From Jannaschia sp. M317 (GTDB lineage: Bacteria; Pseudomonadota; Alphaproteobacteria; Rhodobacterales; Rhodobacteraceae): DNA of 64,000 nt. Positions 1 through 64,000 of the stretch are shown here, one piece after another (the first letter of the stretch is position 1; every line of letters starts with the position of its first letter). Position numbers and translations under genes: made by a program. Below the pieces are notes generated by a model that saw only the letters and a list, made by a program, of their open reading frames with translations, was not told the DNA's origin and did not search any database. The DNA is taken from contig NZ_CP081155.1 of NCBI RefSeq assembly GCF_025141175.1, positions 406,001 through 470,000 of the forward strand, read 5' to 3'.

Positions 1-537
1 AGCCACGTCCCCTTCGTCTTCGGCCAGCCCTTTATCGAACGCGCACTGGCGGGTGGCCCGCTTGCCAGCGAGACGCCCCTGATCAGCGGCGCGATCACAG
101 CGGCGATGATGGCGCTTTCACTGCTTGTTTCGCTGGTCGCGCCGCGCCTGCGTGCCCATGTGGGCCTGATCGCCATGCTGCTCGGGGCCATGGCCATGCA
201 GGTGGCGCTGCCGGGGGCCCTGGCCATCGCCACGGGGCCACTGGCCGTTCTGCTGCTGCTGGCGCGCATGGTCCCCGATGCGCTCGCCAAGCCCTTCATC
301 ACGGCGCGCATCCAGCCCCTGCTCAGCGACGACAGCCGGGCCACCTATCTGTCGCTGCAAAGTCTGGCGGGACGCGTGCTCTTTGCGGCAACTCTCTGGC
401 TCGCCGCCAGCAGCACGAGCGATATTGGCCTGATGCCCGACTCCGACCTGCGCCAACTGCTGTCGGCCTATGCCATCGGGGGGGCGCTCTGCCTACTAGG
501 CCTTATCCTCGCGGCCAGGCACCTCCGCCTCGACTGA
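1..537 (+). CDS. MFS-type transporter, C-terminal fragment
   Basis: The reading frame is open from the first base and ends at 537, so the first residues of this 178-residue piece belong to a gene that starts outside the window. It shows several hydrophobic segments rich in Ala, Leu and Gly (around residues 30-55, 57-85 and 115-130) and ends in a short basic tail. The early stretch FGQPFIERAL followed by paired helices resembles the C-terminal half of a major facilitator superfamily permease. The substrate cannot be read from the fragment. The family call rests on overall character, not on a diagnostic motif. Confidence 0.55.
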   Translation, partial: SHVPFVFGQPFIERALAGGPLASETPLISGAITAAMMALSLLVSLVAPRLRAHVGLIAMLLGAMAMQVALPGALAIATGPLAVLLLLARMVPDALAKPFITARIQPLLSDDSRATYLSLQSLAGRVLFAATLWLAASSTSDIGLMPDSDLRQLLSAYAIGGALCLLGLILAARHLRLD

Positions 538-635
538 GGGCCCTGTTTCTTCTCGGCGAAAATACTCCGGGGGTCTGGGGGCTGGCCCCCAGCCCCGCCC
601 CCTGCCAAAAGCGCGACAGACCGAAAGGAACGCCG

Positions 636-1424
636 ATGCCCTTCACCCTCGCCACCTGGAACATCAATTCCGTTCGCCTGCGCGAGACGCTCGTCGCGCG
701 ACTGCTTGAGGAAGAAACCCCCGACGTCCTGTGCCTTCAGGAATGCAAGAGCCCGGTCGACAAGATCCCGCGCGAGGCCTTCACCGCCCTGGGCTATCCC
801 CACATGGTCGCCCGCGGGCAGAAGGGGTACAACGGCGTCGCCATCCTGTCGAAGCTTCCGATCGAGGAAGCCGGGGCCGCCGATCACGCCGATCTGGGCC
901 ATGCGCGCCACATCGCCGGACGGCTGGCCAATGGGGTCACGATCCACAACTATTACGTGCCCGCAGGCGGCGACAAACCCGACCGGGCGATCAATGAAAA
1001 ATTCGGGCAAAAGCTCGATTACCTCACCGCCATGCGCGACACGTTCCACGCGGACCGGCCCGAAAAGGCAATCCTGGTGGGGGACCTGAACATCGCGCCC
1101 CGCGAAGACGACGTCTGGGACCACAAGAAGCTGCTGAAGGTCGTCAGCCATACCCCCATCGAGGTGGAGCATCTGGCCCAGACCCAGGACGCCGGCGGCT
1201 GGGTGGACGTGACCCGCGCCGATATCCCTCAGGGCAACCTCTATTCCTGGTGGTCCTATCGCGCGCCCGATTGGGACACCGCCGACAAGGGGCGCCGGTT
1301 GGATCACATCTGGGCCACGGGCGACATTGCACAGGCCGCCCATTCCAGCCGGATCTTGCGCGATGTGCGGGGCTGGGAAAAGCCATCGGACCACGCCCCC
1401 GTTTTCGCGACGTTCGACCTCTAG
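636..1424 (+). CDS. xthA: Exodeoxyribonuclease III (AP endonuclease)
   Basis: 262 residues, a normal length for the ExoIII/APE1 family, which cuts the DNA backbone at abasic sites and degrades duplex DNA from 3' ends during base excision repair. The metal and catalytic motifs are intact: WNIN at 8-11, QECK with the metal-binding Glu at 36, YNGVAILSK near 65-73, GDLN with Asp150/Asn152, RLDHIW near 225, and the terminal SDH with Asp252/His253. An AAAGGAA ribosome site lies just before the ATG. It is followed 64 bp later by the thioredoxin-like gene on the same strand. Exonuclease III genes are commonly near lolA and ftsK in Rhodobacteraceae; here they are several kilobases apart. Confidence 0.95.
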   Translation: MPFTLATWNINSVRLRETLVARLLEEETPDVLCLQECKSPVDKIPREAFTALGYPHMVARGQKGYNGVAILSKLPIEEAGAADHADLGHARHIAGRLANGVTIHNYYVPAGGDKPDRAINEKFGQKLDYLTAMRDTFHADRPEKAILVGDLNIAPREDDVWDHKKLLKVVSHTPIEVEHLAQTQDAGGWVDVTRADIPQGNLYSWWSYRAPDWDTADKGRRLDHIWATGDIAQAAHSSRILRDVRGWEKPSDHAPVFATFDL

Positions 1425-1488
1425 CACCGCACCCTTGGAAATCGCCCCGCGCGGGCGCATATAGCGCCGCAACTGAAAGGATGCCGTC

Positions 1489-2400
1489 ATGATCGAACTC
1501 GGACAGACCCCCGCCGCCCCTGCCGCCGACCTGATCCGCGACGTGACCGAGGCCGATTTCATGGCCGAGGTCGTCGAGGTCAGCCAAACCACCCCCGTGA
1601 TCGTCGATTTCTGGGCCCCCTGGTGCGGCCCCTGCAAAACGCTGGGCCCCCAGTTGGAGGCCGCCGTGACCGCCGCGGGCGGCAAGGTGCGCATGGCCAA
1701 GGTCGACGTCGACCAGAACCAGCAGATCGCCGCGCAGTTGCGCATCCAGTCGATCCCGACGGTCTATGCCTTCTGGCAGGGCCAACCGGTCGATGGCTTT
1801 CAGGGCGCGGTCAGCCAGGGCGAGGTGCAGGACTTCGTCAAACGTGTCGCCGCGCTCAACACCTCCGAGGCGGATGGCCTGGCCGAAGCCGTCGCCGCTG
1901 CCGAGGAAATGCTGGAGGCAGGGGCCGCCGTGGACGCCGCCCAGACCTTTGCCGCCATCCTCGAAGAGGAGCCGGAGAACGCCGCCGCCTATGGCGGGCT
2001 GGTCCGCGCGCATATCGCGCTTGAAGACCTGGATCAGGCCCAAGAGTTGCTGGACAACGCGCCGGACAAGATCGCCTCTGCCGCCGAGCTGGAAGCCGCG
2101 CGTGCCCAACTGGCGCTGACCCGACAGGCCGCTGATGCGGGCCCGGTTGCCGACCTGACCGCCGCGGTCGAGACCGATGCGAACGACCACAAGGCCCGCT
2201 TTGACCTGGCCGCCGCGCTTTTGGCGAATGACGACGCACAGGGTGCGGTGGATCAGTTGCTGGAGCTTTTCCGCCGCGACCGCGACTGGAACGACGGGGC
2301 CGCGCGCGCCCAGCTGTTCACGATTTTCGACGCCGCTGGGCCGCAGGATCCGCTGGCCATCGCCGGTCGGCGAAAACTGTCGTCGATGATCTTTGCCTGA
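1489..2400 (+). CDS. cnoX: Thioredoxin-domain/TPR co-chaperone, CnoX (YbbN) family
   Basis: 303 residues. An N-terminal thioredoxin domain (about 15-125) carries the classical WCGPC redox site with Cys46 and Cys49, followed by alanine-rich helical repeats (about 130-300) typical of the YbbN/CnoX TPR region. CnoX proteins act in the cytoplasm, protecting substrates from oxidation and aggregation and passing them to GroEL or DnaK. E. coli CnoX lacks one of the two Cys, whereas this protein keeps both, so disulfide reductase activity is plausible (inference). It sits 27 bp upstream of the Lon-domain protein on the same strand, suggesting a protein-quality-control operon. Confidence 0.85.
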   Translation: MIELGQTPAAPAADLIRDVTEADFMAEVVEVSQTTPVIVDFWAPWCGPCKTLGPQLEAAVTAAGGKVRMAKVDVDQNQQIAAQLRIQSIPTVYAFWQGQPVDGFQGAVSQGEVQDFVKRVAALNTSEADGLAEAVAAAEEMLEAGAAVDAAQTFAAILEEEPENAAAYGGLVRAHIALEDLDQAQELLDNAPDKIASAAELEAARAQLALTRQAADAGPVADLTAAVETDANDHKARFDLAAALLANDDAQGAVDQLLELFRRDRDWNDGAARAQLFTIFDAAGPQDPLAIAGRRKLSSMIFA

Positions 2401-2427
2401 CGCCCTGCGCGGGCTAGGTGCCCTGTC

Positions 2428-3072
2428 ATGATCAGACCTGCAGACCTGCCCCCGACCATCCCGGTCTTTCCCCTGCCCGGCGCGCTCCTGCTGCCTCGGG
2501 CGCGTCTGCCGCTGCACATCTTCGAGCCGCGCTACCTGCAGATGATTGATGACTGCCTGAAAACCGACCATCGCCTGATCGGCATGGTCCAGCCCCGCGC
2601 GCAGAAGGCGGGCGACGGGCGTACCCTGCAAAGCATCGGCTGTGCCGGGCGGCTGACGCAGCTGTCGGAAACCGAGGACCGGCGGTACATGATCACGCTG
2701 GCCGGTGTGTCCCGTTACCGCATCACGCGGGAGCTGTCGGGCTTTGAACCCTACCTGAAGGCCGACGTCTCGTGGGAGGGGTTCGACCGTGATCTGGGCA
2801 AACCCGAGGTGGATACCGAGTTCGACCGTCCGGCCTTTCTGGACCTGCTGGATCGGTATTTCGACGATCAGAACCTGTCGACCGACTGGGACAGCCTGAA
2901 GGATGCCGACGAGGAACTGCTGCTCAATTCCCTGTCGATGCTGTGTCCCTTCGACACCGAAGAAAAACAGGCCCTGCTAGAGGCGCCAAGCCTCAGCACC
3001 CGGCGGGAAACCGTGGTGACCTTGATGGAATTCGCCCTGCGAGGCGGCAATTCGGACGAGACGTTGCAATGA
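2428..3072 (+). CDS. LON peptidase substrate-binding domain protein
   Basis: 214 residues with only the N-terminal substrate-recognition domain of Lon and no ATPase or protease domain. The diagnostic opening [14 protein letters not shown] followed by [10 protein letters not shown] (residues 9-36) matches the family well. Such stand-alone proteins are widespread in alphaproteobacteria; a role in binding proteolysis substrates or adaptors is proposed but not established. Its stop overlaps the start of the Trm112-like gene (ATGA), and it follows cnoX by 27 bp, so the three genes are probably co-transcribed. Confidence 0.85.
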
Positions 3073-3248
3073 CCGATCCCCAACACGATCGCCGCATGCT
3101 GGAGGCGCTGGTCTGCCCGCAGACCGGCGGCACCCTGACCTACGATGCCGAGGCGCAGGAGCTGATCTCGAAATCGGCCGGGCTGGCCTATCCGATCCGG
3201 GGCGGCATTCCGATCATGCTGATCGACGAGGCGCGCAAGCTGACCTGA
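3069..3248 (+). CDS. Trm112 family small protein
   Basis: 59 residues, starting at the ATG that overlaps the previous stop. The pattern LEALVCP near residues 12-17 and [14 protein letters not shown] near 38-51 is that of the YcaR/Trm112 family. In eukaryotes and archaea Trm112 is a small zinc-binding partner that activates methyltransferases; bacterial members are often uncharacterised. Only one Cys (residue 16) remains where zinc-binding members have several, so metal binding is unlikely here. Translational coupling to the Lon-domain gene is suggested by the 4-bp overlap. Confidence 0.8.
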
Positions 3249-3296
3249 TGCGGGCGCAGGTCTGTTCGACGAACCAACCTGGCCCCGCCAGGATGG

Positions 3297-4508
3297 TTAC
3301 GGGGCCATCAAACTTGGCAAATCCCCCGTCAGGCCCGCGGCTTCGCGCATGAAGGCGCGGCGCGCGGCCGGCAGGGCGGAAATCGCCCCCATCCCCAGGT
3401 CCCGCCCAAGACGCAGGATGGGGTTGTCGTTCGAAAACAACCGGTTCACCGCATCCGTCGCAAGTCCCATCGCCGTCGTGTCGAACCGGCGCCAACGTTG
3501 ATACCGCGCCAGGACGGGCATCGCCCCGATATCCTCGCCGCGCCGACGCGCGTCGCGCAGCACGTCGGACAAGGCGGCGATGTCCTTGAACCCCAGGTTC
3601 AGCCCCTGACCCGCGATCGGGTGAATCCCATGCGCCGCGTCGCCCACCAGCGCCAGGCGCGGGGCGGCGAAGCTTTGCGCAAGGGTCAGCGTCAGAGGAT
3701 AGGTAAAGCGCGCGCCGCCCAGACGCAGGTCGCCCAGAAACGACCCGAAACGGGGGCGCAGAATGTCGAGATACGCCGCATCCGGCAGGCCATTCACCTC
3801 GGCCGCTGTCGCCGCGTCCTCGGTCCAGACAATGCTGGAACGATCGCCCTGCAGCGGCAGGATCGCCAGCGGCCCGGGCGGCATAAAGAACTGATGCGCG
3901 ATGCCGTGATGCGGCTGCTCATGCTCCACCGCGCAGACCAGCGCGGTCTGGCCATAGTCGGTGCCGTTGCGCCCGATCCCTGCCCGCCGCGCCACACCGC
4001 TGGCCCGTCCGTCACAGCCGAGCAACAGCGCCCCGGTCACGTCTCCGCCGTCGTCCAGCGTCACCGTGACACCGCCCGCCGCCACCTGCTGGCCCGTCAC
4101 CGCCGTGCCAAACCGCAGGTCGACCCGGTCCGACACATCGCAAGCCGCCAGAAGCGCGGGCCGCAGGTGCCGGTCCTCGATCATCTGGCCCATGTAGGCC
4201 TCGCCGATCTCGGCGGCGTCAAAGGCCAGGTGCAACGGGGAGGCGCCCTCTCCGGCGCGGCCATCGCTGGCGCGGATGCCGGTGATCGGCTGGGCCGTCC
4301 CCTGCAACGCAGGCCAGAGGTCCAGCGCCTGCAGCATCCGAACCGACCCCAGCGCCACTGCATAGCTGCGCCCGTCGAACGCTGCCTCGTCAAAGGTGGC
4401 ACGGGGCCGCGCGTCCAGAACCACGGACCGCAGCCCGATCCGGGCCAGGGCAAGCGCGGCAAGCGGCCCGTTCAGCCCACCGCCGACAATGATCACATCG
4501 GTATCCAT
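3297..4508 (-). CDS. ubiH: UbiH/UbiF-type FAD-dependent ubiquinone hydroxylase
   Basis: 403 residues from the ATG at 4508, which places the FAD-binding sequence DVIIVGGGLNG at the N-terminus; an upstream in-frame start would add an unlikely 50-residue tail. A second FAD motif, GDAAHGIHPIAGQGLN, occurs at 289-304, and a GCDGRAS motif lies near 164-170. This combination is typical of the aromatic-ring hydroxylases of ubiquinone biosynthesis (UbiH, UbiF, UbiI, UbiL). Which ring position is hydroxylated cannot be told from sequence alone. The gene is divergent from the amidase, with 85 bp between starts. Confidence 0.85.
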   Translation of the reverse strand: MDTDVIIVGGGLNGPLAALALARIGLRSVVLDARPRATFDEAAFDGRSYAVALGSVRMLQALDLWPALQGTAQPITGIRASDGRAGEGASPLHLAFDAAEIGEAYMGQMIEDRHLRPALLAACDVSDRVDLRFGTAVTGQQVAAGGVTVTLDDGGDVTGALLLGCDGRASGVARRAGIGRNGTDYGQTALVCAVEHEQPHHGIAHQFFMPPGPLAILPLQGDRSSIVWTEDAATAAEVNGLPDAAYLDILRPRFGSFLGDLRLGGARFTYPLTLTLAQSFAAPRLALVGDAAHGIHPIAGQGLNLGFKDIAALSDVLRDARRRGEDIGAMPVLARYQRWRRFDTTAMGLATDAVNRLFSNDNPILRLGRDLGMGAISALPAARRAFMREAAGLTGDLPSLMAP

Positions 4509-4593
4509 GATGGGGATATGGGCGGCGCGCGCGCCATTGTCCAATGCCGCGCCGCACCTTAGCGTGGCCCGCGACGAAATGACGGGGGCGGCG

Positions 4594-5919
4594 ATGCAGG
4601 ACTGGCTATGGATGAGCGCGGGCGATCTGGGACGTGGCATCGCCACGGGTGACATCAACGCCGAGGCGCTCTGCGAGACCTATCTGGCCGCCATCGCCGC
4701 CAGCGACATCGGCAACCGCGTCTATGCCCGAACCACCCCCGACCGCGCCCGCGCGGAGGCGGCAGCAGCGGGCAAGCGCGCGAAGCTGGGCCTGCGACGG
4801 GGCCCCCTGGACGGCGTGCCGATCAGCTGGAAGGACCTGTTCGACAGCGCGGGCGTCGCGACCGAGGCCGGATCGGCCCTGCTACGGGGCCGGGTGCCGC
4901 AGGATGACGCGGTCGTCCTGGCAAACGCCACCCACGGCGGCGCGGTCTGCCTGGGGAAAACCCACATGAGCGAGCTGGCCTTCAGCGGGCTGGGTCTGAA
5001 CCCGGTCACCGCCACCCCGCCCAATCGCCACGACGCAAATCTGTTGCCGGGCGGGTCGTCGTCCGGGGCGGCGGCGGCGGTTGCCTTTGGCCTGGCCCCG
5101 GTTGGGATCGGTTCAGACACAGGGGGCTCGGTGCGCAATCCGGCGGCCTGGAACGATCTGGTGGGGTTGAAGACGACACTGCACCGGGTGCCGGTCACCG
5201 GCAGCGTGCCCCTGGTCGCGTCGATGGATACCATTGGCCCGTTGTGCCGCACGGTAGAGGACGCAGCCCTGACGCTGGCGCTTTTGGAAGGGGGCAAGCC
5301 TGCCGACCTGCGCGGCGCGACATTGCGGGGCACGCGCCTTTTGGTTCTGGCCGACTACGCCGACAGCAGCCGGGACGCACCACGCGCTGCGTTGAAACAC
5401 GCCGTCCAGCGGTTCGAGGACGCGGGCGCCACGGTCGTGCGCGACACGATCCCGGCCGTGCAGGACGCGATGGATCTGACGCCCCTGCTTTTCGCGCCCG
5501 AGGCCTATGCCACCTGGCGCGAAACCATCGAGGCCGCACCGCATCTGATGTACGACCGCATTCTGGAGCGGTTCCGCAACGGGCGCGGGGTAGATGCCGC
5601 CGATGTCCTTGCCGCGCAACGGGCCCGTGCCGCGGCGCAGGCCGCCTATTTGCGCGACACGGCGGGGTATGACGCGGTGGTGTTGCCCACCTCTGCGATT
5701 CTGCCGCCCGAGACCAAGCGCCTGCTGGAAGATGAGCCCTACTATATCTCAGAGAACCTGATGGCCCTGCGCAACACGCGGGTCGGCAATGTTCTGGGGC
5801 TTTGCGGCCTGACCCTGCCCACCGGGGTGCCGATGTGCGGGGTAATGGCCCTGGCCCCGCCCCTGCAGGAGGAGCGGTTGCTGCGGCTGGGTGCCGCGAT
5901 GGAAGCGGCGCTGGCCTGA
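4594..5919 (+). CDS. Amidase signature family hydrolase
   Basis: 441 residues. The amidase signature is complete: catalytic Lys80 in SWKDLFDSAG, the Gly/Ser-rich loop GGSSSGAAAAVA at 153-164 (Ser155 as the cis-Ser), and the nucleophile Ser179 in GSDTGGSVR. Members hydrolyse carboxamides; GatA, urea amidolyase-related and broad-specificity amidases share this fold. No GatB or GatC gene lies nearby, so this is more likely a catabolic or detoxifying amidase than the tRNA amidotransferase subunit. I chose the ATG at 4594 because a G-rich ribosome site (gggggcg) precedes it; the in-frame ATG at 4579 is possible. Confidence 0.85.
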   Translation: MQDWLWMSAGDLGRGIATGDINAEALCETYLAAIAASDIGNRVYARTTPDRARAEAAAAGKRAKLGLRRGPLDGVPISWKDLFDSAGVATEAGSALLRGRVPQDDAVVLANATHGGAVCLGKTHMSELAFSGLGLNPVTATPPNRHDANLLPGGSSSGAAAAVAFGLAPVGIGSDTGGSVRNPAAWNDLVGLKTTLHRVPVTGSVPLVASMDTIGPLCRTVEDAALTLALLEGGKPADLRGATLRGTRLLVLADYADSSRDAPRAALKHAVQRFEDAGATVVRDTIPAVQDAMDLTPLLFAPEAYATWRETIEAAPHLMYDRILERFRNGRGVDAADVLAAQRARAAAQAAYLRDTAGYDAVVLPTSAILPPETKRLLEDEPYYISENLMALRNTRVGNVLGLCGLTLPTGVPMCGVMALAPPLQEERLLRLGAAMEAALA

Positions 5920-6056
5920 GGGCACCGACCTGGCCCGCAAGGGCGCCAAAGCCACACCCCGCTGACGCCCCTCGCCTTTTCGTTGGACCCCAGCGCGGTC
6001 GCTGCGCTATCCTGTGCCAAACGGGGCCGTCAGAGCACCCGCATGAGGCACAGGCT

Positions 6057-7253
6057 ATGAAGACTCCGAAGCGGTTCTCCGAACTGCCCGAATACGCGTT
6101 TCCGCGCCTGCGGACGTTGCTTGGTGCGCGTGCGCCCGGCAGCAATGCGCCCGTGGAAATGACGATCGGCGACCCGCGCCACGACCCGCCCGCCTTCGTG
6201 GCCGAGGTCATCGCGGAAAACGCCGCCGGGTTCCGGGGCTATCCCCCCAATGACGGCGCGCCTGCGCTGCTCGACTCCTGCGCGCGTTGGCTGGACCGCC
6301 GCTATGGCTACGCCGCCGACCCCGCGAGTGACATCCTGGTCCTGAACGGCACGCGCGAAGGGCTCTACAATGCCTCCATGGCGCTGTGCCCCGAAGACAA
6401 GAACGGCCAGCGCCCCGCCATCCTGACGCCCAATCCGTTCTATCAGGTCTATGCGGTGGCGTCCTTGTCGGTGGGGGCCGACCCGGTCTATGTGAACGCG
6501 ACCGAGGCGACGGGGCACCTGCCCGACTTCGCGGCCCTCGACCCTGCCCTGCTGGATCGTACCGCCATCGTCTATATCTGCTCGCCCGCCAACCCACAGG
6601 GGGCGACCGCGTCGATGGCCTATTGGTCGGACTTGCTGGCGTTGGCCGAAAAGCACGACTTCACGATCTTCGCCGACGAATGCTACGCCGAAATCTACCG
6701 CGACCGCCCGCCTGTGGGCGTGTTGGAGGCGGTGCGCGCAACCGGGGCCGACCCGGAGCGTGTGGTGGCCTTTCATTCCTTGTCCAAACGGTCGAACCTG
6801 GCGGGGCTGCGGTCAGGTTTCGCGGTTTCCGGACCGGGCAACATCGCGCGGATGAAACAGCTGCGCGCCTATGCCGGGGCTCCCCTGCCCCTGCCGCTGC
6901 AGATGGCGGCCGCCGCCGTATGGGACGATGAGGCCCACGTGGACGACAACCGCGCGCTTTATGCCGCGAAGTTCGACGCCGCGCGCGACATCCTGGGCGA
7001 CGTGCCCGGAGTGACCATCCCAGAGGCCGGATTTTTCCTGTGGCTGCCGGTGCCAGACGCGATCGGCAACGGCGAGGCGGCGACGCTGAAGCTGTGGCAG
7101 GAGGCCGGCGTCAAGGTTCTGCCCGGTGCCTATCTGGCCCGCGACACAGAGGCCGGGAACCCCGGCGAGACCTTCGTGCGCGCCGCCCTCGTTGCGTCGC
7201 AAGACGACATCACCGCCGGGCTGACCCGCCTGCGCGACTGCATCTATCGGTAA
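6057..7253 (+). CDS. PLP-dependent aminotransferase, DapC-like
   Basis: 398 residues of a class I/II fold aminotransferase. PLP-binding residues are visible: Asn179 in SPANPQG, Asp207 and Tyr210 in [10 protein letters not shown], and the Schiff-base Lys244 in [15 protein letters not shown]. The SKRSNLxGLRSGF form is characteristic of N-succinyldiaminopimelate aminotransferases (DapC), an enzyme of lysine and peptidoglycan precursor synthesis; other class I aminotransferases cannot be excluded. The ATG at 6057 is preceded by AGGCACAGG. ftsK begins only 14 bp after the stop, so the two are probably co-transcribed, linking a possible meso-DAP step to cell division. Confidence 0.8.
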
Positions 7254-7267
7254 GGAGCCCCCGGACC

Positions 7268-10108
7268 ATGGCGTATCAGGTCAGACAGCGTGATCCCCTT
7301 CTCGACAGCTCGCTTCAGATCACTCTGGCGCGGCGCGGACGCGAGGGGCTGGGCGTGGTCATGGTGCTGCTGGGGCTGATCGTGGCCGTCATGCTGGCGA
7401 CCTATCACCCGGACGATCCGAACTGGCTGGCCGCCACCGATGCCGCACCGCGCAACTGGCTGGGCGTATTCGGCGCGACCATTGCGGCGCCGCTCTATCT
7501 GATCCTTGGCTACGGGGCCTTCGGGCTGGCCGTGGGCCTGGCGGTCTGGGGCGCGCGATTCGCCGGGCACTGGGGCTCGGAACGGGCGCTGCCGCGCGCG
7601 CTGTTCGTGGCGGGCTGGGTGCTGTTGCTGTCGCTGTTCTGCACCTCGATGGTGCCGGGTCCGGGCTGGGCCCATGATTTCGGGCTGGGCGGGCTGTTCG
7701 GGGACACGTTGATGGGGGCGCTGTTGCAGGTGCTGCCGATCACGGCCAGCACCGGGTTGAAGATGCTGTCGATCCTGTTGGCGGGTGCCGTCGTGCTGAG
7801 CGGGGCCTGGGTTCTGGGGTTCACCCGCGAGGATCTGATCAAGGGCGGTGTCTTCCTGCTGAACGGGTTCGGCAATGCCTGGTATCTGGCGCGCGTTCTG
7901 ACCGGCACCGCCGCACGCGGGGCCGCACGCGGCACCGCCGCGACCGCCGCCACCCTGCGCGAGCGCCGCGCCGCCAAGGCAGACGCCGCCGCCCGTGCCC
8001 CCGTGGCCCCGCCCGAAGACGACATGTTCGAAGACATGCCGCCGGAGGCCGCAGCCGCGCCACGTCGTGGCCTGCTGTCGCTGCTGCCGCTCCGGGCCGC
8101 CGCGCCCGAGGCACCGCAGCAGGATCCGCTGGTGCACGATGACCTGCCAGAGGAAGGCGACGACCGCGTCCGCGCGCGCATCGCCAGCGCCGTGCGCACC
8201 CGCGTGCGCCGCGCAAACATCGCCGAAGCATTGAAGACCCCGACCGCCACCGCCACCACGGCGCCTGCCGAACCGGTTCTCACCCGTGCCCCCGCCCCCG
8301 CAGCCACCCCGAGGGTCGAGCCCGTCCTGCGCGCAGAGCCCCCCCTGGCGGCCCCCCCTGCCCCGGCGTCGACGGCCTTTGTGCCCACCCCGCCCGAGGT
8401 AACCCCCGAGGCCGATCCCCTGATCGAACCCCCGGTGTCCCCCCCTGCGCCTGCGCCGATGACCGCCCCCGTGAGCGCGCCCAAGCCGTTGAACCGCAAG
8501 GTGGTCCAACCCCCGGCCAAACCCGCCGCGCCCAGCAAACAGGCCCGCGCCGAGGCACAGCCGACGCTTCAGTTCGAGGACCAGACCTCCGACTACGAGA
8601 TGCCGCCGCTGAACCTGTTGGCGGATCCGTCTTCGGTCGAACGCCATGTCCTGTCGGACGAGGCGCTGGAAGAAAACGCCCGCATGTTGGAGGCGGTGCT
8701 CGACGACTACGGCGTCAAGGGCGAGATCATCCAGGTCCGCCCCGGCCCCGTCGTCACCATGTACGAACTGGAACCCGCACCCGGCCTCAAGGCCAGCCGT
8801 GTCATCGGTCTGGCCGACGATATCGCCCGGTCGATGTCGGCCCTGTCGGCGCGCGTCTCGACCGTGCCGGGCCGGTCCGTTATCGGGATCGAATTGCCGA
8901 ACGAGCGGCGCGAAAAAGTCGTGCTGCGCGAAATCCTGTCGGCCCGCGACTTTGGCGACAGCTCTCAGGCGCTGCCGCTGGCGTTGGGCAAGGACATCGG
9001 CGGTGCCCCCATCGTCGCCAATTTGGCCAAGATGCCCCACCTTCTGATCGCGGGCACCACGGGTTCGGGTAAATCGGTGGCGATCAACACCATGATCCTG
9101 TCGCTGCTCTACAAGCTGCCGCCCGAAGACTGCCGGATGATCATGATCGACCCGAAGATGCTGGAACTCAGCGTCTATGACGGCATTCCGCACCTCTTGT
9201 CCCCCGTGGTCACCGATCCGAAAAAGGCGGTCGTCGCTTTGAAATGGGTCGTCGGCGAGATGGAGGAACGCTATCGCAAGATGTCCAAGATGGGCGTCCG
9301 CAACATCGACGGCTACAACGGCCGGGTGAAGGACGCGCTGGACAAGGGCGAGCTGTTCTCGCGGACAGTGCAGACCGGCTTCGACGACGAAACCGGGGAT
9401 CCGGTCTTCGAAACCGAAGAAAGCGTGCCCGAAAAGATGCCCTACATCGTCGTCATCGTCGACGAGATGGCCGACCTGATGATGGTCGCCGGCAAAGAGA
9501 TCGAGGCCTGTATCCAGCGCCTGGCACAGATGGCCCGCGCCTCGGGCATCCACCTGGTCATGGCCACGCAGCGTCCGTCCGTCGACGTCATCACAGGCAC
9601 GATCAAGGCGAACTTCCCGACGCGGATTTCCTTCCACGTCACGTCGAAAATCGACAGCCGGACGATCCTGGGCGAGATGGGGGCCGAACAGCTGCTGGGC
9701 ATGGGCGACATGCTGTACATGGCGGGCGGGTCCAAGATCACCCGGATCCACGGCCCCTTCTGTTCGGATGAAGAGGTCGAGGAAATCGTCAACCACCTCA
9801 AGAGCTTTGGGCCGCCGGACTATGCCGCCAGCGTGCTCGACGGCCCCTCGGACGAGGCCTCGTCGGATATCGACGCGGTGCTGGGCCTGACGGGTGGCAA
9901 CACCGGCGGCGAGGATGCGCTTTACGATCAGGCGGTCGCCATCGTGGCGCAGGATCGCAAATGCTCCACCTCCTATATTCAGCGCAAACTGGGCATCGGC
10001 TACAACAAGGCCGCCCGCCTGGTGGAGCAGATGGAAGACAACGGGGCCGTCACCGCTGCCAACCACGTCGGCAAGCGCGATATCCTGCTGCCGGATCCCA
10101 ACGGCTGA
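7268..10108 (+). CDS. ftsK: DNA translocase FtsK
   Basis: 946 residues. The N-terminus (to about 200) has four hydrophobic segments for septal membrane anchoring. A long Ala/Pro-rich linker with several short repeats follows (about 215-430). The RecA-like motor domain has Walker A GTTGSGKS at 596-603 and Walker [10 protein letters not shown] with Asp732/Glu733. The C-terminal winged-helix gamma domain (about 880-946), with [19 protein letters not shown], is the part that reads KOPS sequences. FtsK pumps the chromosome terminus through the closing septum and activates XerCD at dif. Length and domain order are standard for alphaproteobacterial FtsK. Confidence 0.96.
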
Positions 10109-10199
10109 GTCGTACCTGCCTTCACGAAACCGTGAGGGGCGTGCACCGGGACCCTCCGCGCCATACCTTCTGGGGCACACAGCCCCCGGAGGTGCCCCC

Positions 10200-10688
10200 A
10201 TGCCGATCATCCGCCCGTCCCGCCGCCACTTGCTGGCCACCGGTATCGCCGCCACGATCGGTTGGGCGGTTCCGGCCCGCGCAGCCGATCTGGCTCCCAC
10301 GCCGACGATGCGGGGCGGGGCCAACAACTACCGTCCCGGTGCGCCGCTGGTGGACCGGATCGGTGGAGGCGGCTTTCTGATGGAGGGGCGCGTCCGCCGT
10401 GCCGGCGACGGTGCCCCCCTGACGGGACGGCGCATCCAGATCTGGGCCCATACAACCGAGGGGCATGAACGCGACGCCCGCAGCCATGGCGCGACCCTGA
10501 CCGATGCCGATGGCATCTTTCGCCTCGACATGCCGCAGATCGTCCCCGCCTTTGGCCAGCCCCACGGACATCTGGCCTATGATGCCGATCACGACGACGG
10601 CGGGTTTCGCACCGTGTTCCTGCGCCCGGTGATGGACAGCGCCTCTGCCACTACATTGCGGGCCGATTTCGTTTTGGTGCCTGCCTGA
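10200..10688 (+). CDS. Exported intradiol ring-cleavage dioxygenase-like protein
   Basis: 162 residues. The N-terminus has a twin-arginine-like signal (SRRHLLATG, then a hydrophobic run ending in PARAA near 29), so export is likely, possibly through Tat. The mature part has the beta-sandwich pattern of intradiol dioxygenases: APLTGRRIQIWAHTTEG, TDADGIFRLDMPQI and a PHGHLAY segment where true enzymes have the iron-binding HIH. The two Tyr ligands of protocatechuate or catechol dioxygenases are not recognisable, so catalysis is doubtful. GGAGG at 10188-10192 gives a well-placed ribosome site. The next gene, 13 bp on, is a ferric-reductase-like membrane protein, hinting at a shared redox role. 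Confidence 0.65.
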   Translation: MPIIRPSRRHLLATGIAATIGWAVPARAADLAPTPTMRGGANNYRPGAPLVDRIGGGGFLMEGRVRRAGDGAPLTGRRIQIWAHTTEGHERDARSHGATLTDADGIFRLDMPQIVPAFGQPHGHLAYDADHDDGGFRTVFLRPVMDSASATTLRADFVLVPA

Positions 10689-10701
10689 CGGCCCGGTCCC
10701 C

Positions 10702-11295
10702 ATGCGCGCGGCGCTGATCTGGGCCGCGCTGGCCGCGGCCATCCTGCTGCCCCTGGCGCAGGCGGGGACAAGCCCTCTGCTGCAATGGCGGCAGCCGATC
10801 TACATCGCGGCGGGTCTGGCCGGTGTGCTGGCGCTTGGCCTGCTGCTGGTGCAGCCGCTCTTGGTGGCGGGGGCCCTGCCGGGCCTGAGCGGCCTCCGTG
10901 GCAGGCGCGTTCACCGCCTTGTCGGCGGGCTGCTGCTGCTGACAGTGGTGCTGCATGTGGGCGGGCTTTGGCTGACCAGTCCGCCGGATGTCATCGACGC
11001 CCTCCTGCTGCGGTCGCCGACGTCGTTCTCGGTCTGGGGGGTCGCCGCGCTCTGGGCGCTGATGCTCACCGCCGTGGTTGCCACGCGACGCAGGCAGATA
11101 CCGCCCAGGGTCTGGCGCATGGGGCATGCGGCGCTGGCAGGCATCGCGGTCGGTGCCACGGTGATCCACGCCCTGTTGATCGAGGGCACGATGGATCTGA
11201 CCGGAAAGGTCGCGCTGGGTGGCGCGGCGATTGCAGCCACCGGCTGGGCCCTTTGGCACCTGCGCAGACGGATCTGGCCGCGCGGCCGCCCTTGA
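10702..11295 (+). CDS. Ferric-reductase-like transmembrane protein
   Basis: 197 residues with about six hydrophobic helices. Histidines lie in positions typical of b-heme-binding four-helix membrane domains: RRVHRLVGG and VLHVGG near 70-90, then RMGHAAL and VIHALL near 140-160. This is the pattern of the ferric reductase-like or MsrQ-type transmembrane domain, without a soluble FAD/NAD domain. It would pass electrons through heme in the inner membrane to a periplasmic partner. The upstream exported dioxygenase-like protein, 13 bp away, is the natural candidate partner (inference). No MsrP-like molybdopterin gene is adjacent. Confidence 0.65.
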   Translation: MRAALIWAALAAAILLPLAQAGTSPLLQWRQPIYIAAGLAGVLALGLLLVQPLLVAGALPGLSGLRGRRVHRLVGGLLLLTVVLHVGGLWLTSPPDVIDALLLRSPTSFSVWGVAALWALMLTAVVATRRRQIPPRVWRMGHAALAGIAVGATVIHALLIEGTMDLTGKVALGGAAIAATGWALWHLRRRIWPRGRP

Positions 11296-11364
11296 CGGGC
11301 ACGGGCAATCAACCGATCCCCCCGTAGGGCGGGGTTCACGCCGCCCCGCGCCCTTGCGGCATGA

Positions 11365-11853
11365 CTATCCGTCGCGGTGGGTGACCACCGTGAACCCCTC
11401 CTCCACCGTGGGTGGCGCGAAATGGGACGTGATGCGGGCGAAATCCGCATCCGTCACGACGAAGGGATGCGTGCCTGCTGCGCGCCGCGCGGCCAACCGT
11501 TCGAGGCAGGTCGCATCGCTGACATCCAGATGGTGCAGCTGATGGGGGTGATCCATGCGCGCCACCATCGTGCGCATCCAGGCCCGCTGACCCACGGTAT
11601 TGGCCGGAAAGTCCAGAACCACGGATACGCCAGCGTCCAGCAGCCCCACCACATGCGGTCCCATGACCGTCTGCAGACGCGGCGAGACGCGCAGGTAGTC
11701 CGAAACGGTCGCCATCTCCGGCCCGAACAGGGTCGACAGCCAGACATCTTCGCAGACGAGGACGGTTGCCGGGGTCGCAGACAAGCGGCGCGACAGGGTG
11801 GATTTTCCGGCGGCGATCTTGCCGCACATCAGGTGCAGGGTGGGGACAGACAT
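11365..11853 (-). CDS. Small P-loop ATPase/kinase (zeta-toxin-like fold)
   Basis: 162 residues with a Walker A motif GKIAAGKST at 11-19 directly after the first beta strand, a VVLDFPANT Walker B-like segment near 78-86, and a later ERLAARRAAG segment resembling the lid arginines of small kinases. The size and order fit the AAA_33 group of nucleotide or small-molecule kinases, the group that also contains zeta toxins and chloramphenicol phosphotransferase-like proteins. The substrate is unknown. There is no antitoxin-like small gene beside it, so a toxin role is not supported. It is monocistronic and convergent with the ferric-reductase-like gene. Confidence 0.7.
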   Translation of the reverse strand: MSVPTLHLMCGKIAAGKSTLSRRLSATPATVLVCEDVWLSTLFGPEMATVSDYLRVSPRLQTVMGPHVVGLLDAGVSVVLDFPANTVGQRAWMRTMVARMDHPHQLHHLDVSDATCLERLAARRAAGTHPFVVTDADFARITSHFAPPTVEEGFTVVTHRDG

Positions 11854-12108
11854 GGAAACCTCGGGCGGGCAGGCCGCGTGCGGATGACAGGGATGCGAAA
11901 GGACCCGGCCTGACCGATCAGGCCGGGCTGGTAATCTGCCGCATCGGGGCGGTCGTCATCGCCGTGCATTGGTCCATGCGCCGCGTTTATCAGGCAGGCG
12001 CGCCCGGTCCAAGACCTGCGACGCGCGGCGGTCCTGACTTGATGCACCTCAAGGCGCGGTGCGCGCGTTCAGGGCAAACAGAAGCCCCGACCGCCGAAGG
12101 AGAGCCCG

Positions 12109-12957
12109 ATGAACGACATGACGCCCCTTGCCCCCGTCACCCCCGAGACAACGAAGTATCCCTATCGCAGGCGGCTGGCCCGCGCGACCTATGAGGCGGA
12201 GAAGGCCGCGTTGCAGGTGGAGCTGTTGAAGGCGCAGCATTGGGTGCAGGAGACGGGGCAAAAGATCGTCATGCTGTTCGAGGGCCGCGACGCCGCAGGC
12301 AAGGGCGGCACGATCAAGCGGTTCACCGAACATCTGAACCCCCGCGCCGCCCGCGTCGTCGCGCTGAACAAACCCACCGAGGAGGAGCGCGGGCAGTGGT
12401 TCTTCCAGCGCTACGTCAAGCATCTGCCGACGGCGGGCGAGATCGTCCTTTATGATCGCAGTTGGTACAACCGCGCGGGCGTCGAGCGGGTGATGCGATT
12501 CTGCGAGCCCACCGAATACTTGGAATTCATGCGCCAGACCCCGGAATTCGAGCGGATGCTGACACGGTCCGGCACGCGGCTTTTCAAATACTGGTTCTCG
12601 GTCACTCAGGCAGAACAGCGCAAGCGCTTCAAATCGCGGGAAACCGATCCGTTGAAGCAATGGAAGCTGTCGCCCATCGACCGCGCCAGCCTGAACAAGT
12701 GGGACGACTATACCGAGGCCAAGGAGGCGATGTTCTTCTACACCGACACCGCCGACGCGCCCTGGACGGTGATCCGGTCCGACGACAAGAAACGCGCGCG
12801 GCTGGCCTGCATGCGGCATTTCCTGTCGACCTTGGACTACCCCGGCAAGGACCTGTCTGTCGCCACCCCGCCGGACCCAAAGCTGGTGCTGCACGCGGGC
12901 CACGTGATCCACAAGTCGGATCACGTGCTGGCGGCCTCTCTGCACCCAGAGAGTTGA
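12109..12957 (+). CDS. ppk2: Polyphosphate kinase 2
   Basis: 282 residues with a single PPK2 domain. Walker A is FEGRDAAGKGG (58-67), the lid region follows, and Walker B is YDRSWYNRAGVE with Asp116. These motifs are diagnostic for family-2 polyphosphate kinases, which transfer phosphate between polyphosphate and nucleoside mono- or diphosphates. The one-domain length and the sequence after Walker B fit the class I type that mainly phosphorylates ADP or GDP, but class cannot be proved by eye. A GGAG ribosome site precedes the ATG. It stands alone between the P-loop ATPase and lolA. Confidence 0.93.
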   Translation: MNDMTPLAPVTPETTKYPYRRRLARATYEAEKAALQVELLKAQHWVQETGQKIVMLFEGRDAAGKGGTIKRFTEHLNPRAARVVALNKPTEEERGQWFFQRYVKHLPTAGEIVLYDRSWYNRAGVERVMRFCEPTEYLEFMRQTPEFERMLTRSGTRLFKYWFSVTQAEQRKRFKSRETDPLKQWKLSPIDRASLNKWDDYTEAKEAMFFYTDTADAPWTVIRSDDKKRARLACMRHFLSTLDYPGKDLSVATPPDPKLVLHAGHVIHKSDHVLAASLHPES

Positions 12958-13054
12958 GCACGCCAGCGGCTGTCATCCGCCTGTCATCGCATATCTGTGG
13001 GCCTTTGGGCTGGGCCCCCTATATGACACCGACAGCATCAAGATCGGAGCCGCC

Positions 13055-13645
13055 ATGCGCATCCTTACCCTCGCCGCCACGCTTGTGGTCCTTGCCCTAC
13101 CCGTCCGCGCCGAAATCGCGGTCGGGGAGATCAGCGCCTATCTCAACGGTTTCCGCACCGCCAAGGCGGAGTTCACGCAGGTCAATTCCGACGGCTCCAT
13201 CTCGACCGGGGAATTGTCGCTGCGGCGACCGGGGCGGGCACGGTTCGACTACGACGCCCCGAACAAGTCGCTCGTGATCGCGGGCGGCGGGCAGGTGGCC
13301 ATCTTCGACCCGGTGTCGAACACCCCCCCGGAACAATATCCCCTGTCTCAGACGCCCCTGTCGCTGATCCTGGCGGATCAGGTTAACCTGGGCCGGTCGG
13401 GAATGGTCGTGCGGCATGGCGGCGATGCCACCCAGACAGCGATTACCCTGCAGGACCCGGAAAACCCGAACTACGGCAGCATCCAACTGGTCTTTACGCC
13501 CGCACCCATCACGTTGCGGCAATGGGTGATCACCGACGATTCCGGCGCGCAGACGACCGTGATCCTGGGCGACATGCAGCTTGATGCGTCCATCCCCGTG
13601 GGTCGTTTCAACATCCCGCAGGAAATTCAGCGGCGCGGTCTTTGA
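13055..13645 (+). CDS. lolA: Outer-membrane lipoprotein carrier protein LolA
   Basis: 196 residues. A clear Sec signal peptide (MRILTLAATLVVLALPVRAE) is cleaved near residue 19. The mature protein begins with the LolA pattern YLNGFRTAKAEFTQVNSDGS and LRRPGRARFDYDAP (about 28-67), the hydrophobic half-barrel that shields the acyl chains of lipoproteins in the periplasm. LolA carries lipoproteins from LolCDE in the inner membrane to LolB or its equivalent. It is convergent with ubiG, and a strong hairpin separates the two stop codons. Confidence 0.92.
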   Translation: MRILTLAATLVVLALPVRAEIAVGEISAYLNGFRTAKAEFTQVNSDGSISTGELSLRRPGRARFDYDAPNKSLVIAGGGQVAIFDPVSNTPPEQYPLSQTPLSLILADQVNLGRSGMVVRHGGDATQTAITLQDPENPNYGSIQLVFTPAPITLRQWVITDDSGAQTTVILGDMQLDASIPVGRFNIPQEIQRRGL

Positions 13646-13656
13646 TCAGGCGCGGG

Positions 13657-13678
13657 GCGGGCAGCAGGGGCTGCCCGC
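13657..13678. terminator. Hairpin between convergent lolA and ubiG
   Basis: GCGGGCAGC at 13657-13665 pairs perfectly with GCTGCCCGC at 13670-13678 around a 4-base loop. It lies in the 37-bp gap between the stops of two convergent genes and could end both transcripts. There is no U-rich tail on either side, so termination efficiency is uncertain. Confidence 0.5.
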
Positions 13679-13682
13679 GCTG

Positions 13683-14429
13683 TCAGCCTGCGGCGGGCTT
13701 CACGCTGGCGGTGACGTAGTTCACGGACAGATCCCGATCCGACAGACGCCAGGTCCAGGTCACCGGGTTGAAGACGAAGCCCATCCGGTCTTCGGGCGTC
13801 ATCCCGGCCTGCGCCAGCAGGTCGAACAGCTCGTCAGGTGTGATGAACTTGGACCATTCGTGCGTGCCCTTTGGCAGCCAGCGCATCACGTGTTCCGCCC
13901 CGATGATCGCCATCAGATAGGACTTCGGGTTGCGGTTGAGGGTCGAACAGACCATCAGCCCGCCGGGCCGCAGCAGCCGCTGACAGGCCGTCAGATAGGT
14001 CAGCGGGTCGGCGACGTGTTCGACCACCTCCATGTTGAGGATCGCGTCGAAGGGCGGCTCTTCGCTGTCCAGCAGGGCCTCGGCGGAGGTGTGGCGATAA
14101 TCGATGTCCAGCCCGGATTGCGCGGCATGGGCCTGGGCCACCGGGATGTTGCGCCCGGCAGCATCGACACCCACCACGGTCGCGCCCAGACGGGCCATCG
14201 GCTCTGACAAGAGGCCCCCGCCGCAGCCGATGTCGAGGATGCGAAGCCCGGCAAAGGGCGCGTCCGAAGACAGGTCGCGGTCGAACTCTCCGGCGATTTG
14301 CGTGGTGATGTAATCCAACCGGCAGGGGTTGAGCATGTGCAATGGCTTGAACTTGCCGTTCGGATCCCACCATTCGGCAGCCATGGCCTGAAATTTCTCG
14401 ATTTCGGCGGCGTCGATCGTCGTGGTCAT
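13683..14429 (-). CDS. ubiG: Ubiquinone biosynthesis O-methyltransferase UbiG
   Basis: 248 residues. The family opening [31 protein letters not shown] region (12-40) is followed by the SAM-binding motif [26 protein letters not shown] near 69-94, and [11 protein letters not shown] near 132. UbiG methylates two hydroxyl groups of the ubiquinone ring, one early and one at the last step. With the UbiH-type hydroxylase at 3.3 kb this is the second ubiquinone gene in the window. It is divergent from the proline iminopeptidase gene, with 63 bp between starts. Confidence 0.95.
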
Positions 14430-14492
14430 CTCGCAGGTCCCCGTGGCTGTTACCCATGGTGTGTGGCGTGTCGCGGTCTATATAGGTCGGCA

Positions 14493-15488
14493 ATGGACAG
14501 AAACACGCAGCAAAGCTCGGGCAGCGCGCTCTATCCCCCGATCGACCCCTTCGATCAGCGGATGCTGGACGTGGGCGATGGGCACAAGGTCTATGTCGAA
14601 CAATGCGGCAATCCGCACGGCCTGCCGGTCGTGGTCGTGCACGGCGGCCCCGGTGGCGGCTGCAGTCCGATGATGCGGCGGTTCTTCGACCCCGCGATCT
14701 GGCGTGTCATCCTGTTCGATCAGCGCGGCTGCGGCCGGTCGCGGCCCTATGCCAGCGTGCGCGACAACACGACCTGGCACCTGGTCGCCGACATGGAGCA
14801 CATCCGCGAGACGCTGGGTATCGACCGCTGGGCCGTCTTTGGCGGCAGCTGGGGGGCCACGCTGTCGCTGATCTATGCGGTCACCCATCCTGACCGCGCG
14901 GCGCATCTGTTCCTGCGCGGTGTCTTCTTGATGGAGCAGCGGGAACTGGACTGGTTCTACGGCGGCGGTGCCGGGCAATTCTGGCCCGAACAATGGGACC
15001 GGTTCTGTGCCCTGGTCCCGCAACAGGAACGTGACGACCTGATCGCGGCCTACCACCGCCGCCTGTTCGACAGCCCCGTGCATGAACAGACGCGCTTTGC
15101 CCGCGCTTGGGCGGCCTGGGAAAACGCCCTCGCCTCGGTGCGCAGCCAGGGCCAGACCGGAGAGCCGAACGGCGAATACGCCCGCGCCTTTTCCCGGCTT
15201 GAGAACCACTATTTCATCAACCACGGCTTTCTGGAGCAGGACGGCTGGATCCGCGCCAACCTGGACCGCATCCGGCACATCCCCACGGTGATCGTGCAAG
15301 GCCGCTACGACATGATCTGTCCGCCCCGGTCGGCGCAACTGTTGGCCCATGGGATGGGCAGCAGCGCGGTGCTGCACATGGTGCCCTTTGCGGGCCACGC
15401 CCTGTCGGAGCCCGGAATCGCCAGTCAGCTGGTGAAATCGGTCGACCGGGTGGCCACCGCTCAGGACGGCCTGCTCCGGTTCGAATGA
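14493..15488 (+). CDS. pip: Proline iminopeptidase
   Basis: 331 residues of alpha/beta-hydrolase fold, the usual length for the Pip (S33) family. The oxyanion loop VVVHGGPGGGCSP (about 46-58), the nucleophile elbow GGSWGATLSL (Ser near 120), an Asp in QGRYDMICPP and the terminal His in GHALSE make up the complete machinery. The YPPIDPFDQRMLDVGDGHKVY start is characteristic. It removes N-terminal proline from peptides in the cytoplasm. The ATG at 14493 was preferred over upstream in-frame starts, which lie in ubiG and its promoter. A short GGGCC/GGCCC hairpin follows the stop. Confidence 0.93.
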   Translation: MDRNTQQSSGSALYPPIDPFDQRMLDVGDGHKVYVEQCGNPHGLPVVVVHGGPGGGCSPMMRRFFDPAIWRVILFDQRGCGRSRPYASVRDNTTWHLVADMEHIRETLGIDRWAVFGGSWGATLSLIYAVTHPDRAAHLFLRGVFLMEQRELDWFYGGGAGQFWPEQWDRFCALVPQQERDDLIAAYHRRLFDSPVHEQTRFARAWAAWENALASVRSQGQTGEPNGEYARAFSRLENHYFINHGFLEQDGWIRANLDRIRHIPTVIVQGRYDMICPPRSAQLLAHGMGSSAVLHMVPFAGHALSEPGIASQLVKSVDRVATAQDGLLRFE

Positions 15489-15504
15489 TCCGGGCCTTTC
15501 GGCC

Positions 15505-16614
15505 CTAGTTGTTGGAAACCGTGCTGGCCAGCCCGAAGGCGGATCCGATCAGACCAAAGACCGTGCGCGTCGCCACGACCGAGCTTTCGCTGGCGTAGAC
15601 CAGATCGCCAGGTGCAATGCGCAGGTTGCGCGCGGCAAACAACCCGTCAGCCGTCGTCAGGTCCAACACGAAGATCACCTGCTCGTTGCGCGGACCCCGA
15701 ACCCCAGCCCGCAAGGCCGACCGCGGATACTCGCGCAAGATCAGCAGGCCCTTGGGGTTCGCCCGGCTGTCATTGATCCCGCCGATGATGGAAACCGCGT
15801 CCAGAGCTGTCACAACGTCCTTGGTGAACGGATGCAGCGCCTCGGCCCCGGCTGCGCCGACGGACAGGAAATACCGCTCATCCTCTTCGACGATGACCTG
15901 GTCGCCGCCGCGCAGCAGCGTGTCGAGCTGCGGCTCTTCGTAGAGGCGATCGATGGAGGTGCCATAGATGCGCCCACCGCGTTTGAGCCGGATCTGCGGG
16001 TTGGTCAGGGCATTCGACACCCCCCCGCCCAGCGCGATCAGGCTGAGCACGGAAAGGTTGCGATCGGGCATCGGATAGCTGCCGGGCGCACCGACGCCCC
16101 CCACCAGATCGACGGAATTGGCACGCCCTTCGGTCAGCGCAAGCTGCACCTGCGCAGAGCCGGCGATGGGTTCCAGTGCCTCCTGTACGCGGACGCGTGC
16201 GCGGTCCGGCTGCATGCCGGAAATCTGGACGGCCCCAACATAGGGAACGAAGACGGTGCCACCGGGCGATACCCGCACCCCGTCCATCACAACCTGACGG
16301 CTGCCCGGCGTGGTCAGCAGGGAGTTGTCGCTGCTGTCCCAGATCGTGATCGTCACGGTATCGCCGGGTTGAATCAGCTGGCTGCGGGAACCCTGGCTGC
16401 TGCTGATCCAGCCCAGATGCTCTTCGCCGACGAGCGGCCATTGGCGGACGGTTGGCAACAGGGCGCGCGTAACGGGGTACACCGCAAAGCCGACCTGATC
16501 GGAGTCGCTTTCGGCAAGAACCTCCGATTGCATTCCGGCCCCGCGCGGCAACGTGCAAGCCACAAGCGAGAGGAGGCCCAGCACAACAGCCGAAAGGCGC
16601 AGAAATCGTCCCAT
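15505..16614 (-). CDS. Capsule/exopolysaccharide export lipoprotein, Wza/KpsD type
   Basis: 369 residues. The ATG at 16614 gives a lipoprotein signal peptide, RFLRLSAVVLGLLSLVAC, with lipidated Cys near 19. The body has the poly_export pattern QLIQPGDTVTITIWDSSDN followed by DGVRVSPGGTVFVPYVGAVQISG, then two SLBB-type ligand-binding segments (VDLVGGVGAPGSYPMPD; ILREYPRSALRAG region). Such proteins form the outer-membrane channel for capsular or exopolysaccharide. The C-terminus ends in a short hydrophobic helix (FGLIGSAFGLAST), as in Wza, which crosses the outer membrane with an amphipathic helix. It is divergent from the nucleotide-sugar dehydratase; the matching inner-membrane co-polymerase is not in the window. 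Confidence 0.88.
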   Translation of the reverse strand: MGRFLRLSAVVLGLLSLVACTLPRGAGMQSEVLAESDSDQVGFAVYPVTRALLPTVRQWPLVGEEHLGWISSSQGSRSQLIQPGDTVTITIWDSSDNSLLTTPGSRQVVMDGVRVSPGGTVFVPYVGAVQISGMQPDRARVRVQEALEPIAGSAQVQLALTEGRANSVDLVGGVGAPGSYPMPDRNLSVLSLIALGGGVSNALTNPQIRLKRGGRIYGTSIDRLYEEPQLDTLLRGGDQVIVEEDERYFLSVGAAGAEALHPFTKDVVTALDAVSIIGGINDSRANPKGLLILREYPRSALRAGVRGPRNEQVIFVLDLTTADGLFAARNLRIAPGDLVYASESSVVATRTVFGLIGSAFGLASTVSNN

Positions 16615-16929
16615 AGCGTCGTCATCCCCCAATGATGCTGTAACATGCGCAAACCAAGTTGCCGGCAGGTTACATTTGAAGGCGCAGCCGTCAACCGACG
16701 CAGCAGATACAGCCATCGATCCGCGACGCCAAGACAGCGGCAAACCGCCCACAGTCGACGGTTTCGTTGCGCTGCAGCGCAGCATGCCATAAAAGAACGT
16801 GGGGCAGTGTATCTCGGGGGACGGTGTGGAGACAATTTGCGGTGACGCTGCCAACAGGTGTCGCACGCCTGCGTGTCTTTTGCGTTTGCCTGCCGTCATG
16901 TTGCCGACAGATCCAGGCGGGCACGGCCG
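16615..16929. promoter_or_regulatory. Divergent intergenic region of the polysaccharide locus
   Basis: This 315-bp gap separates the divergent starts of the export lipoprotein and the nucleotide-sugar dehydratase, so it must hold both promoters. It is less GC-rich than its flanks around 16630-16680. The only clear symmetry I see is a 14-bp palindrome, TGCGCTGCAGCGCA, at 16768-16781. I cannot assign -35/-10 boxes with confidence, and no open frame in it looks like a gene. Confidence 0.5.
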
Positions 16930-18828
16930 ATGCTGAAACTTCTCAATGGGCTGACCCGACGTCAGAAGTCCTCGGTCTTCTTCGCGCTCGATCTCATCAT
17001 CATTTGCACGGCGCTGGCGTTTACGCTGGCGGTTCAGCCGTTGCCCGGCGACGCCCCTGATGTGCAATCCTTCCTGATCGTCGGCATCCCTTATGTCGGG
17101 CTGCTGGGTGGCGCGCTGCTGATCCTGCTTGAAATTCCGAACATGCGCCTGGCCGATTTCGACGGCCCATCCATGGGCCGGATCGCTGCGATGTCGATTT
17201 TCCTGACGGCGGCCACGACGGTCCTGACGCTCCTGCTTGGATCGTCACTGCCGATCCAGTTCCACCTGATGTTCGGCATCAGCGTGTTCATGTTCATGAC
17301 GGTCACGCGGGTGATTCTGTTGCAAGTTGTCCTGGCGATCTACCGCCGGGGCGAAAAGGTCTGCCGCGTGCTGATCTACGGGGCTGGGACCACGGGGACC
17401 CAACTGGTGCAAGCGTTCCGCGCGCATCACGACATCGATCCGGTTGCCTTCGTCGACGACAACCATGCGTTGCAAGGGCTGACCATTTCCGGCCTGCCGG
17501 TCATGACCCCGGTCCGCATCCAGGAAATCGTGAAACAGCGGCGCATCGACCGCGTTCTTTTGGCCATCCCCTCACTCAGCCCGCCGGCGCAGGCACAGAT
17601 CGCACGACGCCTGCAAAAAATGGGGCTGGAGGTGCAGACACTGCCCTCCTTCTCGCAGTTGATCGGGCAAGAGGCGCTGATCGACAAGCTGCAGACCGTC
17701 AATCCGCAGGCCTTTCTGAACCGCCCGGAGGTGGAAACACCACTGGGCGAGGGTACGGACAGCTACAAGGGCAAGACCGTGCTCGTGTCCGGTGCCGGTG
17801 GGTCCATCGGGTCCGAACTGTGCCGCCAGTTGCTGGAATGCCGCCCGAAAAAGCTGATCCTGTTCGAGCTGAGCGAATTTGCCCTGTTCACCGTCGAGCA
17901 GGAACTGCGGACCCTGGCGACGGATGCCGGTGTCGAGGTCTCGCTTGTCCTGGGGTCCGTCACAGACCCCCGCCAGGTGCGTCACGTGCTGGCAACCCAC
18001 GGGGTGCAGGTCGTCCTGCACGCGGCGGCCTACAAACACGTATCGCTGGTGCAGCAGAACCCGCTTGCGGGGATCGCAAACAATATCCTGGGCACCCACA
18101 CATTGGCCACCGCGGCTGTCGCGGCGGGGGTGGAACGGTTCACCCTGATCTCGTCGGACAAGGCTGTGCGGCCCAAGGGCGTCATGGGCGCCTCCAAAAG
18201 GTTTGCCGAAATGGTCATTCAGGACCTCGCCAGTCGGGTGCCCGATGGCGAGGGACCGGTGTTTTCGATGGTGCGCTTCGGCAATGTCCTCGGCTCTTCC
18301 GGGTCGGTCGTGCCGATTTTTCATGAACAGATCCAGAAAGGTGGGCCGGTCACGGTCACCCACCCGCACGTGAAACGGTTCTTCATGACCATCCAGGAGG
18401 CGGCGCGCCTTGTGTTGAAGGCCGGGGCCATGGCCGAAGGGGGCGAGGTCTTTCTGCTCGACATGGGCGAACCGGTCAGCATCTTCAAACTGGCGACCCA
18501 GGCGATCGAGGCGACGGGCTATTCGGTCAAATCCGAGGCCAATCCCGACGGCGACATCGAGATCAAGTTCATCGGCCTGCGCGAGGGCGAAAAGCTGGAG
18601 GAGGAGCTGTTCCTCGACGGCTCCGAGAAGCCGACGGCGCACCGCAAGATCTTCCGCGTGCGCGAACGGTCCCTGTCCGAGATTGAAATGGCGTCATCAT
18701 TGCGCGGGCTCCGCTCTGCTTTGGCGTCCGGTGACAGCGATCGCGCGCTGGACATCATCGCGTCGCGGATCAGCAGCTTCAGGGCGCAGCCCCAGGAAGA
18801 ACCCGAGAGCGTCACGACCCTGCACTGA
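16930..18828 (+). CDS. Membrane nucleotide-sugar 4,6-dehydratase, WbpM/CapD/FlaA1-like
   Basis: 632 residues. Four hydrophobic segments (about 15-125) anchor the protein, then a Rossmann-like CoA-binding domain (LIYGAGTTGTQLVQAF near 145) and a C-terminal SDR domain with GAGGSIGSELCRQLLE near 288, HAAAYKHVSLVQQNP near 363, and SSDKAVRPKGVMGASKR near 407. The SxDKAVxPxxVMGxxKR form replaces the usual YxxxK and is diagnostic of UDP-GlcNAc C4,C6-dehydratases that start synthesis of rare 6-deoxy sugars for surface polysaccharide. The start at 16930 places the first helix near the N-terminus; an ATG at 16858 in the same frame is less likely. Confidence 0.9.
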   Translation: MLKLLNGLTRRQKSSVFFALDLIIICTALAFTLAVQPLPGDAPDVQSFLIVGIPYVGLLGGALLILLEIPNMRLADFDGPSMGRIAAMSIFLTAATTVLTLLLGSSLPIQFHLMFGISVFMFMTVTRVILLQVVLAIYRRGEKVCRVLIYGAGTTGTQLVQAFRAHHDIDPVAFVDDNHALQGLTISGLPVMTPVRIQEIVKQRRIDRVLLAIPSLSPPAQAQIARRLQKMGLEVQTLPSFSQLIGQEALIDKLQTVNPQAFLNRPEVETPLGEGTDSYKGKTVLVSGAGGSIGSELCRQLLECRPKKLILFELSEFALFTVEQELRTLATDAGVEVSLVLGSVTDPRQVRHVLATHGVQVVLHAAAYKHVSLVQQNPLAGIANNILGTHTLATAAVAAGVERFTLISSDKAVRPKGVMGASKRFAEMVIQDLASRVPDGEGPVFSMVRFGNVLGSSGSVVPIFHEQIQKGGPVTVTHPHVKRFFMTIQEAARLVLKAGAMAEGGEVFLLDMGEPVSIFKLATQAIEATGYSVKSEANPDGDIEIKFIGLREGEKLEEELFLDGSEKPTAHRKIFRVRERSLSEIEMASSLRGLRSALASGDSDRALDIIASRISSFRAQPQEEPESVTTLH

Positions 18829-18889
18829 GGCATCTCGCCAACGGGACGATGGGGCGCTAATCCGGTGCAACCTGAGGAGGACCCGTGCC

Positions 18890-19585
18890 ATGACCCCCCT
18901 GTTCGACCTGCCCCCCCGCATCTGCCTGCCGGTCACCGGCAGCACCGACAGCTATCCCGTCGCGCGTATCTTCTGCGTCGGGCGCAACTATGCCGCCCAT
19001 GCAGCCGAGATGGGGAACGAAGTCGATCGGGAGGCCCCGTTCTATTTCACCAAGAACCCGGTCCACGCGGTGCCCAGCGGGCAGACCCTGCCCTATCCGC
19101 CGGGCACCGAAGACTATCATCACGAGATGGAACTGGTGTTCGCCATCGGGGCCCCGGTTTTCCGGGCCACCCGATCCGAGGCGGCGGCTGCGGTCTTCGG
19201 CTATGGTTGCGGGCTGGACATGACGCGGCGGGATCTGCAGGCAGTGGCGAAATCCAAGCGACGGCCCTGGGATACCGGCAAGGATGTGGAGGGGTCAGCC
19301 ATTCTGGGGCCCCTGACCCGCGCGGGCGATGTCGGCGATCTGACGGGCCGGGCAATCCGGCTGAGCGTCGGCGGCGCGTTGCGCCAGGATGCGACGCTGG
19401 ACGAAATGATCCATTCGGTGCCGGACATCATCACCGATCTGTCCCGGCTCTATCACCTGCGTCCCGGTGACATCGTCATGACCGGCACCCCGGCCGGCGT
19501 CGGACCGGTTGCACCTGGCGACCGGCTTGTCGGCACCATCGAGGGGCTGGCAGAGGTGACCGTGACCTTCGCGGACCCCGAATAG
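18890..19585 (+). CDS. Fumarylacetoacetate hydrolase family protein
   Basis: 231 residues with the FAH catalytic fold. FCVGRNYAAHAAEMGN (about 25-40), FYFTKNP, the metal-binding HHEMELVFAIG (Glu residues near 75-77) and the closing GDIVMTGTPAGVGPVAPGD (about 193-211) are all family hallmarks. Members hydrolyse or decarboxylate beta-diketo or oxo acids such as acylpyruvates (FAHD1-type). A strong GAGGAGG ribosome site at 18874-18880 fixes the ATG at 18890. It lies within the polysaccharide region but has no obvious functional tie to it. Confidence 0.88.
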   Translation: MTPLFDLPPRICLPVTGSTDSYPVARIFCVGRNYAAHAAEMGNEVDREAPFYFTKNPVHAVPSGQTLPYPPGTEDYHHEMELVFAIGAPVFRATRSEAAAAVFGYGCGLDMTRRDLQAVAKSKRRPWDTGKDVEGSAILGPLTRAGDVGDLTGRAIRLSVGGALRQDATLDEMIHSVPDIITDLSRLYHLRPGDIVMTGTPAGVGPVAPGDRLVGTIEGLAEVTVTFADPE

Positions 19586-19595
19586 CCAATCACCG

Positions 19596-19706
19596 TCAGA
19601 CGGTCTGGATCACCGCATTCGCCGCCTGAAGCGGGGCCGCGAGAAACGTCGCCCAAAGCACCACCGCCACAAGGGCGAGGCGCAGGCCTTTGCCTGGAAT
19701 TGCCAT
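19596..19706 (-). CDS. Putative small single-helix membrane or secreted protein
   Basis: A 36-codon frame on the minus strand begins at the ATG at 19706 and codes for a basic start (MAIPGKGLR), a hydrophobic run (LALVAVVLWATFLAAP), then LQAANAVIQTV and a stop. It looks like a signal peptide or a single membrane helix, with a possible cleavage site at LQA-A. A well-placed ribosome site reading GCAGGAGC on the minus strand lies about eight bases ahead, which is the main reason to regard it as real. It is convergent with the FAH gene, 10 bp apart. No homologous family is recognised. Confidence 0.45.
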   Translation of the reverse strand: MAIPGKGLRLALVAVVLWATFLAAPLQAANAVIQTV

Positions 19707-19904
19707 ATCACTGCTCCTGCAGGCCAAATGGCCTGTCGCTGCCTCTGTCCGGCCCCTCTGCGGGGGCTCTGGCCCCACTGTGACCCAGGCGGTCCGGTCC
19801 GCCAAGACCCTTGTGACCGACCAGGCACGCTTTCTCCGCGGCAGGACATTTTCCAATGGCGGGACGCGGGGGCATTTCCATGGGGCACGGCGCGGGTTAC
19901 CCCT

Positions 19905-19933
19905 TTGACAAGACAGACAGACGGGAGAACGAT
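19905..19933 (+). promoter_or_regulatory. Possible promoter of the GT4 gene
   Basis: A perfect TTGACA hexamer at 19905-19910 is followed after 17 bases by AACGAT, a poor match to the -10 consensus. It lies 34 bp before the glycosyltransferase start. Spacing is right, but the -10 is weak, so this is tentative. Confidence 0.25.
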
Positions 19934-19966
19934 CGGCATGGGATATCTGCACGAAGGCGGCGCGGC

Positions 19967-21208
19967 ATGAAGATCCTTATGGTTCATCAGAACATGCCCG
20001 GCCAGTACCGCGAGATGCTTGACTGGCTGATCGCGCAGGGCACCCATGACCTGGTCTTTCTGACCCAGCGGCAGAACTATCCGGACAAGCCCGGCGTCCA
20101 GAAGATCGTCTATCGCCCCCACGCAGGCCCCGCCAAGGACGCCTATGGCCTGTCCCGCGTCTGGGAAGAGGCTGCGGGCATGGGTTATGGGGCGGCCCTG
20201 GCTGCGAGAAAACTGAAAGAGGCGGGTTTCACCCCCGATATCATTCTGGGCCACACCGGCTGGGGCGAATTGATGTTTATGAAACACATCTACCCCGACG
20301 TGCCGATCCTGGGCTTTTTCGAGTATTTCTACCTCGCCAAGGGCGGCCCCGTCGGGTTCGAGCCGGAGGATGAGGTTTCCGACACGGTGCCGTTCCTGCT
20401 GCAGGCGCGGAACACGGTGCCCTTTACCAATCTGCATGTGATCGACCAGGGCATTGCCCCCACGCGTTGGCAAAGGGACTGCTTTCCCGCGGCCTTCCAT
20501 GACAAGTTGTATGTCTGTCACGACGGCATCCGCACCGACAAGCTGCGCCCCGATCCCGATGTGACGCTGAACCTGGGTCGGGCCGGTCAGGTCAGTCGCA
20601 AGGATGAAATCATCACCTATGTCGCCCGTAACCTGGAACGGACGCGCGGTTACCATGTTCTGATGCGCGCCCTGCCAGAGATCCAGGCCGCGCGCCCCAA
20701 CGCGCGTATTCTGATCGTGGGCGGCAACGACACCTCTTACGGCAAGAAGAGCGAGGCAGCAGGCGGCCTGCGCGCCGAGATGGAAGCAGAGGTAGGGTCG
20801 CGCATCGATTGGAGCCGGACACATATGCTGGGCCAGGTCCCCTACGAGGATTTCCAGAAGATCGTGCAGATCAGCCGGTGTCACATCTATCTGACCATGC
20901 CGTTTGTCCTGTCCTGGTCGCTGTTGGAAAGCATGGCGATGGAGGCCACCATCGTCGCCTCCGACGTGGCCCCCGTGCGCGAGGCGATCACCCATGGCGA
21001 AACCGGCCTGCTGGCGGACTTCCTGCGCCCTGCGGACCTGGCGGAAAAGGTGATCTCGGTTCTGAGCGATCCGGCAAGATATGCCCACATGGGGCCCGCG
21101 GCGCGCAAGCACGTGGTCGAAACCTACGACTTCCTGAACGTCTGCCTGCCGCAGCACATCGACCAGATCAACGCGTTGGTGCCCGAAGACGTGCGGATCA
21201 AGCTGTAG
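19967..21208 (+). CDS. GT4 family glycosyltransferase
   Basis: 413 residues with a GT-B fold. The N-terminal MKILMVHQNMPGQYR and the C-terminal nucleotide-sugar site, PFVLSWSLLESMAMEATIVASDVAPVREAI (about 305-335, with the E-x7-E pattern), identify family 4. VARNLERTRGYHVLMRAL near 215 is the usual linker into the donor domain. It likely adds a sugar to a capsular or lipopolysaccharide chain at the cytoplasmic membrane. The ATG at 19967 overlaps the stop of a possible 10-codon upstream frame (19938-19970). kdsD follows 37 bp downstream, so this enzyme may work in a Kdo-containing polymer. Confidence 0.88.
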   Translation: MKILMVHQNMPGQYREMLDWLIAQGTHDLVFLTQRQNYPDKPGVQKIVYRPHAGPAKDAYGLSRVWEEAAGMGYGAALAARKLKEAGFTPDIILGHTGWGELMFMKHIYPDVPILGFFEYFYLAKGGPVGFEPEDEVSDTVPFLLQARNTVPFTNLHVIDQGIAPTRWQRDCFPAAFHDKLYVCHDGIRTDKLRPDPDVTLNLGRAGQVSRKDEIITYVARNLERTRGYHVLMRALPEIQAARPNARILIVGGNDTSYGKKSEAAGGLRAEMEAEVGSRIDWSRTHMLGQVPYEDFQKIVQISRCHIYLTMPFVLSWSLLESMAMEATIVASDVAPVREAITHGETGLLADFLRPADLAEKVISVLSDPARYAHMGPAARKHVVETYDFLNVCLPQHIDQINALVPEDVRIKL

Positions 21209-21245
21209 TTGCACGGGCGCGCCGCGCGTCCTATCTGCGAAGGCG

Positions 21246-22187
21246 ATGACCGACGCATTGGAAACCGGCCGAGAGGTCCTGCGCACCGAGGCCGCCGCCC
21301 TGCAGGCGCTGTCCGAGGCGATGCCCGCCGACTTCGACGCGACCGTGTCGCTGATCGCCGCCGCACCGGGGCGGGTGATCGTCACCGGTATCGGCAAATC
21401 GGGCCATATCGCACGCAAGATCGCGGCGACGCTGGCCTCTACGGGCACGCCCGCGCTGTTTGTGCACCCCGCCGAGGCAAGCCATGGCGACATGGGGATG
21501 ATCGGGCGCGACGATGTCGTGCTGATGCTGTCTAATTCCGGCGAAGCGGCAGAACTGCGCGACATGATCGAACACACGCGCCGGTTCTCGGTGCCGCTGG
21601 TGGGGTTGTCGTCGCGCCCCGAATCGACCCTGATGCAGGCCGCCGATTATCGCCTGACCATTCCTGCCCTGCCCGAGGCCTGCGGCATCGGCATGGTGCC
21701 CACCACCTCGACCACGCTGACGCTGGGATTGGGCGATGCCCTGGCCGTCGCCCTTTTGCGGCAAAAGAATTTCCGCGCCGAAGATTTCAGTGTCTTCCAC
21801 CCCGGCGGCAAGCTGGGGGCCAAGATGGCGCGCGTGTCCAGGCTGATGCATACCGATGTGCCGTCTGTCGGCCCCGAGGCGCAGATGTCGGACGTGCTGC
21901 TGACCATGACCTCGGCCGGGCTTGGCATTGCCGCGGTGGTTCAGGACGGGGCGCTGGCAGGTGTGATCACCGACGGCGACCTGCGCCGCAACATGTCGGG
22001 CCTGTTGGATCGACAGGCCGCCGATGTCGCCACACGCGATCCCCTGACCGTGCCCGCCGATATGCTGGCGGCACAGGCACTGGCCCTTCTCAATGAACGG
22101 AAACTCAACGTGTTGATTGTCTGCGACGGAAAAACACCGGTCGGTGTCCTGCATATCCACGACCTGTTGCGGGCGGGTGTGGCATGA
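21246..22187 (+). CDS. kdsD: D-arabinose 5-phosphate isomerase (KpsF/GutQ/KdsD family)
   Basis: 313 residues. An N-terminal SIS sugar-isomerase domain carries VIVTGIGKSGHIARKIAATLASTGTPALFVHPAEASHGD (about 45-83) and MLSNSGEAAEL near 97. Two CBS repeats follow (about 200-310). It turns ribulose 5-phosphate into arabinose 5-phosphate, the first committed step toward Kdo. The stop overlaps the kdsB start by 4 bp, and kdsA follows, so the three consecutive genes supply CMP-Kdo for lipid A or capsule. The phosphatase step (KdsC) has no candidate beside them. Confidence 0.93.
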   Translation: MTDALETGREVLRTEAAALQALSEAMPADFDATVSLIAAAPGRVIVTGIGKSGHIARKIAATLASTGTPALFVHPAEASHGDMGMIGRDDVVLMLSNSGEAAELRDMIEHTRRFSVPLVGLSSRPESTLMQAADYRLTIPALPEACGIGMVPTTSTTLTLGLGDALAVALLRQKNFRAEDFSVFHPGGKLGAKMARVSRLMHTDVPSVGPEAQMSDVLLTMTSAGLGIAAVVQDGALAGVITDGDLRRNMSGLLDRQAADVATRDPLTVPADMLAAQALALLNERKLNVLIVCDGKTPVGVLHIHDLLRAGVA

Positions 22188-22963
22188 AGACCGCGATCCT
22201 GATCCCCGCGCGCTATGCCTCGACCCGCTATCCGGGCAAGCCTCTGGCTGAGCTGCGGCAAAAGGACGGGACGACCAAGACCCTGATCCAGATGACCTGG
22301 GAGGCGGCGCAGCAGGTCGCCGGCGACCACGCGATCCATGTCGCGACCGATGACGCCCGCATCCGCGACACGGCCGAGGGATTCGGGGCCTCCGTGCTGA
22401 TGACCTCTTCCGAGGCGCGCAACGGGACCGAGCGCTGCGCCGAGGCGTTGGACCAGGTCGAGGCCGATCTGATCGTGAACCTGCAGGGCGATGCGCCGTT
22501 GACCCCGCCCTGGTTCGTCGAGGCCCTGATCGACCGGATGGCCCAGGATGCCACCGCGCAGGTCGCCACCCCGGTTCTGCGCTGTGACCGTCAAACCTAT
22601 GAGATGTTCACCGAGGACCGCCGCAATGGTCGCGTGGGCGGCACCACCGCCGTCTTTGACCGCAACCTGCACGGGCTCTACTTCTCCAAGGAGGTGATCC
22701 CCTACATCGATCCCGGCAAGCTGCCCGATCCGATCCCGGTGTTTCACCATGTGGGCGTCTATGCCTACCGCCCCGATGCCCTGCGCGCCTATACCACCTG
22801 GCCCGAAGGCACGCTGGAGCGGCGCGAGGGGCTGGAGCAACTGCGATTTCTGGAGAACGGCCATACCGTCGCCTGTGTCGAGGTCGACGCGCGCGGGCGG
22901 CTGTTCTGGGAACTGAACAACCCCGCCGATGTCGCCCGTATCGAATCCGTCCTAGGAGCCTGA
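22184..22963 (+). CDS. kdsB: 3-deoxy-manno-octulosonate cytidylyltransferase
   Basis: 259 residues. The nucleotidyltransferase opening ILIPARYASTRYPGKPLAEL (residues 4-23) is diagnostic, followed by VATDDARI near 53 and VNLQGDAPL near 97-105. It activates Kdo with CTP to CMP-Kdo, the donor used by WaaA, which is encoded at 28.9-30.2 kb. It overlaps kdsD by 4 bp and ends 3 bp before kdsA. Confidence 0.95.
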   Translation: MKTAILIPARYASTRYPGKPLAELRQKDGTTKTLIQMTWEAAQQVAGDHAIHVATDDARIRDTAEGFGASVLMTSSEARNGTERCAEALDQVEADLIVNLQGDAPLTPPWFVEALIDRMAQDATAQVATPVLRCDRQTYEMFTEDRRNGRVGGTTAVFDRNLHGLYFSKEVIPYIDPGKLPDPIPVFHHVGVYAYRPDALRAYTTWPEGTLERREGLEQLRFLENGHTVACVEVDARGRLFWELNNPADVARIESVLGA

Positions 22964-22966
22964 GAC

Positions 22967-23803
22967 ATGGACCCAATCAAATCCAAGGTCATCGACGTCT
23001 CCGGCATTCCGGTCGGCGGATCGGAACCCTTCATGCTGATCACCGGGCCCTGCCAGTTGGAAAGCCTGGACCACGCCCGCATGATGGCCGAACGCATTGC
23101 CGAAGCCTGCGCGCCCACCGGCACACGGTTCGTCTTCAAGGCCAGCTACGACAAGGCCAACCGGTCGTCGCTGGGCACCGAGCGGGGGCTCGGCATGGAC
23201 GAGGGGCTGCGGATCCTGGGACAGATCCGCGAGGAGTTCGGCTGTCCGGTTCTGACCGACGTGCATGAGCCGGGGCATTGCGCGCCCGCCGGCGAAGTCT
23301 GCGACGTGCTGCAAATCCCCGCCTTTCTGTCGCGTCAGACCGACCTCCTGCTGGCCGCCGGGCACACGGGCCGTGCGATCAATATCAAGAAGGGGCAGTT
23401 CCTCGCCCCCTGGGACATGCCCAACGTCGCGGCCAAGGTCGCCAGCACCGGCAACGACAAGATCATGCTGTGCGATCGGGGCACATCCTTTGGCTACAAT
23501 ACCCTGGTCAGCGATTTTCGCGGCCTGCCCACGATGGAGGCGACGGGCTATCCGGTCGTCTTTGACGCGACGCATTCCGTGCAACAGCCGGGCGGACAAG
23601 GTGGCAGCAGCGGAGGGCAGCGCGAATTTGCCCCGGTGCTGGCCCGCGCCGCCTGCGCGGTGGGCATCAGCGCGCTGTTCATCGAGACGCACGAAGACCC
23701 GGACCGTGCCCCGTCCGACGGGCCCAACATGATCCCGGTGGACCGCATGGCCGACCTGATCGCCGAGTTGCGCGCATTCGACGACCTGCGCAAGGCACAC
23801 TGA
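22967..23803 (+). CDS. kdsA: 2-dehydro-3-deoxyphosphooctonate aldolase (Kdo-8-phosphate synthase)
   Basis: 278 residues, the standard length. [10 protein letters not shown] near 24-33, [12 protein letters not shown] near 53-64, LTDVHEPGH near 88-97, LSRQTDLL near 111 and [11 protein letters not shown] near 200 are KdsA active-site segments that bind PEP and arabinose 5-phosphate. The sequence has Cys residues in the loop GPCQLES, as metal-dependent KdsA enzymes do. It is the third gene of the kdsD-kdsB-kdsA run and sits 3 bp after kdsB. Confidence 0.95.
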
Positions 23804-23891
23804 CAACAGCCGTCTTTTCCTGGCGGTAGACCTATCAATGGAACCGGCGGAAATGCAGGCGCGTTTCCCTGGTCGTTGATGCGAGGCGCAG

Positions 23892-24482
23892 ATGTTCGAT
23901 TGGATTACCAGCCTGATGGCCGCCGGCGGCTACCTCGGCCTTGCGTTCTTGATGGTGATCGAGAACGTCTTTCCACCCATCCCATCCGAGGTGGTCATGT
24001 CCCTGGCCGGATTCCTCGCCGCCGAGGGGAAATTCTCCCTGACGCTGGTGGTCATCGTGGGGACCTTTGCGTCCGTCGTGGGCGCGACGTTCTGGTATTA
24101 CATCGGCGTCTGGCTAGGACAGGACCGTTTGCGCCGCCTGGCCGACCGTCATGGACGATGGCTGACGATATCGGCGCATGATGTGGATGCGACCGCTGAC
24201 TGGTTCGACCGCTTCGGCCCGGCCGCGGTCTTTGTTGGGCGGTTCCTGCCGGGGTTCCGGACGCTGATTTCGGTGCCGGCCGGGGTCGCGGGAATGCCCC
24301 TGGGGCAGTTCCTGCTGTATTCCACGCTGGGCACCGTCATCTGGATCGGCGGCTTGGCCATCGCGGGCTATGCCTTGCAATCGCAATACGACCGCATTCA
24401 GGACTGGCTGGACCCGCTGGGCTGGATCACCCTTGCCGTCGTGCTGGCCGCCTATCTGCGGCGCGTCTGGCGGCAGCGCTAG
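23892..24482 (+). CDS. DedA family membrane protein
   Basis: 196 residues with the SNARE-associated/VTT fold. Key features are the ENVFPPIPSE motif near 25-34, the GATFWYYIGVWLGQD segment near 62-76, and FVGRFLPGFRTLISVPAGVAGMPLGQF near 115-141, followed by two more helices. DedA proteins recycle undecaprenyl phosphate or phosphatidylethanolamine lipid across the membrane; the exact substrate is not known for this one. The last four bases overlap the end of the convergent alkB gene. Confidence 0.92.
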   Translation: MFDWITSLMAAGGYLGLAFLMVIENVFPPIPSEVVMSLAGFLAAEGKFSLTLVVIVGTFASVVGATFWYYIGVWLGQDRLRRLADRHGRWLTISAHDVDATADWFDRFGPAAVFVGRFLPGFRTLISVPAGVAGMPLGQFLLYSTLGTVIWIGGLAIAGYALQSQYDRIQDWLDPLGWITLAVVLAAYLRRVWRQR

Positions 24483-25624
24483 CGCGGCATCGGGTTGGTC
24501 GCGGCCTTGTAGGCGGACCAGTCGGCAATATCGGGATAGTACCGCTCGCGCCAGGCGCGCACGCGCGGGTTCATGACCCGCCGCCACAGCGGCGGGATCA
24601 TCGCCGCAGCCGTCATCACCGGATAGCTCAGCGGCAATTGCGGGGCCTCCTCCGGGCTGTAGGTCTGCAACAGCGGAAAGGGCCGGTCCGGCTTGTAATG
24701 GTGGTCGGAATGCCGCTGCAGGTTGATCAACAGCCAGCTGGACGCACGATGCGCGTCGTTCCAGGAATGATGCGGGCGCACGGGTTCGTATTTTCCCCCA
24801 CCCAGGTGGCGACGCGTCAGCCCATAGTGTTCGACATAATTCACCAGCTCCAGCTGCCAGATCGCGGTGCCCACCTGCACAAGGAACAGCCCCAGCCCCA
24901 GCCAGCCGCCCAGCCCGAAGGCCAGGATCAGCATGCCCGCTTGCAGCGCCCAATAGCGCCAGAAAGGGTTGGACCGGTGCCATCGGCCCAGCCCCTTGCG
25001 CGCCAACATGGCGGCCTCGGCGTTCCAGGCGGAGATCCAGCATTGCCGCAACACACGCGGGTAGAAGCGGTGGAATCCCTCGTTGTAGCGCGCCGTGACC
25101 GGGTCGCCGGGCGTCCCGACATAGCGGTGATGCACCAGCAGATGTTCCGAGCGGAAGTGTGAATAGAGCACCATCGCCAACAGAATATCGCCCATCCAGC
25201 GATCCAGCCTGGGCCGCTGATGCGCCAGTTCATGCGCATAATTGATGCCGATGGTCCCACAGATCACGCCAACCCCGAAGAACAGCCCCAGCAGTTCCCA
25301 GCCATTCAGGTGGTCGGCGCGCGTCGCGTACCAGATCAACCCGAACAGCAGCGTGAACTGAACCGGCGCCCAGATCAGCGTGATGGCGCGATACCACCCC
25401 AGGCCCGACCGCTCCATCAAGGGATCGGCGTTGCCTTCCTCCAACCCGGTCAGCGCATCCAGAACGGACGACGCGCCCCAGGCATAGACCGGCACGGCGA
25501 GGACCCACCAACCGCCCGTCAGCGCCCCCAACCAGGCCACGGGCACCATGGTCAGCGACACCCAAAAGGGCAAGGCGCGCAGCGGGTTGCGGATCTTTGC
25601 GTCTGGCAGGGTGTGAATGGCCAT
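24479..25624 (-). CDS. alkB: Alkane 1-monooxygenase AlkB
   Basis: 381 residues with six or so hydrophobic segments. All histidine boxes of the di-iron membrane hydroxylases are intact: HELAH (131-135), EHLLVHH (160-166), NYVEHYGLTRR (262-272) and LQRHSDHH (302-309). The combination NYVEHYGL with LQRHSDHH is diagnostic of AlkB-type alkane hydroxylases rather than of desaturases. The enzyme converts medium-chain alkanes to 1-alkanols and normally needs rubredoxin and rubredoxin reductase, neither of which is in this window. A GAGG ribosome site precedes the ATG. The HELAHQ form differs slightly from the more common HELxHK. Confidence 0.92.
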   Translation of the reverse strand: MAIHTLPDAKIRNPLRALPFWVSLTMVPVAWLGALTGGWWVLAVPVYAWGASSVLDALTGLEEGNADPLMERSGLGWYRAITLIWAPVQFTLLFGLIWYATRADHLNGWELLGLFFGVGVICGTIGINYAHELAHQRPRLDRWMGDILLAMVLYSHFRSEHLLVHHRYVGTPGDPVTARYNEGFHRFYPRVLRQCWISAWNAEAAMLARKGLGRWHRSNPFWRYWALQAGMLILAFGLGGWLGLGLFLVQVGTAIWQLELVNYVEHYGLTRRHLGGGKYEPVRPHHSWNDAHRASSWLLINLQRHSDHHYKPDRPFPLLQTYSPEEAPQLPLSYPVMTAAAMIPPLWRRVMNPRVRAWRERYYPDIADWSAYKAATNPMPR

Positions 25625-25673
25625 GGAAACCTCAAAAACCTCGGCTGATTCTAACAGCGTAAGACAGACCGCC

Positions 25674-26711
25674 TCAACGTTTGTCCCCGGGACGTTGCGT
25701 CACCAGGTCATGGGCCTTGCGGAAAACCGTCGGCAGGCTGTCCGGTGTCAATGGGGCGAAACCGCCGCGTGTCGGATTGGCCCTTGTCCGGGCAGTCAGG
25801 ACGCGCAGGATCAGGTGGAAATGTGTGAAGGTGTGCTTGACCGCGCCCGCATCCTGCCAATCCGCCGAAAGCGGCGCGTCTTCGCCGGGCGTCTCGGCCC
25901 AGTCGGTCGTGGGGAACGCCAGCATTCCGCCCAGCAGCCCCTTTTCGGGCCGTTGTTCCAACAACCAATCATCCCCGCGCCGCGCCAGATAGACGGTGCC
26001 GTAACGGGTGGGTTTTGGTTTTTTCGGTGCCTTGCGCGGCAAGGTTTCGGCGATGCCCGCCGCATGGGCCGCGCAGGCCTCTGACCAGGGGCACAGCAGA
26101 CAGGACGGTTTGCGCGGGGTACAGATCGTGGCCCCCAGATCCATCACCGCCTGCGCATAATCGCCGGGGCGGTCGGCGGGGGTCAGCACCTGGGCCGCCG
26201 CGCGGATGTCGGGCCTGGACGCCGGGAGAGGGGCCTCGATCCGGCGCAGGCGGGACATCACCCGCTCCACGTTGCCATCGACGACGGCAACGGGTTCATC
26301 AAAAGCAATCGAAGCCACGGCCGCAGCCGTATAGGGACCGACGCCGGGCAGGGTCAGCAACTCTGCCTCGGTCTCGGGGAACCGTCCCCCCCGCTGCGCC
26401 ACCACGACGCGGGCGCATTTCAGCAGGTTCCGGGCGCGGGCGTAGTACCCCAGACCGGCCCATTCCCCCATCACATCTGCGTCATCGGCGGCGGCTAGAT
26501 CGGCGACCGTCGGCCAACGTTCGGTGAAGCGCAGGAAATAGGCGCGCACGGCGGCGACGGTCGTCTGTTGCAGCATGATTTCGGACAGCCAGACGCGGTA
26601 AGGATCCGGGCGGTGCCCTGCGGCGCGATCCGCCGGCCCCACGCGCCAGGGCATCTGACGCGCCTGTGCGTCGTACCAGGTCAACAGGCTTGTCGCCAAT
26701 TCGTCACGCAT
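25674..26711 (-). CDS. mutY: A/G-specific adenine glycosylase MutY
   Basis: 345 residues. The catalytic Glu44 lies in LSEIMLQQTTV, the helix-hairpin-helix is LPGVGPYTAAAVASIAF (121-137) with the essential Asp145 in VVDGNVERV, and the 4Fe-4S cluster is ligated by Cys197, Cys204, Cys207 and Cys213 in the exact C-x6-C-x2-C-x5-C pattern. A C-terminal NUDIX-like domain (about 235-345) recognises 8-oxoG. MutY removes adenine mispaired with oxidised guanine. The ATG at 26711 gives the family's normal N-terminus; a longer frame extends to 27095 but would run into the DciA-like gene region. Confidence 0.95.
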   Translation of the reverse strand: MRDELATSLLTWYDAQARQMPWRVGPADRAAGHRPDPYRVWLSEIMLQQTTVAAVRAYFLRFTERWPTVADLAAADDADVMGEWAGLGYYARARNLLKCARVVVAQRGGRFPETEAELLTLPGVGPYTAAAVASIAFDEPVAVVDGNVERVMSRLRRIEAPLPASRPDIRAAAQVLTPADRPGDYAQAVMDLGATICTPRKPSCLLCPWSEACAAHAAGIAETLPRKAPKKPKPTRYGTVYLARRGDDWLLEQRPEKGLLGGMLAFPTTDWAETPGEDAPLSADWQDAGAVKHTFTHFHLILRVLTARTRANPTRGGFAPLTPDSLPTVFRKAHDLVTQRPGDKR

Positions 26712-26783
26712 CCGTGATAGCCCCGCTGTTCCCCGTCCCCCCACATGATGTAGGCTGCCCCCCGGACAGGAGGAAGCCCCGAG

Positions 26784-27278
26784 ATGGCAAAGTTCCGCAA
26801 AGGCCCCCGGCGCGTCTCCGCGCTTGTCGACCGCGATATCAAGCGGTTGAGCGAAAAGCGTGGCTTTGCCGAATCCCGCCTGCTGACCCATTGGTCGGAA
26901 ATCGCGGGGGCCGAGACGGCCGCGTTGTGCCAGCCGGTCAAGGTGGGCTTTCCCCGCAATGGCTTTGGCGCCGTGCTGACCTTGCTGACGACGGGGGCCC
27001 ATGCCCCGATGCTGCAGATGCAGTTGCCCAAGCTGCGGGAACGGGTAAATGCCTGTTACGGCTACAACGCCATCAGCCGGATCACCCTGACCCAAACCGC
27101 CCCCACCGGTTTTGCCGAAGGGCAGGCCGCCTTTACCGCGCAGCCGACCAAACGCGCCGCCCCCAAACCCGAAGTCGTAGCCGAAGCGCGGCAGACAGCC
27201 GCGGGCGTATCCGATGACGGGCTTCGGTCATCGCTTGAACGGCTGGCGGCAAACATCATATCGAAACAACGAATTTGA
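26784..27278 (+). CDS. DciA-like DUF721 protein
   Basis: 164 residues. The N-terminal half (about 1-100), with LLTHWSEIAGAETAALCQPVKVGF and LTLLTTGAHAPMLQMQLPKLRERVNACYGYNAISRITL, matches the DUF721/DciA pattern, the ancestral loader of the replicative helicase DnaB in bacteria that lack DnaC. The C-terminal third is low-complexity and probably flexible. It is divergent from mutY with 72 bp between starts and is followed 16 bp later by the dsbA-like gene, a common alphaproteobacterial arrangement. Confidence 0.85.
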   Translation: MAKFRKGPRRVSALVDRDIKRLSEKRGFAESRLLTHWSEIAGAETAALCQPVKVGFPRNGFGAVLTLLTTGAHAPMLQMQLPKLRERVNACYGYNAISRITLTQTAPTGFAEGQAAFTAQPTKRAAPKPEVVAEARQTAAGVSDDGLRSSLERLAANIISKQRI

Positions 27279-27294
27279 CCCTGCGGAGAATCCA

Positions 27295-27954
27295 ATGCTG
27301 AGCAGACGCAAACTGATCGCCCTTCTTGCCTCCGGGACCGCGCTGGGCGGGGCGGCCTTGCTGCTGCCATCCGGCCCGACCGGCAGCCCGGTCGCCTTTG
27401 ACCTGGGCGCGGCCAACGCGCAGGGCACCATCGACATCCCCGAGATGACCCTGGGCGACCCGAATGCCCCGGTGAAGGTCGTGGAATACGCCAGCTACAC
27501 CTGTCCGCACTGCGCCGCCTTCCATGCGGACACCTTCAAGGCGTTCAAGACGGACTATATCGACACCGGCAAGGTGCATTTCACCTACCGGGAGGTGTTC
27601 TTCGACCGCTACGGCCTGTGGGCCGCGATGATCGCGCGCTGCGCCGGGGCGGAGCGGTATTTCGGCGTGGCCGACCTGCTCTACAAGGAACAGGGGCAAT
27701 GGGCCCGGCAGGGCGACCCGGCCGCCGTCGCCGACAGCCTGAAGCGGATCGGCCTGCAGGCCGGTCTGGGTCAGACCGAGCTGGATGCCTGCCTGCAGGA
27801 CGCCGCCATGGCCGAAAGCCTGTATGCCTGGTATCAGACCAACGCGGCGTCGGATGGGGTGCGTTCCACGCCCAGCTTCATCATCAACGGTGACCTGCAC
27901 TCCGGCAACATGTCGCTGTCGCAGATCGGTCGTCTGGTCGACGACGCCAGCTAA
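27295..27954 (+). CDS. Periplasmic DsbA-family thiol-disulfide oxidoreductase
   Basis: 219 residues. The start [21 protein letters not shown] shows an SRRK twin-arginine-like signal with a long hydrophobic core. The thioredoxin-like domain has the redox motif CPHC (Cys70 to Cys73) in [16 protein letters not shown] and a cis-Pro in [15 protein letters not shown] near 187-200. It most resembles the DsbA/BdbD-type thioredoxin_4 family found in alphaproteobacteria, which oxidises or isomerises periplasmic disulfides. The partner DsbB is not in the window. Its stop overlaps the convergent lpxK stop by 4 bp. Confidence 0.9.
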
Positions 27955-28919
27955 AGCCCGATCCGGGCCAGCGCCGCGTCCAGCGGCGCGGCATCCTCGA
28001 TTTGCAACCGCACGGGCAGGGTCATCACCTGCCCGCGCAGGGACGCGGGCAAACGCACCGCGTCCTTTTCCGTGGTCACAGGCTGCGCAGAAAGCTGGGC
28101 GGCCTGGTCCCCCAACCGTTTCAGCAGGCCCGGCGTCAGGGGCTGGTGATCGGCCAGGGCAACGGTGCCCCGCAGATCGACGCCGAGGTCCCGCAGCGTA
28201 TCAAAGAATTTCTCGGGCCGCCCGATCCCGGCAAAGGCAAAGACCGGCAGGCCAGCCCAGGGCATCCCGGTCGCCAAAGGCTCCAGCCGGCCCCGCAATC
28301 GTGGCGGGGTGTCTGGCAGGGACAGGCCGGATTGCTGCGCCGGTGCGCCAATGGTCAGGACCAGATCGGCCCGCGCCAGGCCCGCCGCAACAGGTTCGCG
28401 CAAGGGCCCCGCAGGGATCACCCGCCCATTACCGAAACCCGCCCCGGCATCGACCACGACGATGGACAGGTCCTTGATCAACGCGGGGTTCTGAAAGCCA
28501 TCGTCCAGCACCACGGCCTGCGCCCCCGCCGCAACCGCCGCCCGCGCGCCCGCGGCCCGGTCCCGCGCCACCCAGGTCGGGGCAAAGGCGGCCAGCAGAA
28601 GGGGTTCGTCCCCCACCTGCCCCGCGTCGTGTGTCTGCGGGTCGACCTGGACCGGCCCCGTCAGCGACCCGCCATAGCCCCGTGACACGACGTGCGCGCG
28701 CACGCCACGCGCAGCCAGCCGGTTTACCAGGTCGATGACCGTCGGGGTCTTGCCCGTCCCACCCGCCGTCAGGTTGCCGACACAGATCACCGGCACCTCC
28801 AGCCGCAGGCCGGGCTGCGCGACCCGCCGCGCCGTGGCCCCGGCATAGACCGCAGACAAGGGCCAGAGTAGCGCCGCCGCCAATCCCGGCGGCCGAGACC
28901 AGAACCCCGGTGCCTTCAT
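27951..28919 (-). CDS. lpxK: Tetraacyldisaccharide 4'-kinase LpxK
   Basis: 322 residues. A membrane-associated N-terminus is followed by the P-loop [13 protein letters not shown] (48-59), with VSRGYGG near 82-88, GDEPLLLA, and VLDDGFQNP near 145-153, all LpxK hallmarks. It phosphorylates the lipid A disaccharide at the 4' position, the step just before Kdo transfer. The start ATG shares one base with the waaA stop (TGATG), so the two are translationally coupled, and lpxK is the last gene of the leftward pmbA-cysQ-DUF4170-waaA-lpxK run. Confidence 0.95.
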
Positions 28920-30205
28920 CAATCCACGCCGTCGAGCATGGCAAACAGCAGGTCCGTCGCCCGTTCGGTCACATCCGTCCCGTCGGAGCAGACCTCCCAC
29001 GCGGCATGGGCCATGCGCGCCGCCTCATCGGGTTCCAGAACGCGCGCCAGCGTGGCACCCAGATCGGCCCAGTCGCTGACCTGGCGCGCGGCCCCTGCCG
29101 CCGACAGACGCTCAAAGATGTCCTGGAAATTGTAGACCTCGGGTCCGTGCAGGATCGCACTGCCCAGGGCGGCCGGCTCGAACGGATTGTGCCCGCCCAC
29201 CGGCACCAGCGACCCGCCCATGAAGGACACCGCGCAGAGCCGATACCACAGCCCCATCTCGCCCACCGTATCAGCGACATAGATGTCGGTTTCGGCGGTC
29301 AATGTCTCGCCCAGCGACCGTTGAGCGACCTTCCAGCCGTCCAGTCGCAGGCTGCTGACGATTTCGTCGCCGCGGCCCGGATGGCGCGGCGCGATGACCA
29401 GCGCCAGCTTTTGCCAGGATCGCCGCGCCTGGGCATGGGCCTCGGCGGCCCCCGCCTCTTCGCCTTCGTGGGTCGAGGCGGCCAGCCAACAGGGACGCCC
29501 CCCCAGCGCAGAGGCGAAGCGGACCCTCTCCGCCTCGTCGTGCGGCAGGGCCTTGGACCCTTCCTTCAATGTTCCCGTCACTTCCAGCCGGGTCTCCGGC
29601 AGGCCCAGGTGGCGCAGACGCTGGGCGGTCTGTTCCTCCTGCGCCTGCACGTGGTCGATGTATCCCAACAGCTTGCGCGCGGCCCCGCGCCCGAACCGCC
29701 GCCACCGGCGATAGGTCGCGTCAGTCATGCGGGCGTTGATCATCGCGACCGGCTTGCCGCGCAGCTTCGCCTCGTGCAGCAGGGCGGGCCAGATCTCGCC
29801 CTCGGCCAGGACGATCAGATCCGGATCCCAATGATCTAGGAACCGGCGCATCCAGGGACGCACGTCCAGCGGCACATATTGGTGCAGCGCGCCATCGGGC
29901 AGGCGCGAGGCCAGGACCTCGCCGCTGGTGACCGTGCCGGAGGTGATCAGGAAGGTGACGTCCGGACGCTCCTCCCCCATGCGTCGAAGCATCTCCAGGA
30001 CCGAGACGCTTTCGCCGACGCTGGCGGCGTGCAGCCAGATCACCTGACCCGGCGGGCGTTCAAGGGACGCGATGCCGCGCCGCTCGTCCAGACGGGCGGC
30101 ATCTTCCTTGCCCTCGGCCAGCCGCGCCTGAAGCTTCCGCTCTCCGAAGCGGTGTGCCCGGTTCGACCAGAACAGATAGGCCGATAGCAACGGCGAGACG
30201 GCCAT
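28919..30205 (-). CDS. waaA: Kdo transferase WaaA
   Basis: 428 residues of GT30 family. [18 protein letters not shown] (about 49-66), [14 protein letters not shown] near 86, [32 protein letters not shown] (about 109-140) and the donor-site [22 protein letters not shown] near 330-352 are all diagnostic. A hydrophobic N-terminal segment anchors it to the inner membrane. It transfers one or more Kdo residues from CMP-Kdo to lipid IVA. It therefore uses the product of kdsD-kdsB-kdsA encoded 5 kb upstream on the other strand. DUF4170 lies 6 bp upstream in the same operon. Confidence 0.95.
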
Positions 30206-30211
30206 GAAACG

Positions 30212-30454
30212 TCAGCCCAGCTCTTCGGTCGGGGAGGCGGCGCTTTCTTCATCGCGCAGGCGATGGATGTGCGCGATGAAATAGCGCGCGTGCGCATCGT
30301 CCACCGTGCGTTGGGCCGCACCTTTCCACGCGGCATAGGCGCTGGCGTAGTCGGGGAACATGCCGACGATGTCGATCTTGTCCACATCCGCAAACTGGGT
30401 CGAGCTGGGGTTTACCAGCTCGCCGCCGAAGACGAGGTGTAGGCGCTGGACCAT
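30212..30454 (-). CDS. DUF4170 family protein
   Basis: 80 residues, small and soluble, with LHLVFGGELVNPSSTQFADVDKIDIVGMFPDYASAYAAWKG near the start and RYFIAHIHRLRDEE in the C-terminal half. This is the conserved alphaproteobacterial DUF4170 family of unknown function, regularly found between cysQ and waaA. A ribosome site AAGGAGA precedes the ATG. The fixed position in a lipid A operon suggests an accessory role in lipid A/Kdo assembly, but nothing in the sequence names one. Confidence 0.85.
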   Translation of the reverse strand: MVQRLHLVFGGELVNPSSTQFADVDKIDIVGMFPDYASAYAAWKGAAQRTVDDAHARYFIAHIHRLRDEESAASPTEELG

Positions 30455-30520
30455 CGGGTCTCTCCTTGTCGTGGGTTTCCTTGTCCCCTGTAGCGCGGGC
30501 GCGCGGCAGGGTGAACCGTT

Positions 30521-31300
30521 TCAGGCCAGTCGCGCCAGCAGGGCCGCCTGCACCGCGCGGGTTCCCGCCACGACGCCATCGACCTGCGGGTGCACGTTGT
30601 TGAACCGCAGCGCCCCGCCCCGGCGGTCATGGATCGCACCGCCCGCCTCGGCCACCAGCAAGGCGCCCGCGGCGATGTCCCATTCCCAGGCCCGGCGCAG
30701 GGTCACCATCGCGTCAAAGCGCCCCTCGGCGGCCAGGGCCAGCCGAAAGGCCAGCGACGACACAAAGTGCTGCGACACCGGCGGTCGGCCACCGGTCCAA
30801 TGTTCGTCGTGGAAGTTGGGACGCGTCGCCAGAACCTCGGCCCCGTCCAGCACCTGGCGGCCCGAAGGCGCGATGGGCACCCCGTCCCGCGTAGCCCCGC
30901 CGCCCCGGGCCGCCGCGTAAAGCCGGTCCTTCATCGGCAGGTGGATCGCGGCGGCAAAGGGAACACCGTCCTCGACCACGGCCAGCGAATGGCTGAACGT
31001 CGGCTCGCCCTTGATAAAGGCACGGGTGCCGTCGATGGGGTCGATGACGAACACACGCGACCGCGACAGCCGGGCGTCCGTATCGGCGCTTTCCTCCGAC
31101 AGCCAGCCATACCCGGGACGGGCCTGCGTCAGGGTCCGGCGCAGCATGGCGTCGATTTCCAGATCGGCCTGGGTCACCGGGCCCTGTCCGTCACCCTTGT
31201 CCTGCACGTCCTTGTCGCGCCCGACATAGTGGCGGGCAATGCGGCCCGCCTCCAGCGCGGCCTCGGACAGAAGGGCGCGATCCTCGTCAGCCGCCCGCAA
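30521..31300 (-). CDS. Inositol monophosphatase-family/CysQ-like phosphatase
   Basis: 259 residues. The metal sites of the Li-sensitive phosphatase superfamily are intact: GPVTQADLEID (40-50), LSEES (67-71), IDPIDGTRAFIKG (86-98, with Asp87 and Asp90) and WEWDIAAG near 205-212. Family members include CysQ, which removes the 3' phosphate of PAP, and inositol-1-phosphatase. The IDPIDGTRAFIKG variant is typical of the alphaproteobacterial CysQ-like branch. Position between pmbA and DUF4170 is conserved in related genomes. Substrate cannot be decided from sequence; inositol monophosphatase is the alternative, notable given the inositol cluster 11 kb away. Confidence 0.85.
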   Translation of the reverse strand: MRAADEDRALLSEAALEAGRIARHYVGRDKDVQDKGDGQGPVTQADLEIDAMLRRTLTQARPGYGWLSEESADTDARLSRSRVFVIDPIDGTRAFIKGEPTFSHSLAVVEDGVPFAAAIHLPMKDRLYAAARGGGATRDGVPIAPSGRQVLDGAEVLATRPNFHDEHWTGGRPPVSQHFVSSLAFRLALAAEGRFDAMVTLRRAWEWDIAAGALLVAEAGGAIHDRRGGALRFNNVHPQVDGVVAGTRAVQAALLARLA

Positions 31301-32630
31301 TCGTCAGCCCCTCGACCAAGAGCGACGGCACCTGCCGCCCGACATGCAGCCGCGCGTCGTTGGCCGGGATCAGACGGCGCAGCATGTCGCGCAGATTGCC
31401 CGCCACGGTGCATTCGTTGACCGGGCCCGTGATCTCTCCGTTTTCGACCCAGAAACCAGAGGCCCCGCGCGAATAATCCCCCGTGGTCGCGTTGATCGAC
31501 GAGCCGATCATCGACGTGATCAGCAGGCCGGTTCCCATTTGTGCCAGCAAGTCATCCCGGCTGACCGTGCCCTGGGTCAGGCGCACGTTGCCCGCCGAGG
31601 GCTGCGGCGGGGCCGAGGGGCCGCGTGCCGCGTTGCCGGTGCTGGCCATGCCCAGCTTGCGCCCCGTGGCCAGGTCCAGAACCCAACCGGTCAACACGCC
31701 GTCCGCCACGATGTCGCGCACCGCCACCGGCAACCCTTCGCCGTCGAAGGGTTTGGAGCCGGAGACGCGGGGCATCGTCGGATCCTCGGTCAGGGACAGG
31801 CCATCGGGCAGAACCGGTTGCCCCAAGGCATCACGCAGGAACGTCGCGCCGCGCGCGACCGACCCGCCGTTCACGGCCCCCAGCAGATGCCCGATCAGGG
31901 TGCCCGCGACCCGTTCGTCATAGACCACCGGACAGGCCCCGGTGGGCGGCTTGATCGCGCCGCGCCGCGCAACCGTGCGTTCGGCGGCGATACGGCCCAC
32001 GTCTTCGGGGCTGTCGAGATCGGCAAAGTGGATGCGGCTGTCACCGTAATAATCCCGTTCCATCCCCGTGCCCTCGCCGGTGATGGCCACGCAGGACAGG
32101 GATGTTCCGGTGCGGCGGTAGCCCCCCGAAAACCCGTTGCTGGCGGCAAGGTGGATACGCCGGTCGCCGTGGCCCGCGCCGGCGGCACTGACCTGGCTGA
32201 TGCCGTCCACGGCCAGGGCTGCGGCCTCGGCGCGGGCGGCCATGTCCTGCAACTCGGCAGGGGTCGGAGCCTCGGCCCCGTCGCACAGATCCAGCGCCGC
32301 GACATCCCAGTCGCGCACCAATTGGTCAGGATCGGCCAGACCGATATGCGGGTCCTCGGGGGCCTCTCGTGCCATGGCGACGGCGCGTTCGGCCATTTGC
32401 GCCATGGTTTCAGGCCGCGTGTCCGAGGCAGAGACGCAGGCCTGCCGCTTGCCGATCAATACGCGCAGACCGATGTCGATCCCCTCGGACCGCTCTGCCT
32501 GTTCGAGTTTGCCGCGCAGCACATCGACGGAAATCGACGTGCCATCCACGGCCAACGCATCCGCGGCCTCTGCCCCGGCCTTCTTGGCGGCATGCAGCAG
32601 GGCTTCGGTCAGCTGGGACAGATCGGGCAT
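31287..32630 (-). CDS. pmbA: TldD/PmbA family metalloprotease-like protein
   Basis: 447 residues. The ATG at 32630 gives MPDLSQLTEALLHAAKKAGAE, the normal family start. Features include EQAERSEGIDIGLRVLIGKRQA (about 37-58), GAINGGS-like and RGATFLRDALGQPVLPDGLSL region near 265-290, and IGSSINATTGDYSRGASGFWVENGEI near 385-410, typical of PmbA. It lacks the HExxxH that TldD carries, as expected for the PmbA half of the TldD-TldE pair that matures peptides such as microcins. No TldD lies in the window. The 3' end overlaps the cysQ start by 14 bp. Confidence 0.9.
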   Translation of the reverse strand: MPDLSQLTEALLHAAKKAGAEAADALAVDGTSISVDVLRGKLEQAERSEGIDIGLRVLIGKRQACVSASDTRPETMAQMAERAVAMAREAPEDPHIGLADPDQLVRDWDVAALDLCDGAEAPTPAELQDMAARAEAAALAVDGISQVSAAGAGHGDRRIHLAASNGFSGGYRRTGTSLSCVAITGEGTGMERDYYGDSRIHFADLDSPEDVGRIAAERTVARRGAIKPPTGACPVVYDERVAGTLIGHLLGAVNGGSVARGATFLRDALGQPVLPDGLSLTEDPTMPRVSGSKPFDGEGLPVAVRDIVADGVLTGWVLDLATGRKLGMASTGNAARGPSAPPQPSAGNVRLTQGTVSRDDLLAQMGTGLLITSMIGSSINATTGDYSRGASGFWVENGEITGPVNECTVAGNLRDMLRRLIPANDARLHVGRQVPSLLVEGLTIAGG

Positions 32631-32677
32631 GGGACACTCGCATGGGTTGCAACACCCCGCAGGTAGCCCCGGCACGG

Positions 32678-32734
32678 CCCCGCCTCAAGGGGCGGGGTGC
32701 AAATGCAACGGGCCCGCGCGTCCGGCGGGCCCGT
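32678..32734 (-). terminator. Two hairpins downstream of the DUF2125 gene
   Basis: Reading leftward from the DUF2125 stop, the first stem pairs ACGGGCCCGC (32708-32717) with GCGGGCCCGT (32725-32734), and a second pairs CCCCGCC (32678-32684) with GGCGGGG (32691-32697). The first is strong and lies 17 bp past the stop, separating this gene from pmbA. A short TGCATTTG stretch follows in place of a U-tract. Confidence 0.5.
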
Positions 32735-32750
32735 CAAGATCGGTTGGCGC

Positions 32751-34214
32751 CTATTGAAGCGGCAGGCCGTTGGCGCTGATCCCGCCACCTTCGGAGAACA
32801 CGATCTCCGATTCCAGCTGATCCTCGCCCACGGGACGCGCGACGACGCCCGCCATGCCCTTGGCCATCGCGGCCTGTTCCGGCGGCAGAAAGCCCAGCGC
32901 GACAAGTTTGTCGATCAGCGCAAGACCACCGTCCAACGACAGGGTGATCGTGCCAACCGGCTGCGGGATCGGACCCGGCACCGGGAAGGTCAGCGCGCCG
33001 TTGCCCAGCAGTTCGGCACCCGCAATGGTCAGTTGCAGCGCGTTCAGGTCCAGCGATTTCAACTCTCCCGGAGGGCCCGCCATTTCGGCTGCGTCCGCGC
33101 TGAAGATGTCGGTGGTCATCAACGCGGTGCCGGTCACGTCCAGCACAAGGGTCGCCGCGTCACGCGGCAACTGACCGGTCGGATCGAACAGCCCCCAGAT
33201 TGCATCGTCCACTTCCAGATCGCGCCAGGCAAGGCTGGCGGCAAAGGGTTTCGGCGTGTCCGACACCCCCATCGGCAGCGCAAAGGCCGAGCTCAGCTCG
33301 GACATGGACACGGATACCGGCACCGGAAAGGCCGCGACCTGCACCGTCAATTGCGCGTCGGTCGAGGACAGCGAATAGCCAAGACCGTCGGGGGTCAAAT
33401 CGACCGACATGCTGCCGCCGCCTGCCGTCCCGCTCAGGGCGAAGGGCCCATCGGAGGAATCGGCGCTCAGCTCGGTCGTGCTGCCACCATGGGCAAATGT
33501 CAGAGCAAACAGCAGGTTCAGGTCAGACAGGCTTTTGATGTCCTGACCGATGGCGTCGAGATCCAGCGAAACGTCAGCGCCCGCCGTCAGATCCGACAGA
33601 GCGTAGGCCAGCGAAAACGTCTCCCCTTCTCCTTCGGAGGACAGGTCCAGCGTCATGGCCTCGGCGGTCGATGTCTGAACGCTTTCGAAGGCTCCGTCGG
33701 TTTCGGTGTTGGTGTAGGTCGTGGCCAGCCCCAGCAGGTCCAGCGACCCGGACACCGCGTCGGCGCCCGGCACCTCCGGGTCGTCGAACACATAGGCCAT
33801 CCGGTCGGCGGTGATGTCGTAGATCCGCGCGTCCCCTTCCTCGGAGACGACGGCGTCCCAGCCCTCCGTCTCCAGGGTGACGTCCTGCGCCACGGTGTCA
33901 CCATCGACGGTGGTTTCGGTGGCGATGACCATCGACGGCGGCAGGACGATCCGCACGGTGCCGTCGTCCTGTTCCACCAACTCGATGCTGCCCAGCGAAG
34001 AGGTGCTTTCCACCCCTTCGATCAAGGCCACCGTTCGAATGTCCGACAGCGTCAGCGTGCCGCCCCCATAGCTTTCGTCGGCGGTCATCGTCGTGCCCAT
34101 GGCGGCATAGATCCGCTGCCAGTCGGTCCAAAGATCCTGCGCCGTCAGGTCGGCCAGTGCCGGACCCGAGCAAAGCGCCAGCGCGCATCCGGCGGCAATC
34201 GCATGTTTCGGCAT
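32751..34214 (-). CDS. DUF2125 family periplasmic protein
   Basis: 487 residues. The ATG at 34214 gives a Sec signal peptide (MPKHAIAAGCALALCSGPALA) and has an AAAGG ribosome site just upstream. The mature protein is acidic and rich in beta-strand pattern, with many Asp/Thr/Leu segments repeated loosely (SLGSIELV, DITADRMAYVF, SGSLDLLGL, SLDLNALQLTI). This is the alphaproteobacterial DUF2125 family, of unknown function; a large secreted beta-rich protein perhaps binding lipid or envelope components. Monocistronic, followed by two hairpins, and divergent from the SDR gene. Confidence 0.85.
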   Translation of the reverse strand: MPKHAIAAGCALALCSGPALADLTAQDLWTDWQRIYAAMGTTMTADESYGGGTLTLSDIRTVALIEGVESTSSLGSIELVEQDDGTVRIVLPPSMVIATETTVDGDTVAQDVTLETEGWDAVVSEEGDARIYDITADRMAYVFDDPEVPGADAVSGSLDLLGLATTYTNTETDGAFESVQTSTAEAMTLDLSSEGEGETFSLAYALSDLTAGADVSLDLDAIGQDIKSLSDLNLLFALTFAHGGSTTELSADSSDGPFALSGTAGGGSMSVDLTPDGLGYSLSSTDAQLTVQVAAFPVPVSVSMSELSSAFALPMGVSDTPKPFAASLAWRDLEVDDAIWGLFDPTGQLPRDAATLVLDVTGTALMTTDIFSADAAEMAGPPGELKSLDLNALQLTIAGAELLGNGALTFPVPGPIPQPVGTITLSLDGGLALIDKLVALGFLPPEQAAMAKGMAGVVARPVGEDQLESEIVFSEGGGISANGLPLQ

Positions 34215-34289
34215 GATCAACCTTTCTGTATCCAAACCTTTGAACCCACCATTCAGGACCCCGCCAATGGGGTCAACCGGAGGTCACTG

Positions 34290-35042
34290 ATGTCGGATCT
34301 TACTTCGAAAACCGTTATGATCACAGGGGCCTCGCGCGGGATCGGTGCCGCCGCCGCCCGTGCCTTTGCTGCGCAGGGGGCGAATGTCGTTCTGCTGGCC
34401 CGGTCCACCCGCGCCATTGCCGACCTCGCCGGAGAGATCGGGCGCACCGCGCTGGCCGTGCCCTGCGACGTCGCCAGCTGGGCCGAGATGTCGCGCGCCG
34501 TGCAGGCAGCGGTGGATACCTTCGGGTCGCTGGACGTGCTGATCGGCAACGCGGGCATGATCGAACCCATCGGCCCCCTGGCAGACAGCGACCCGGACGC
34601 CTGGGGCCATCTGATCGATGTGAACGTAAAGGGCGTCTACAATGGGATGCGGGCCGCCTTGCCGGTGATGACGGCGCAGGGATCGGGCACGATCATCACC
34701 ATCTCGTCCGGCGCCGCGCACCGCGCGCTGGCGGGTTGGTCGGCCTATTGCACCTCCAAGGCGGCGGCCAAGATGCTGACCGAAGCGGCCCATGCCGAAC
34801 ACGGCGACACCCTGCGCATCATGGGCCTGTCGCCGGGCACCGTCGCCACCCAGATGCAGCGCGAGATCAAGGCCTCGGGCGTGGGACCTGTCGCCCAGTT
34901 GGAATGGGAGGATCACATTCCCCCCGAATGGCCCGCCCGCGCGCTGGTGTGGATGTGCTCCTCCGCGGCGGAGGATCTGAACGGGACCGAGCTGAGCCTG
35001 CGCGACGATGGGCTGCGCGCCCGGATCGGCCTGACCGCATGA
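34290..35042 (+). CDS. SDR family oxidoreductase
   Basis: 250 residues. The NAD(P)-binding TGASRGIG (12-19), the structural NAG motif in LIGNAGM near 88-94 and the catalytic YCTSK near 152-156 are all present. The short-chain dehydrogenase/reductase thus looks active. ISSGAAHRALAGWSAY places the catalytic Ser ahead of Tyr. The specific substrate is unknown. A ribosome site CCGGAGG precedes the ATG, and the stop overlaps the next start (ATGA), so it is coupled to the enoyl-CoA hydratase-like gene and may act with it in a small CoA-thioester or side-chain pathway. Confidence 0.88.
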   Translation: MSDLTSKTVMITGASRGIGAAAARAFAAQGANVVLLARSTRAIADLAGEIGRTALAVPCDVASWAEMSRAVQAAVDTFGSLDVLIGNAGMIEPIGPLADSDPDAWGHLIDVNVKGVYNGMRAALPVMTAQGSGTIITISSGAAHRALAGWSAYCTSKAAAKMLTEAAHAEHGDTLRIMGLSPGTVATQMQREIKASGVGPVAQLEWEDHIPPEWPARALVWMCSSAAEDLNGTELSLRDDGLRARIGLTA

Positions 35043-35635
35043 TCCGCAGCGACCGGGACGGCGCGGTCCTGACCCTGACGCTGGACCGGCCCGACAAGGC
35101 CAACTCCCTGACCGCAGCGATGCTGGGCGATCTATGTGACGCGGTCGAGGGGGTCGGACCGGATGTCGGCCTGATGATCCTGACCGGCGCAGGGGACCGG
35201 GTGTTCAGCGCCGGGGCTGATCTGGATGAAGCAAAGGCCGGGCTGGCCACCTCGCCCCTTTGGGAACGGCTGTCGGGGGCCATCGCCGCGCTGCCGTGCC
35301 TGACGGTTGCCGCACTGAATGGCACGCTGGCGGGTGGGGCCTGTGGCATGGCGCTGGCCTGCGATGTCCGGCTGGCGGTGCCGGGGGCACAGGTCTTCTA
35401 TCCGGTGGCGCGGCTGGGCTATCTGCCGCAACCCTCGGACCCGGCGCGCATGGCGCGGCTGATCGGACCGGCGCGCACCAAGCTGGTGCTGGCCGCAGGC
35501 GCGCGCCTTTCGGCGGAGGAGGCCCTGGCCTTTGGTCTGTTCGACCGTCTCGTGGCGGATCCGAAAGCCGCGGCGCGGGATCTTGCCGTGGGCGCGCCGG
35601 ACCACGTGGCGGCGATCAAGGCAATGGTGCCATAA
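35039..35635 (+). CDS. Enoyl-CoA hydratase/isomerase family protein, short form
   Basis: 198 residues, about 60 shorter than ordinary crotonases. The N-terminal half is classic: LTLDRPDKANSLTAAML (13-29), TGAGDRVFSAGADLDEA (about 49-65) with the CoA loop, and ALNGTLAGGACGMALACDVRLA (91-112), which forms the oxyanion hole. The C-terminal helices that normally finish the trimer interface are reduced, ending at IKAMVP. The catalytic Glu pair of hydratases is not obvious, so an isomerase or other acyl-CoA lyase role is possible. The gene overlaps the SDR start by 4 bp and its last 20 bp overlap the convergent FAD-oxidase gene. Confidence 0.78.
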   Translation: MIRSDRDGAVLTLTLDRPDKANSLTAAMLGDLCDAVEGVGPDVGLMILTGAGDRVFSAGADLDEAKAGLATSPLWERLSGAIAALPCLTVAALNGTLAGGACGMALACDVRLAVPGAQVFYPVARLGYLPQPSDPARMARLIGPARTKLVLAAGARLSAEEALAFGLFDRLVADPKAAARDLAVGAPDHVAAIKAMVP

Positions 35636-36680
35636 GCCGCGCCGCCACAGCCTCCGCCGCCTCAAGCGCACCTTCCAGATAGCCGCCGAACCGTGGCGCG
35701 ACCTCGCTGCCGCCCAGGATCACGGTGCCATCCCAGACCGTTTCCGCCCCCGGCACCGGCCCATAGGCGGGATGCTGCGTCAGGGGGGCCTGGTCGGCCT
35801 GCGTCGCGGTCATCGGATCAAAGGCCCAATCTTTCAGATGCAACGCACGGGGCGAGGCTGCCTCTGGCCCGAACAGGCGCACGACCTGCGCAAGGACGGC
35901 CGCCCGCAGTCCTTCGCTGTCCTGCCGCGCAGCGGCGGGGACGCCGATGAAGCCGAACAGAGCGGCAGGTGTGCCGTCAGGGCCAGAGGCGTCGTGGATT
36001 TCGACCATCGGTCCCCGCCTGCTGAAGGCGTCGCCGGACAGGCCAGCCGCGCGCCAGAACGGACGATCATACGAAACCACCGCCTTGGCCTGCCCCGCCA
36101 TCCAGGTGGGCACCTCGGCCATCGCCCCAAGCGCCGACAGCGGTGGATCAAAGCGAAGCCTCGCGGCGATCCGAGGGGGCAGAGCCAGAACGATGCGGCG
36201 CGCGCTGATCCTGCGCCCGTCGGCGGTTTCCGCCTCGATGCCCGCCGGCCCACGCCGCACCGCGACGACGCGCACCTCGCGTTGCAGGATCCCCTCGGGC
36301 ACGCGTGCGCTCAGACGGTCCACCACGCGCCCCAGCCCTCCGGCAATCCGCAGCGATCCGGCCATGCCGCCCTGTCCGCCTGTGCGAAACACCTGGCCTG
36401 TCGCGTCTTCGTGCAGGGCGTCGCCGACGGCGAAATGCTCAAACGCCGCCAACCCCAGATCCGCCACCAAAGCCGCCATCCGGGGCTGACCGGGCCAGAA
36501 CCAGGCCGGGCCAAGGTCCAGTCCCGGTGCCTCGCCCAGAATACGGCCGCCCAGCCGATCCCGCGCCTCGATCAGGGTGATGGACTTGCCGGTCCCACGC
36601 AGGCGGTCGGCCAACGACAGCCCCGCCAGCCCGCCGCCCACGATCAGAACATCCACAGGGGCACAGGACGCATCGTTCAA
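35616..36680 (-). CDS. FAD-dependent amine oxidase/oxidoreductase
   Basis: 354 residues. VDVLIVGGGLAGLSLADRL (9-27) is the FAD-binding dinucleotide fold, followed by LIEARDRLGGRI (36-47), the GG-motif of monoamine oxidase-type flavoenzymes, and the closing TVILGGSEVAPRFGGYLEGALEAAEAVA near 315-345, the FAD isoalloxazine contact. It resembles amino- or polyamine-oxidase family proteins that oxidise C-N bonds. No substrate clue beyond the family. The C-terminus overlaps the enoyl-CoA hydratase-like gene, and the TetR gene lies 51 bp upstream on the same strand. Confidence 0.85.
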   Translation of the reverse strand: MNDASCAPVDVLIVGGGLAGLSLADRLRGTGKSITLIEARDRLGGRILGEAPGLDLGPAWFWPGQPRMAALVADLGLAAFEHFAVGDALHEDATGQVFRTGGQGGMAGSLRIAGGLGRVVDRLSARVPEGILQREVRVVAVRRGPAGIEAETADGRRISARRIVLALPPRIAARLRFDPPLSALGAMAEVPTWMAGQAKAVVSYDRPFWRAAGLSGDAFSRRGPMVEIHDASGPDGTPAALFGFIGVPAAARQDSEGLRAAVLAQVVRLFGPEAASPRALHLKDWAFDPMTATQADQAPLTQHPAYGPVPGAETVWDGTVILGGSEVAPRFGGYLEGALEAAEAVAARLMAPLP

Positions 36681-36731
36681 GGTGGCCTGCTCCGGGTCTG
36701 GGGGATTGCGGCCGATGGTCGGGGCCCCCGG

Positions 36732-37346
36732 TCAGACGCCGTAGCGCGCCAGAAAGGTGTCGACCGCGCCGTCGATGACGCGCTGCTTTTCGGCATCGGT
36801 CACGGATTTACGAATGTTGAACATCAATTCCGGGAACAGACGCGCCTTGCAAAGCTCTGCGAATTGGTCAGCCGCCAGGTCCAGATCGTCGATCTTCAAC
36901 TGACCTTCGGCCACGGCACATTTGAGATACGCGACCATGCGTTCGCGGAACAGTTTCGGCCCGGTCTCGTAGAATTCGCGCCCCAGTTCGGGGAACCGTT
37001 CGGATTCGGCGACGCACATGCGAAAGATCGACTGACCAAAGCCGGACAGGAAAAACGACAGCATCCGATCCGCCGCCACGCACAGCACCTCTCTGGGCTG
37101 GGCGCTTTCGGTCAGGATGGCGTCCGCTTCGTCGATCTGCAGACTGCACTCGGCCTTCGCCACCTCCATGAACAGCAGGCGCTTGTCCGAGAAATAGCTG
37201 TAAAGCGTCGCCTTGGACACGCCCGCCGCACGGGCGATGGCATCGACGCTTGCGCCTTCGTAGCCGTCGGCCATGAACACGCGCCGCGCGCCATCCAGGA
37301 CCTGGTCGAACTTGCGACCCTTCTTGATCGGTGTGGCGTCGTTCAT
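36732..37346 (-). CDS. TetR family transcriptional regulator
   Basis: 204 residues. The ATG at 37346 has AAGGGG six bases upstream, giving MNDATPIKKGRKFDQVLDGARRVFMADGYEGASVDAIARAAGVSK-type start; the helix-turn-helix is at about 30-55 (SVDAIARAAGVSKATLYSYFSDK). The rest is an alpha-helical ligand and dimer domain ending LARYGV. It lies next to a secreted small protein and a membrane-bound ferritin, and the gaps carry three related inverted repeats of the kind TetR dimers bind. The natural reading is an autoregulated repressor of the adjacent genes (inference). The inducing ligand is unknown. Confidence 0.88.
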   Translation of the reverse strand: MNDATPIKKGRKFDQVLDGARRVFMADGYEGASVDAIARAAGVSKATLYSYFSDKRLLFMEVAKAECSLQIDEADAILTESAQPREVLCVAADRMLSFFLSGFGQSIFRMCVAESERFPELGREFYETGPKLFRERMVAYLKCAVAEGQLKIDDLDLAADQFAELCKARLFPELMFNIRKSVTDAEKQRVIDGAVDTFLARYGV

Positions 37347-37403
37347 GGAAACCCCTTGCGTCGCTGAAATATAGAGCGCACCGCCCACCGCACAAGCATC
37401 AAC

Positions 37404-37419
37404 TGAACCGATCCGTCCA
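37404..37419. promoter_or_regulatory. Degenerate TetR-type operator upstream of tetR
   Basis: TGAACCGATCCGTCCA matches the perfect palindrome at 37865-37888 at 14 of 16 core positions. It lies 58 bp upstream of the TetR start, where it could mediate autoregulation. Confidence 0.5.
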
Positions 37420-37425
37420 AATGGT

Positions 37426-37452
37426 GAAGGCGGGCCAGACCGGCCCGCCTTC
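37426..37452 (-). terminator. Hairpin after the small secreted-protein gene
   Basis: GAAGGCGGGCC at 37426-37436 pairs perfectly with GGCCCGCCTTC at 37442-37452 around a 5-base loop. It lies 26 bp past the stop of the leftward small-protein gene and would separate its transcript from tetR. No clear U-tract follows. Confidence 0.5.
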
Positions 37453-37478
37453 CGTTGTCCCGTCGGGAGGGAACGGGA

Positions 37479-37781
37479 TCAGTCGTTGTCGGCGGCCAGG
37501 GTGGCCAGCTCGTTCAGGTTCAGAACGCCACAGGCGTCTGCGCGCAGACCGACAGACGATTCCAGTGCGGTGCATTCGCCGGAATTGCCGACCGGGGCGC
37601 GGTCGGAGCGGATGCTGGTCATGTCCACGCGGGTCCAGCCGTCGTCGTCGATGTCGACGGTCGTCATGGCCACCGGCGGCGACGGGATACGGGCCCAGCC
37701 ATCGTCGTTGATGGTGATCTGATCGGCAAGAACCGGCAGAGCGGCGACAGACAGGACAAGGGCGGCGATTGCGGTCTTCAT
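37479..37781 (-). CDS. Small secreted protein with duplicated DDGW motif
   Basis: 100 residues. A Sec signal peptide (KTAIAALVLSVAALPVLA) is cleaved near residue 19. The mature part holds two copies of a short acidic motif spaced exactly 20 residues apart: ITINDDGWARI (22-32) and VDIDDDGWTRV (42-52). Two Cys at 70 and 84 could form a disulfide. The pI is low and no known family is recognised. It has a good ribosome site (GGAGACACC) and sits between tetR and the divergent membrane-bound ferritin with palindromes on both flanks. A periplasmic metal-binding or stress role is conceivable but unproved. Confidence 0.75.
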   Translation of the reverse strand: MKTAIAALVLSVAALPVLADQITINDDGWARIPSPPVAMTTVDIDDDGWTRVDMTSIRSDRAPVGNSGECTALESSVGLRADACGVLNLNELATLAADND

Positions 37782-37802
37782 GAGGTGTCTCCAGAATGAT
37801 TT

Positions 37803-37823
37803 TGAACCGAACCGTTCAGTTCA
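37803..37823. promoter_or_regulatory. Imperfect TetR-type operator in divergent promoter
   Basis: A 21-bp near-palindrome, with TGAAC at 37803 and GTTCA ending at 37823 and symmetric CGAAC/CGTTC-like inner parts, lies 22 bp upstream of the small secreted-protein start. A weak leftward promoter candidate (TTGTCC, 17 bp, TATCTC) lies between this and the second repeat. Confidence 0.55.
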
Positions 37824-37864
37824 TAAATTTGAGATAGGAGCACGAACCCTGGGGGACAAGAGAT

Positions 37865-37888
37865 AAAATGAACCGATCGGTTCATTTT
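37865..37888. promoter_or_regulatory. Perfect 24-bp palindrome, candidate TetR operator
   Basis: The core TGAACCGATCGGTTCA (37869-37884) is flanked by AAAA and TTTT, making a perfect 24-bp inverted repeat. It sits 43 bp upstream of the mbfA start and 83 bp from the small secreted-protein start. Size, symmetry and position fit a TetR dimer site controlling the divergent genes. Confidence 0.65.
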
Positions 37889-37930
37889 TACACGGCTTGT
37901 CTTCGCCACCCGCACAGGTATCGTCGCGTC

Positions 37931-38905
37931 ATGCTGAGCAGCTTCACTTTCCGCCGACGATTCCGGGACCTTTCCGAGCAGGAGGTGCTGGCCCTCGCCA
38001 TTTCGTCCGAAGAAGACGACGCCCGCATCTACCGATCCTATGCCGAACACCTGCGCGCCGATTTCCCCGACAGCGCGACCGTCTTCGACGGCATGGCCGC
38101 CGAGGAAGACACCCACCGCCGCCGCCTCATCGACCTGCACGAAGCGCGCTTTGGCCATGTCATCCCGCTGATCCGGCGCGAACACGTGGCCGGATTCTAT
38201 GCGCGCAAGCCGGTCTGGCTGGTCGAGAACCTGTCGCTGGATCGCATCCGCGGCGAAGCCGCCGCGATGGAGCACGACGCGCACGCCTTCTATCTGCGGG
38301 CCGCCCAGGCCTCGTCCGACCCGGCGACGCGCAAATTGCTGGGGGATCTGGCCGCCGCCGAAGCCGGGCACGAGGCCCGCGCCGGCGAGTTGGGGGACGC
38401 CGTGTCAGACGATGCGCGCGCGGCAGAAGACGACCAGGCCCACCGCCAGTTCGTCCTGACCTGGGTTCAGCCGGGGCTGGCCGGGTTGATGGACGGCTCG
38501 GTTTCCACCCTGGCACCGATCTTTGCGGTGGCCTTCGCCACGCAGGACACCTGGACGACATTTCTGGTCGGCCTCGCAGCCAGCGTCGGGGCAGGCATTT
38601 CCATGGGCTTTACCGAGGCGGCGTCAGACGACGGACAATTGTCGGGGCGTGGTTCACCGCTGAAACGGGGCTTTGCCTCGGGCATCATGACGACCGTGGG
38701 CGGATTGGGGCACGCCCTGCCTTACCTGATCCCGAATTTCACCCTGGCCACCAGCATCGCCATCGCCGTCGTCTTCGTAGAACTCTGGGCGATTGCCTGG
38801 ATTCAGAACCGCTGGATGGAAACGCCGTTCTGGCGGGCCACGTTGCAGGTGGTCGTCGGCGGCGCCCTGGTGTTGGCGGCGGGCGTCTTGATCGGGTCCG
38901 GTTAG
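37931..38905 (+). CDS. mbfA: Membrane-bound ferritin/iron exporter MbfA
   Basis: 324 residues. The N-terminal ferritin-like (rubrerythrin) domain has ISSEEDDARIYR (Glu27/28), an ExxH at 59-62, Glu109, and a second ExxH at 144-147, a di-iron four-helix pattern. The C-terminal half (about 170-324) is a VIT1/CCC1-like membrane domain with LAGLMDGSVSTLAPIF and several helices. The fusion is the signature of MbfA, which exports iron and protects against H2O2 in rhizobia, where Irr represses it. Here a TetR gene and palindromes are adjacent instead. I chose the ATG at 37931; an upstream ATG at 37868 lies inside the palindrome. Confidence 0.9.
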   Translation: MLSSFTFRRRFRDLSEQEVLALAISSEEDDARIYRSYAEHLRADFPDSATVFDGMAAEEDTHRRRLIDLHEARFGHVIPLIRREHVAGFYARKPVWLVENLSLDRIRGEAAAMEHDAHAFYLRAAQASSDPATRKLLGDLAAAEAGHEARAGELGDAVSDDARAAEDDQAHRQFVLTWVQPGLAGLMDGSVSTLAPIFAVAFATQDTWTTFLVGLAASVGAGISMGFTEAASDDGQLSGRGSPLKRGFASGIMTTVGGLGHALPYLIPNFTLATSIAIAVVFVELWAIAWIQNRWMETPFWRATLQVVVGGALVLAAGVLIGSG

Positions 38906-38949
38906 GGCCTGCGCTGGACAGCCCGCGCGCAGAGGTCTAGCCGTTCCCC

Positions 38950-39885
38950 ATGCTCGCGATCTTTTTGAAAACGATACCCTTCTTTGCCCTGATCGGGTTG
39001 GGCTATCTTGCGGGCCGGACCAGGTTCTTTACCGCCGAGGCCACGGCCTATCTGACGAAATTCGTCTTTTACTTCGCGCTGTCCGCGATGCTGTTCAACT
39101 TTGCCGCCAACCTGACCCTGGCCGAGATCTTCGATACAAGGTTCATCATCGCCTACCTCTGGGGGTGCGGCGTGGTCTATCTGATCGCGACTGCGGTGGG
39201 CTTTCTGCGCGGGCTGCCCATCACGGAATCGGCGGTCGAGGCGCAATGTGCCGTCATCGGGAACGTCGGCTTTCTCGGCATTCCGATGTTCGTCCTGCTG
39301 TTGGGTCCAGAAAGCGCGGGGCCCATGCTGATGGTCCTGTCGACCGACTTGATCGTCTTTTCCTCGCTGATCGTGATCCTGATTACCGGGTCGCGCGACG
39401 GGCGCATCGCGCTGTCGACCCTGCGCACGGTCGGGCTGGGACTGGTCAAGAACCCGATGATCGTCTCGATGATTGCCGGCCTGGCCTGGTCGGCCACCGG
39501 GCGACAGCTGTGGGTGCCCGTCAACGAATTCCTGACCCTGCTGGGGGCCGCCGCGACGCCCGGCGCGCTGTTCGCCATCGGGGCCTCGCTTGCGGGCAAG
39601 ACGGCCGAGCGGATCTCGGTCGCGGGCTGGCTGACCTTTTGCAAGCTAGTGCTGCACCCGGCCGCCGTCGCGCTGGCCGCGCTGGTGATCTTTCCGGTGG
39701 GTGACCCGTTCGCGGCCACGGTCATGATCTCTGCCGCAGCCCTGCCGGTGGCGGGCAACGTCTATATGCTGGCGCAACACTACGGCGTGGCCCCGCAACG
39801 GGTCAGCGCCGCAATTCTTGTGTCGACTGCGGTGTCCATTGTCACCGTGTCGGTCATCATCGGTCTGCTCACAGGAGGCATCTGA
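38950..39885 (+). CDS. AEC family transporter (auxin efflux carrier type)
   Basis: 311 residues with about ten hydrophobic helices. The opening MLAIFLKTIPFFALIGLGYLAGRTRFF and the mid-sequence QCAVIGNVGFLGIPMFVLLLG (about 95-118) and the repeated end segment AALPVAGNVYMLAQHYGVAPQRVSAAILVSTAVSIVTV match the AEC fold, with the broken-helix Asn-Gly pattern in each half. Bacterial members move organic acids or amino-acid derivatives; no substrate can be assigned. It ends one base before fghA, with an AGGAGG ribosome site inside its last codons, and both belong to the rightward operon running to 42.2 kb. Confidence 0.88.
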   Translation: MLAIFLKTIPFFALIGLGYLAGRTRFFTAEATAYLTKFVFYFALSAMLFNFAANLTLAEIFDTRFIIAYLWGCGVVYLIATAVGFLRGLPITESAVEAQCAVIGNVGFLGIPMFVLLLGPESAGPMLMVLSTDLIVFSSLIVILITGSRDGRIALSTLRTVGLGLVKNPMIVSMIAGLAWSATGRQLWVPVNEFLTLLGAAATPGALFAIGASLAGKTAERISVAGWLTFCKLVLHPAAVALAALVIFPVGDPFAATVMISAAALPVAGNVYMLAQHYGVAPQRVSAAILVSTAVSIVTVSVIIGLLTGGI

Positions 39886-40692
39886 ATGAAAACCCTCTCT
39901 GAAAACCGCTGCTTTGGCGGCACCCAGGGTGTCTATGCCCATGCCTCGGACGGGACCGGGACCGAAATGACCTTTGGCCTGTTTCTGCCGCCCGCGCCGA
40001 CGGGCGCCGTGCTGTGGTATCTGTCGGGCCTGACCTGCACCCATGAGAACGCGATGACCAAGGCCGGATTGCAGGCCTGGGCCGCCGACACGGGGATCGC
40101 CATCGTCTTTCCCGACACCTCGCCGCGCGGCGAAGGTGTTCCCGACGAGGAGGCTTATGACATGGGCCAGGGCGCGGGGTTCTACGTGGATGCGACCGAA
40201 GGCGTCTGGGCCCGGCATTTCCAGATGGAACGCTACATCACGCGCGACCTGCCGGAGGTCGTCTTTTCCGCCTTCGACCTGGACGCGGACCGGCAGGGCA
40301 TCACCGGCCATTCCATGGGCGGTCACGGGGCGCTGACACTGGCGCTGAAACATCCGGGCACCTACCGATCCGTCTCGGCCTTCGCGCCGATCTGCAACCC
40401 GTCCGCCAGCGATTGGGGCACGCCCCAGCTGACCGCCTATACCGGTGGGGCCGAGGCGCATGACGCCACGCGCCTGCTGTCGGTGGGCGGCAAACTGCCA
40501 CCCTGCCTGATCGACACAGGCACTTCGGATCAGTTCTACGACAAATTGGGGACGGAGGCCTTTGTGGCCGCCCTGGCCCAAACCCGCACAGAGGCCTCGG
40601 TCAACCTGCGCAAGGGATACGACCACAGCTATTTCTTCGTCAGCACATTTGCCCCCGATCACGTCGCCTTCCACGCAGAGCATCTGGCATGA
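39886..40692 (+). CDS. fghA: S-formylglutathione hydrolase
   Basis: 268 residues of esterase D family. SENRCFGGTQGVYAHAS (5-21), PAPTGAVLWYLSGLTCTHEN (about 43-62), and GHSMGGHGAL, with the nucleophile Ser near 145, are diagnostic. An Asp in LIDTGTSDQFYD near 220 and His in KGYDHSYFF near 252 complete the triad. It hydrolyses S-formylglutathione to formate and glutathione, the second step of glutathione-dependent formaldehyde oxidation. The first enzyme, AdhC/FrmA, is not in the window. The stop overlaps the HAD gene start. Confidence 0.95.
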   Translation: MKTLSENRCFGGTQGVYAHASDGTGTEMTFGLFLPPAPTGAVLWYLSGLTCTHENAMTKAGLQAWAADTGIAIVFPDTSPRGEGVPDEEAYDMGQGAGFYVDATEGVWARHFQMERYITRDLPEVVFSAFDLDADRQGITGHSMGGHGALTLALKHPGTYRSVSAFAPICNPSASDWGTPQLTAYTGGAEAHDATRLLSVGGKLPPCLIDTGTSDQFYDKLGTEAFVAALAQTRTEASVNLRKGYDHSYFFVSTFAPDHVAFHAEHLA

Positions 40693-41312
40693 GCGTGCCG
40701 AAGGCCGTCATCTTCGACATCGGCAACGTCCTGATCGAATGGCAACCGGAACGGTATTACGACCGCATCATCGGCGAGGCCCGCCGCCGCGAGATGTTCG
40801 CGGCCGTCGACCTGCACGGCATGAACGACCGGGTCGACCGCGGCGAAGGCTTCCGCGAGGTGATCTACGAGGTGGCCGAGGCGACGCCCGCCTTTGCCGA
40901 TGAAATCCGCATGTGGCATGACAACTGGCTGGATCTGGCCACCCCTGCCATCGACCGGTCCGTCAGGATGATGCGGGCGCTGCGGACACGGGGCGTGCCG
41001 GTTCATGCCCTGACGAACTTTGGCGTCGGCACCTTCGATCTGGCGCTGACCCGCTATGATTTCCTGTCGGAATTCGATCAGGCGTTCGTTTCCGGCCACA
41101 TGAAGGTCATCAAGCCCGAGGCCCGCATCTATGAAATGCTGGAGGACGCAACCGGCCTGAGCGGTGGGGACCTGCTGTTTACCGACGACCGCGCCGACAA
41201 CATTGCCGCCGCCCAGGCGCGGGGCTGGCGGACGCATCTGTTCGAAGGACCTGACGGCTGGGCCAGGCGGCTGGTGGCCGAGGGACTGCTGTCTGAGGCA
41301 GAGGCGGCATGA
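40689..41312 (+). CDS. HAD family hydrolase, YihX-like
   Basis: 207 residues. The first HAD motif reads VIFDIGNVLIEW with Asp10, and the second Asp of the usual DxD is replaced by Gly, exactly as in the YihX branch, whose E. coli member acts on glucose 1-phosphate. Motif II and III regions, ALTNFGVG near 107 and KPEARIYEML near 140, and the last GDLLFTDDRADNI near 160 are intact. Substrate specificity here is unknown. It overlaps both fghA and the ornithine cyclodeaminase-like gene by 4 bp. Confidence 0.85.
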   Translation: MSVPKAVIFDIGNVLIEWQPERYYDRIIGEARRREMFAAVDLHGMNDRVDRGEGFREVIYEVAEATPAFADEIRMWHDNWLDLATPAIDRSVRMMRALRTRGVPVHALTNFGVGTFDLALTRYDFLSEFDQAFVSGHMKVIKPEARIYEMLEDATGLSGGDLLFTDDRADNIAAAQARGWRTHLFEGPDGWARRLVAEGLLSEAEAA

Positions 41313-42211
41313 GCGCCCGTATCATAGGACCGGACGCAGAAAGCGCGCTGGACTGGCTGGCCCTGACCCGCGCGTTGGCGGCGGGGCACCGGCTGCCACG
41401 GGCCGAGGTGCGGGACAGTTTTCTCTATCGCGGCGACGACACGATCCTGTCCCGTGCAGCCTGGATCGACGGGCTGGGCGCATTGGTCAAGACGGCGACG
41501 ATCTTTCCGGGCAACCCGGCGGCGGGCAAACCGACCGTCGGCGGGGCCGTGTCTGTTTTCGACGATACCGACGGGTCGCTGGCGGCGATGCTGGATTTCG
41601 CCCTTGTGACCAAATGGAAGACCGCGGGCGACAGCCTGTTGGCAGCCACGCGGCTGGCGCGCCCCGACAGCCGCCGCATCCTGATCGTAGGCGCGGGAAC
41701 GGTCGCCGCATCCCTGCACGAGGCCTATGCCGCGGCCTTCCCCCAGGCCCGCTTTGCGGTCTGGTCACGGACCCCCGCGACCGCACGCGCCTTTGCCGAG
41801 GCGCGGGGCATCGAGCACGCCCCCGACCTTGCCACCGCCGTGCCCGAGGCCGACATCGTCACCTGCGCCACAATGTCGACGACCCCCCTGTTGCGTGGTG
41901 ACTGGCTGCGCCCCGGCCAACATATCGACCTGATCGGGGCCTATCGACCCGACATGCGCGAGGCGGATGACGCGGTTCTGCGGCGCGCCACGATCCACGT
42001 GGACAGCCGGGACACCACGCTCGACCACATCGGAGAGTTGAAGATACCGCTGGCCGCCGGGGTCATCGCGCGAGACGCCGTCCGCGCTGACTATTACGAC
42101 GCGAACGGCATGCAGCGCACCTCGCAGGAAGAGATCACGTTGTTCAAGAACGGTGGCGGGGCGCACCTGGACCTGATGACCGCCCGCTATATCATTGATA
42201 CGGCAGGCTGA
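41309..42211 (+). CDS. Ornithine cyclodeaminase/mu-crystallin family protein
   Basis: 300 residues. The N-terminal half has PRAEVRDSFLYRGDDT and TIFPGNPAAGKPTVGGAVSVFDDTDGSLAAMLDFALVTKWKTAGDS (about 61-112), and the Rossmann part ILIVGAGTVAASLHEAY (about 128-144). This is the ornithine cyclodeaminase/mu-crystallin family, which makes proline from ornithine or reduces ketimines. The family's Lys in the substrate loop (LVTKWKTAGDS) is present. Product not certain. It is the last gene of the AEC-fghA-HAD operon; its stop is separated by 3 bp from the convergent inositol ABC ATPase stop. Confidence 0.82.
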   Translation: MSARIIGPDAESALDWLALTRALAAGHRLPRAEVRDSFLYRGDDTILSRAAWIDGLGALVKTATIFPGNPAAGKPTVGGAVSVFDDTDGSLAAMLDFALVTKWKTAGDSLLAATRLARPDSRRILIVGAGTVAASLHEAYAAAFPQARFAVWSRTPATARAFAEARGIEHAPDLATAVPEADIVTCATMSTTPLLRGDWLRPGQHIDLIGAYRPDMREADDAVLRRATIHVDSRDTTLDHIGELKIPLAAGVIARDAVRADYYDANGMQRTSQEEITLFKNGGGAHLDLMTARYIIDTAG

Positions 42212-42214
42212 TCC

Positions 42215-42991
42215 CTAGACGGTGCCGCCCAGCGATCCCTCCAACGTGGCCAATTCCTGACCACCGGCCATCATGTCCTGCAACTCCTCGGGCGTGATCT
42301 CTCCCTTCATGGCGGTGCCGAATGTCTTGCCCCGGTTCAGCACCGTGAACCGGTCGCCCACGGCCATGGCATGGCGCACGTTGTGGGTGATGAAGACGAC
42401 CGAAACGCCCTGCTTGCGGACCTTGTCCACCGTGGCCAGCACGTTTGCCGTCTGCCGCACGCCCAGCGCCGAGGTCGGCTCGTCCAGGATCAGGACCTTG
42501 GCCCCGAAATAGACGGCGCGCGCAATGGCCACCGTCTGCCGCTCGCCGCCCGACAGGGTGCCGACGGCTTGGTCCGGGCCGCGCAGGTTGATGCCCATCT
42601 TGCGCATCTCGGCCATGGTGACCTCGTTGGCATGGTCATGGTCGAAGAACGGCAGGCCCACGATTTTCTTGATCGGCTCATTGCCCATGAAGAAATTCCG
42701 GCTGACCGACATGAGCGGGATCATTGCCAGATCCTGATAGACGGTCGCGATTCCCGCCGCGATGCTGTCTCGTGGGTCCGAAAAATGCATCGGCTGACCT
42801 TCGAAGAAGATCTCGCCCGAGGTGGGCTTGTGCACCCCCGACATGGTCTTGATGAAGGTCGACTTGCCCGCCCCGTTGTCGCCCAGCAGGCAGTGGCATT
42901 CGCCCGGATAGAAATCCACCGTCACCCCGGCCAGCGCGATGACCGAGCCGAAGTGTTTCTGGATATCGAGCATGCGGATGATCGGATCCAT
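42215..42991 (-). CDS. Sugar (inositol) ABC transporter ATP-binding protein
   Basis: 258 residues, a single ATPase domain. Walker A is GDNGAGKST near 39-47, the Q-loop is TVYQDL, the ABC signature is [15 protein letters not shown] near 148-162, Walker [12 protein letters not shown] near 169-179, and the switch His is in ITHN near 205. It is the short, one-domain CUT2 type like FrcA. It pairs with the permease whose stop shares a base with this start (TGATG) and the binding protein upstream. The neighbouring inositol genes make myo-inositol the likely cargo. Confidence 0.9.
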
Positions 42992-44109
42992 CAGCGTTCT
43001 CCCGTAATCAGGCGGCGGATGTAGGTGTTCAGGATCACCGCCAGCAGCAGGATGACGCCCAGGAACACCCGAAAGAGAGAGCTCTCGACATTGGCGAAGA
43101 ACAGGCCCTGCTGCACCACCCCGAAGATCAGCGCCCCCAGCGCCGCCCCGATGACGGACCCGTAACCCCCGGTCAAAAGCGCGCCGCCGATGACCACGGC
43201 GATGATCGCCTCGAATTCCTTGAGCAGACCGCGGTCCGCCCCAGCCGATCCGAACTCCATCACCTGGCAGACGGCAAAGACCGTCGCGCAGAAGGCGGTG
43301 AACATGAACATGGCGATCTTGACCGTATTGACGGGCACACCCGCATAGCGCGCCGCCTGCGCATCGCCGCCCGCCGCGAAAATCCAGTTGCCGAACCGGG
43401 TTCGCGTCAACAGCAGATGGCCGAACACGATCAGCACGATGGCCCAGACGATCAGCATGGGGATGCCGTCGACGACGGGCTGCCCTTCGCGGTTGCCGCG
43501 CGTGAAGGTGTCGATCAACCCGATGTCCCCGAACCACTGGAACAGCCCGGTCAGAATCTTGCCGCCGAATACCGGGGCCAGCCAGTCGCCCTCGGCCGCC
43601 TCCCGGATGCCGCCGATGATGGTCTTCCGCTCGACCGTCTGGGGAATGAAGATGGTAAAGCCGCGCAGGATGAACAGCGTGGCCAGCGTCACGATGAAGC
43701 TGGGCAGCCCGGTGCGCACGACGATGTAGCCGTTCAGCGCGCCGAAGGCCGTGCAGATGGCGAAGGTGATCAGGATGGCAATCCACATGGGCCAGCCCAG
43801 CGTCACGCCGAAGATGGCGATCATCATGCCGGCGAACCCGATCATCGACCCGACCGACAGGTCGAATTCGCCCGCGATCATCAGCAGGCAGGCCCCGACC
43901 GCGATGATCATGAACTGCGCCGAGACGGTGGACCAGTTCATCACCCCCTGGGCGTTGAACATGCCGCTGTCGTAGGCGAGCAACGCAAAGAAGGTGAACA
44001 CCGCGATGGTGCCGATGATGCCCCCCAGCTCGGGCCGGATCAGCGCGCGGCGCAGCGGCGAGATTTCCTTCAGGCGCTCATCGAGCACCGCCTGTGGCGT
44101 GTCAGCCAT
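42991..44109 (-). CDS. Sugar (inositol) ABC transporter permease
   Basis: 372 residues with about ten hydrophobic helices. [27 protein letters not shown] (about 74-100) and [28 protein letters not shown] (about 123-150) are the typical BPD_transp_2 sequence of CUT2-family permeases such as FrcC and RbsC. The long cytoplasmic or periplasmic loop near 165-215, with many charged residues, fits the FrcC type. An 11-base GGGAGGACAGA ribosome site precedes the ATG. It lies between the binding protein and the ATPase and is co-transcribed with both. Confidence 0.9.
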
Positions 44110-44129
44110 TCTGTCCTCCCGGAATGAAA

Positions 44130-44155
44130 ACGGGCGGCCCGTTCAGGCCGCCCGT
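44130..44155 (-). terminator. Intercistronic hairpin after the binding-protein gene
   Basis: ACGGGCGGCC (44130-44139) pairs perfectly with GGCCGCCCGT (44146-44155) around a 6-base loop, with TTTT on the leftward 3' side. It lies 14 bp past the binding-protein stop and 20 bp before the permease start. Such structures let the binding protein be made in excess of the membrane parts, by partial termination or by blocking 3' decay. Confidence 0.6.
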
Positions 44156-44169
44156 AACCTGTCATCGAC

Positions 44170-45120
44170 TCAGCGGAACTCGCCCGCGAACTCTTCGACC
44201 TTGCCCAGCGCATCCTTGGTGACGAAACCGGGGCCAGAGTTGATGTTGTTGCCCGGCAGCACGCCATAGCGATCGTAGTTCGTCAGAACGACGACCGGCA
44301 GATAGGCCTGCAGGAACGGCTGCTGGTCGATGCCCCAGTTGATTGTGCCGTCCTTGATGCCGTTCACGATTTCCGTGCCCAGATCGAAGGTGCCAAAATA
44401 GATGTCGCCATCCAGACCCATGTCCTTGACCGCAAGGATCGTCGGATCGGCAGAGGTCGGGCCCAGCGTCAGGATCGCATCCGTTTCCGGGTTGGCGGTC
44501 AGATAGGCGGTGACGCGGTTCTTGATCTCGGCCGGGTCCTGACCCGAATCGATCATGCTGTCGCCCAGCTCCACGCCCAGACCGTCGGCAAAGCCACGGC
44601 AGCGTTCGGCCACCACGGTGTTTGAAATGACGTGGTTGACGCAGACGAAGCTGCCGACGCCGTCGCCCTTGGCCCGCAGACCGGCGGCGAGGCCCGCGTC
44701 ATACTCGGGCTGGCCCACGAACATCAGGGCGCCCACGTCGCGGACCTGCTCCGGCGTGCCGGAGTTCATGATGATCACGTCGATCCCCTGATCGACGGCG
44801 GCCCGGATCGGGCCGGACAACACGTCGAAATCGGCCAGCGTGGTGATGATGCCATCGGGCTGCGAGGCGGCGGCCTGTTCGATGATGCGGGCCATGTCGG
44901 CCAGATCGCCGGTCGGCGGATTGCGATACTCGACCGAGACGTCCATCTGCTCGCCCGCCAGCGCGATGCCGTTCTTGATCGTGTTCCACCAGCTGTCGCT
45001 GTCGGGGGCATGGCTGACCAGGATGTATTTCAGGTCATCGCCGTGACCATCCGCAACCGCCACCATGGGCGTCGCGACGATCGCCGCGGTTACCATCAGA
45101 GACTTGATAATCGACTTCAT
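44170..45120 (-). CDS. Sugar (inositol) ABC transporter periplasmic binding protein
   Basis: 316 residues from the ATG at 45120, which has a strong GGGAGGAAG ribosome site. A Sec signal peptide, IIKSLMVTAAIVATPMVAVADG, is cleaved near 22. The mature fold is the ribose/galactose-binding type (Peripla_BP_4): ILVSHAPDSDSWWNTIKNGIALAGE near 32, DVIIMNSGTPEQ near 112, AILTLGPTSADPTILAVKDMG near 210, and GIDQQPFLQAYLPVVVLTN near 265. It would deliver myo-inositol or a related polyol to the permease. It is the first gene of the leftward transport operon, preceded by a palindromic operator. Confidence 0.9.
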   Translation of the reverse strand: MKSIIKSLMVTAAIVATPMVAVADGHGDDLKYILVSHAPDSDSWWNTIKNGIALAGEQMDVSVEYRNPPTGDLADMARIIEQAAASQPDGIITTLADFDVLSGPIRAAVDQGIDVIIMNSGTPEQVRDVGALMFVGQPEYDAGLAAGLRAKGDGVGSFVCVNHVISNTVVAERCRGFADGLGVELGDSMIDSGQDPAEIKNRVTAYLTANPETDAILTLGPTSADPTILAVKDMGLDGDIYFGTFDLGTEIVNGIKDGTINWGIDQQPFLQAYLPVVVLTNYDRYGVLPGNNINSGPGFVTKDALGKVEEFAGEFR

Positions 45121-45205
45121 TTCTTCCTCCCAGAATTGCCTGTCAGGGCATGAGTTGGCGGGGTGCCCCCGCAGCTCCCGCTCAGACAAACACGGATTCG
45201 AATTT

Positions 45206-45223
45206 TTTGCAACCGGTTGCAAA
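45206..45223. promoter_or_regulatory. LacI-type operator, copy 1
   Basis: TTTGCAACCGGTTGCAAA is an 18-bp perfect palindrome with the central CG typical of LacI/GalR family sites. It lies between the divergent starts of the binding-protein gene (86 bp away) and the LacI gene (75 bp away). An identical copy is at 49646-49663. Confidence 0.8.
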
Positions 45224-45297
45224 TTGTCATCGCGTTCTTGCGGTGGACGACACCCGGCAAGCTATGGGAAACCTTGGGCGGAATGCGGGAGACGGGC

Positions 45298-46296
45298 ATG
45301 TCGGCAACCTTGAAGGACGTGGCACAACGGGCGGGGGTCTCGACATCGGCGGTATCGCGAACCTTCACCGACGGGGCCTCCGTCTCGGCCAAGATGCGCC
45401 AGAAAGTCGAGAAAGCGGCGTCAGAGCTGGGATATCAGCCCAATTTCCTCGCCCGCAGCCTGACGACCCGCCGCACCAAGCTGATCGGGCTGGTGTCCAA
45501 CAACTTCCACAACCCGATCTTCCTGGAGGTTTTCGACCTGTTCACGCGTGGCTTGCAGGATCGCGGGCTCCGCCCCCTGCTGGTCAATCTGAGCAATGAA
45601 ACCGATCCCGAACAATCGGTCCAGATGCTGCATCAATACTCGGTCGACGGGGTGGTCGTCGCCTCTTCGACCCTGCCGCCCGCCTTTTCCAAGGCGTTCC
45701 GGGACCGGGGCATGGCCGTGGTCAACACCTTCGGTCGCTATTCCAGCAGCCCGCAGGTCCACGTCGTCGGCATCGACAACGCCGAAGCCGGGCGCATGGC
45801 CGCGACGGAACTGATGGCGCGGGGCTATCGGTCGGTTGCGTTTCTGGGCGGGCCCGAGGCGGCGACCTCGACCCAGGACCGCCTGAAGGGCTTCCGAGAG
45901 GTGCTGGCCAACCACCCGGACGTGACCGTCACCCATTCCTTCGCAGAGGCCTATTCCTTTCAGGCGGGCCGCACCGAAATGCTGCGCCTGGCCAAGGCCC
46001 CCCTGGCCGAGGCCTATTTCTGCGGCGACGACGTCCTGTCCATCGGCGCGCTCAGCGCGCTGCGGGATGTTGGAAAACGCGTGCCCGAAGACGTGGGCGT
46101 CATCGGCTTCAACGATATGGAGATGTCGGGCTGGGAGAACATCGCGCTCACCACCATCCGCCAGCCGATCAAGCAGATCGTGAATTCCTCGGTCGAACTC
46201 ATGGCCGCCATGCTGGATGAGCCGGACCGTTACCCCGAGGCGCGGCTTTTCCCGTGCCACGTTGTGGACCGGTCGACCCTGCGCCCCAAGGTTTGA
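45298..46296 (+). CDS. LacI family regulator of inositol genes
   Basis: 332 residues. The N-terminal helix-turn-helix and hinge are clear: MSATLKDVAQRAGVSTSAVSRTFTDGASVSAKMRQKVEKAASELGYQPNFLARSL-type start, residues 1-56. The rest is a Peripla_BP-like effector domain, with LIGLVSNNFHNPIFLEV near 63 and GFNDMEMSGWENIALTTIRQP near 280. I chose the ATG at 45298, which puts the HTH at the start and has GGGAGACGGG upstream; an ATG five codons earlier is possible. Two identical operators in the inositol locus mark the likely regulon. A similar role to the Gram-positive IolR is only by analogy, as that is DeoR-type. Confidence 0.9.
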   Translation: MSATLKDVAQRAGVSTSAVSRTFTDGASVSAKMRQKVEKAASELGYQPNFLARSLTTRRTKLIGLVSNNFHNPIFLEVFDLFTRGLQDRGLRPLLVNLSNETDPEQSVQMLHQYSVDGVVVASSTLPPAFSKAFRDRGMAVVNTFGRYSSSPQVHVVGIDNAEAGRMAATELMARGYRSVAFLGGPEAATSTQDRLKGFREVLANHPDVTVTHSFAEAYSFQAGRTEMLRLAKAPLAEAYFCGDDVLSIGALSALRDVGKRVPEDVGVIGFNDMEMSGWENIALTTIRQPIKQIVNSSVELMAAMLDEPDRYPEARLFPCHVVDRSTLRPKV

Positions 46297-46420
46297 CAAG
46301 GCGCATATCGGCGGGCCGCAGTTCGGCGGCGGCCCAAGCCGAAGCAATTTAGAGCGGCAAAGACGGCCTGCCGTCCCCGCCGGCCAAATCGCCGTGCCCA
46401 CGGGCGACCCTGCGATGCGC

Positions 46421-46443
46421 GGCATCGGCCAATGGCCGATGCC
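46421..46443. terminator. Hairpin between convergent lacI and Gfo/Idh genes
   Basis: GGCATCGGCC (46421-46430) pairs perfectly with GGCCGATGCC (46434-46443) over a 3-base loop. It lies in the 156-bp gap after the lacI stop and just past the end of the leftward dehydrogenase gene, so it could stop either transcript. No U-tract on either side. Confidence 0.5.
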
Positions 46444-46452
46444 AACTTGCGC

Positions 46453-47604
46453 CTAGCGGAACATCGGCGGGCGCGCGTCCAGCCAGATCCCGTCCTGCTG
46501 GCCGGAGGCCGCGACCGCCTCCACCGCCGCCATCGAGCGCAAACCATCCTCGGCCCGAGGGTAGAGATCCGCCGCCGCATCCATCGCGCGCCCCTCTTTC
46601 TGGGCCGCAATCGCCTCGGCCAGATCCTTGTAGATATTGGCGAAGGCCAACGGCATGCCTTCGGCGTGGCCCACGGTCACCCGACTGGTGCGGTCGGCCT
46701 CGGGCGACAGGTTGCCCTCGCCCCGCTCGATCACCTGCAACCGCCCGCCCAAGGGCATCCAATACAGCTGGTTCGGCTGCTCCTGCGACCAGCGCAGACC
46801 GCCCTTTTCGCCGAACACCTGGATGCCCAGCCCGTGCTGCCGCCCGATTGCCACCGACGATGTCCAAAGCCGCCCGACCGCGCCCCCATCCATGCGGAAG
46901 TTGACCATCGCGTCATCCTCCAGAACCCGCGACGGCAGACAGGACACGGTATCGGCGGAAAGCTTCGTCACCTCCTGCCCGGTCACGAAACTGGCCATGT
47001 GCATCGCGTGGATGCCGCAATCCGCGAACTGCGCCGACACGCCCGCCTGCGCGGGGTCATAGCGCCAGCGCACGCGCGGGTTGTCGGCGTCGGCGGCGTC
47101 GGCGTGGTGGCCATGGGCGAACTCTGCCTTGACCAACCGGATTGCGCCCAGATCGCCCCGCGCCACCATCGCCCGCATGTGACGGACCAGCGAATAGCCG
47201 GTGTAGCCATAGTTGACCGCACAGATGCGGCCCGTCGCCTGCGCGGTGCGGACGATGTCCTCGCCTTCCTCCACCGACATGGTCATCGGCTTTTCGCAAA
47301 GCACGTGGAAACCGGCCTCCAGAAAGGCCTTGGTGATCTCGTAATGCGTGGAATTGGGCGTGGCCACGGTGACCAGATCGACCCGGTCATCGCGCGCCTG
47401 TTCGCCCGCCAGCATGTCCTGCCAGCTGCCATAGGCCCGGTCGCCCAGACCCAACCGACGGCCATAGTCGATGCCTGCCTCGGCCCGGTGATCCATCGCC
47501 CCGGCGGCAAAGTCGAACAGCCCGTCCAACCCCGCGCCCAGACGGTGCGCCGGTCCGATCTGGCTGCCTTCGCCGCCGCCGATCATGCCCCATTTCAGCT
47601 TCAT
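46453..47604 (-). CDS. Gfo/Idh/MocA family oxidoreductase
   Basis: 383 residues. The Rossmann motif is MIGGGEGSQIGPAHR (7-21), and EKP at 104-106 with VTVATPNSTHYEI just before is the conserved cofactor and catalytic region. FADCGIHAMHMASFVTG near 190 supplies the Asp/His of family members. The GGGEGSxIGxxHR variant is found in dehydrogenases encoded in inositol clusters. The substrate may be scyllo- or another inositol stereoisomer (inference). I took the ATG at 47604 because GAGGGG lies six bases upstream. It ends the leftward operon starting at 49620. Confidence 0.85.
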   Translation of the reverse strand: MKLKWGMIGGGEGSQIGPAHRLGAGLDGLFDFAAGAMDHRAEAGIDYGRRLGLGDRAYGSWQDMLAGEQARDDRVDLVTVATPNSTHYEITKAFLEAGFHVLCEKPMTMSVEEGEDIVRTAQATGRICAVNYGYTGYSLVRHMRAMVARGDLGAIRLVKAEFAHGHHADAADADNPRVRWRYDPAQAGVSAQFADCGIHAMHMASFVTGQEVTKLSADTVSCLPSRVLEDDAMVNFRMDGGAVGRLWTSSVAIGRQHGLGIQVFGEKGGLRWSQEQPNQLYWMPLGGRLQVIERGEGNLSPEADRTSRVTVGHAEGMPLAFANIYKDLAEAIAAQKEGRAMDAAADLYPRAEDGLRSMAAVEAVAASGQQDGIWLDARPPMFR

Positions 47605-47614
47605 GCCCATCCCC

Positions 47615-48505
47615 TCAAAATCCGATGGATTGCAGGTATGCGCGGTTCGCCCGCGCGTCTTCCAAGGGCGTGCCCGGCTGGCTTGGATCCATGTCCTGCT
47701 CGACGGTGCACCACCCGCTGAACCCCGCGTCCAGCAGCCGCTGCCGCACGGCGGGGAAATCGACGTCCCCCTCGCCCAGATTGCAGAAGATGCCCTGCCC
47801 GCAGGCCTTGTAGAAATCGGTGCGGTTGGCGACGACACGGGCCTTCACCTTCGGGTCGATGTCCTTGAAGTGCATGTAGGAAATCCGGTCCATGTGCCGG
47901 TCCATGAACGCCACGGGATCGAACCCCGCATAGGAATGGTGCCCGGTGTCGAAACAGATCTTCAGGATGCGGTCGTCGATCTCGTCCAGCAGGCGTTCCA
48001 ACTCCGGCTCGAAGTCGAGGAATCCGCCCGCGTGGGCGTGAATGCCCACGGTCAGGCCGTAGTCCTCGGCCCCCATACGCGCGATGGTGGCGATGCGGTC
48101 GCGAAAGGCGGCCCACTCAGTGGCGTCCATCTGCTCGGCCTCGGCGGCGCGGCCCGCCGTGGCGGCGCGGCGGGGCGAGATGCTGTCGATCAAGACCAGA
48201 TGCTCCGCCCCATGCGCCTTGAGCGCGCGGCAGGTGCGGATGCTGGCATCCATCACATCGTCCCATTTTGTGGGATCGTGGAAGGCGCGGAACACCACAC
48301 CGCCGATGATCTCCAACCCCCGCTGGGCCAGTTCGGGGGCCAGGATCGCGGGGTCTTCGGGCATGTAGCCGATGGGGCCCAGCTCGATCCCGTTGTACCC
48401 CGCCGCCGCGCATTGATCGAGCACCGAGGTCCAGTGCGGATAGGCGGGATCGCTGGGAAATTCGATGCCCCAGGAACAGGGGGCGTTGCCGATTCTGATG
48501 GTCAT
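47615..48505 (-). CDS. TIM-barrel sugar isomerase/epimerase, IolE-like
   Basis: 296 residues of the xylose isomerase-like AP-endonuclease 2 fold. IRIGNAPCSWGIEFP (3-17), GYNGIELGPIGYMPED (about 35-50), GIHAHAGGFLDFEPELERLLDEID (about 155-178), FDTGHHSYAGFDP near 186, and YMHFKDIDPKVK near 210 contain the metal-binding Glu/Asp/His residues. Context suggests 2-keto-myo-inositol dehydratase (IolE), as no other candidate is present and IolD, IolC, IolB and IolG flank it. The isomerase IolI is the alternative. Stop is 11 bp from the first dehydrogenase. Confidence 0.75.
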   Translation of the reverse strand: MTIRIGNAPCSWGIEFPSDPAYPHWTSVLDQCAAAGYNGIELGPIGYMPEDPAILAPELAQRGLEIIGGVVFRAFHDPTKWDDVMDASIRTCRALKAHGAEHLVLIDSISPRRAATAGRAAEAEQMDATEWAAFRDRIATIARMGAEDYGLTVGIHAHAGGFLDFEPELERLLDEIDDRILKICFDTGHHSYAGFDPVAFMDRHMDRISYMHFKDIDPKVKARVVANRTDFYKACGQGIFCNLGEGDVDFPAVRQRLLDAGFSGWCTVEQDMDPSQPGTPLEDARANRAYLQSIGF

Positions 48506-48522
48506 GGTCTGCGTCCGAAGGT

Positions 48523-49620
48523 TCAGGCCGCGCCCACGTCCACCCATGCCTTCGCACGGGAGGACGCCAGCGCGGCGACGACGATTTCCTGCACCGCCAG
48601 ACCGTCCGCAAAGGTCGGCCAGACGGGCGTTCCGGTCTCAACGGCGCGCAGGAAATCGCGCGCCTCGATGATGATCTGATCCTGATAGCCGGTGCCGTGC
48701 CCCGGACCCTGGCAGAACGGCGCATAGTCGGGATGCGCCGGACCGGTCAGGATCTTGCGAAAGCCGCGCACAGGTTCCGGGTCGTCCGCCAGATAGAGCC
48801 AGATCGCGTTCTGATCTTCCTGGTCAAAACGGATCGCGCCCTTGGTCCCCGTCACCTCGTAGGCATAGCCCATCTTGCGCCCGTGGCTGACGCGGCTGAA
48901 ATACATCTGCCCCATGGCCCCATTCGCAAAGCGGCACATCATCTGCGCGTGGTCGTCGTTGGTGACGGTCCCGCCGGGGCGGTCGGCGTGCACCGTCTCG
49001 ACCTCGGCGATCAGGGACGCGACCGGGCCGATCAGGGCCAGCGCCGCGTTGATCATATGCGGGGCCAGGTCGCCCATGGTACCGTTCGCATCGCCCTCCG
49101 TGCGCCAATTGGCGGGGCTACGGGGGTCGGCCAGAAAATCCTCGGTATGCTCGCCCCGGAACCAGGTGACGTCGCCGATCGTGCCGTCGGCGATAAGCTG
49201 GCGCGCAAATTGGCTGGCGGGCGTGCGGATATAGTTGAAGCCGACCATGTTCACATGACCCCGGGCGGCGCGGGTCATGGCGCGGCTATCGTCCAGCGTG
49301 GCGCCCAGCGGCTTTTCGCAGAACACCGGCAGGCCCCGCGCAAAGGCCGCCTCGGCAATCGCGCGGTGGGTGGACTGCGGCGAGGCGATGACGATCGCCT
49401 CCACCTTCGGATCAGCCACCAGGGCGCGCCAGTCCGCCGTGCCCCGCGCAAAGCCAAAGGCCGCGCGGTAGCGTTCCGCCGACGCGTCCGAGCTGGCGGC
49501 GACCATTTCCAACCGCGGCCGCAGCGCGGTGTCAAAGACGGCGCCGACCGCGGACATGGCCACCGCATGAGCCTTGCCCATGTAGCCGCCGCCGACGATT
49601 CCGATCCCAATTTCCCGCAT
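48523..49620 (-). CDS. Gfo/Idh/MocA family oxidoreductase
   Basis: 365 residues. GIGIVGGGYMGKAHAVAMS (5-23) is the NAD-binding fold and EKP lies at 102-104, following IVIASPQSTHRAIAE. GTMGDLAPHMINAA near 205-218 gives the catalytic Asp/His pair. It is a second, distinct dehydrogenase in the inositol region, differing in length and loops from the one at 46.5-47.6 kb and from iolG. It may handle scyllo-inositol, D-chiro-inositol or an inosose. The promoter must include the palindrome at 49646-49663, only 26 bp upstream. Confidence 0.83.
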   Translation of the reverse strand: MREIGIGIVGGGYMGKAHAVAMSAVGAVFDTALRPRLEMVAASSDASAERYRAAFGFARGTADWRALVADPKVEAIVIASPQSTHRAIAEAAFARGLPVFCEKPLGATLDDSRAMTRAARGHVNMVGFNYIRTPASQFARQLIADGTIGDVTWFRGEHTEDFLADPRSPANWRTEGDANGTMGDLAPHMINAALALIGPVASLIAEVETVHADRPGGTVTNDDHAQMMCRFANGAMGQMYFSRVSHGRKMGYAYEVTGTKGAIRFDQEDQNAIWLYLADDPEPVRGFRKILTGPAHPDYAPFCQGPGHGTGYQDQIIIEARDFLRAVETGTPVWPTFADGLAVQEIVVAALASSRAKAWVDVGAA

Positions 49621-49645
49621 CTTGAGGTGCCAGTCCGTTATTTGA

Positions 49646-49663
49646 TTTGCAACCGGTTGCAAA
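49646..49663. promoter_or_regulatory. LacI-type operator, copy 2
   Basis: TTTGCAACCGGTTGCAAA again, identical to the copy at 45206-45223. It lies between the divergent dehydrogenase gene (start 49620) and iolD (start 49737). A possible rightward promoter, TTGCAA then 16 bp then TATCGT, overlaps the palindrome, so repressor binding would block polymerase. Confidence 0.8.
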
Positions 49664-49736
49664 ATTTGTATCGTCGGATTCGAAACCGCGCAAGCGGCAA
49701 TCGCTTTGCGACGCATCCTGGGGAAGATCGAGGCAC

Positions 49737-51596
49737 ATGACGAACGCGACCATCCGGCTGACCACGGCGCAGGCGATCATTCGATTCCTGGCCAACCAGT
49801 TCATCGTCATCGACGGGGTGGAACACCGCCTGTGCGGGGGCGGCTTCGGCATTTTCGGCCATGGCAATGTCACCTGCCTGGGCGAGGCGCTCTATGACGC
49901 GCGCGATGCGCTGCCGCTTTACCGGGGTCAGAACGAACAGGGCATGGGCTTTGCCGCCGCCGCCTACGGCAAGCAGTGGCTGCGCCAGCGGTTCATGTTC
50001 TGCACCGCCTCGGCCGGACCCGGCACCGCGAACCTCTTGACCAGTGCGGCCCTGGCCCATGCCAATCGCCTGCCGATGCTGATGCTGTGTGGCGACGCCT
50101 ATACCACGCGCCTGCCCGATCCCGTGTTGCAACAGTTGGAGCATTTCGGGAACCCGACCCTGGGCGTGAACGACGCCTTCCGGGCCGTCACCCGGTTCTG
50201 GGACCGGATCACCCATCCGGCGCAGATCCTGCAAAGCCTGCCCGCCGCGCTGGCCACGATGCTGGACCCCGCCGATTGCGGCCCCGCCTTCATTGGCCTG
50301 CCGCAGGATGTGCAGGGCTGGACCTACGACTACCCCGAAAGCTTTTTCACCAAACGCACCCACCGCATTCGCCGTCAGGCCCCCGATGCCGCCGAGCTCG
50401 CGGATGCCATCGCGCTGCTGCAATCCGCCGACCGTCCGATGATCATCGCGGGCGGTGGCGTGCAATATGCCGGCGCAGTGGCCGAGTTGACCGCCTTTGC
50501 CGAGGCACATCAGATCCCGGTCGTCGAAACCATCGCGGGTCGTGCGAACCTGACGCAGGACCATCCGCTCAACATCGGGCCGGTCGGCGTCACCGGCTCG
50601 GACAGCGCGAATTCCATCGCCGAACGGGCCGATGTGATCCTCGCCGTGGGCACAAGGTTGCAGGATTTCACCACCGGTTCATGGACCGCTTTTGCGCCCG
50701 ACGCGCGCATCATCGGCCTGAATGTGGGTCGCCACGACGCGATGAAACACCTGTCCCTGCCGGTCGTGGGCGACGCCAAACTGGCGCTGCCCGCGCTGGA
50801 TCTGGGGGATTATTCCGCCCCCGCCGACTGGGTCACCTTCGCGCAGAACGCCCGCCGCGACTGGGTTGCCTATACCGACGACATCACTCGCCCCGGCAAC
50901 GGTCCCAATTCCTATGCGCAGGCGATTCGCGTGGTGAATGACCTGTGCCACCCCCGCGACCGTGTCGTCGCCGCCGCCGGGGGCCTGCCCGCCGAGGTGA
51001 CGGCCCATTGGCAGACCAAGGACATCGGCACCGTCGACGTGGAATTCGGCTTTTCCTGCATGGGCTATGAAATCGCGGGCGGCTGGGGCGCGCGCATCGC
51101 CCAGGCGGAGCGGGAGCCGGAGCGGGACACCATCGTCCTGACCGGCGACGGATCCTACCTGTTGATGAACTCGGACATCTATTCGTCAGTCCTGACCCGC
51201 AAGAAGCTGATCGTGCTGGTCCTCGACAACGGCGGCTTTGCCGTCATCAACAAGCTGCAGAACAACACCGGCAACGAAAGTTTCAACAACCTCATTGCCG
51301 ACGCCCCCACCATCCCGGACCCTTTCGCCGTCGATTTCGAAGCCCACGCCACCGCGATGGGCGCCACCGCGGAAACCGTCGCCAACCCTGCACAGCTGGG
51401 CGCCGCGTTCAAACGGGCGCAGGCCAGCGACAAGACCCATGTGATCGTGATGAAGGTCGACCCCTATGACGGCTGGACCACCCAGGGCCACACCTGGTGG
51501 GAGGTGGGCACGCCGCACATCACCGACAATCCCAAGGTCGCGGCCGCCCACACCGAGGTCGAAACGGCCCGCACCCGCCAGCGAAAGGGCATCTGA
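49737..51596 (+). CDS. iolD: 3D-(3,5/4)-trihydroxycyclohexane-1,2-dione hydrolase IolD
   Basis: 619 residues with the three-domain fold of thiamine diphosphate enzymes. IRFLANQF (14-21), the CGGGFGIFGHGNVTCLGEAL region (about 32-52) and AFIGLPQDVQGW near 180 match IolD. The ThDP motif starts TGDGSYLLMNSDIYSSVL (about 463-480) and ends VLVLDNGGFAVINKLQ. It opens the ring of the dione made by IolE. The ATG at 49737 follows a GAGG ribosome site; a longer frame starts inside the operator. The stop shares a base with iolC (TGATG). Confidence 0.95.
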   Translation: MTNATIRLTTAQAIIRFLANQFIVIDGVEHRLCGGGFGIFGHGNVTCLGEALYDARDALPLYRGQNEQGMGFAAAAYGKQWLRQRFMFCTASAGPGTANLLTSAALAHANRLPMLMLCGDAYTTRLPDPVLQQLEHFGNPTLGVNDAFRAVTRFWDRITHPAQILQSLPAALATMLDPADCGPAFIGLPQDVQGWTYDYPESFFTKRTHRIRRQAPDAAELADAIALLQSADRPMIIAGGGVQYAGAVAELTAFAEAHQIPVVETIAGRANLTQDHPLNIGPVGVTGSDSANSIAERADVILAVGTRLQDFTTGSWTAFAPDARIIGLNVGRHDAMKHLSLPVVGDAKLALPALDLGDYSAPADWVTFAQNARRDWVAYTDDITRPGNGPNSYAQAIRVVNDLCHPRDRVVAAAGGLPAEVTAHWQTKDIGTVDVEFGFSCMGYEIAGGWGARIAQAEREPERDTIVLTGDGSYLLMNSDIYSSVLTRKKLIVLVLDNGGFAVINKLQNNTGNESFNNLIADAPTIPDPFAVDFEAHATAMGATAETVANPAQLGAAFKRAQASDKTHVIVMKVDPYDGWTTQGHTWWEVGTPHITDNPKVAAAHTEVETARTRQRKGI

Positions 51597-52570
51597 TGGA
51601 TCTGATGGACGGCATCCGCCGCAACGATTTCGTCATCGTGGGCCGCGTGGGCATGGACCTGTTTCCCGCTCCCGGCACAGCCACCGAGGACGCGACCAGC
51701 TTCACCGCCGACATGGGCGGGTCTGCCGCCAACACGGCGGCGGGCATCGTCAAGCTGGGCGGACGCGCCACGCTCGTCACCCGCGTCTCGGACGATTCGG
51801 TGGGTCGCTTCTGCGTCAACAAGCTGCGCCACTATGGCGTGGCGACCGCCCACGTGATCCCCGTGGGCGGCGAGGCGCGCAATTCGCTCGCCCTCTATGA
51901 AAGCCGGGTAGAAAATCACCAGTCGGTGATCTACCGCAACGGGGCCGCCGATTTCGAAATGACGGTCGCAGACGTCGAAGCCGTGGATTTCAGCCGCTTC
52001 GGCGCGATGGTCACCGCAGGCACCGTCTTTGCCGCCGAGCCGTCGCGCACCGCCGCGTTCCACGCCTTCGAACTGGCGCGGGCCGCGGGCCTGCCCGCGA
52101 TTTTTGATGTCGACTACCGCCCCTATAGCTGGCCCAGCGCGGCGGTCGCCGAAAAGGTACTGTCCGCCGCCGCCGAGAACGCCGACATGATCGTCGGCAA
52201 CGACGAGGAATTCGGCTTCATGGCGGGCAGCCTTGATCGCGGCCTCGGAAAGGCGCGTGCCCTGGCCGAAGGGGGCCGCACCGTCATCTACAAGATGGGT
52301 GAAAAGGGCGCGATCACCTTCGTCGACGGGGCAGAGATCCGCACCGGCATCTTTCCGGTCGAGGCGCTCAAACCCACCGGCGCCGGCGACAGTTTCATGG
52401 CAGGCCTTCTGTCCTCCATCGCCGGGGGCCACGACCTGAAGACGGCGATCCTGCGCGGCTCCGCCTGTGCGGCGATCGTCGTGGCCCGCCCTGGTTGCGC
52501 CCCCGCGATGCCCTACCCCGACGACCTGACCACATTCCTGGCCGATCACCCCGGCCCCACCGATACCTGA
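51596..52570 (+). CDS. iolC: 5-dehydro-2-deoxygluconokinase IolC (PfkB family)
   Basis: 324 residues of PfkB-type sugar kinase. VIVGRVGMDLFPAPG (13-27), MGGSAANTAAGIVKLGGRATLVTRV near 41-65, and KPTGAGDSFMAGLLSS, with the catalytic Asp265, are the two family signatures. In the myo-inositol pathway it phosphorylates 2-deoxy-5-keto-gluconate. The overlap with iolD and position before iolB support that job rather than fructokinase. The start shares its A with the iolD stop. Confidence 0.92.
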   Translation: MDLMDGIRRNDFVIVGRVGMDLFPAPGTATEDATSFTADMGGSAANTAAGIVKLGGRATLVTRVSDDSVGRFCVNKLRHYGVATAHVIPVGGEARNSLALYESRVENHQSVIYRNGAADFEMTVADVEAVDFSRFGAMVTAGTVFAAEPSRTAAFHAFELARAAGLPAIFDVDYRPYSWPSAAVAEKVLSAAAENADMIVGNDEEFGFMAGSLDRGLGKARALAEGGRTVIYKMGEKGAITFVDGAEIRTGIFPVEALKPTGAGDSFMAGLLSSIAGGHDLKTAILRGSACAAIVVARPGCAPAMPYPDDLTTFLADHPGPTDT

Positions 52571-52579
52571 GGACCCGCC

Positions 52580-53434
52580 ATGCACATCCCGCCCCATGAC
52601 AACCAGAACAAGCCCATCGTGGACGCCGACGACGCGACGGTGCCGCTCAATTACTTCAACATCGTCAAGCTTAAGGCGGGCGAGGCCTTCGAATACCAGG
52701 TGCCCGGCTACGAGACCTGCATCGTCCCCGCCACCGGCACCGTCGATGTCGACGTCGAAGGCGTGTCCTTTGCCGCGCTGGGCAATCGCGGCACCGATGT
52801 CTGGGACGGGGAGCCGGAGGGCGTCTACGTCCCCGTCGGGGCCAAGACCCGCATCGTCGCCACCCGCGACACCGAAACCTTCATCGCAGGCGCGAAGTAC
52901 GACAAGGTGCTGGACCCCTTCGATGTTCGCGTGGGCGGCATCGACAAGGTGCAATACGGCAGCGACGACACGAAAACCCACCGCAAGATCAAACACATCC
53001 TGGGCCAGAAGCAGCATGACCGCGTCGGCCGCCTGCTGGTGTCGGAACTGTTCACCGTGGGTCAGGGCGGCTGGTCCGGCTTTCCGGCGCACAAGCACGA
53101 TACCGACCGCCGCGACGCAGATGGCACCATCATCGAAACCCGCCATGATGAGACCTACAATTTTCGCTTTCGGCCCAATCACGGGTCGGGCGTGCAGATC
53201 ATTCAGCGCGAAGAGGGCAAGCCCGGCGACGCCTATCAGCTGATGGACCGCTCCACGATCTGTCTCGACAGCGGGTATCACCCCTGCGTCGTGATGCCCG
53301 GCTACGAGATGTATTACTTCACCATCCTGGGCGGCCTGACGCAGCGCAGCCTCGTGCAGTTCTTCCAGCCGACCCACGCCTATCAGGTCGAAACGATCCC
53401 CGGCATCAAGGACATGGTGGCCAAGTTCAAATGA
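52580..53434 (+). CDS. iolB: 5-deoxy-glucuronate isomerase IolB
   Basis: 284 residues. The double-cupin pattern is seen in GYETCIVPATGTVDVDVEGV near 43-62 and FPAHKHDTDRRDADGTIIETRHDETYNFRF near 170-199, where His and Glu bind the metal. SGYHPCVVMPGYEMYYFTILGG near 235 is diagnostic of IolB. It isomerises 5-deoxy-glucuronate to 2-deoxy-5-keto-gluconate, the substrate of IolC. Its stop overlaps the start of the aldolase gene (ATGA). Confidence 0.95.
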   Translation: MHIPPHDNQNKPIVDADDATVPLNYFNIVKLKAGEAFEYQVPGYETCIVPATGTVDVDVEGVSFAALGNRGTDVWDGEPEGVYVPVGAKTRIVATRDTETFIAGAKYDKVLDPFDVRVGGIDKVQYGSDDTKTHRKIKHILGQKQHDRVGRLLVSELFTVGQGGWSGFPAHKHDTDRRDADGTIIETRHDETYNFRFRPNHGSGVQIIQREEGKPGDAYQLMDRSTICLDSGYHPCVVMPGYEMYYFTILGGLTQRSLVQFFQPTHAYQVETIPGIKDMVAKFK

Positions 53435-54264
53435 CCCTCGCAACCCTGGCAGAGGTGCTGACCGCCGCCCGCGCGGGCGGCTACGCGGTGGGCGGACTTG
53501 TGACGCTGGGCTGGGAGGACATGCGCGCCTATGTCGCCGCCGCCGAAGCCGAAAACCTGCCCGTGATCCTGCAAGCCGGGCCGTCTTGCCGCGCACATAC
53601 GCCCCTGCCCGTTCTGGGTGCGATGTTCCGTCACCTGGCCGAAGGTGCCTCGGTCCCCGTCGTGGCCCATCTGGACCATGGCTACACCTTCGACGACTGC
53701 CGCGCGGCGCTGGACGCGGGCTTTACCTCGCTGATGTTCGACGGCTCCCGCAAGCCGTTGTCGCAGAACATCGACGAGACGGCAGCGGTGGCCGAACTGG
53801 CCCATGGCGCGGGCATCTCCTGCGAGGGCGAGATCGGCTTTGTCGGCTATGCCACGGGCGAAGCCTCCGCAGGAACCGACCCGGACGAAGCGGCCCGCTT
53901 CGCCAGGGAAACGGGGGTCGACGCCATGGCGATTTCCGTGGGCAACGTGCACCTGCAGCAGGACAAGGAAGGCGGCCTCGACACGGCCCGCATCCGCGCC
54001 ATCGAGGCGGTGACCGACTTGCCCCTGGTGATCCACGGCGGCTCCGGCGTGCCCCTTGCGCAACGCCGCGACCTGGCGCGCGGAACCGCGATCTGCAAGT
54101 TCAACATCGGGACCGAGCTTCGCATGGCCTTTGGCACCGCGCTGCGCGACGCGCTGGCCGCCGACCCGGACGCCTTTGACCGCGTCGCAATCCTCAAACA
54201 GACCCACGACCCGCTGGTCGCCGCCACCCGCCGGGTGCTGCGCGGCTTTGGGCCCGCCACATAG
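53431..54264 (+). CDS. iolJ: Class II fructose-bisphosphate aldolase family, IolJ-like
   Basis: 277 residues. The class II features are HLDHGYTFDDCRAALDAGFTSLMFDGSRKP near 84-113, with metal-binding His residues, then ISCEGEIGFVGY near 129, NVHL near 171, VIHGGSGVP near 194-203 and CKFNIGTELRMAF near 219. As the fifth enzyme of the pathway it would cleave 2-deoxy-5-keto-gluconate 6-phosphate to malonate semialdehyde and dihydroxyacetone phosphate. Fructose bisphosphate aldolase is the sequence-level alternative; the overlap with iolB and the locus favour IolJ. Confidence 0.85.
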   Translation: MTLATLAEVLTAARAGGYAVGGLVTLGWEDMRAYVAAAEAENLPVILQAGPSCRAHTPLPVLGAMFRHLAEGASVPVVAHLDHGYTFDDCRAALDAGFTSLMFDGSRKPLSQNIDETAAVAELAHGAGISCEGEIGFVGYATGEASAGTDPDEAARFARETGVDAMAISVGNVHLQQDKEGGLDTARIRAIEAVTDLPLVIHGGSGVPLAQRRDLARGTAICKFNIGTELRMAFGTALRDALAADPDAFDRVAILKQTHDPLVAATRRVLRGFGPAT

Positions 54265-54272
54265 GAACAGCC

Positions 54273-55262
54273 ATGATCACCTTCGGCATTCTCGGCTGCG
54301 GCCGCATCGGGCGCGTCCACGCCGCCTCACTGGCCCAGACCGACGGCGCACGGATCGGGGCCGTCTCGGACGCCTTCGACAGCGCGGCGCAGGCCCTGTC
54401 GCAGGTCACCGGTGCGCCCGCGCGCACGACCGATGAAATCATCGCGGACCCGGCCATCGACGCCATCATCATCGGCACGCCCACCGACACCCACTTCGAC
54501 ATCATCCACGCCGCCGCCCGCGCCGGGAAAGCCATCTTTTGCGAAAAGCCGGTGGACATGTCCGCCGACCGGATCCGTGCCTGCATCGCCGTGGTCGAGG
54601 CGGCGGGCGTGCCCTTCATGACGGCCTTCAACCGCCGCTTCGAAACCAATTTCGCGCAGGTCCGCCAGCAGATCGCCGACGGTGCCATCGGCCCGGTCGA
54701 AATCGTGACGATCCAGTCGCGCGACCCCGCCCCGCCGCCCATCGGCTATATCCAAAGCTCGGGCGGGCTGTTCCGCGACATGATGATCCACGACCTCGAC
54801 ATGGCGCGGTTCCTGCTGGACGAGGAACCGGTGCAGGTCTTTGCCGTGGGCTCCGCGTTGGTCGACCCGGCCATCGGTGCCGCGGGCGACGTGGATACGG
54901 CCGCGGTGACGCTGACCACGGCGTCCGGGCGCATCTGTCAGATCACCAATTCCCGGCGCGCAACCTACGGCTACGACCAACGCGTCGAAGTGCACGGCGC
55001 GCGCGGCATGCTGCGGGCGGAAAACGTGCTGGAACACAGCGTGGAACTGGCCACCGAGGCCGGCTTCCGCCGCGCCCCCACGCTGAATTTCTTTCTGGAG
55101 CGCTACGCAGGTGCCTACCGCGCGGAACTGGCCCATTTCGTCGCCGCCCTGACCGCGGGAACCGTGCCCAGCCCCTCGATCCACGACGGGTTGCGCGCCC
55201 AGTTGCTGGCCGATGCGGCGGCGGAGTCGCTCGCCACCGGACAACCGGTTCAGCTCGCCTGA
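54273..55262 (+). CDS. iolG: Inositol 2-dehydrogenase IolG
   Basis: 329 residues of Gfo/Idh family. FGILGCGRIGRVHAASL (4-20) is the NAD fold, EKP lies at 91-93 and the catalytic DMMIH pair (Asp169, His173) is near the middle, exactly as in IolG. The GILGCGRIGRVHA start and length agree with myo-inositol 2-dehydrogenases, which make 2-keto-myo-inositol, the first step of the pathway. It is the last gene of the iolD-C-B-J-G operon. The family also includes scyllo-inositol dehydrogenases, so stereospecificity is not certain. Confidence 0.9.
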   Translation: MITFGILGCGRIGRVHAASLAQTDGARIGAVSDAFDSAAQALSQVTGAPARTTDEIIADPAIDAIIIGTPTDTHFDIIHAAARAGKAIFCEKPVDMSADRIRACIAVVEAAGVPFMTAFNRRFETNFAQVRQQIADGAIGPVEIVTIQSRDPAPPPIGYIQSSGGLFRDMMIHDLDMARFLLDEEPVQVFAVGSALVDPAIGAAGDVDTAAVTLTTASGRICQITNSRRATYGYDQRVEVHGARGMLRAENVLEHSVELATEAGFRRAPTLNFFLERYAGAYRAELAHFVAALTAGTVPSPSIHDGLRAQLLADAAAESLATGQPVQLA

Positions 55263-55314
55263 CCGCCCTTCTACGCGCCCCGCAATCTCTGGCCGTGCGA
55301 CACTGCCGCGCGGC

Positions 55315-56106
55315 CTAGAGAATGCCCTCGGCGCGAAACGACAGCTCGCGCGCCTTGCCGATGATCAGGTGATCATGCAGCACCAGGCCCAGCACCTGCG
55401 CCGCATCGCGAATGGCATAGGTCATGGTGATGTCCGCCTCCGACGGTGTCGGGTCGCCGGACGGATGGTTGTGCACCAGGATCAGCGCCGAGGCATTCAG
55501 CTCCAGCGCCCGTTTCACCACCTCGCGCGGGTAGACGGGGACGTGGTCCACCGTGCCCTCGGCCAGTTCCTCGTCCGCGATCAGAACATTCTTGCGATCC
55601 AGGTAAAGCGTGCGGAACCGTTCCACTCCCTGATGCGACATCGCCGTCTTGAGGTAGTCGAGCAAGGCATCCCAGGATGACAGAACGGGCCGATGGATGA
55701 TTTTGGCCCGCGCCATGCGGTGCCCCACCGCCTCCAGGATCTTGAGCTGTTCTATGACCGACTGACCGACGCCCTTTACCTCGGCCAGACGGGCCGGCGG
55801 CGCGGCCATGACGCGGTTCAGGTCGCCAAAGGTACGCAGCAACCGCTTGGCCAACCCTTTGGTGTCGCCGCGCGGCAAGGCGCGAAACAGGATCAGCTCC
55901 AACAATTCATAATCCGGCATCGCAGCCGCACCGCCCTGCATGAACCGGTCGCGCAAACGCGCGCGATGCTGCAGGCGGTGATCCCTTTCGGGCGTCTGAG
56001 CCGCCACCGGGGCAGGGGCGGCGGGCGGCGGAACGGAGACCGCGCCCGAAAACAGATCCTGGGCAGGGGCCTCGGCAAAGGCGGGGGCATCAGGGCGAGT
56101 CGTCAT
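55315..56106 (-). CDS. radC: RadC-like JAB/JAMM domain protein
   Basis: 263 residues. An N-terminal Ala/Pro-rich tail (about 1-45) precedes a helix-hairpin-helix region (PDYELLELILFRALPRGDTKGLAKRLLRTFG; AEVKGVGQSVIEQLKI) and the JAMM metalloprotease-like domain with Glu in the 160s, and HNHPSGDPTPSEAD, with His212, His214, Ser222 and Asp225. This is the RadC family, whose cellular role is unsettled despite the name. Its sequence is intact and chromosomal, in the sfsA-map-radC order. Confidence 0.93.
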   Translation of the reverse strand: MTTRPDAPAFAEAPAQDLFSGAVSVPPPAAPAPVAAQTPERDHRLQHRARLRDRFMQGGAAAMPDYELLELILFRALPRGDTKGLAKRLLRTFGDLNRVMAAPPARLAEVKGVGQSVIEQLKILEAVGHRMARAKIIHRPVLSSWDALLDYLKTAMSHQGVERFRTLYLDRKNVLIADEELAEGTVDHVPVYPREVVKRALELNASALILVHNHPSGDPTPSEADITMTYAIRDAAQVLGLVLHDHLIIGKARELSFRAEGIL

Positions 56107-56152
56107 GACGCCAATCTGGCAACACGACCGTAAACAATTGGTTAACGCCGTC

Positions 56153-56971
56153 CTAGCCGAAGGTCGGGTGGAACCGCCCGCCGGGCGACAGGGTGAATAT
56201 TTCCGCCCCCGTCGCGGTCACACCGATGGAATGCTCGAACTGCGCCGACAGGGATTTGTCGCGGGTCACGGCGGTCCAGTCGTCGGCCAGAACCTTGGTC
56301 TCGGGCCGTCCCAGGTTCACCATCGGCTCGATGGTGAAGAACATGCCTTCCTCCAGCACGGCCGCCGTTCCGGGCCGGCCATAGTGCAGGACGTTGGGCG
56401 GTGCGTGGAACACCCGGCCCAGCCCGTGACCACAGAAATCGCGCACAACCGACATGCGGTGCGCCTCGGCATAGGCCTGGATCGCAAAGCCCACGTCGCC
56501 AAAGGTATTGCCCGGCTTCACCGCTTCGATCCCCTTCATCAGGGCGTCGTGGGTGACCTGGACCAGACGCTCGGCCTTGCGGGGCATCTTGCCTGCGCAA
56601 TACATCCGGCTGCTGTCGCCAAACCATCCGTCGACGATGGTGGTCACGTCGATGTTCAGGATATCGCCATCCTTGAGCACCTTGTCCCCCGGAATACCGT
56701 GGCAGACGACGTGGTTCACGCTGATGCAGCTGGCGTGCTGATAGCCCTTGTAGCCGATCGTGGCCGAGGTCGCGCCCGCCTCCGTCACCCAATCGGTGAT
56801 CAGCTTGTCGAGGGCCGCTGTCGTGACGCCGGGCACCACATGCTCCGCGATCCGGTCAAGGATTTCGGCGGTCAGGCGACCGGCCTTGTGCATGCCTGCG
56901 AAATCCGCCTCCTCATGGATGCGGATGCCGTCCCGTGTCAGTCGCCCCCGATGTTCGTCCACGTCGCTCAT
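56153..56971 (-). CDS. map: Methionine aminopeptidase
   Basis: 272 residues from the ATG at 56971. The pita-bread fold metal ligands are recognisable: ISVNHVVCHGIPGD near 82-95 with the active-site His, NIDVTTIVDGWFGDSS near 104-119 (two Asp), FCGHGLGRVFHAPPNV near 178-193 (His), FFTIEPMVN near 210 (Glu) and AQFEHSIGV near 245 (Glu). It removes the initiator Met from new proteins. It matches type I bacterial Map in length. The N-terminal extension to 57010 is not needed. A ribosome site GAGCGAAGG precedes the ATG. Confidence 0.95.
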   Translation of the reverse strand: MSDVDEHRGRLTRDGIRIHEEADFAGMHKAGRLTAEILDRIAEHVVPGVTTAALDKLITDWVTEAGATSATIGYKGYQHASCISVNHVVCHGIPGDKVLKDGDILNIDVTTIVDGWFGDSSRMYCAGKMPRKAERLVQVTHDALMKGIEAVKPGNTFGDVGFAIQAYAEAHRMSVVRDFCGHGLGRVFHAPPNVLHYGRPGTAAVLEEGMFFTIEPMVNLGRPETKVLADDWTAVTRDKSLSAQFEHSIGVTATGAEIFTLSPGGRFHPTFG

Positions 56972-57019
56972 CCTTCGCTCACCCTGCGGTTCCGGCCCAC
57001 ATAATACCACGACAGAAAA

Positions 57020-57715
57020 TTATCCACCCGCCAGCGGCAGGGGCCCTTTGGCCCAGATGCCATCGGTCGTGATCCGCGTCGCCAGACAGATCACCTCCAC
57101 CCCTGCTGCGCGGGCGGCGTCAAAGGCCCCGGCATAGGTCGGGTCGATATCGGCGGCGATGCCGATCCGCGCGCAATCGGTGCGCTGCAACAGCAACAGA
57201 ACCACGGCGCGGTGGCCCTGTTGCGCCATCGCGGCCAGCTCTTCCATGTGGCGGGCACCGCGGGCGGTCACGCTGTCGGGAAATTCGGCCAGATCACCGG
57301 TGCGGCGCAGGGTCACGGCCTTGACCTCCACATAGGTCAGCCCCGCACCCGTCAGCAGGAAATCCACCCGGCTGCCGGTGCCATAGGCGACCTCTGCGCG
57401 CACGTCGCCCGACAGGCCGGGGATCTGCCCCGCGCGCAGCGCCTCGCCCACGACACGGTTGGGCAGGCCGGTGTCGACGCAAACCAAGTGCCCCCCGGGC
57501 AATTCCGCCAGACGCCAGCCGAATTTCAGCTTCTTTTTCGGATCGTCATTCGGTTCCAGCCAGATGCGCGCGCCGGGGTCGGCCTGCCCGGTCATCGCGC
57601 CGGGGTTCGGGCAATGGGCCACCACCACGCGCCCGTCGTCCAACTCCACATCCGCGAGGAACCGCTTGTAGCGGCGGATCAGCGTGGCAGGGACGAGCGG
57701 AGTGGCGAAGCGCAT
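57020..57715 (-). CDS. sfsA: SfsA (DNA/RNA nuclease family)
   Basis: 231 residues. The OB-like start RFATPLVPATLIRRYKRFLADVELDDG (2-28), AHCPNPGAMTGQADPGARIWL near 33-53, SRVDFLLTGAGLTYVEVKAVTLRR near 113-136, with the PD-(D/E)xK-type catalytic Asp, Glu and Lys, and TARGARHMEELAAM near 149 are diagnostic of SfsA. It was first described as a sugar fermentation stimulation protein and binds nucleic acid. Starts at 57715; convergent neighbours none, and map follows 49 bp downstream on the same strand. Confidence 0.93.
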   Translation of the reverse strand: MRFATPLVPATLIRRYKRFLADVELDDGRVVVAHCPNPGAMTGQADPGARIWLEPNDDPKKKLKFGWRLAELPGGHLVCVDTGLPNRVVGEALRAGQIPGLSGDVRAEVAYGTGSRVDFLLTGAGLTYVEVKAVTLRRTGDLAEFPDSVTARGARHMEELAAMAQQGHRAVVLLLLQRTDCARIGIAADIDPTYAGAFDAARAAGVEVICLATRITTDGIWAKGPLPLAGG

Positions 57716-57751
57716 GGCCCCGCCCTATACCCTCAACTGAAGGAGACGCCC

Positions 57752-57826
57752 ATGCCCATTCCCGCCCCGACCGGACCGCTCACTCTCTCTGGCGCGGCGT
57801 GGCCGCGAACCCAGTCCGAAGGCTGA
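57752..57826 (+). CDS. Possible 24-codon leader or small protein
   Basis: A short frame from ATG 57752 codes for MPIPAPTGPLTLSGAAWPRT plus four residues and stops at 57826, just 6 bp before the cinA-like start. A strong AAGGAG site at 57740-57745 is well spaced for this ATG, while the cinA-like gene itself has only a weak site. It could be a leader peptide coupled to the next gene or a chance frame. Nothing identifies a function. Confidence 0.35.
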   Translation: MPIPAPTGPLTLSGAAWPRTQSEG

Positions 57827-57832
57827 CGCGTC

Positions 57833-58552
57833 ATGACCAATCCAACCGCCGCCATGCTCGTTATCGGGGACGAGATCCTGTCGGGCCGCACCCGTGACGC
57901 CAACATGCACCACCTCGCCGGTCAACTGACCGAAGCAGGCATCACCCTGTCGGAAGTGCGCATCGTCTCGGACGACCACGACGCCATCGTCGCGGCCGTA
58001 CGCGCCCTGTCAGATACCTGGGACAGCGTTTTCACCTCTGGCGGAATCGGGCCGACCCACGACGATATCACGGCGGATGCCATTGGCGCGGCGTTTGGCG
58101 CGACGGTCGATGTGCGCGACGATGCCCGCGCCCTGCTCGCCGCCCACTATGCGCGTTCCGGGCAGGAGCTGAACGCAGCACGCCTGCGCATGGCCCGCAT
58201 TCCCGAAGGGGCCAGCCTGATCGACAATCCCGTGTCGGTCGCGCCGGGCTTTACCCTTGGCAACGTGCACGTCATGGCGGGCGTGCCTTCGGTCTTTCGC
58301 GCCATGGTGGCCTCGGTCCTGCCGACACTGACCGGCGGCGCGCCGCTGACGTCCACCTCGACCCGGATCGACCGGGGCGAAGGCGACATCGCGGGGCCGC
58401 TGGGCGATCTGGCGGCGGAATATCCGGATCTGTCCATGGGGTCCTATCCGTTCCAGAAAGATGGCAAATACGGTGCCAATATCGTCATCCGCGGTCAGGA
58501 TGCGGCGCGGGTGACCGAGGCAACCGCCAAGTTGCAGACGCTCTTCGCATGA
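57833..58552 (+). CDS. CinA-like molybdopterin-binding domain protein
   Basis: 239 residues with just the N-terminal domain of CinA. AMLVIGDEILSGRTRDANMHHLAGQLTEAGITLSEVRIVSDD (7-48) and VFTSGGIGPTHDDIT near 66-80 are the MoCF-biosynthesis/MoaB-type signature. The C-terminal nicotinamide-nucleotide amidase (pncC) domain of full CinA is missing. In other bacteria this domain hydrolyses ADP-ribose. The stop overlaps the GNAT gene (ATGA), beginning a chain of four overlapping genes. Confidence 0.88.
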   Translation: MTNPTAAMLVIGDEILSGRTRDANMHHLAGQLTEAGITLSEVRIVSDDHDAIVAAVRALSDTWDSVFTSGGIGPTHDDITADAIGAAFGATVDVRDDARALLAAHYARSGQELNAARLRMARIPEGASLIDNPVSVAPGFTLGNVHVMAGVPSVFRAMVASVLPTLTGGAPLTSTSTRIDRGEGDIAGPLGDLAAEYPDLSMGSYPFQKDGKYGANIVIRGQDAARVTEATAKLQTLFA

Positions 58553-59274
58553 ACGCGGGGCCCCTACCCGACGCACAGGGGATCATGGCGGCCATCCGGG
58601 CCAGCTGGCCGCCTTCGGCCTTGGCGACCCTGGGACCGTTCGAATTGCCCGCCGAAACGGTGGGCACGCGCCGCGCGACCTCGGCCAGACTGCGACCGGG
58701 GGCGCGCGTGACCGACGCCGACATCGCCGCGGTGGAAACATCGCGCCCCGGAACGATCTTCGGGACGATCGACGGGGTCGAGGATCAGGCCGCCGATCTG
58801 TTGGTCGCGCGCGGCTATGGCGCGGGCGGGGTTTCCGACCTGATGGCCGGACCTGTCGCGCCCCTGCTGGGGGACCTGCCACCGGTCAGCGGTTTTGCCC
58901 ATTGGCCGCCGCTGGAAATCTGCAACAGCCTGTGGGACGACCACGGCAACCCGGCCCCGCGCCGCGCGCCGATGTTCCGTGCGCCGGGTCCCCGCGCCGC
59001 TGTTCTGATGCGCGCCGAGGGACGGGCGGCGGGCGCGCTCTATGTCGGTGTGGCCGAGGGGCTGGCCGTGCTGCACCTGGTGCTGACCCTGCCGCAGATG
59101 CGCGGCAAGGGCGTGGGCCTGCTGGCCCTGCGCCATGCTGCGACCTGGGCGCAGGCGCAGGGGGCCGACACCCTGGTCCTGCCGGTCGAGGCCGACAACA
59201 CCGGCGCCATCGCGCTTTACGCCAAGGCGGGCCTCGCCCGACGCGGTGGATACCGCTATTGGTCGAAGGCATGA
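58549..59274 (+). CDS. GNAT family N-acetyltransferase
   Basis: 241 residues. The C-terminal third holds the acetyl-CoA-binding pattern: LHLVLTLPQMRGKGVGLLALRHAATWAQAQG (about 171-201), with the R/Q-x-x-G-x-G/A loop MRGKGVG, then LVLPVEADNTGAIALYAKAGLARRGGYRYWSK. The N-terminal part is more variable and gives no substrate clue. The gene overlaps both neighbours by 4 bp and is probably translated in step with them. Confidence 0.85.
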   Translation: MNAGPLPDAQGIMAAIRASWPPSALATLGPFELPAETVGTRRATSARLRPGARVTDADIAAVETSRPGTIFGTIDGVEDQAADLLVARGYGAGGVSDLMAGPVAPLLGDLPPVSGFAHWPPLEICNSLWDDHGNPAPRRAPMFRAPGPRAAVLMRAEGRAAGALYVGVAEGLAVLHLVLTLPQMRGKGVGLLALRHAATWAQAQGADTLVLPVEADNTGAIALYAKAGLARRGGYRYWSKA

Positions 59275-59837
59275 CTGAACAACCCACCGCCCTCGACCTG
59301 CCGCAGCTGGACCCCCTGCCGCCCGAGACGCAGCGCTATTTCGACATTTGCGTCGAAAAGCTGGGCTTCGTGCCAAACGTGCTGCGTGCCTATGCCTTCG
59401 ACATGGACAAGCTGAACGCCTTCACGGCGATGTATAACGACCTGATGCTCGCCCCCTCCGGCCTGTCCAAGCTGGAACGCGAGATGGTCGCCGTCGCCGT
59501 TTCCGCCGAAAACCGGTGTTTCTATTGCCTGGTGGCCCACGGGGCCGCCGTGCGGGCCCTGTCCGGCGATCCGGCCCTGGGCGAGATGATCGCGATGAAC
59601 TACCGCGTGGCCCCCCTGACCGACCGACAGCGGGCGATGCTGGATTTTGCCGTCCTGATGACCAAGGCCTCGGCCACCATCACCGAAGCCGACCGCCAGG
59701 CCCTCCGAGACCAGGGCCTGAGCGAGCGGGACATCTTCGATCTGGCCTCCGTCGCGGGGTTCTTCAACATGTCGAACCGGGTGGCCTCGGCCATCGCCAT
59801 GGCCCCGAACCCAGACTACCACGGCCAGGCCCGGTGA
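59271..59837 (+). CDS. AhpD-like/carboxymuconolactone decarboxylase family peroxidase-related protein
   Basis: 188 residues, helical. LKREMVAVAVSAENRCFYCLVAHGAAVR-type centre, seen here as SKLEREMVAVAVSAENRCFYCLVAHG (about 64-89), has a CxxC (Cys84-x2-Cys87) followed by His, the catalytic proton-relay motif of AhpD. SERDIFDLASVAGFFNMSNRVA near 152-173 is the conserved end. This is the uncharacterised peroxidase-related branch; alkylhydroperoxide reductase activity is likely but not shown. Overlaps GNAT and OmpA-like genes by 4 bp. Confidence 0.87.
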   Translation: MTEQPTALDLPQLDPLPPETQRYFDICVEKLGFVPNVLRAYAFDMDKLNAFTAMYNDLMLAPSGLSKLEREMVAVAVSAENRCFYCLVAHGAAVRALSGDPALGEMIAMNYRVAPLTDRQRAMLDFAVLMTKASATITEADRQALRDQGLSERDIFDLASVAGFFNMSNRVASAIAMAPNPDYHGQAR

Positions 59838-60742
59838 TTCGCTGGGCGGCCCTGCTGCTGGCGCTGCCCGCGCAGGCCGCCGACCTGGCGATGCCCTTTC
59901 CCGCCGCCCTGACATTCGCCGAGACCGCGCCCCTTGCGCCCTACCGCGTCGCCATCGGCCCCTGGGATGGCACCCTGCCCGCCCAGACGGTCGAAGGTGC
60001 CGTGACACGGCAGGTGTGGCAATTGTCGGCCCCCGGCGCCACGCCGCTGCAACTGCTGTCCCCGCTGCGCGATCAACTTCTGGCCCAGGGCTACGACGTG
60101 GTCTTCGACTGCGACACGCGCGCCTGCGGCGGTTGGGATTTCCGGTTCGAGATCGACGTCGCCCCCGCGCCCGAGATGTTCGTCGACCTGGCCGCCTTTC
60201 GCTACCTGTCGGCGCGGCGGGGCGATGACTGGGTGTCGCTGGTGGTCAGCACCTCTGGCGACCAGGGTTATGTGCAGCAGACCGTCGTGGGGGCACCCGG
60301 TTCCGTCGTGCCAATCACCAAAAGCGCGTCCAACGCCCCGCCCCCCCCGGTGCTGACCGCCATGTCCGACGTGGCCATGGCGCTGACGCAGACCGGGCGC
60401 GCGGTGCTGTCGGACCTGATTTTCGCCACCGGCTCCACCGACCTGCCCAGCGACAGCTATCCGTCGCTGGAGGGTCTGGCAGACTTTCTGCGCGCCAACC
60501 CGCAGGTCACGGTCGCCCTGGTCGGCCATACCGACGCAGAAGGCGGGGCCGAGGGCAACATGGCGATTTCCAACCGCCGCGCCGCCAGCGCCCGTGCCCT
60601 GCTGACGGGCCGCTACGGCATTGATCCGGCCCGCATCGACACCCACGGCGTCGGGTTCTTTGCGCCCATGGCCCGCAACGACACCGAAGCCGGACGCGAA
60701 GCGAACCGGCGCGTCGAAGTCGTCATCACCTCCACCCCGTAA
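59834..60742 (+). CDS. OmpA family protein
   Basis: 302 residues from a GTG that overlaps the previous stop (GTGA); no ATG fits, and the GTG gives a signal peptide, IRWAALLLALPAQAADLAMPF, cleaved near 17. A C-terminal OmpA peptidoglycan-binding domain (about 180-302) has LIFATGSTDLPSDSYPSLEGLADFLRANP, the VGHTDAEGGAEGNMAISNRRAASARALL pattern with the DAP-binding Asp and Arg, and ANRRVEVVI. The N-terminal region (about 25-170) is not a standard beta-barrel. It probably ties the envelope to peptidoglycan. Confidence 0.85.
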   Translation: MIRWAALLLALPAQAADLAMPFPAALTFAETAPLAPYRVAIGPWDGTLPAQTVEGAVTRQVWQLSAPGATPLQLLSPLRDQLLAQGYDVVFDCDTRACGGWDFRFEIDVAPAPEMFVDLAAFRYLSARRGDDWVSLVVSTSGDQGYVQQTVVGAPGSVVPITKSASNAPPPPVLTAMSDVAMALTQTGRAVLSDLIFATGSTDLPSDSYPSLEGLADFLRANPQVTVALVGHTDAEGGAEGNMAISNRRAASARALLTGRYGIDPARIDTHGVGFFAPMARNDTEAGREANRRVEVVITSTP

Positions 60743-60760
60743 CCCCGCCAAGGATGTCCC

Positions 60761-61999
60761 ATGCCCCCTTTCGACGCAGAGCTGACCGACCGCTTGATCC
60801 GCTACTGCGCGATCGACAGCCAGTCCGATCAGGACCGCCCCGGCGCGCCCTCGACCGACTGCCAACACGACATGCTGGACCTGCTCCGGGCAGAGCTGGT
60901 GGACATCGGCGCGACTGACGTGGTCAAGACCGACTACGGCACCGTCCTGGCCACGATCCCCGGCACCGTTCCCGGCCCGACCATCGGGTTTCTCGCCCAC
61001 GTGGACACCGCGCCGCAATTCAATGCCACCGGCGTCAAACCCAGGGTGATCGAGCGCTACAACGGCGGCACCATCACCTACCCGGACGCGCCCGACCTGG
61101 CGCTCTCGCCCGAGGCCTTCCCCTATCTGGCCCAGAAGGTCGGGCACGACATCGTCACCGCCTCGGGCCTTACCCTTCTGGGGGCCGACGACAAGGCGGG
61201 CATCGCGATCATCATGACCGCCGCACGGCACCTGCTGGAAACCCCCGACCTGCCCCGTCCCCCGATCCGTATCGCCTTCACCCCGGACGAGGAAATCGGG
61301 CGCGGCGTGGACGCCCGCCTGCCCGCCGATCTGGGCGTCGATTTCGCCTATACCTTCGACGGCGGCGATCTGGGCGAAATCGTCTACGAGACCTTCTCGG
61401 CGGATTTCGCGACCGTCACCGTCACCGGCGTTTCGATCCATCCGGGCGATGCCAAGGACAAGTTGGTCAACGCGATCCATCTGGCGTCCAAGATCGTCGA
61501 TACCCTGCCCCAGGTCACCCGAACGCCCGAAACGACCGAGGGCCGGGAGGGGTTCCTGCATGCCGTCGACATGAAGGGCGGCTCCTCCGAGATGGTGGTG
61601 CGCTTCATCCTGCGCGATTTCGAACGCGACGGGCTGGCGGCCCATGGGGATCTGCTGCGGCAGGTCTGCGACACCATCGCCGCGACCGAACCCCGCGCCC
61701 GCATCACCTGCGAGATCACGCCGCAATACCGCAACATGCGCTATTGGCTGGAGGACGACATGACGCCCGTGGATCTGGCCCGCGCCGCGCTGGCCGATCT
61801 GACCATCCCCGAGGTGTCGGTCCCGATCCGCGGCGGCACCGACGGGTCGCGTTTGACCGAAATGGGCGTGCCCTGCCCGAACCTGTTCACCGGAATGCAG
61901 AACATCCACGGCCCGCTGGAATGGATTTCGGTGCAGGACATGGGCCGCGCGACCGATTTCTGCCTGGGCATCGTGACGCGGGCCGCACGGGGTGAATAG
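60761..61999 (+). CDS. pepT: Peptidase T
   Basis: 412 residues of M20 metallopeptidase family. LAHVDTAPQFN near 78-88 (first metal His/Asp), LLGADDKAGIAIIMTA near 144 (bridging Asp), FTPDEEIGRGVDA near 170 (Glu), and IRGGTDGSRLTEMGVPCPNLFTGMQNIHGPLEW near 360-391 (last His) are the dinuclear zinc centre of PepT. It removes the N-terminal residue of tripeptides in the cytoplasm. Standard length. It is the last gene of the run from 57.8 kb, 18 bp after the OmpA-like gene. Confidence 0.94.
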   Translation: MPPFDAELTDRLIRYCAIDSQSDQDRPGAPSTDCQHDMLDLLRAELVDIGATDVVKTDYGTVLATIPGTVPGPTIGFLAHVDTAPQFNATGVKPRVIERYNGGTITYPDAPDLALSPEAFPYLAQKVGHDIVTASGLTLLGADDKAGIAIIMTAARHLLETPDLPRPPIRIAFTPDEEIGRGVDARLPADLGVDFAYTFDGGDLGEIVYETFSADFATVTVTGVSIHPGDAKDKLVNAIHLASKIVDTLPQVTRTPETTEGREGFLHAVDMKGGSSEMVVRFILRDFERDGLAAHGDLLRQVCDTIAATEPRARITCEITPQYRNMRYWLEDDMTPVDLARAALADLTIPEVSVPIRGGTDGSRLTEMGVPCPNLFTGMQNIHGPLEWISVQDMGRATDFCLGIVTRAARGE

Positions 62000-62097
62000 C
62001 GCGGAACAGGTCTGATCGACCCGTCTCTGTGCGAATTTTAGGTATGACGCGGATCACCCGTCGATCACCCCCGCATCACCCTTCCAATCTGCCGGAC

Positions 62098-62129
62098 AAA
62101 AAAGCGGCCCCCGATCGCTCAGGGGCCGC
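62098..62129 (-). terminator. Rho-independent terminator of the LysR gene
   Basis: GCGGCCCC (62104-62111) pairs with GGGGCCGC (62122-62129), and on the leftward transcript six U residues follow (62098-62103 is AAAAAA on the plus strand). It lies 27 bp past the stop of the leftward lysR gene and is the only hairpin in the window with a full U-tract. Confidence 0.85.
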
Positions 62130-62155
62130 CTTCTGGCAGGGAACTGTGGGGTGGC

Positions 62156-63061
62156 TTACCAGTCGGCCGCGCCGCGGTCGCGAAAGCTGTCGACCAGGAA
62201 ATCGATGAAGGCGCGGACCTTCGGCTGGGTATAGCGACCCGGCGGATAGACCGCGTAGATGCCTTGGGTTTCGGGGGCCAGCCCTTCGATCGCGGGGACG
62301 AGTTTCCCCTCCTTGACGGCATCGGCATACAGGAACGAAGGCAGGAACGCGATGCCCAGACCGTTGCAGGCGGCGTTCAACAGGGACTGTCCGTCGTTGA
62401 CCGTCAGCCACCCAGCGGACCGCACCTGACGCTTCTCGCCCGAGGGTGCCGTCAGCTTCCAGACAGACCCGTTGGCCTGGTTGGAATAGTGCAACAGCTT
62501 GTGTTCATTGAGATCGTCGATCCGCTGCGGTCGACCATACTCCTCCAGATAGGCCGGCGAGGCGATCATCTGCTTGTGCGTCTCGGCCAGTTTACGGGCG
62601 CGCAGCGAGCTGTCTTCCAGATCCCCGATCCGCACCGCCAGGTCGAACCCTTCGGAGATCAGCTCGACATAGCGGTTGTTCAGAACCATGTTGACCGTGA
62701 TGTCCGGGAATTCATGCAGAAAGGACCCCAGGATCGGCGACAGGTGATTGACGCCAAAGTCTGTCGCCACCGAGACCCGCAAGACACCCGATGGCGCGCT
62801 TTGCATCGCGGTCACCAGGGCATCGGCCTCGCCGGCATCGTTCAGAACACGGCGGGCGCGGTCGTAATAGGCCAGACCGATTTCCGTGGGGCTGACCCGA
62901 CGGGTCGTCCGGTTCAAAAGCCGCGCCCCAAGGCGCGTTTCCAGCGAGGAGACATGCTTGGAAACAGCGGACTTGGAGATCCCGAGCTTCTTTGCGGCGT
63001 CGGTAAACCCACCCTGGTCGACGACCGTGGCGAAGGCTTCCATTTCCGAGAGGCGATCCAT
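62156..63061 (-). CDS. LysR family transcriptional regulator
   Basis: 301 residues. The N-terminal winged helix MDRLSEMEAFATVVDQGGFTDAAKKLGISKSAVSKHVSSLETRLGARLLNRTTR-type (residues 1-54) is a classic LysR start, followed by the effector domain from about 90, with LRVSVATDFGVNHL and LISEGFDLAVRIGDLEDSSL. The RTTRRVSPTEIG wing and the FGVNHLSPIL region place it in the large CrgA/DmlR-like group. The target is not evident; no divergent gene begins beside it. A strong terminator follows, and an AT-richer 235-bp gap with inverted repeats precedes it. Confidence 0.9.
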   Translation of the reverse strand: MDRLSEMEAFATVVDQGGFTDAAKKLGISKSAVSKHVSSLETRLGARLLNRTTRRVSPTEIGLAYYDRARRVLNDAGEADALVTAMQSAPSGVLRVSVATDFGVNHLSPILGSFLHEFPDITVNMVLNNRYVELISEGFDLAVRIGDLEDSSLRARKLAETHKQMIASPAYLEEYGRPQRIDDLNEHKLLHYSNQANGSVWKLTAPSGEKRQVRSAGWLTVNDGQSLLNAACNGLGIAFLPSFLYADAVKEGKLVPAIEGLAPETQGIYAVYPPGRYTQPKVRAFIDFLVDSFRDRGAADW

Positions 63062-63251
63062 TTCAGCAGACCCTTACAACTGTTCAACTTGGGGTCCTTG
63101 ATGACGGCGGAATGGGGCGAGACCATGCCCCGCTCTGGTCAATCTCGGGATCGTTTAAAGATTGGGCGGATTTGGGAAACGCGGAAACGATCGGTTCAAC
63201 GGTTTGATTTCAAACATGAAACCATGATCCTGTACGCCTGAAAATGGCGAC

Positions 63252-63274
63252 AATCGGCGCAATTTGCGCCGATT
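63252..63274. repeat. 11-bp inverted repeat past the FadH-like gene
   Basis: AATCGGCGCAA at 63252-63262 is mirrored by TTGCGCCGATT at 63264-63274 with a one-base centre. With such a tight spacing it is a palindromic site rather than a stable hairpin with a loop. It lies 23 bp beyond the fadH stop and about 190 bp upstream of the lysR start, so a regulator site or weak terminator are both possible. Confidence 0.4.
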
Positions 63275-63296
63275 TGCCTTCATTATTCCAAGGCAG

Positions 63297-64000
63297 TCAC
63301 AGCGTCGCCGCCAGCCGCGCACCCTGATCGATGGCACGTTTCGCGTCCAGCTCGGCTGCGACATCCGCCCCCCCGATCACGTGACAGGCCACGCCCTCTG
63401 CCTGCAACGCATCGGCCAGCGACCGCTCCGGCACCTGGCCTGCGCACAAAACGATGGTGTCCGCCTCGATCAGAGTCAGGCGTTCCCGCGCCTCGCCAAA
63501 GCTGACCTCCAGGCCCTCGGACGTGATCCGCTCGTAATTGACCCCCGGCACCATCTTCACCCCCTTCATCTGAAGGCCGGCGCGGTGGATCCAACCGGTC
63601 GTCTTGCCCAGCCGTTTGCCCAGCTTCTCGGACTTGCGCTGCAACAGCGTGATCTGGCGCGCCGACGGCTCAGGCTGCGGGCCGTCGGGATCCAGCCCGC
63701 CGCGATGATCCGCCGGATCGGCCACGCCCCATTCCTCCAGCCAGGCTGGCAGATCCTCGGTGGTGGACGGGCCTTCGACGTGGGTCAGGAAATCGGCGGT
63801 GTCGAACCCGATCCCGCCCGCGCCGACAACGGCCACGCGCGGCCCGACCTTTGCCCCGTCGCGCAGCACGTCGATGTAGGACAGCACGTTCGGTCCGTCC
63901 TGCCCCGGAATGCCCGGATCGCGCGGCATGACGCCCGTTGCGATGACAACCTCATCGGCGGTCTTCAGGTCCAGAACCGTCGGGGCCGCGCCCAGCCGCA
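63297..64000 (-). CDS. 2,4-dienoyl-CoA reductase FadH-like, C-terminal part
   Basis: The frame is open from the window edge, giving about 233 residues of the C-terminal part of a long protein. VVIATGVMPRDPGIPGQDGPNVLSYIDVLRDG-type start (seen as VIATGVMPRDPG then NVLSYIDVL) and VAVVGAGGIGFDTADFLTH are the FAD/NAD-binding halves of FadH and other NADH:flavin oxidoreductases of the old yellow enzyme type with an extra reductase domain. LLQRKSEKLGKRLGKTTGWIHRAGLQMKGVKMVPGVNY follows, typical of FadH. The enzyme reduces dienoyl-CoA in unsaturated fatty acid degradation. The N-terminal TIM barrel and 4Fe-4S parts are outside the window. Confidence 0.85.
   Translation of the reverse strand, partial: RLGAAPTVLDLKTADEVVIATGVMPRDPGIPGQDGPNVLSYIDVLRDGAKVGPRVAVVGAGGIGFDTADFLTHVEGPSTTEDLPAWLEEWGVADPADHRGGLDPDGPQPEPSARQITLLQRKSEKLGKRLGKTTGWIHRAGLQMKGVKMVPGVNYERITSEGLEVSFGEARERLTLIEADTIVLCAGQVPERSLADALQAEGVACHVIGGADVAAELDAKRAIDQGARLAATL

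Follow-up and report, generated by a model that had tools for sequence, protein, structure and literature searches.

A TetR_C_7 regulator beside mbfA in Jannaschia sp. M317 as a predicted efflux-type repressor acting on its own locus and on an unlinked RND operon

The regulators FrrA, MexL and NalC control efflux. MbfA, a membrane-bound ferritin and iron exporter, is under the control of Irr in Bradyrhizobium, Agrobacterium and R. sphaeroides. For R. sphaeroides, PMC3413700 reports that Irr binds the mbfA promoter, that the mbfA transcription start maps inside the Irr box, and that mbfA is about 9-fold up with H2O2 and about 8-fold higher in an irr mutant under iron limitation; Irr is assigned there no major role in iron-dependent mbfA expression. 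In titles and the first parts of abstracts, no description of a TetR/RND/small-protein regulon was found.

The window, a stretch of 64,000 nucleotides of Jannaschia sp. M317, contains a locus in which mbfA lies divergently from a small secreted-protein gene and a tetR gene. Its genes and putative operators (the latter given without strand) are:

36732..37346, minus strand: tetR, 204 aa, PF00440 TetR_N and PF14246 TetR_C_7 (AefR-like)
37404..37419: putative operator 1 (tetR-proximal), TGAACCGATCCGTCCA, 18.7 bits
37479..37781, minus strand: small secreted protein gene, 100 aa, the product carrying two DDGW repeats and, at its C-terminus, a pair of Cys
37803..37818: putative operator 2 (small-gene proximal), TGAACCGAACCGTTCA, 23.6 bits
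37865..37888: putative operator 3, a perfect 24-bp palindrome, 28.9 bits
37931..38905, plus strand: mbfA, membrane-bound ferritin / iron exporter, 324 aa, NF045676, divergent neighbour

The mbfA product scored 553 bits against NF045676 (cut-off 450) and carries Rubrerythrin and VIT1 domains, that is, the fusion of a ferritin-like (rubrerythrin) domain with a VIT domain that typifies the family. Its start was set at 37931, rather than at the ATG at 37868 within the palindrome. mbfA and the small gene have a divergent region of about 150 bp in common. The TetR protein matched PF00440 at 4.3e-16 and PF14246 at 2.9e-38, and its predicted fold is helical (mean pLDDT 86), with the helix-turn-helix and all-helical C-terminal domain of the TetR family. 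Kinship to the FrrA/MexL/NalC type was found both by sequence profile, where the nearest solved relatives were FrrA (6g87, 1.6e-38), MexL (8wrf, 9.6e-36) and NalC (8ke8, 7.1e-26), and by fold (MexL 1.1e-11, FrrA 1.3e-10, NalC 2.5e-08), an unnamed Mesorhizobium regulator (3bhq) taking second place in the fold ranking. Cysteines 67, 111 and 166 are conserved in 81/81, 78/81 and 81/81 sequences, respectively, and may serve in redox or metal sensing.

Three related palindromes had been noticed in the gaps of this locus from the letters alone, and all three were found again where they had been placed. Operator 1, TGAACCGATCCGTCCA, has two mismatches to TGAACCGATCGGTTCA, and its core lies at -58 to -73 relative to the tetR start, so that a predicted site stands upstream of the regulator's own gene. 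Operator 2, TGAACCGAACCGTTCA, also has two mismatches to TGAACCGATCGGTTCA; relative to the small gene its core spans -22 to -37, and an overlapping register at 37808-37823 accounts for the 21-bp repeat described before. The core of operator 3 (37869-37884) is at -47 to -62 of mbfA, 66 bp from operator 2. Allowing up to three mismatches, the window holds five matches (operators 1-3, the second register of operator 2 and a match at 63183), compared with a mean of 0.35 and a maximum of 2 in 100 shuffles of the window, and only 5 of 1600 shuffled gaps contained a site of at least 10 bits with the 20-bp motif described below. On these two grounds a chance origin was rejected. No promoter was detected when 37330-37960 was scanned for sigma-70 elements. 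A looser scan between operators 2 and 3 gave a TTG-type hexamer pair in only two of five sequences (the window and L018); the operator pair may bracket the promoter of the small gene.

The motif was trained solely on the gaps of 80 tetR loci from other genomes, the best 80 of 212 relatives found in genome contigs (59-84% identity), and counts over those gaps are consequently not independent of it. The sets of mbfA, tetR-only and adaptor loci used below are distinct from the training gaps, some being from the same species. At least one site was present in 75 of the 80 training loci, which agrees with the expectation that the repeats recur at orthologous loci. A tetR-proximal site was present in 46 of these best 80 of 212, so that an operator upstream of the regulator's own gene is not universal; it occurred in 19 of the 45 loci with a small gene versus 27 of the 35 without. 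Among tetR loci without adjoining mbfA, 15 of 19 had a site (at least 8 bits) at -36 to -54. Within Jannaschia, the loci with tetR beside mbfA and no small gene had no site of at least 12 bits in L014/L166, L164 and L165, and one in L168. In 5 of 27 genera no site lies between adjoining tetR and mbfA.

Exact matches to the degenerate pattern TRAACYRNNYRGTTYA numbered 105 in 46 TetR-bearing genomes, versus 28 for the reversed-pattern control; in 15 TetR-less genomes there were 7, the control giving 11. The M317 genome has two, namely operator 3 and a site at C1:2006247-2006262, upstream of an RND operon unlinked to tetR, which encodes an adaptor and an AcrB-type permease. At up to two mismatches it has 166 places versus 134 for the control; 30 loci, taken from the first of the 166, were followed up. 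Further motif sites in this genome are L005 (21.8 bits, between convergent genes), L276 (18.3), L290 (17.3) and L278 (16.3).

A motif site of at least 10 bits was found upstream of the RND adaptor gene in 39 of 41 TetR-bearing genera, versus none of 14 TetR-less ones (P=3e-11). The adaptor had been picked because sites preceded it in 5 of 29 loci, and the 55-genus count came later; it covers the adaptor, the AcrB-type permease having been looked at in the M317 genome. The 55 adaptor loci together hold 41 sites of at least 15 bits in 243 kb. No site was found in the tested adaptor upstream regions of G019 and G026, the two exceptions among the 41 genera; in G019 a site of 18.2 bits lies at another place in the adaptor locus, and the G026 locus has none. 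Five other TetR-bearing genera (G009, G011, G029, G041 and G046) had no adaptor match at E<=1e-40. G042 has a second adaptor-like gene, L254, with a site of 24.8 bits; L254 had no hit at threshold and was left out of the count. The adaptor tree shows six changes in TetR presence, of which supported branches force only two, and an independent-pairs test yields two pairs, too few for significance. In M317, inspection by eye revealed no TetR gene beside the operon. A predicted operator of the kind found at the tetR locus stands before an RND adaptor-permease operon, and this operon, which a reading of the letters alone could not reveal, is the best-supported target, including in M317.

What the comparison of genomes shows is the motif, where it lies, and that it goes with this TetR. 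The palindromes might instead belong to another regulator or be structural elements such as a hairpin terminator, and on the minus strand operator 3 does score like a terminator, with a hairpin and a T run. However, the site is missing before the same adaptor in 14 of 14 TetR-less genera and before mbfA in 7 of 7 TetR-less genomes having mbfA, and its distance from tetR is narrow where mbfA is not adjoining (15/19). An accidental link to the TetR is therefore disfavoured, and we hold it to be very improbable; the suggestion of the sequence-only reading that the palindromes are operators of the adjoining TetR is supported, as a prediction, by the motif's tie to the TetR.

The number of operators at the tetR loci goes with the small gene: at least two were present in 44 of the 45 loci that have it, versus 4 of the 35 that do not (best 80 of 212 relatives; L054, whose small gene was missed by the start-codon rule, is counted among the latter). 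Its products are of two types, one of about 55 aa ('DLPRLTFPxP') in most loci having a small gene, and the DDGW type of about 100 aa, found mainly in Jannaschia. The DDGW gene of the window gave dN 0.35 and dS 1.03 against L009. At 0.01 its protein matched no family in Pfam or NCBIfam; ten DDGW members gave a best value of 0.0062, to a single unrelated family, and the 55-aa type gave single-member matches only (0.012-0.076). One DDGW relative is labelled 'YARHG domain-containing' in UniRef, for which Pfam gave no support. With the window protein as sole query, a homologue search returned only itself, and an alignment-based search, which scored the 7993 closest candidates, found eight including itself. 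For the 55-aa family the genome search took in no more than 106 candidates per genome, and it missed the locus genes in G019 and G044. These very small secreted proteins would make up undescribed families.

The earlier proposal had been a repressor that controls the iron exporter together with a periplasmic partner. Part of this is supported, as the small gene and tetR are recurrent predicted targets; control of the iron exporter as the main function is not, since the operators follow the small gene. A TetR dedicated to repressing MbfA, with a periplasmic partner, and responding to an iron-related ligand or an oxidant would fit the divergent arrangement of tetR and mbfA in 54 of the 80 loci (best 80 of 212) and their proximity in 27 of the 32 genera having both (including G029, 1.5 kb apart), which is kept also where fghA flanks the other side of tetR. 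It would also fit operator 3 at -47 of mbfA in M317, the three conserved cysteines and, from PMC3413700, the H2O2 response of R. sphaeroides mbfA with no major role of Irr. However, among loci with the small gene at least two operators were found in 32/32 with mbfA and 12/13 without it (P=0.29), and among loci lacking the small gene in 4/22 and 0/13 (P=0.27): operator number is independent of mbfA and follows the small gene. Of 61 genomes, 32 have both tetR and mbfA, 7 mbfA only, 14 tetR only and 8 neither, a co-occurrence that is not significant (P=0.13). Where mbfA is unlinked from tetR, sites occur in two of five genera, exactly those with the small gene adjoining mbfA; with neither tetR nor small gene adjoining, mbfA had no site in 3/3 unlinked cases and 7/7 TetR-less genomes. 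Moreover, the target in trans with the best support is an efflux pump, and PMC3413700 describes Irr binding at the R. sphaeroides mbfA promoter and the irr-mutant effect of about 8-fold. A dedicated mbfA repressor was rejected on operator number and co-occurrence, and we consider it quite unlikely.

The notion that mbfA answers to Irr and not to a TetR proved too simple. Most relatives have, alongside the TetR sites, a palindrome resembling the Irr box 24-46 bp upstream of mbfA, and the known box consensus was seen in these relatives. G046, which fits R. sphaeroides, has an Irr box, two putative operators and a small gene of 42 aa. M317 has an irr gene and no recognisable Irr box before mbfA, the best candidate within the last 75 bp having 6/14 mismatches and another, at -141, 4/14. 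With no such element to be recognised in M317 and operator 3 placed at -47, mbfA may be co-controlled there. The TetR could then govern the pump, the small gene and, via operator 3, mbfA, drug or envelope stress inducing iron export and efflux together. The common divergent region, the lack of a recognisable Irr box, and the genera G015 and G041, in which mbfA and the small gene lie together on contigs other than that of tetR with three sites each (evidence for action in trans), speak for such a unit. Against it, operators are equally frequent where mbfA is absent, and the sites that precede mbfA in the relatives are mostly 60-150 bp away from its start, which would be a long distance for steric repression if the transcript begins in the Irr box, as mapped in R. 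sphaeroides (PMC3413700). We regard this unit as possible, if somewhat doubtful. Less likely still, the 55-aa and DDGW proteins could serve the RND pump as envelope partners or as sentinels under the same repressor, the divergent promoter pulling MbfA into an efflux and envelope-stress regulon; drug efflux and iron export would then be switched together.

Our preferred reading, which we hold with good confidence, is an efflux-type TetR repressor acting in trans on the RND operon and on its own locus. From the placement of the motif we infer that a TetR_C_7 repressor of Rhodobacteraceae, kin of FrrA, MexL, NalC and AefR, would bind TRAACYGNNCRGTTYA palindromes and repress its own gene, the adjoining small gene through the operator pair and, in trans, the unlinked adaptor and AcrB-type permease operon. 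It would be released by an inducer that doubles as a substrate of the pump, at a guess a compound of hydrophobic or electrophilic character. In this arrangement mbfA looks more like a divergent neighbour within a common control region, with its own Irr-box-like element in most relatives, than like the main target, and any effect on it would be the least supported. That the conspicuous iron exporter should be the least supported target calls for caution in deducing the function of a regulator from an adjoining gene. A local guess has become a testable regulon in 39 genera of Rhodobacteraceae, with one TetR, one operator and an unlinked RND pump. In R. sphaeroides, the predicted operators beside mbfA bear on the H2O2 response and partial Irr control described in PMC3413700.

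Compared with known systems, the M317 TetR resembles FrrA, MexL and NalC in that it is predicted to control an RND pump as well as its own gene, but the pump is not adjacent to the regulator gene and the small secreted-protein gene is an extra predicted target. Cysteine 67 is common to the M317 TetR, FrrA and MexL, whereas cysteines 111 and 166 are absent from the aligned sequences of FrrA, MexL and NalC. AefR of Pseudomonas syringae (3cdl) also has TetR_C_7 and is more distant (profile match 9.5e-16) than these three. With the Irr-controlled systems M317 has the same MbfA family (NF045676) in common; in contrast to them, its mbfA has no recognisable Irr box despite the presence of irr, and predicted TetR sites occupy the same region.

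In the window, a palindrome of one type precedes each of three genes, which confirms the arrangement described in the sequence-only reading. The predicted operators lie at 37404–37419, 37803–37818 and 37865–37888 (the last, operator 3, being a perfect 24-bp palindrome), in the gaps of the following locus:

37346–36732, minus strand, tetR, facing mbfA
37781–37479, minus strand, secreted protein gene (100 aa), facing mbfA
37931–38905, plus strand, mbfA, start set at 37931

This mbfA start was chosen because, counting from there, the NF045676 match starts with residue 8 of MbfA, and because the alternative ATG (37868) falls within the palindrome. On the 3' side of mbfA, closely spaced genes (38950–42211) encode an AEC transporter, an S-formylglutathione hydrolase, a HAD-like protein and an ornithine-cyclodeaminase-like protein, the last two named by eye.

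The locus was compared with those of the best 80 of 212 TetR relatives, all from named genomes, among which Jannaschia species (Rhodobacteraceae) were closest to the window TetR. The divergent neighbour of tetR was mbfA in 54 loci, an AEC transporter gene in 15, fghA in two and none of these in nine. Many relatives without mbfA have the AEC gene adjoining tetR, and at four Marivita loci (L050, L056, L072, L080) tetR is preceded not by mbfA but by an ORF for a membrane protein, ammonium-transporter-like by eye. The best palindrome match in the tetR gap had at most two mismatches out of 14 in 55 of the 80 loci, a level reached in none of 20 shuffles per gap. The motif built from the 80 gaps reads ACTRAACYGATCRGTTYAGT; at least one site of at least 10 bits was present in 75/80 of these gaps, on which the motif was itself trained, versus 5/1600 shuffled gaps, so that the repeats do recur at orthologous tetR loci.

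A further set of 61 genomes from 61 genera contained mbfA in 39 and this TetR in 46. Where tetR lies near mbfA, 22 of 27 genera had a site upstream of mbfA, compared with 2/5 where tetR lies elsewhere and 0/7 without tetR; at 12 bits, the first and last of these became 21/27 and 0/7 (P=0.0003). Exact TRAACYRNNYRGTTYA matches numbered 105 in the 46 TetR-bearing genomes (28 for the reversed-pattern control) and seven in the 15 TetR-less genomes (control, 11). A search of 114 genomes of the class at E≤1e-40 detected this TetR in two, both from Rhodobacteraceae. These comparisons strongly support the palindromes as predicted operators of this TetR, as had been proposed.

The Irr-box consensus, TTTAGAAnnnTTCTAAA, was used to search for Irr-box-like palindromes, and one lies 24–46 bp before mbfA in most relatives. 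Of the 55 named loci that matched mbfA, 42 had a box with at most 3/14 mismatches, versus 5/1950 shuffles, and such a box was also present in 21/27 genera with tetR near mbfA, 3/5 with tetR elsewhere and 4/7 without tetR. No recognisable Irr-like box was found in the window mbfA promoter (37889–37930), where the best match had 6/14 mismatches, even though irr is present in the genome (NF045678, 196 bits). At least six mismatches were counted in 10 of the 55 loci, four of them from Jannaschia (L008, L012, L014, L027). The upstream region of L027 is not informative, because this locus holds only a C-terminal mbfA fragment; the other six (L063, L075, L076, L081, L083, L084) show that a recognisable box is also missing outside Jannaschia. 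In L027 (4624–5118) and in L169, also from Jannaschia, the match next to tetR covers no more than residues 160–324, the C-terminal part of MbfA, and the proteins are possibly MbfA without the ferritin domain.

A study on R. sphaeroides (PMC3413700) states that Irr binds the mbfA promoter, that mbfA is about 8-fold higher in an irr mutant under iron limitation and about 9-fold up with H2O2, and that the authors assign Irr no major role in iron-dependent mbfA expression. In a review, the regulator named for MbfA is Irr (PMC7762939), and RNA-seq profiling of iron limitation has also been reported (PMC4176601). Judged by the position of mbfA stated in PMC11236759, one genome of our set (G046) is consistent with R. 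sphaeroides 2.4.1; besides an Irr box, it carries two predicted operators and a small gene of 42 aa.

A small secreted gene lies upstream of tetR, on the same strand, in 45 of the 80 loci. Most of the products are about 55 aa long, with a signal sequence followed by DLPRLTFPxP and often two Cys, and fewer are of the DDGW type. Since dN was below dS in 9/9 pairs of the short type and 4/4 of the DDGW type, these genes are coding. Neither type matched a family in Pfam and NCBIfam profile searches. Among 5.8 billion proteins the short type had 75 relatives, whose legible names were all "hypothetical" or "uncharacterized", and one of which (P0067) carried a Pfam domain. The family of the short type matched in 14 of the 61 genomes, all TetR-bearing; at a cut of E≤1.2e-4, chosen post hoc, the count was 12/46 TetR-bearing versus 0/15 TetR-less genomes (P=0.03), the two weaker matches sitting elsewhere in their genomes. 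The window's genome has a weak relative (L182, C1:999762–999896, E 1.9e-4) with no site of at least 6 bits nearby.

Counted in the 80 gaps that trained the motif, at least two predicted operators were present in 44/45 loci with a small gene versus 4/35 without (P=1e-16). A neighbouring mbfA made no difference, either with the small gene (32/32 with mbfA, 12/13 without) or in its absence (4/22 and 0/13). A tetR-proximal site was found in 27/35 loci without and 19/45 loci with the small gene. In two genomes (G015, G041), mbfA and the small gene lie together on contigs other than that of tetR, with three sites in each; in three others (G007, G011, G026), mbfA is alone, away from both, and has no sites. 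The number of predicted operators is thus a correlate of the small gene, not of mbfA.

Five of the 29 site loci read, all away from tetR, precede an RND-adaptor-like gene. The NCBIfam RND_mfp cut-off was passed by three of these adaptors (L184, L190, L210), and two, cut by the locus end (L194, L212), match below it; L184 and L210 also have a divergent TPR-like gene (TPR_21 just below cut-off in L184) and a further lipoprotein-like gene. In the window's genome, exact TRAACYRNNYRGTTYA matches are two, operator 3 and the adaptor-upstream site:

C1:2006247–2006262, predicted operator before the adaptor, 24.8 bits, with a 20-mer that begins 70 bp upstream of the adaptor

There, the adaptor gene overlaps an AcrB-family permease gene (PF00873, 1.8e-139), with TPR_21 and BamB-like genes divergent from it. 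Drug-type RND models score the permease higher (406 bits) than the CusA/CzcA metal model (226 bits), all under strict cut-offs. This adaptor has a long repetitive coiled-coil-like stretch (L246:6139–7743), and genes for a ZnuA-type metal-binding protein and an ABC ATPase (L246:519–2245) lie on the same strand, 145 bp downstream of the permease.

Searching with one adaptor gave homologues in 55 of the 61 genomes, with open frames that differ strongly between genera (up to 1014 codons). The motif was upstream of the adaptor in 39/41 TetR-bearing versus 0/14 TetR-less genera (P=3e-11), and in 39/40 versus 0/9 when a TPR neighbour was present. TetR presence changes six times on the adaptor tree (bootstrap 6–8), of which supported branches force only two, many branches being weak.

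The sequence-only reading had taken this TetR to govern an iron exporter, MbfA, with a small secreted partner. Given the adaptor sites and an operator number independent of mbfA, the interpretation moves to a putative efflux repressor that works in trans and whose own locus also holds the gene of a small secreted partner. In literature searches on TetR, mbfA, Irr and RND efflux, no title or abstract opening describes this regulon. In the simplest account, TetR would repress the RND pump operon, the small gene and tetR, and a pump substrate would lift repression. Cysteines are conserved among the TetR relatives at positions 67 and 166 (81/81 each) and 111 (78/81), and could confer sensitivity to electrophiles or oxidants. 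By profile and fold comparison, the nearest named solved relatives of the window TetR are FrrA, MexL and NalC, which are efflux repressors. The aligned sequences of these three lack Cys 111 and 166, whereas Cys 67 is common to the window TetR, FrrA and MexL.
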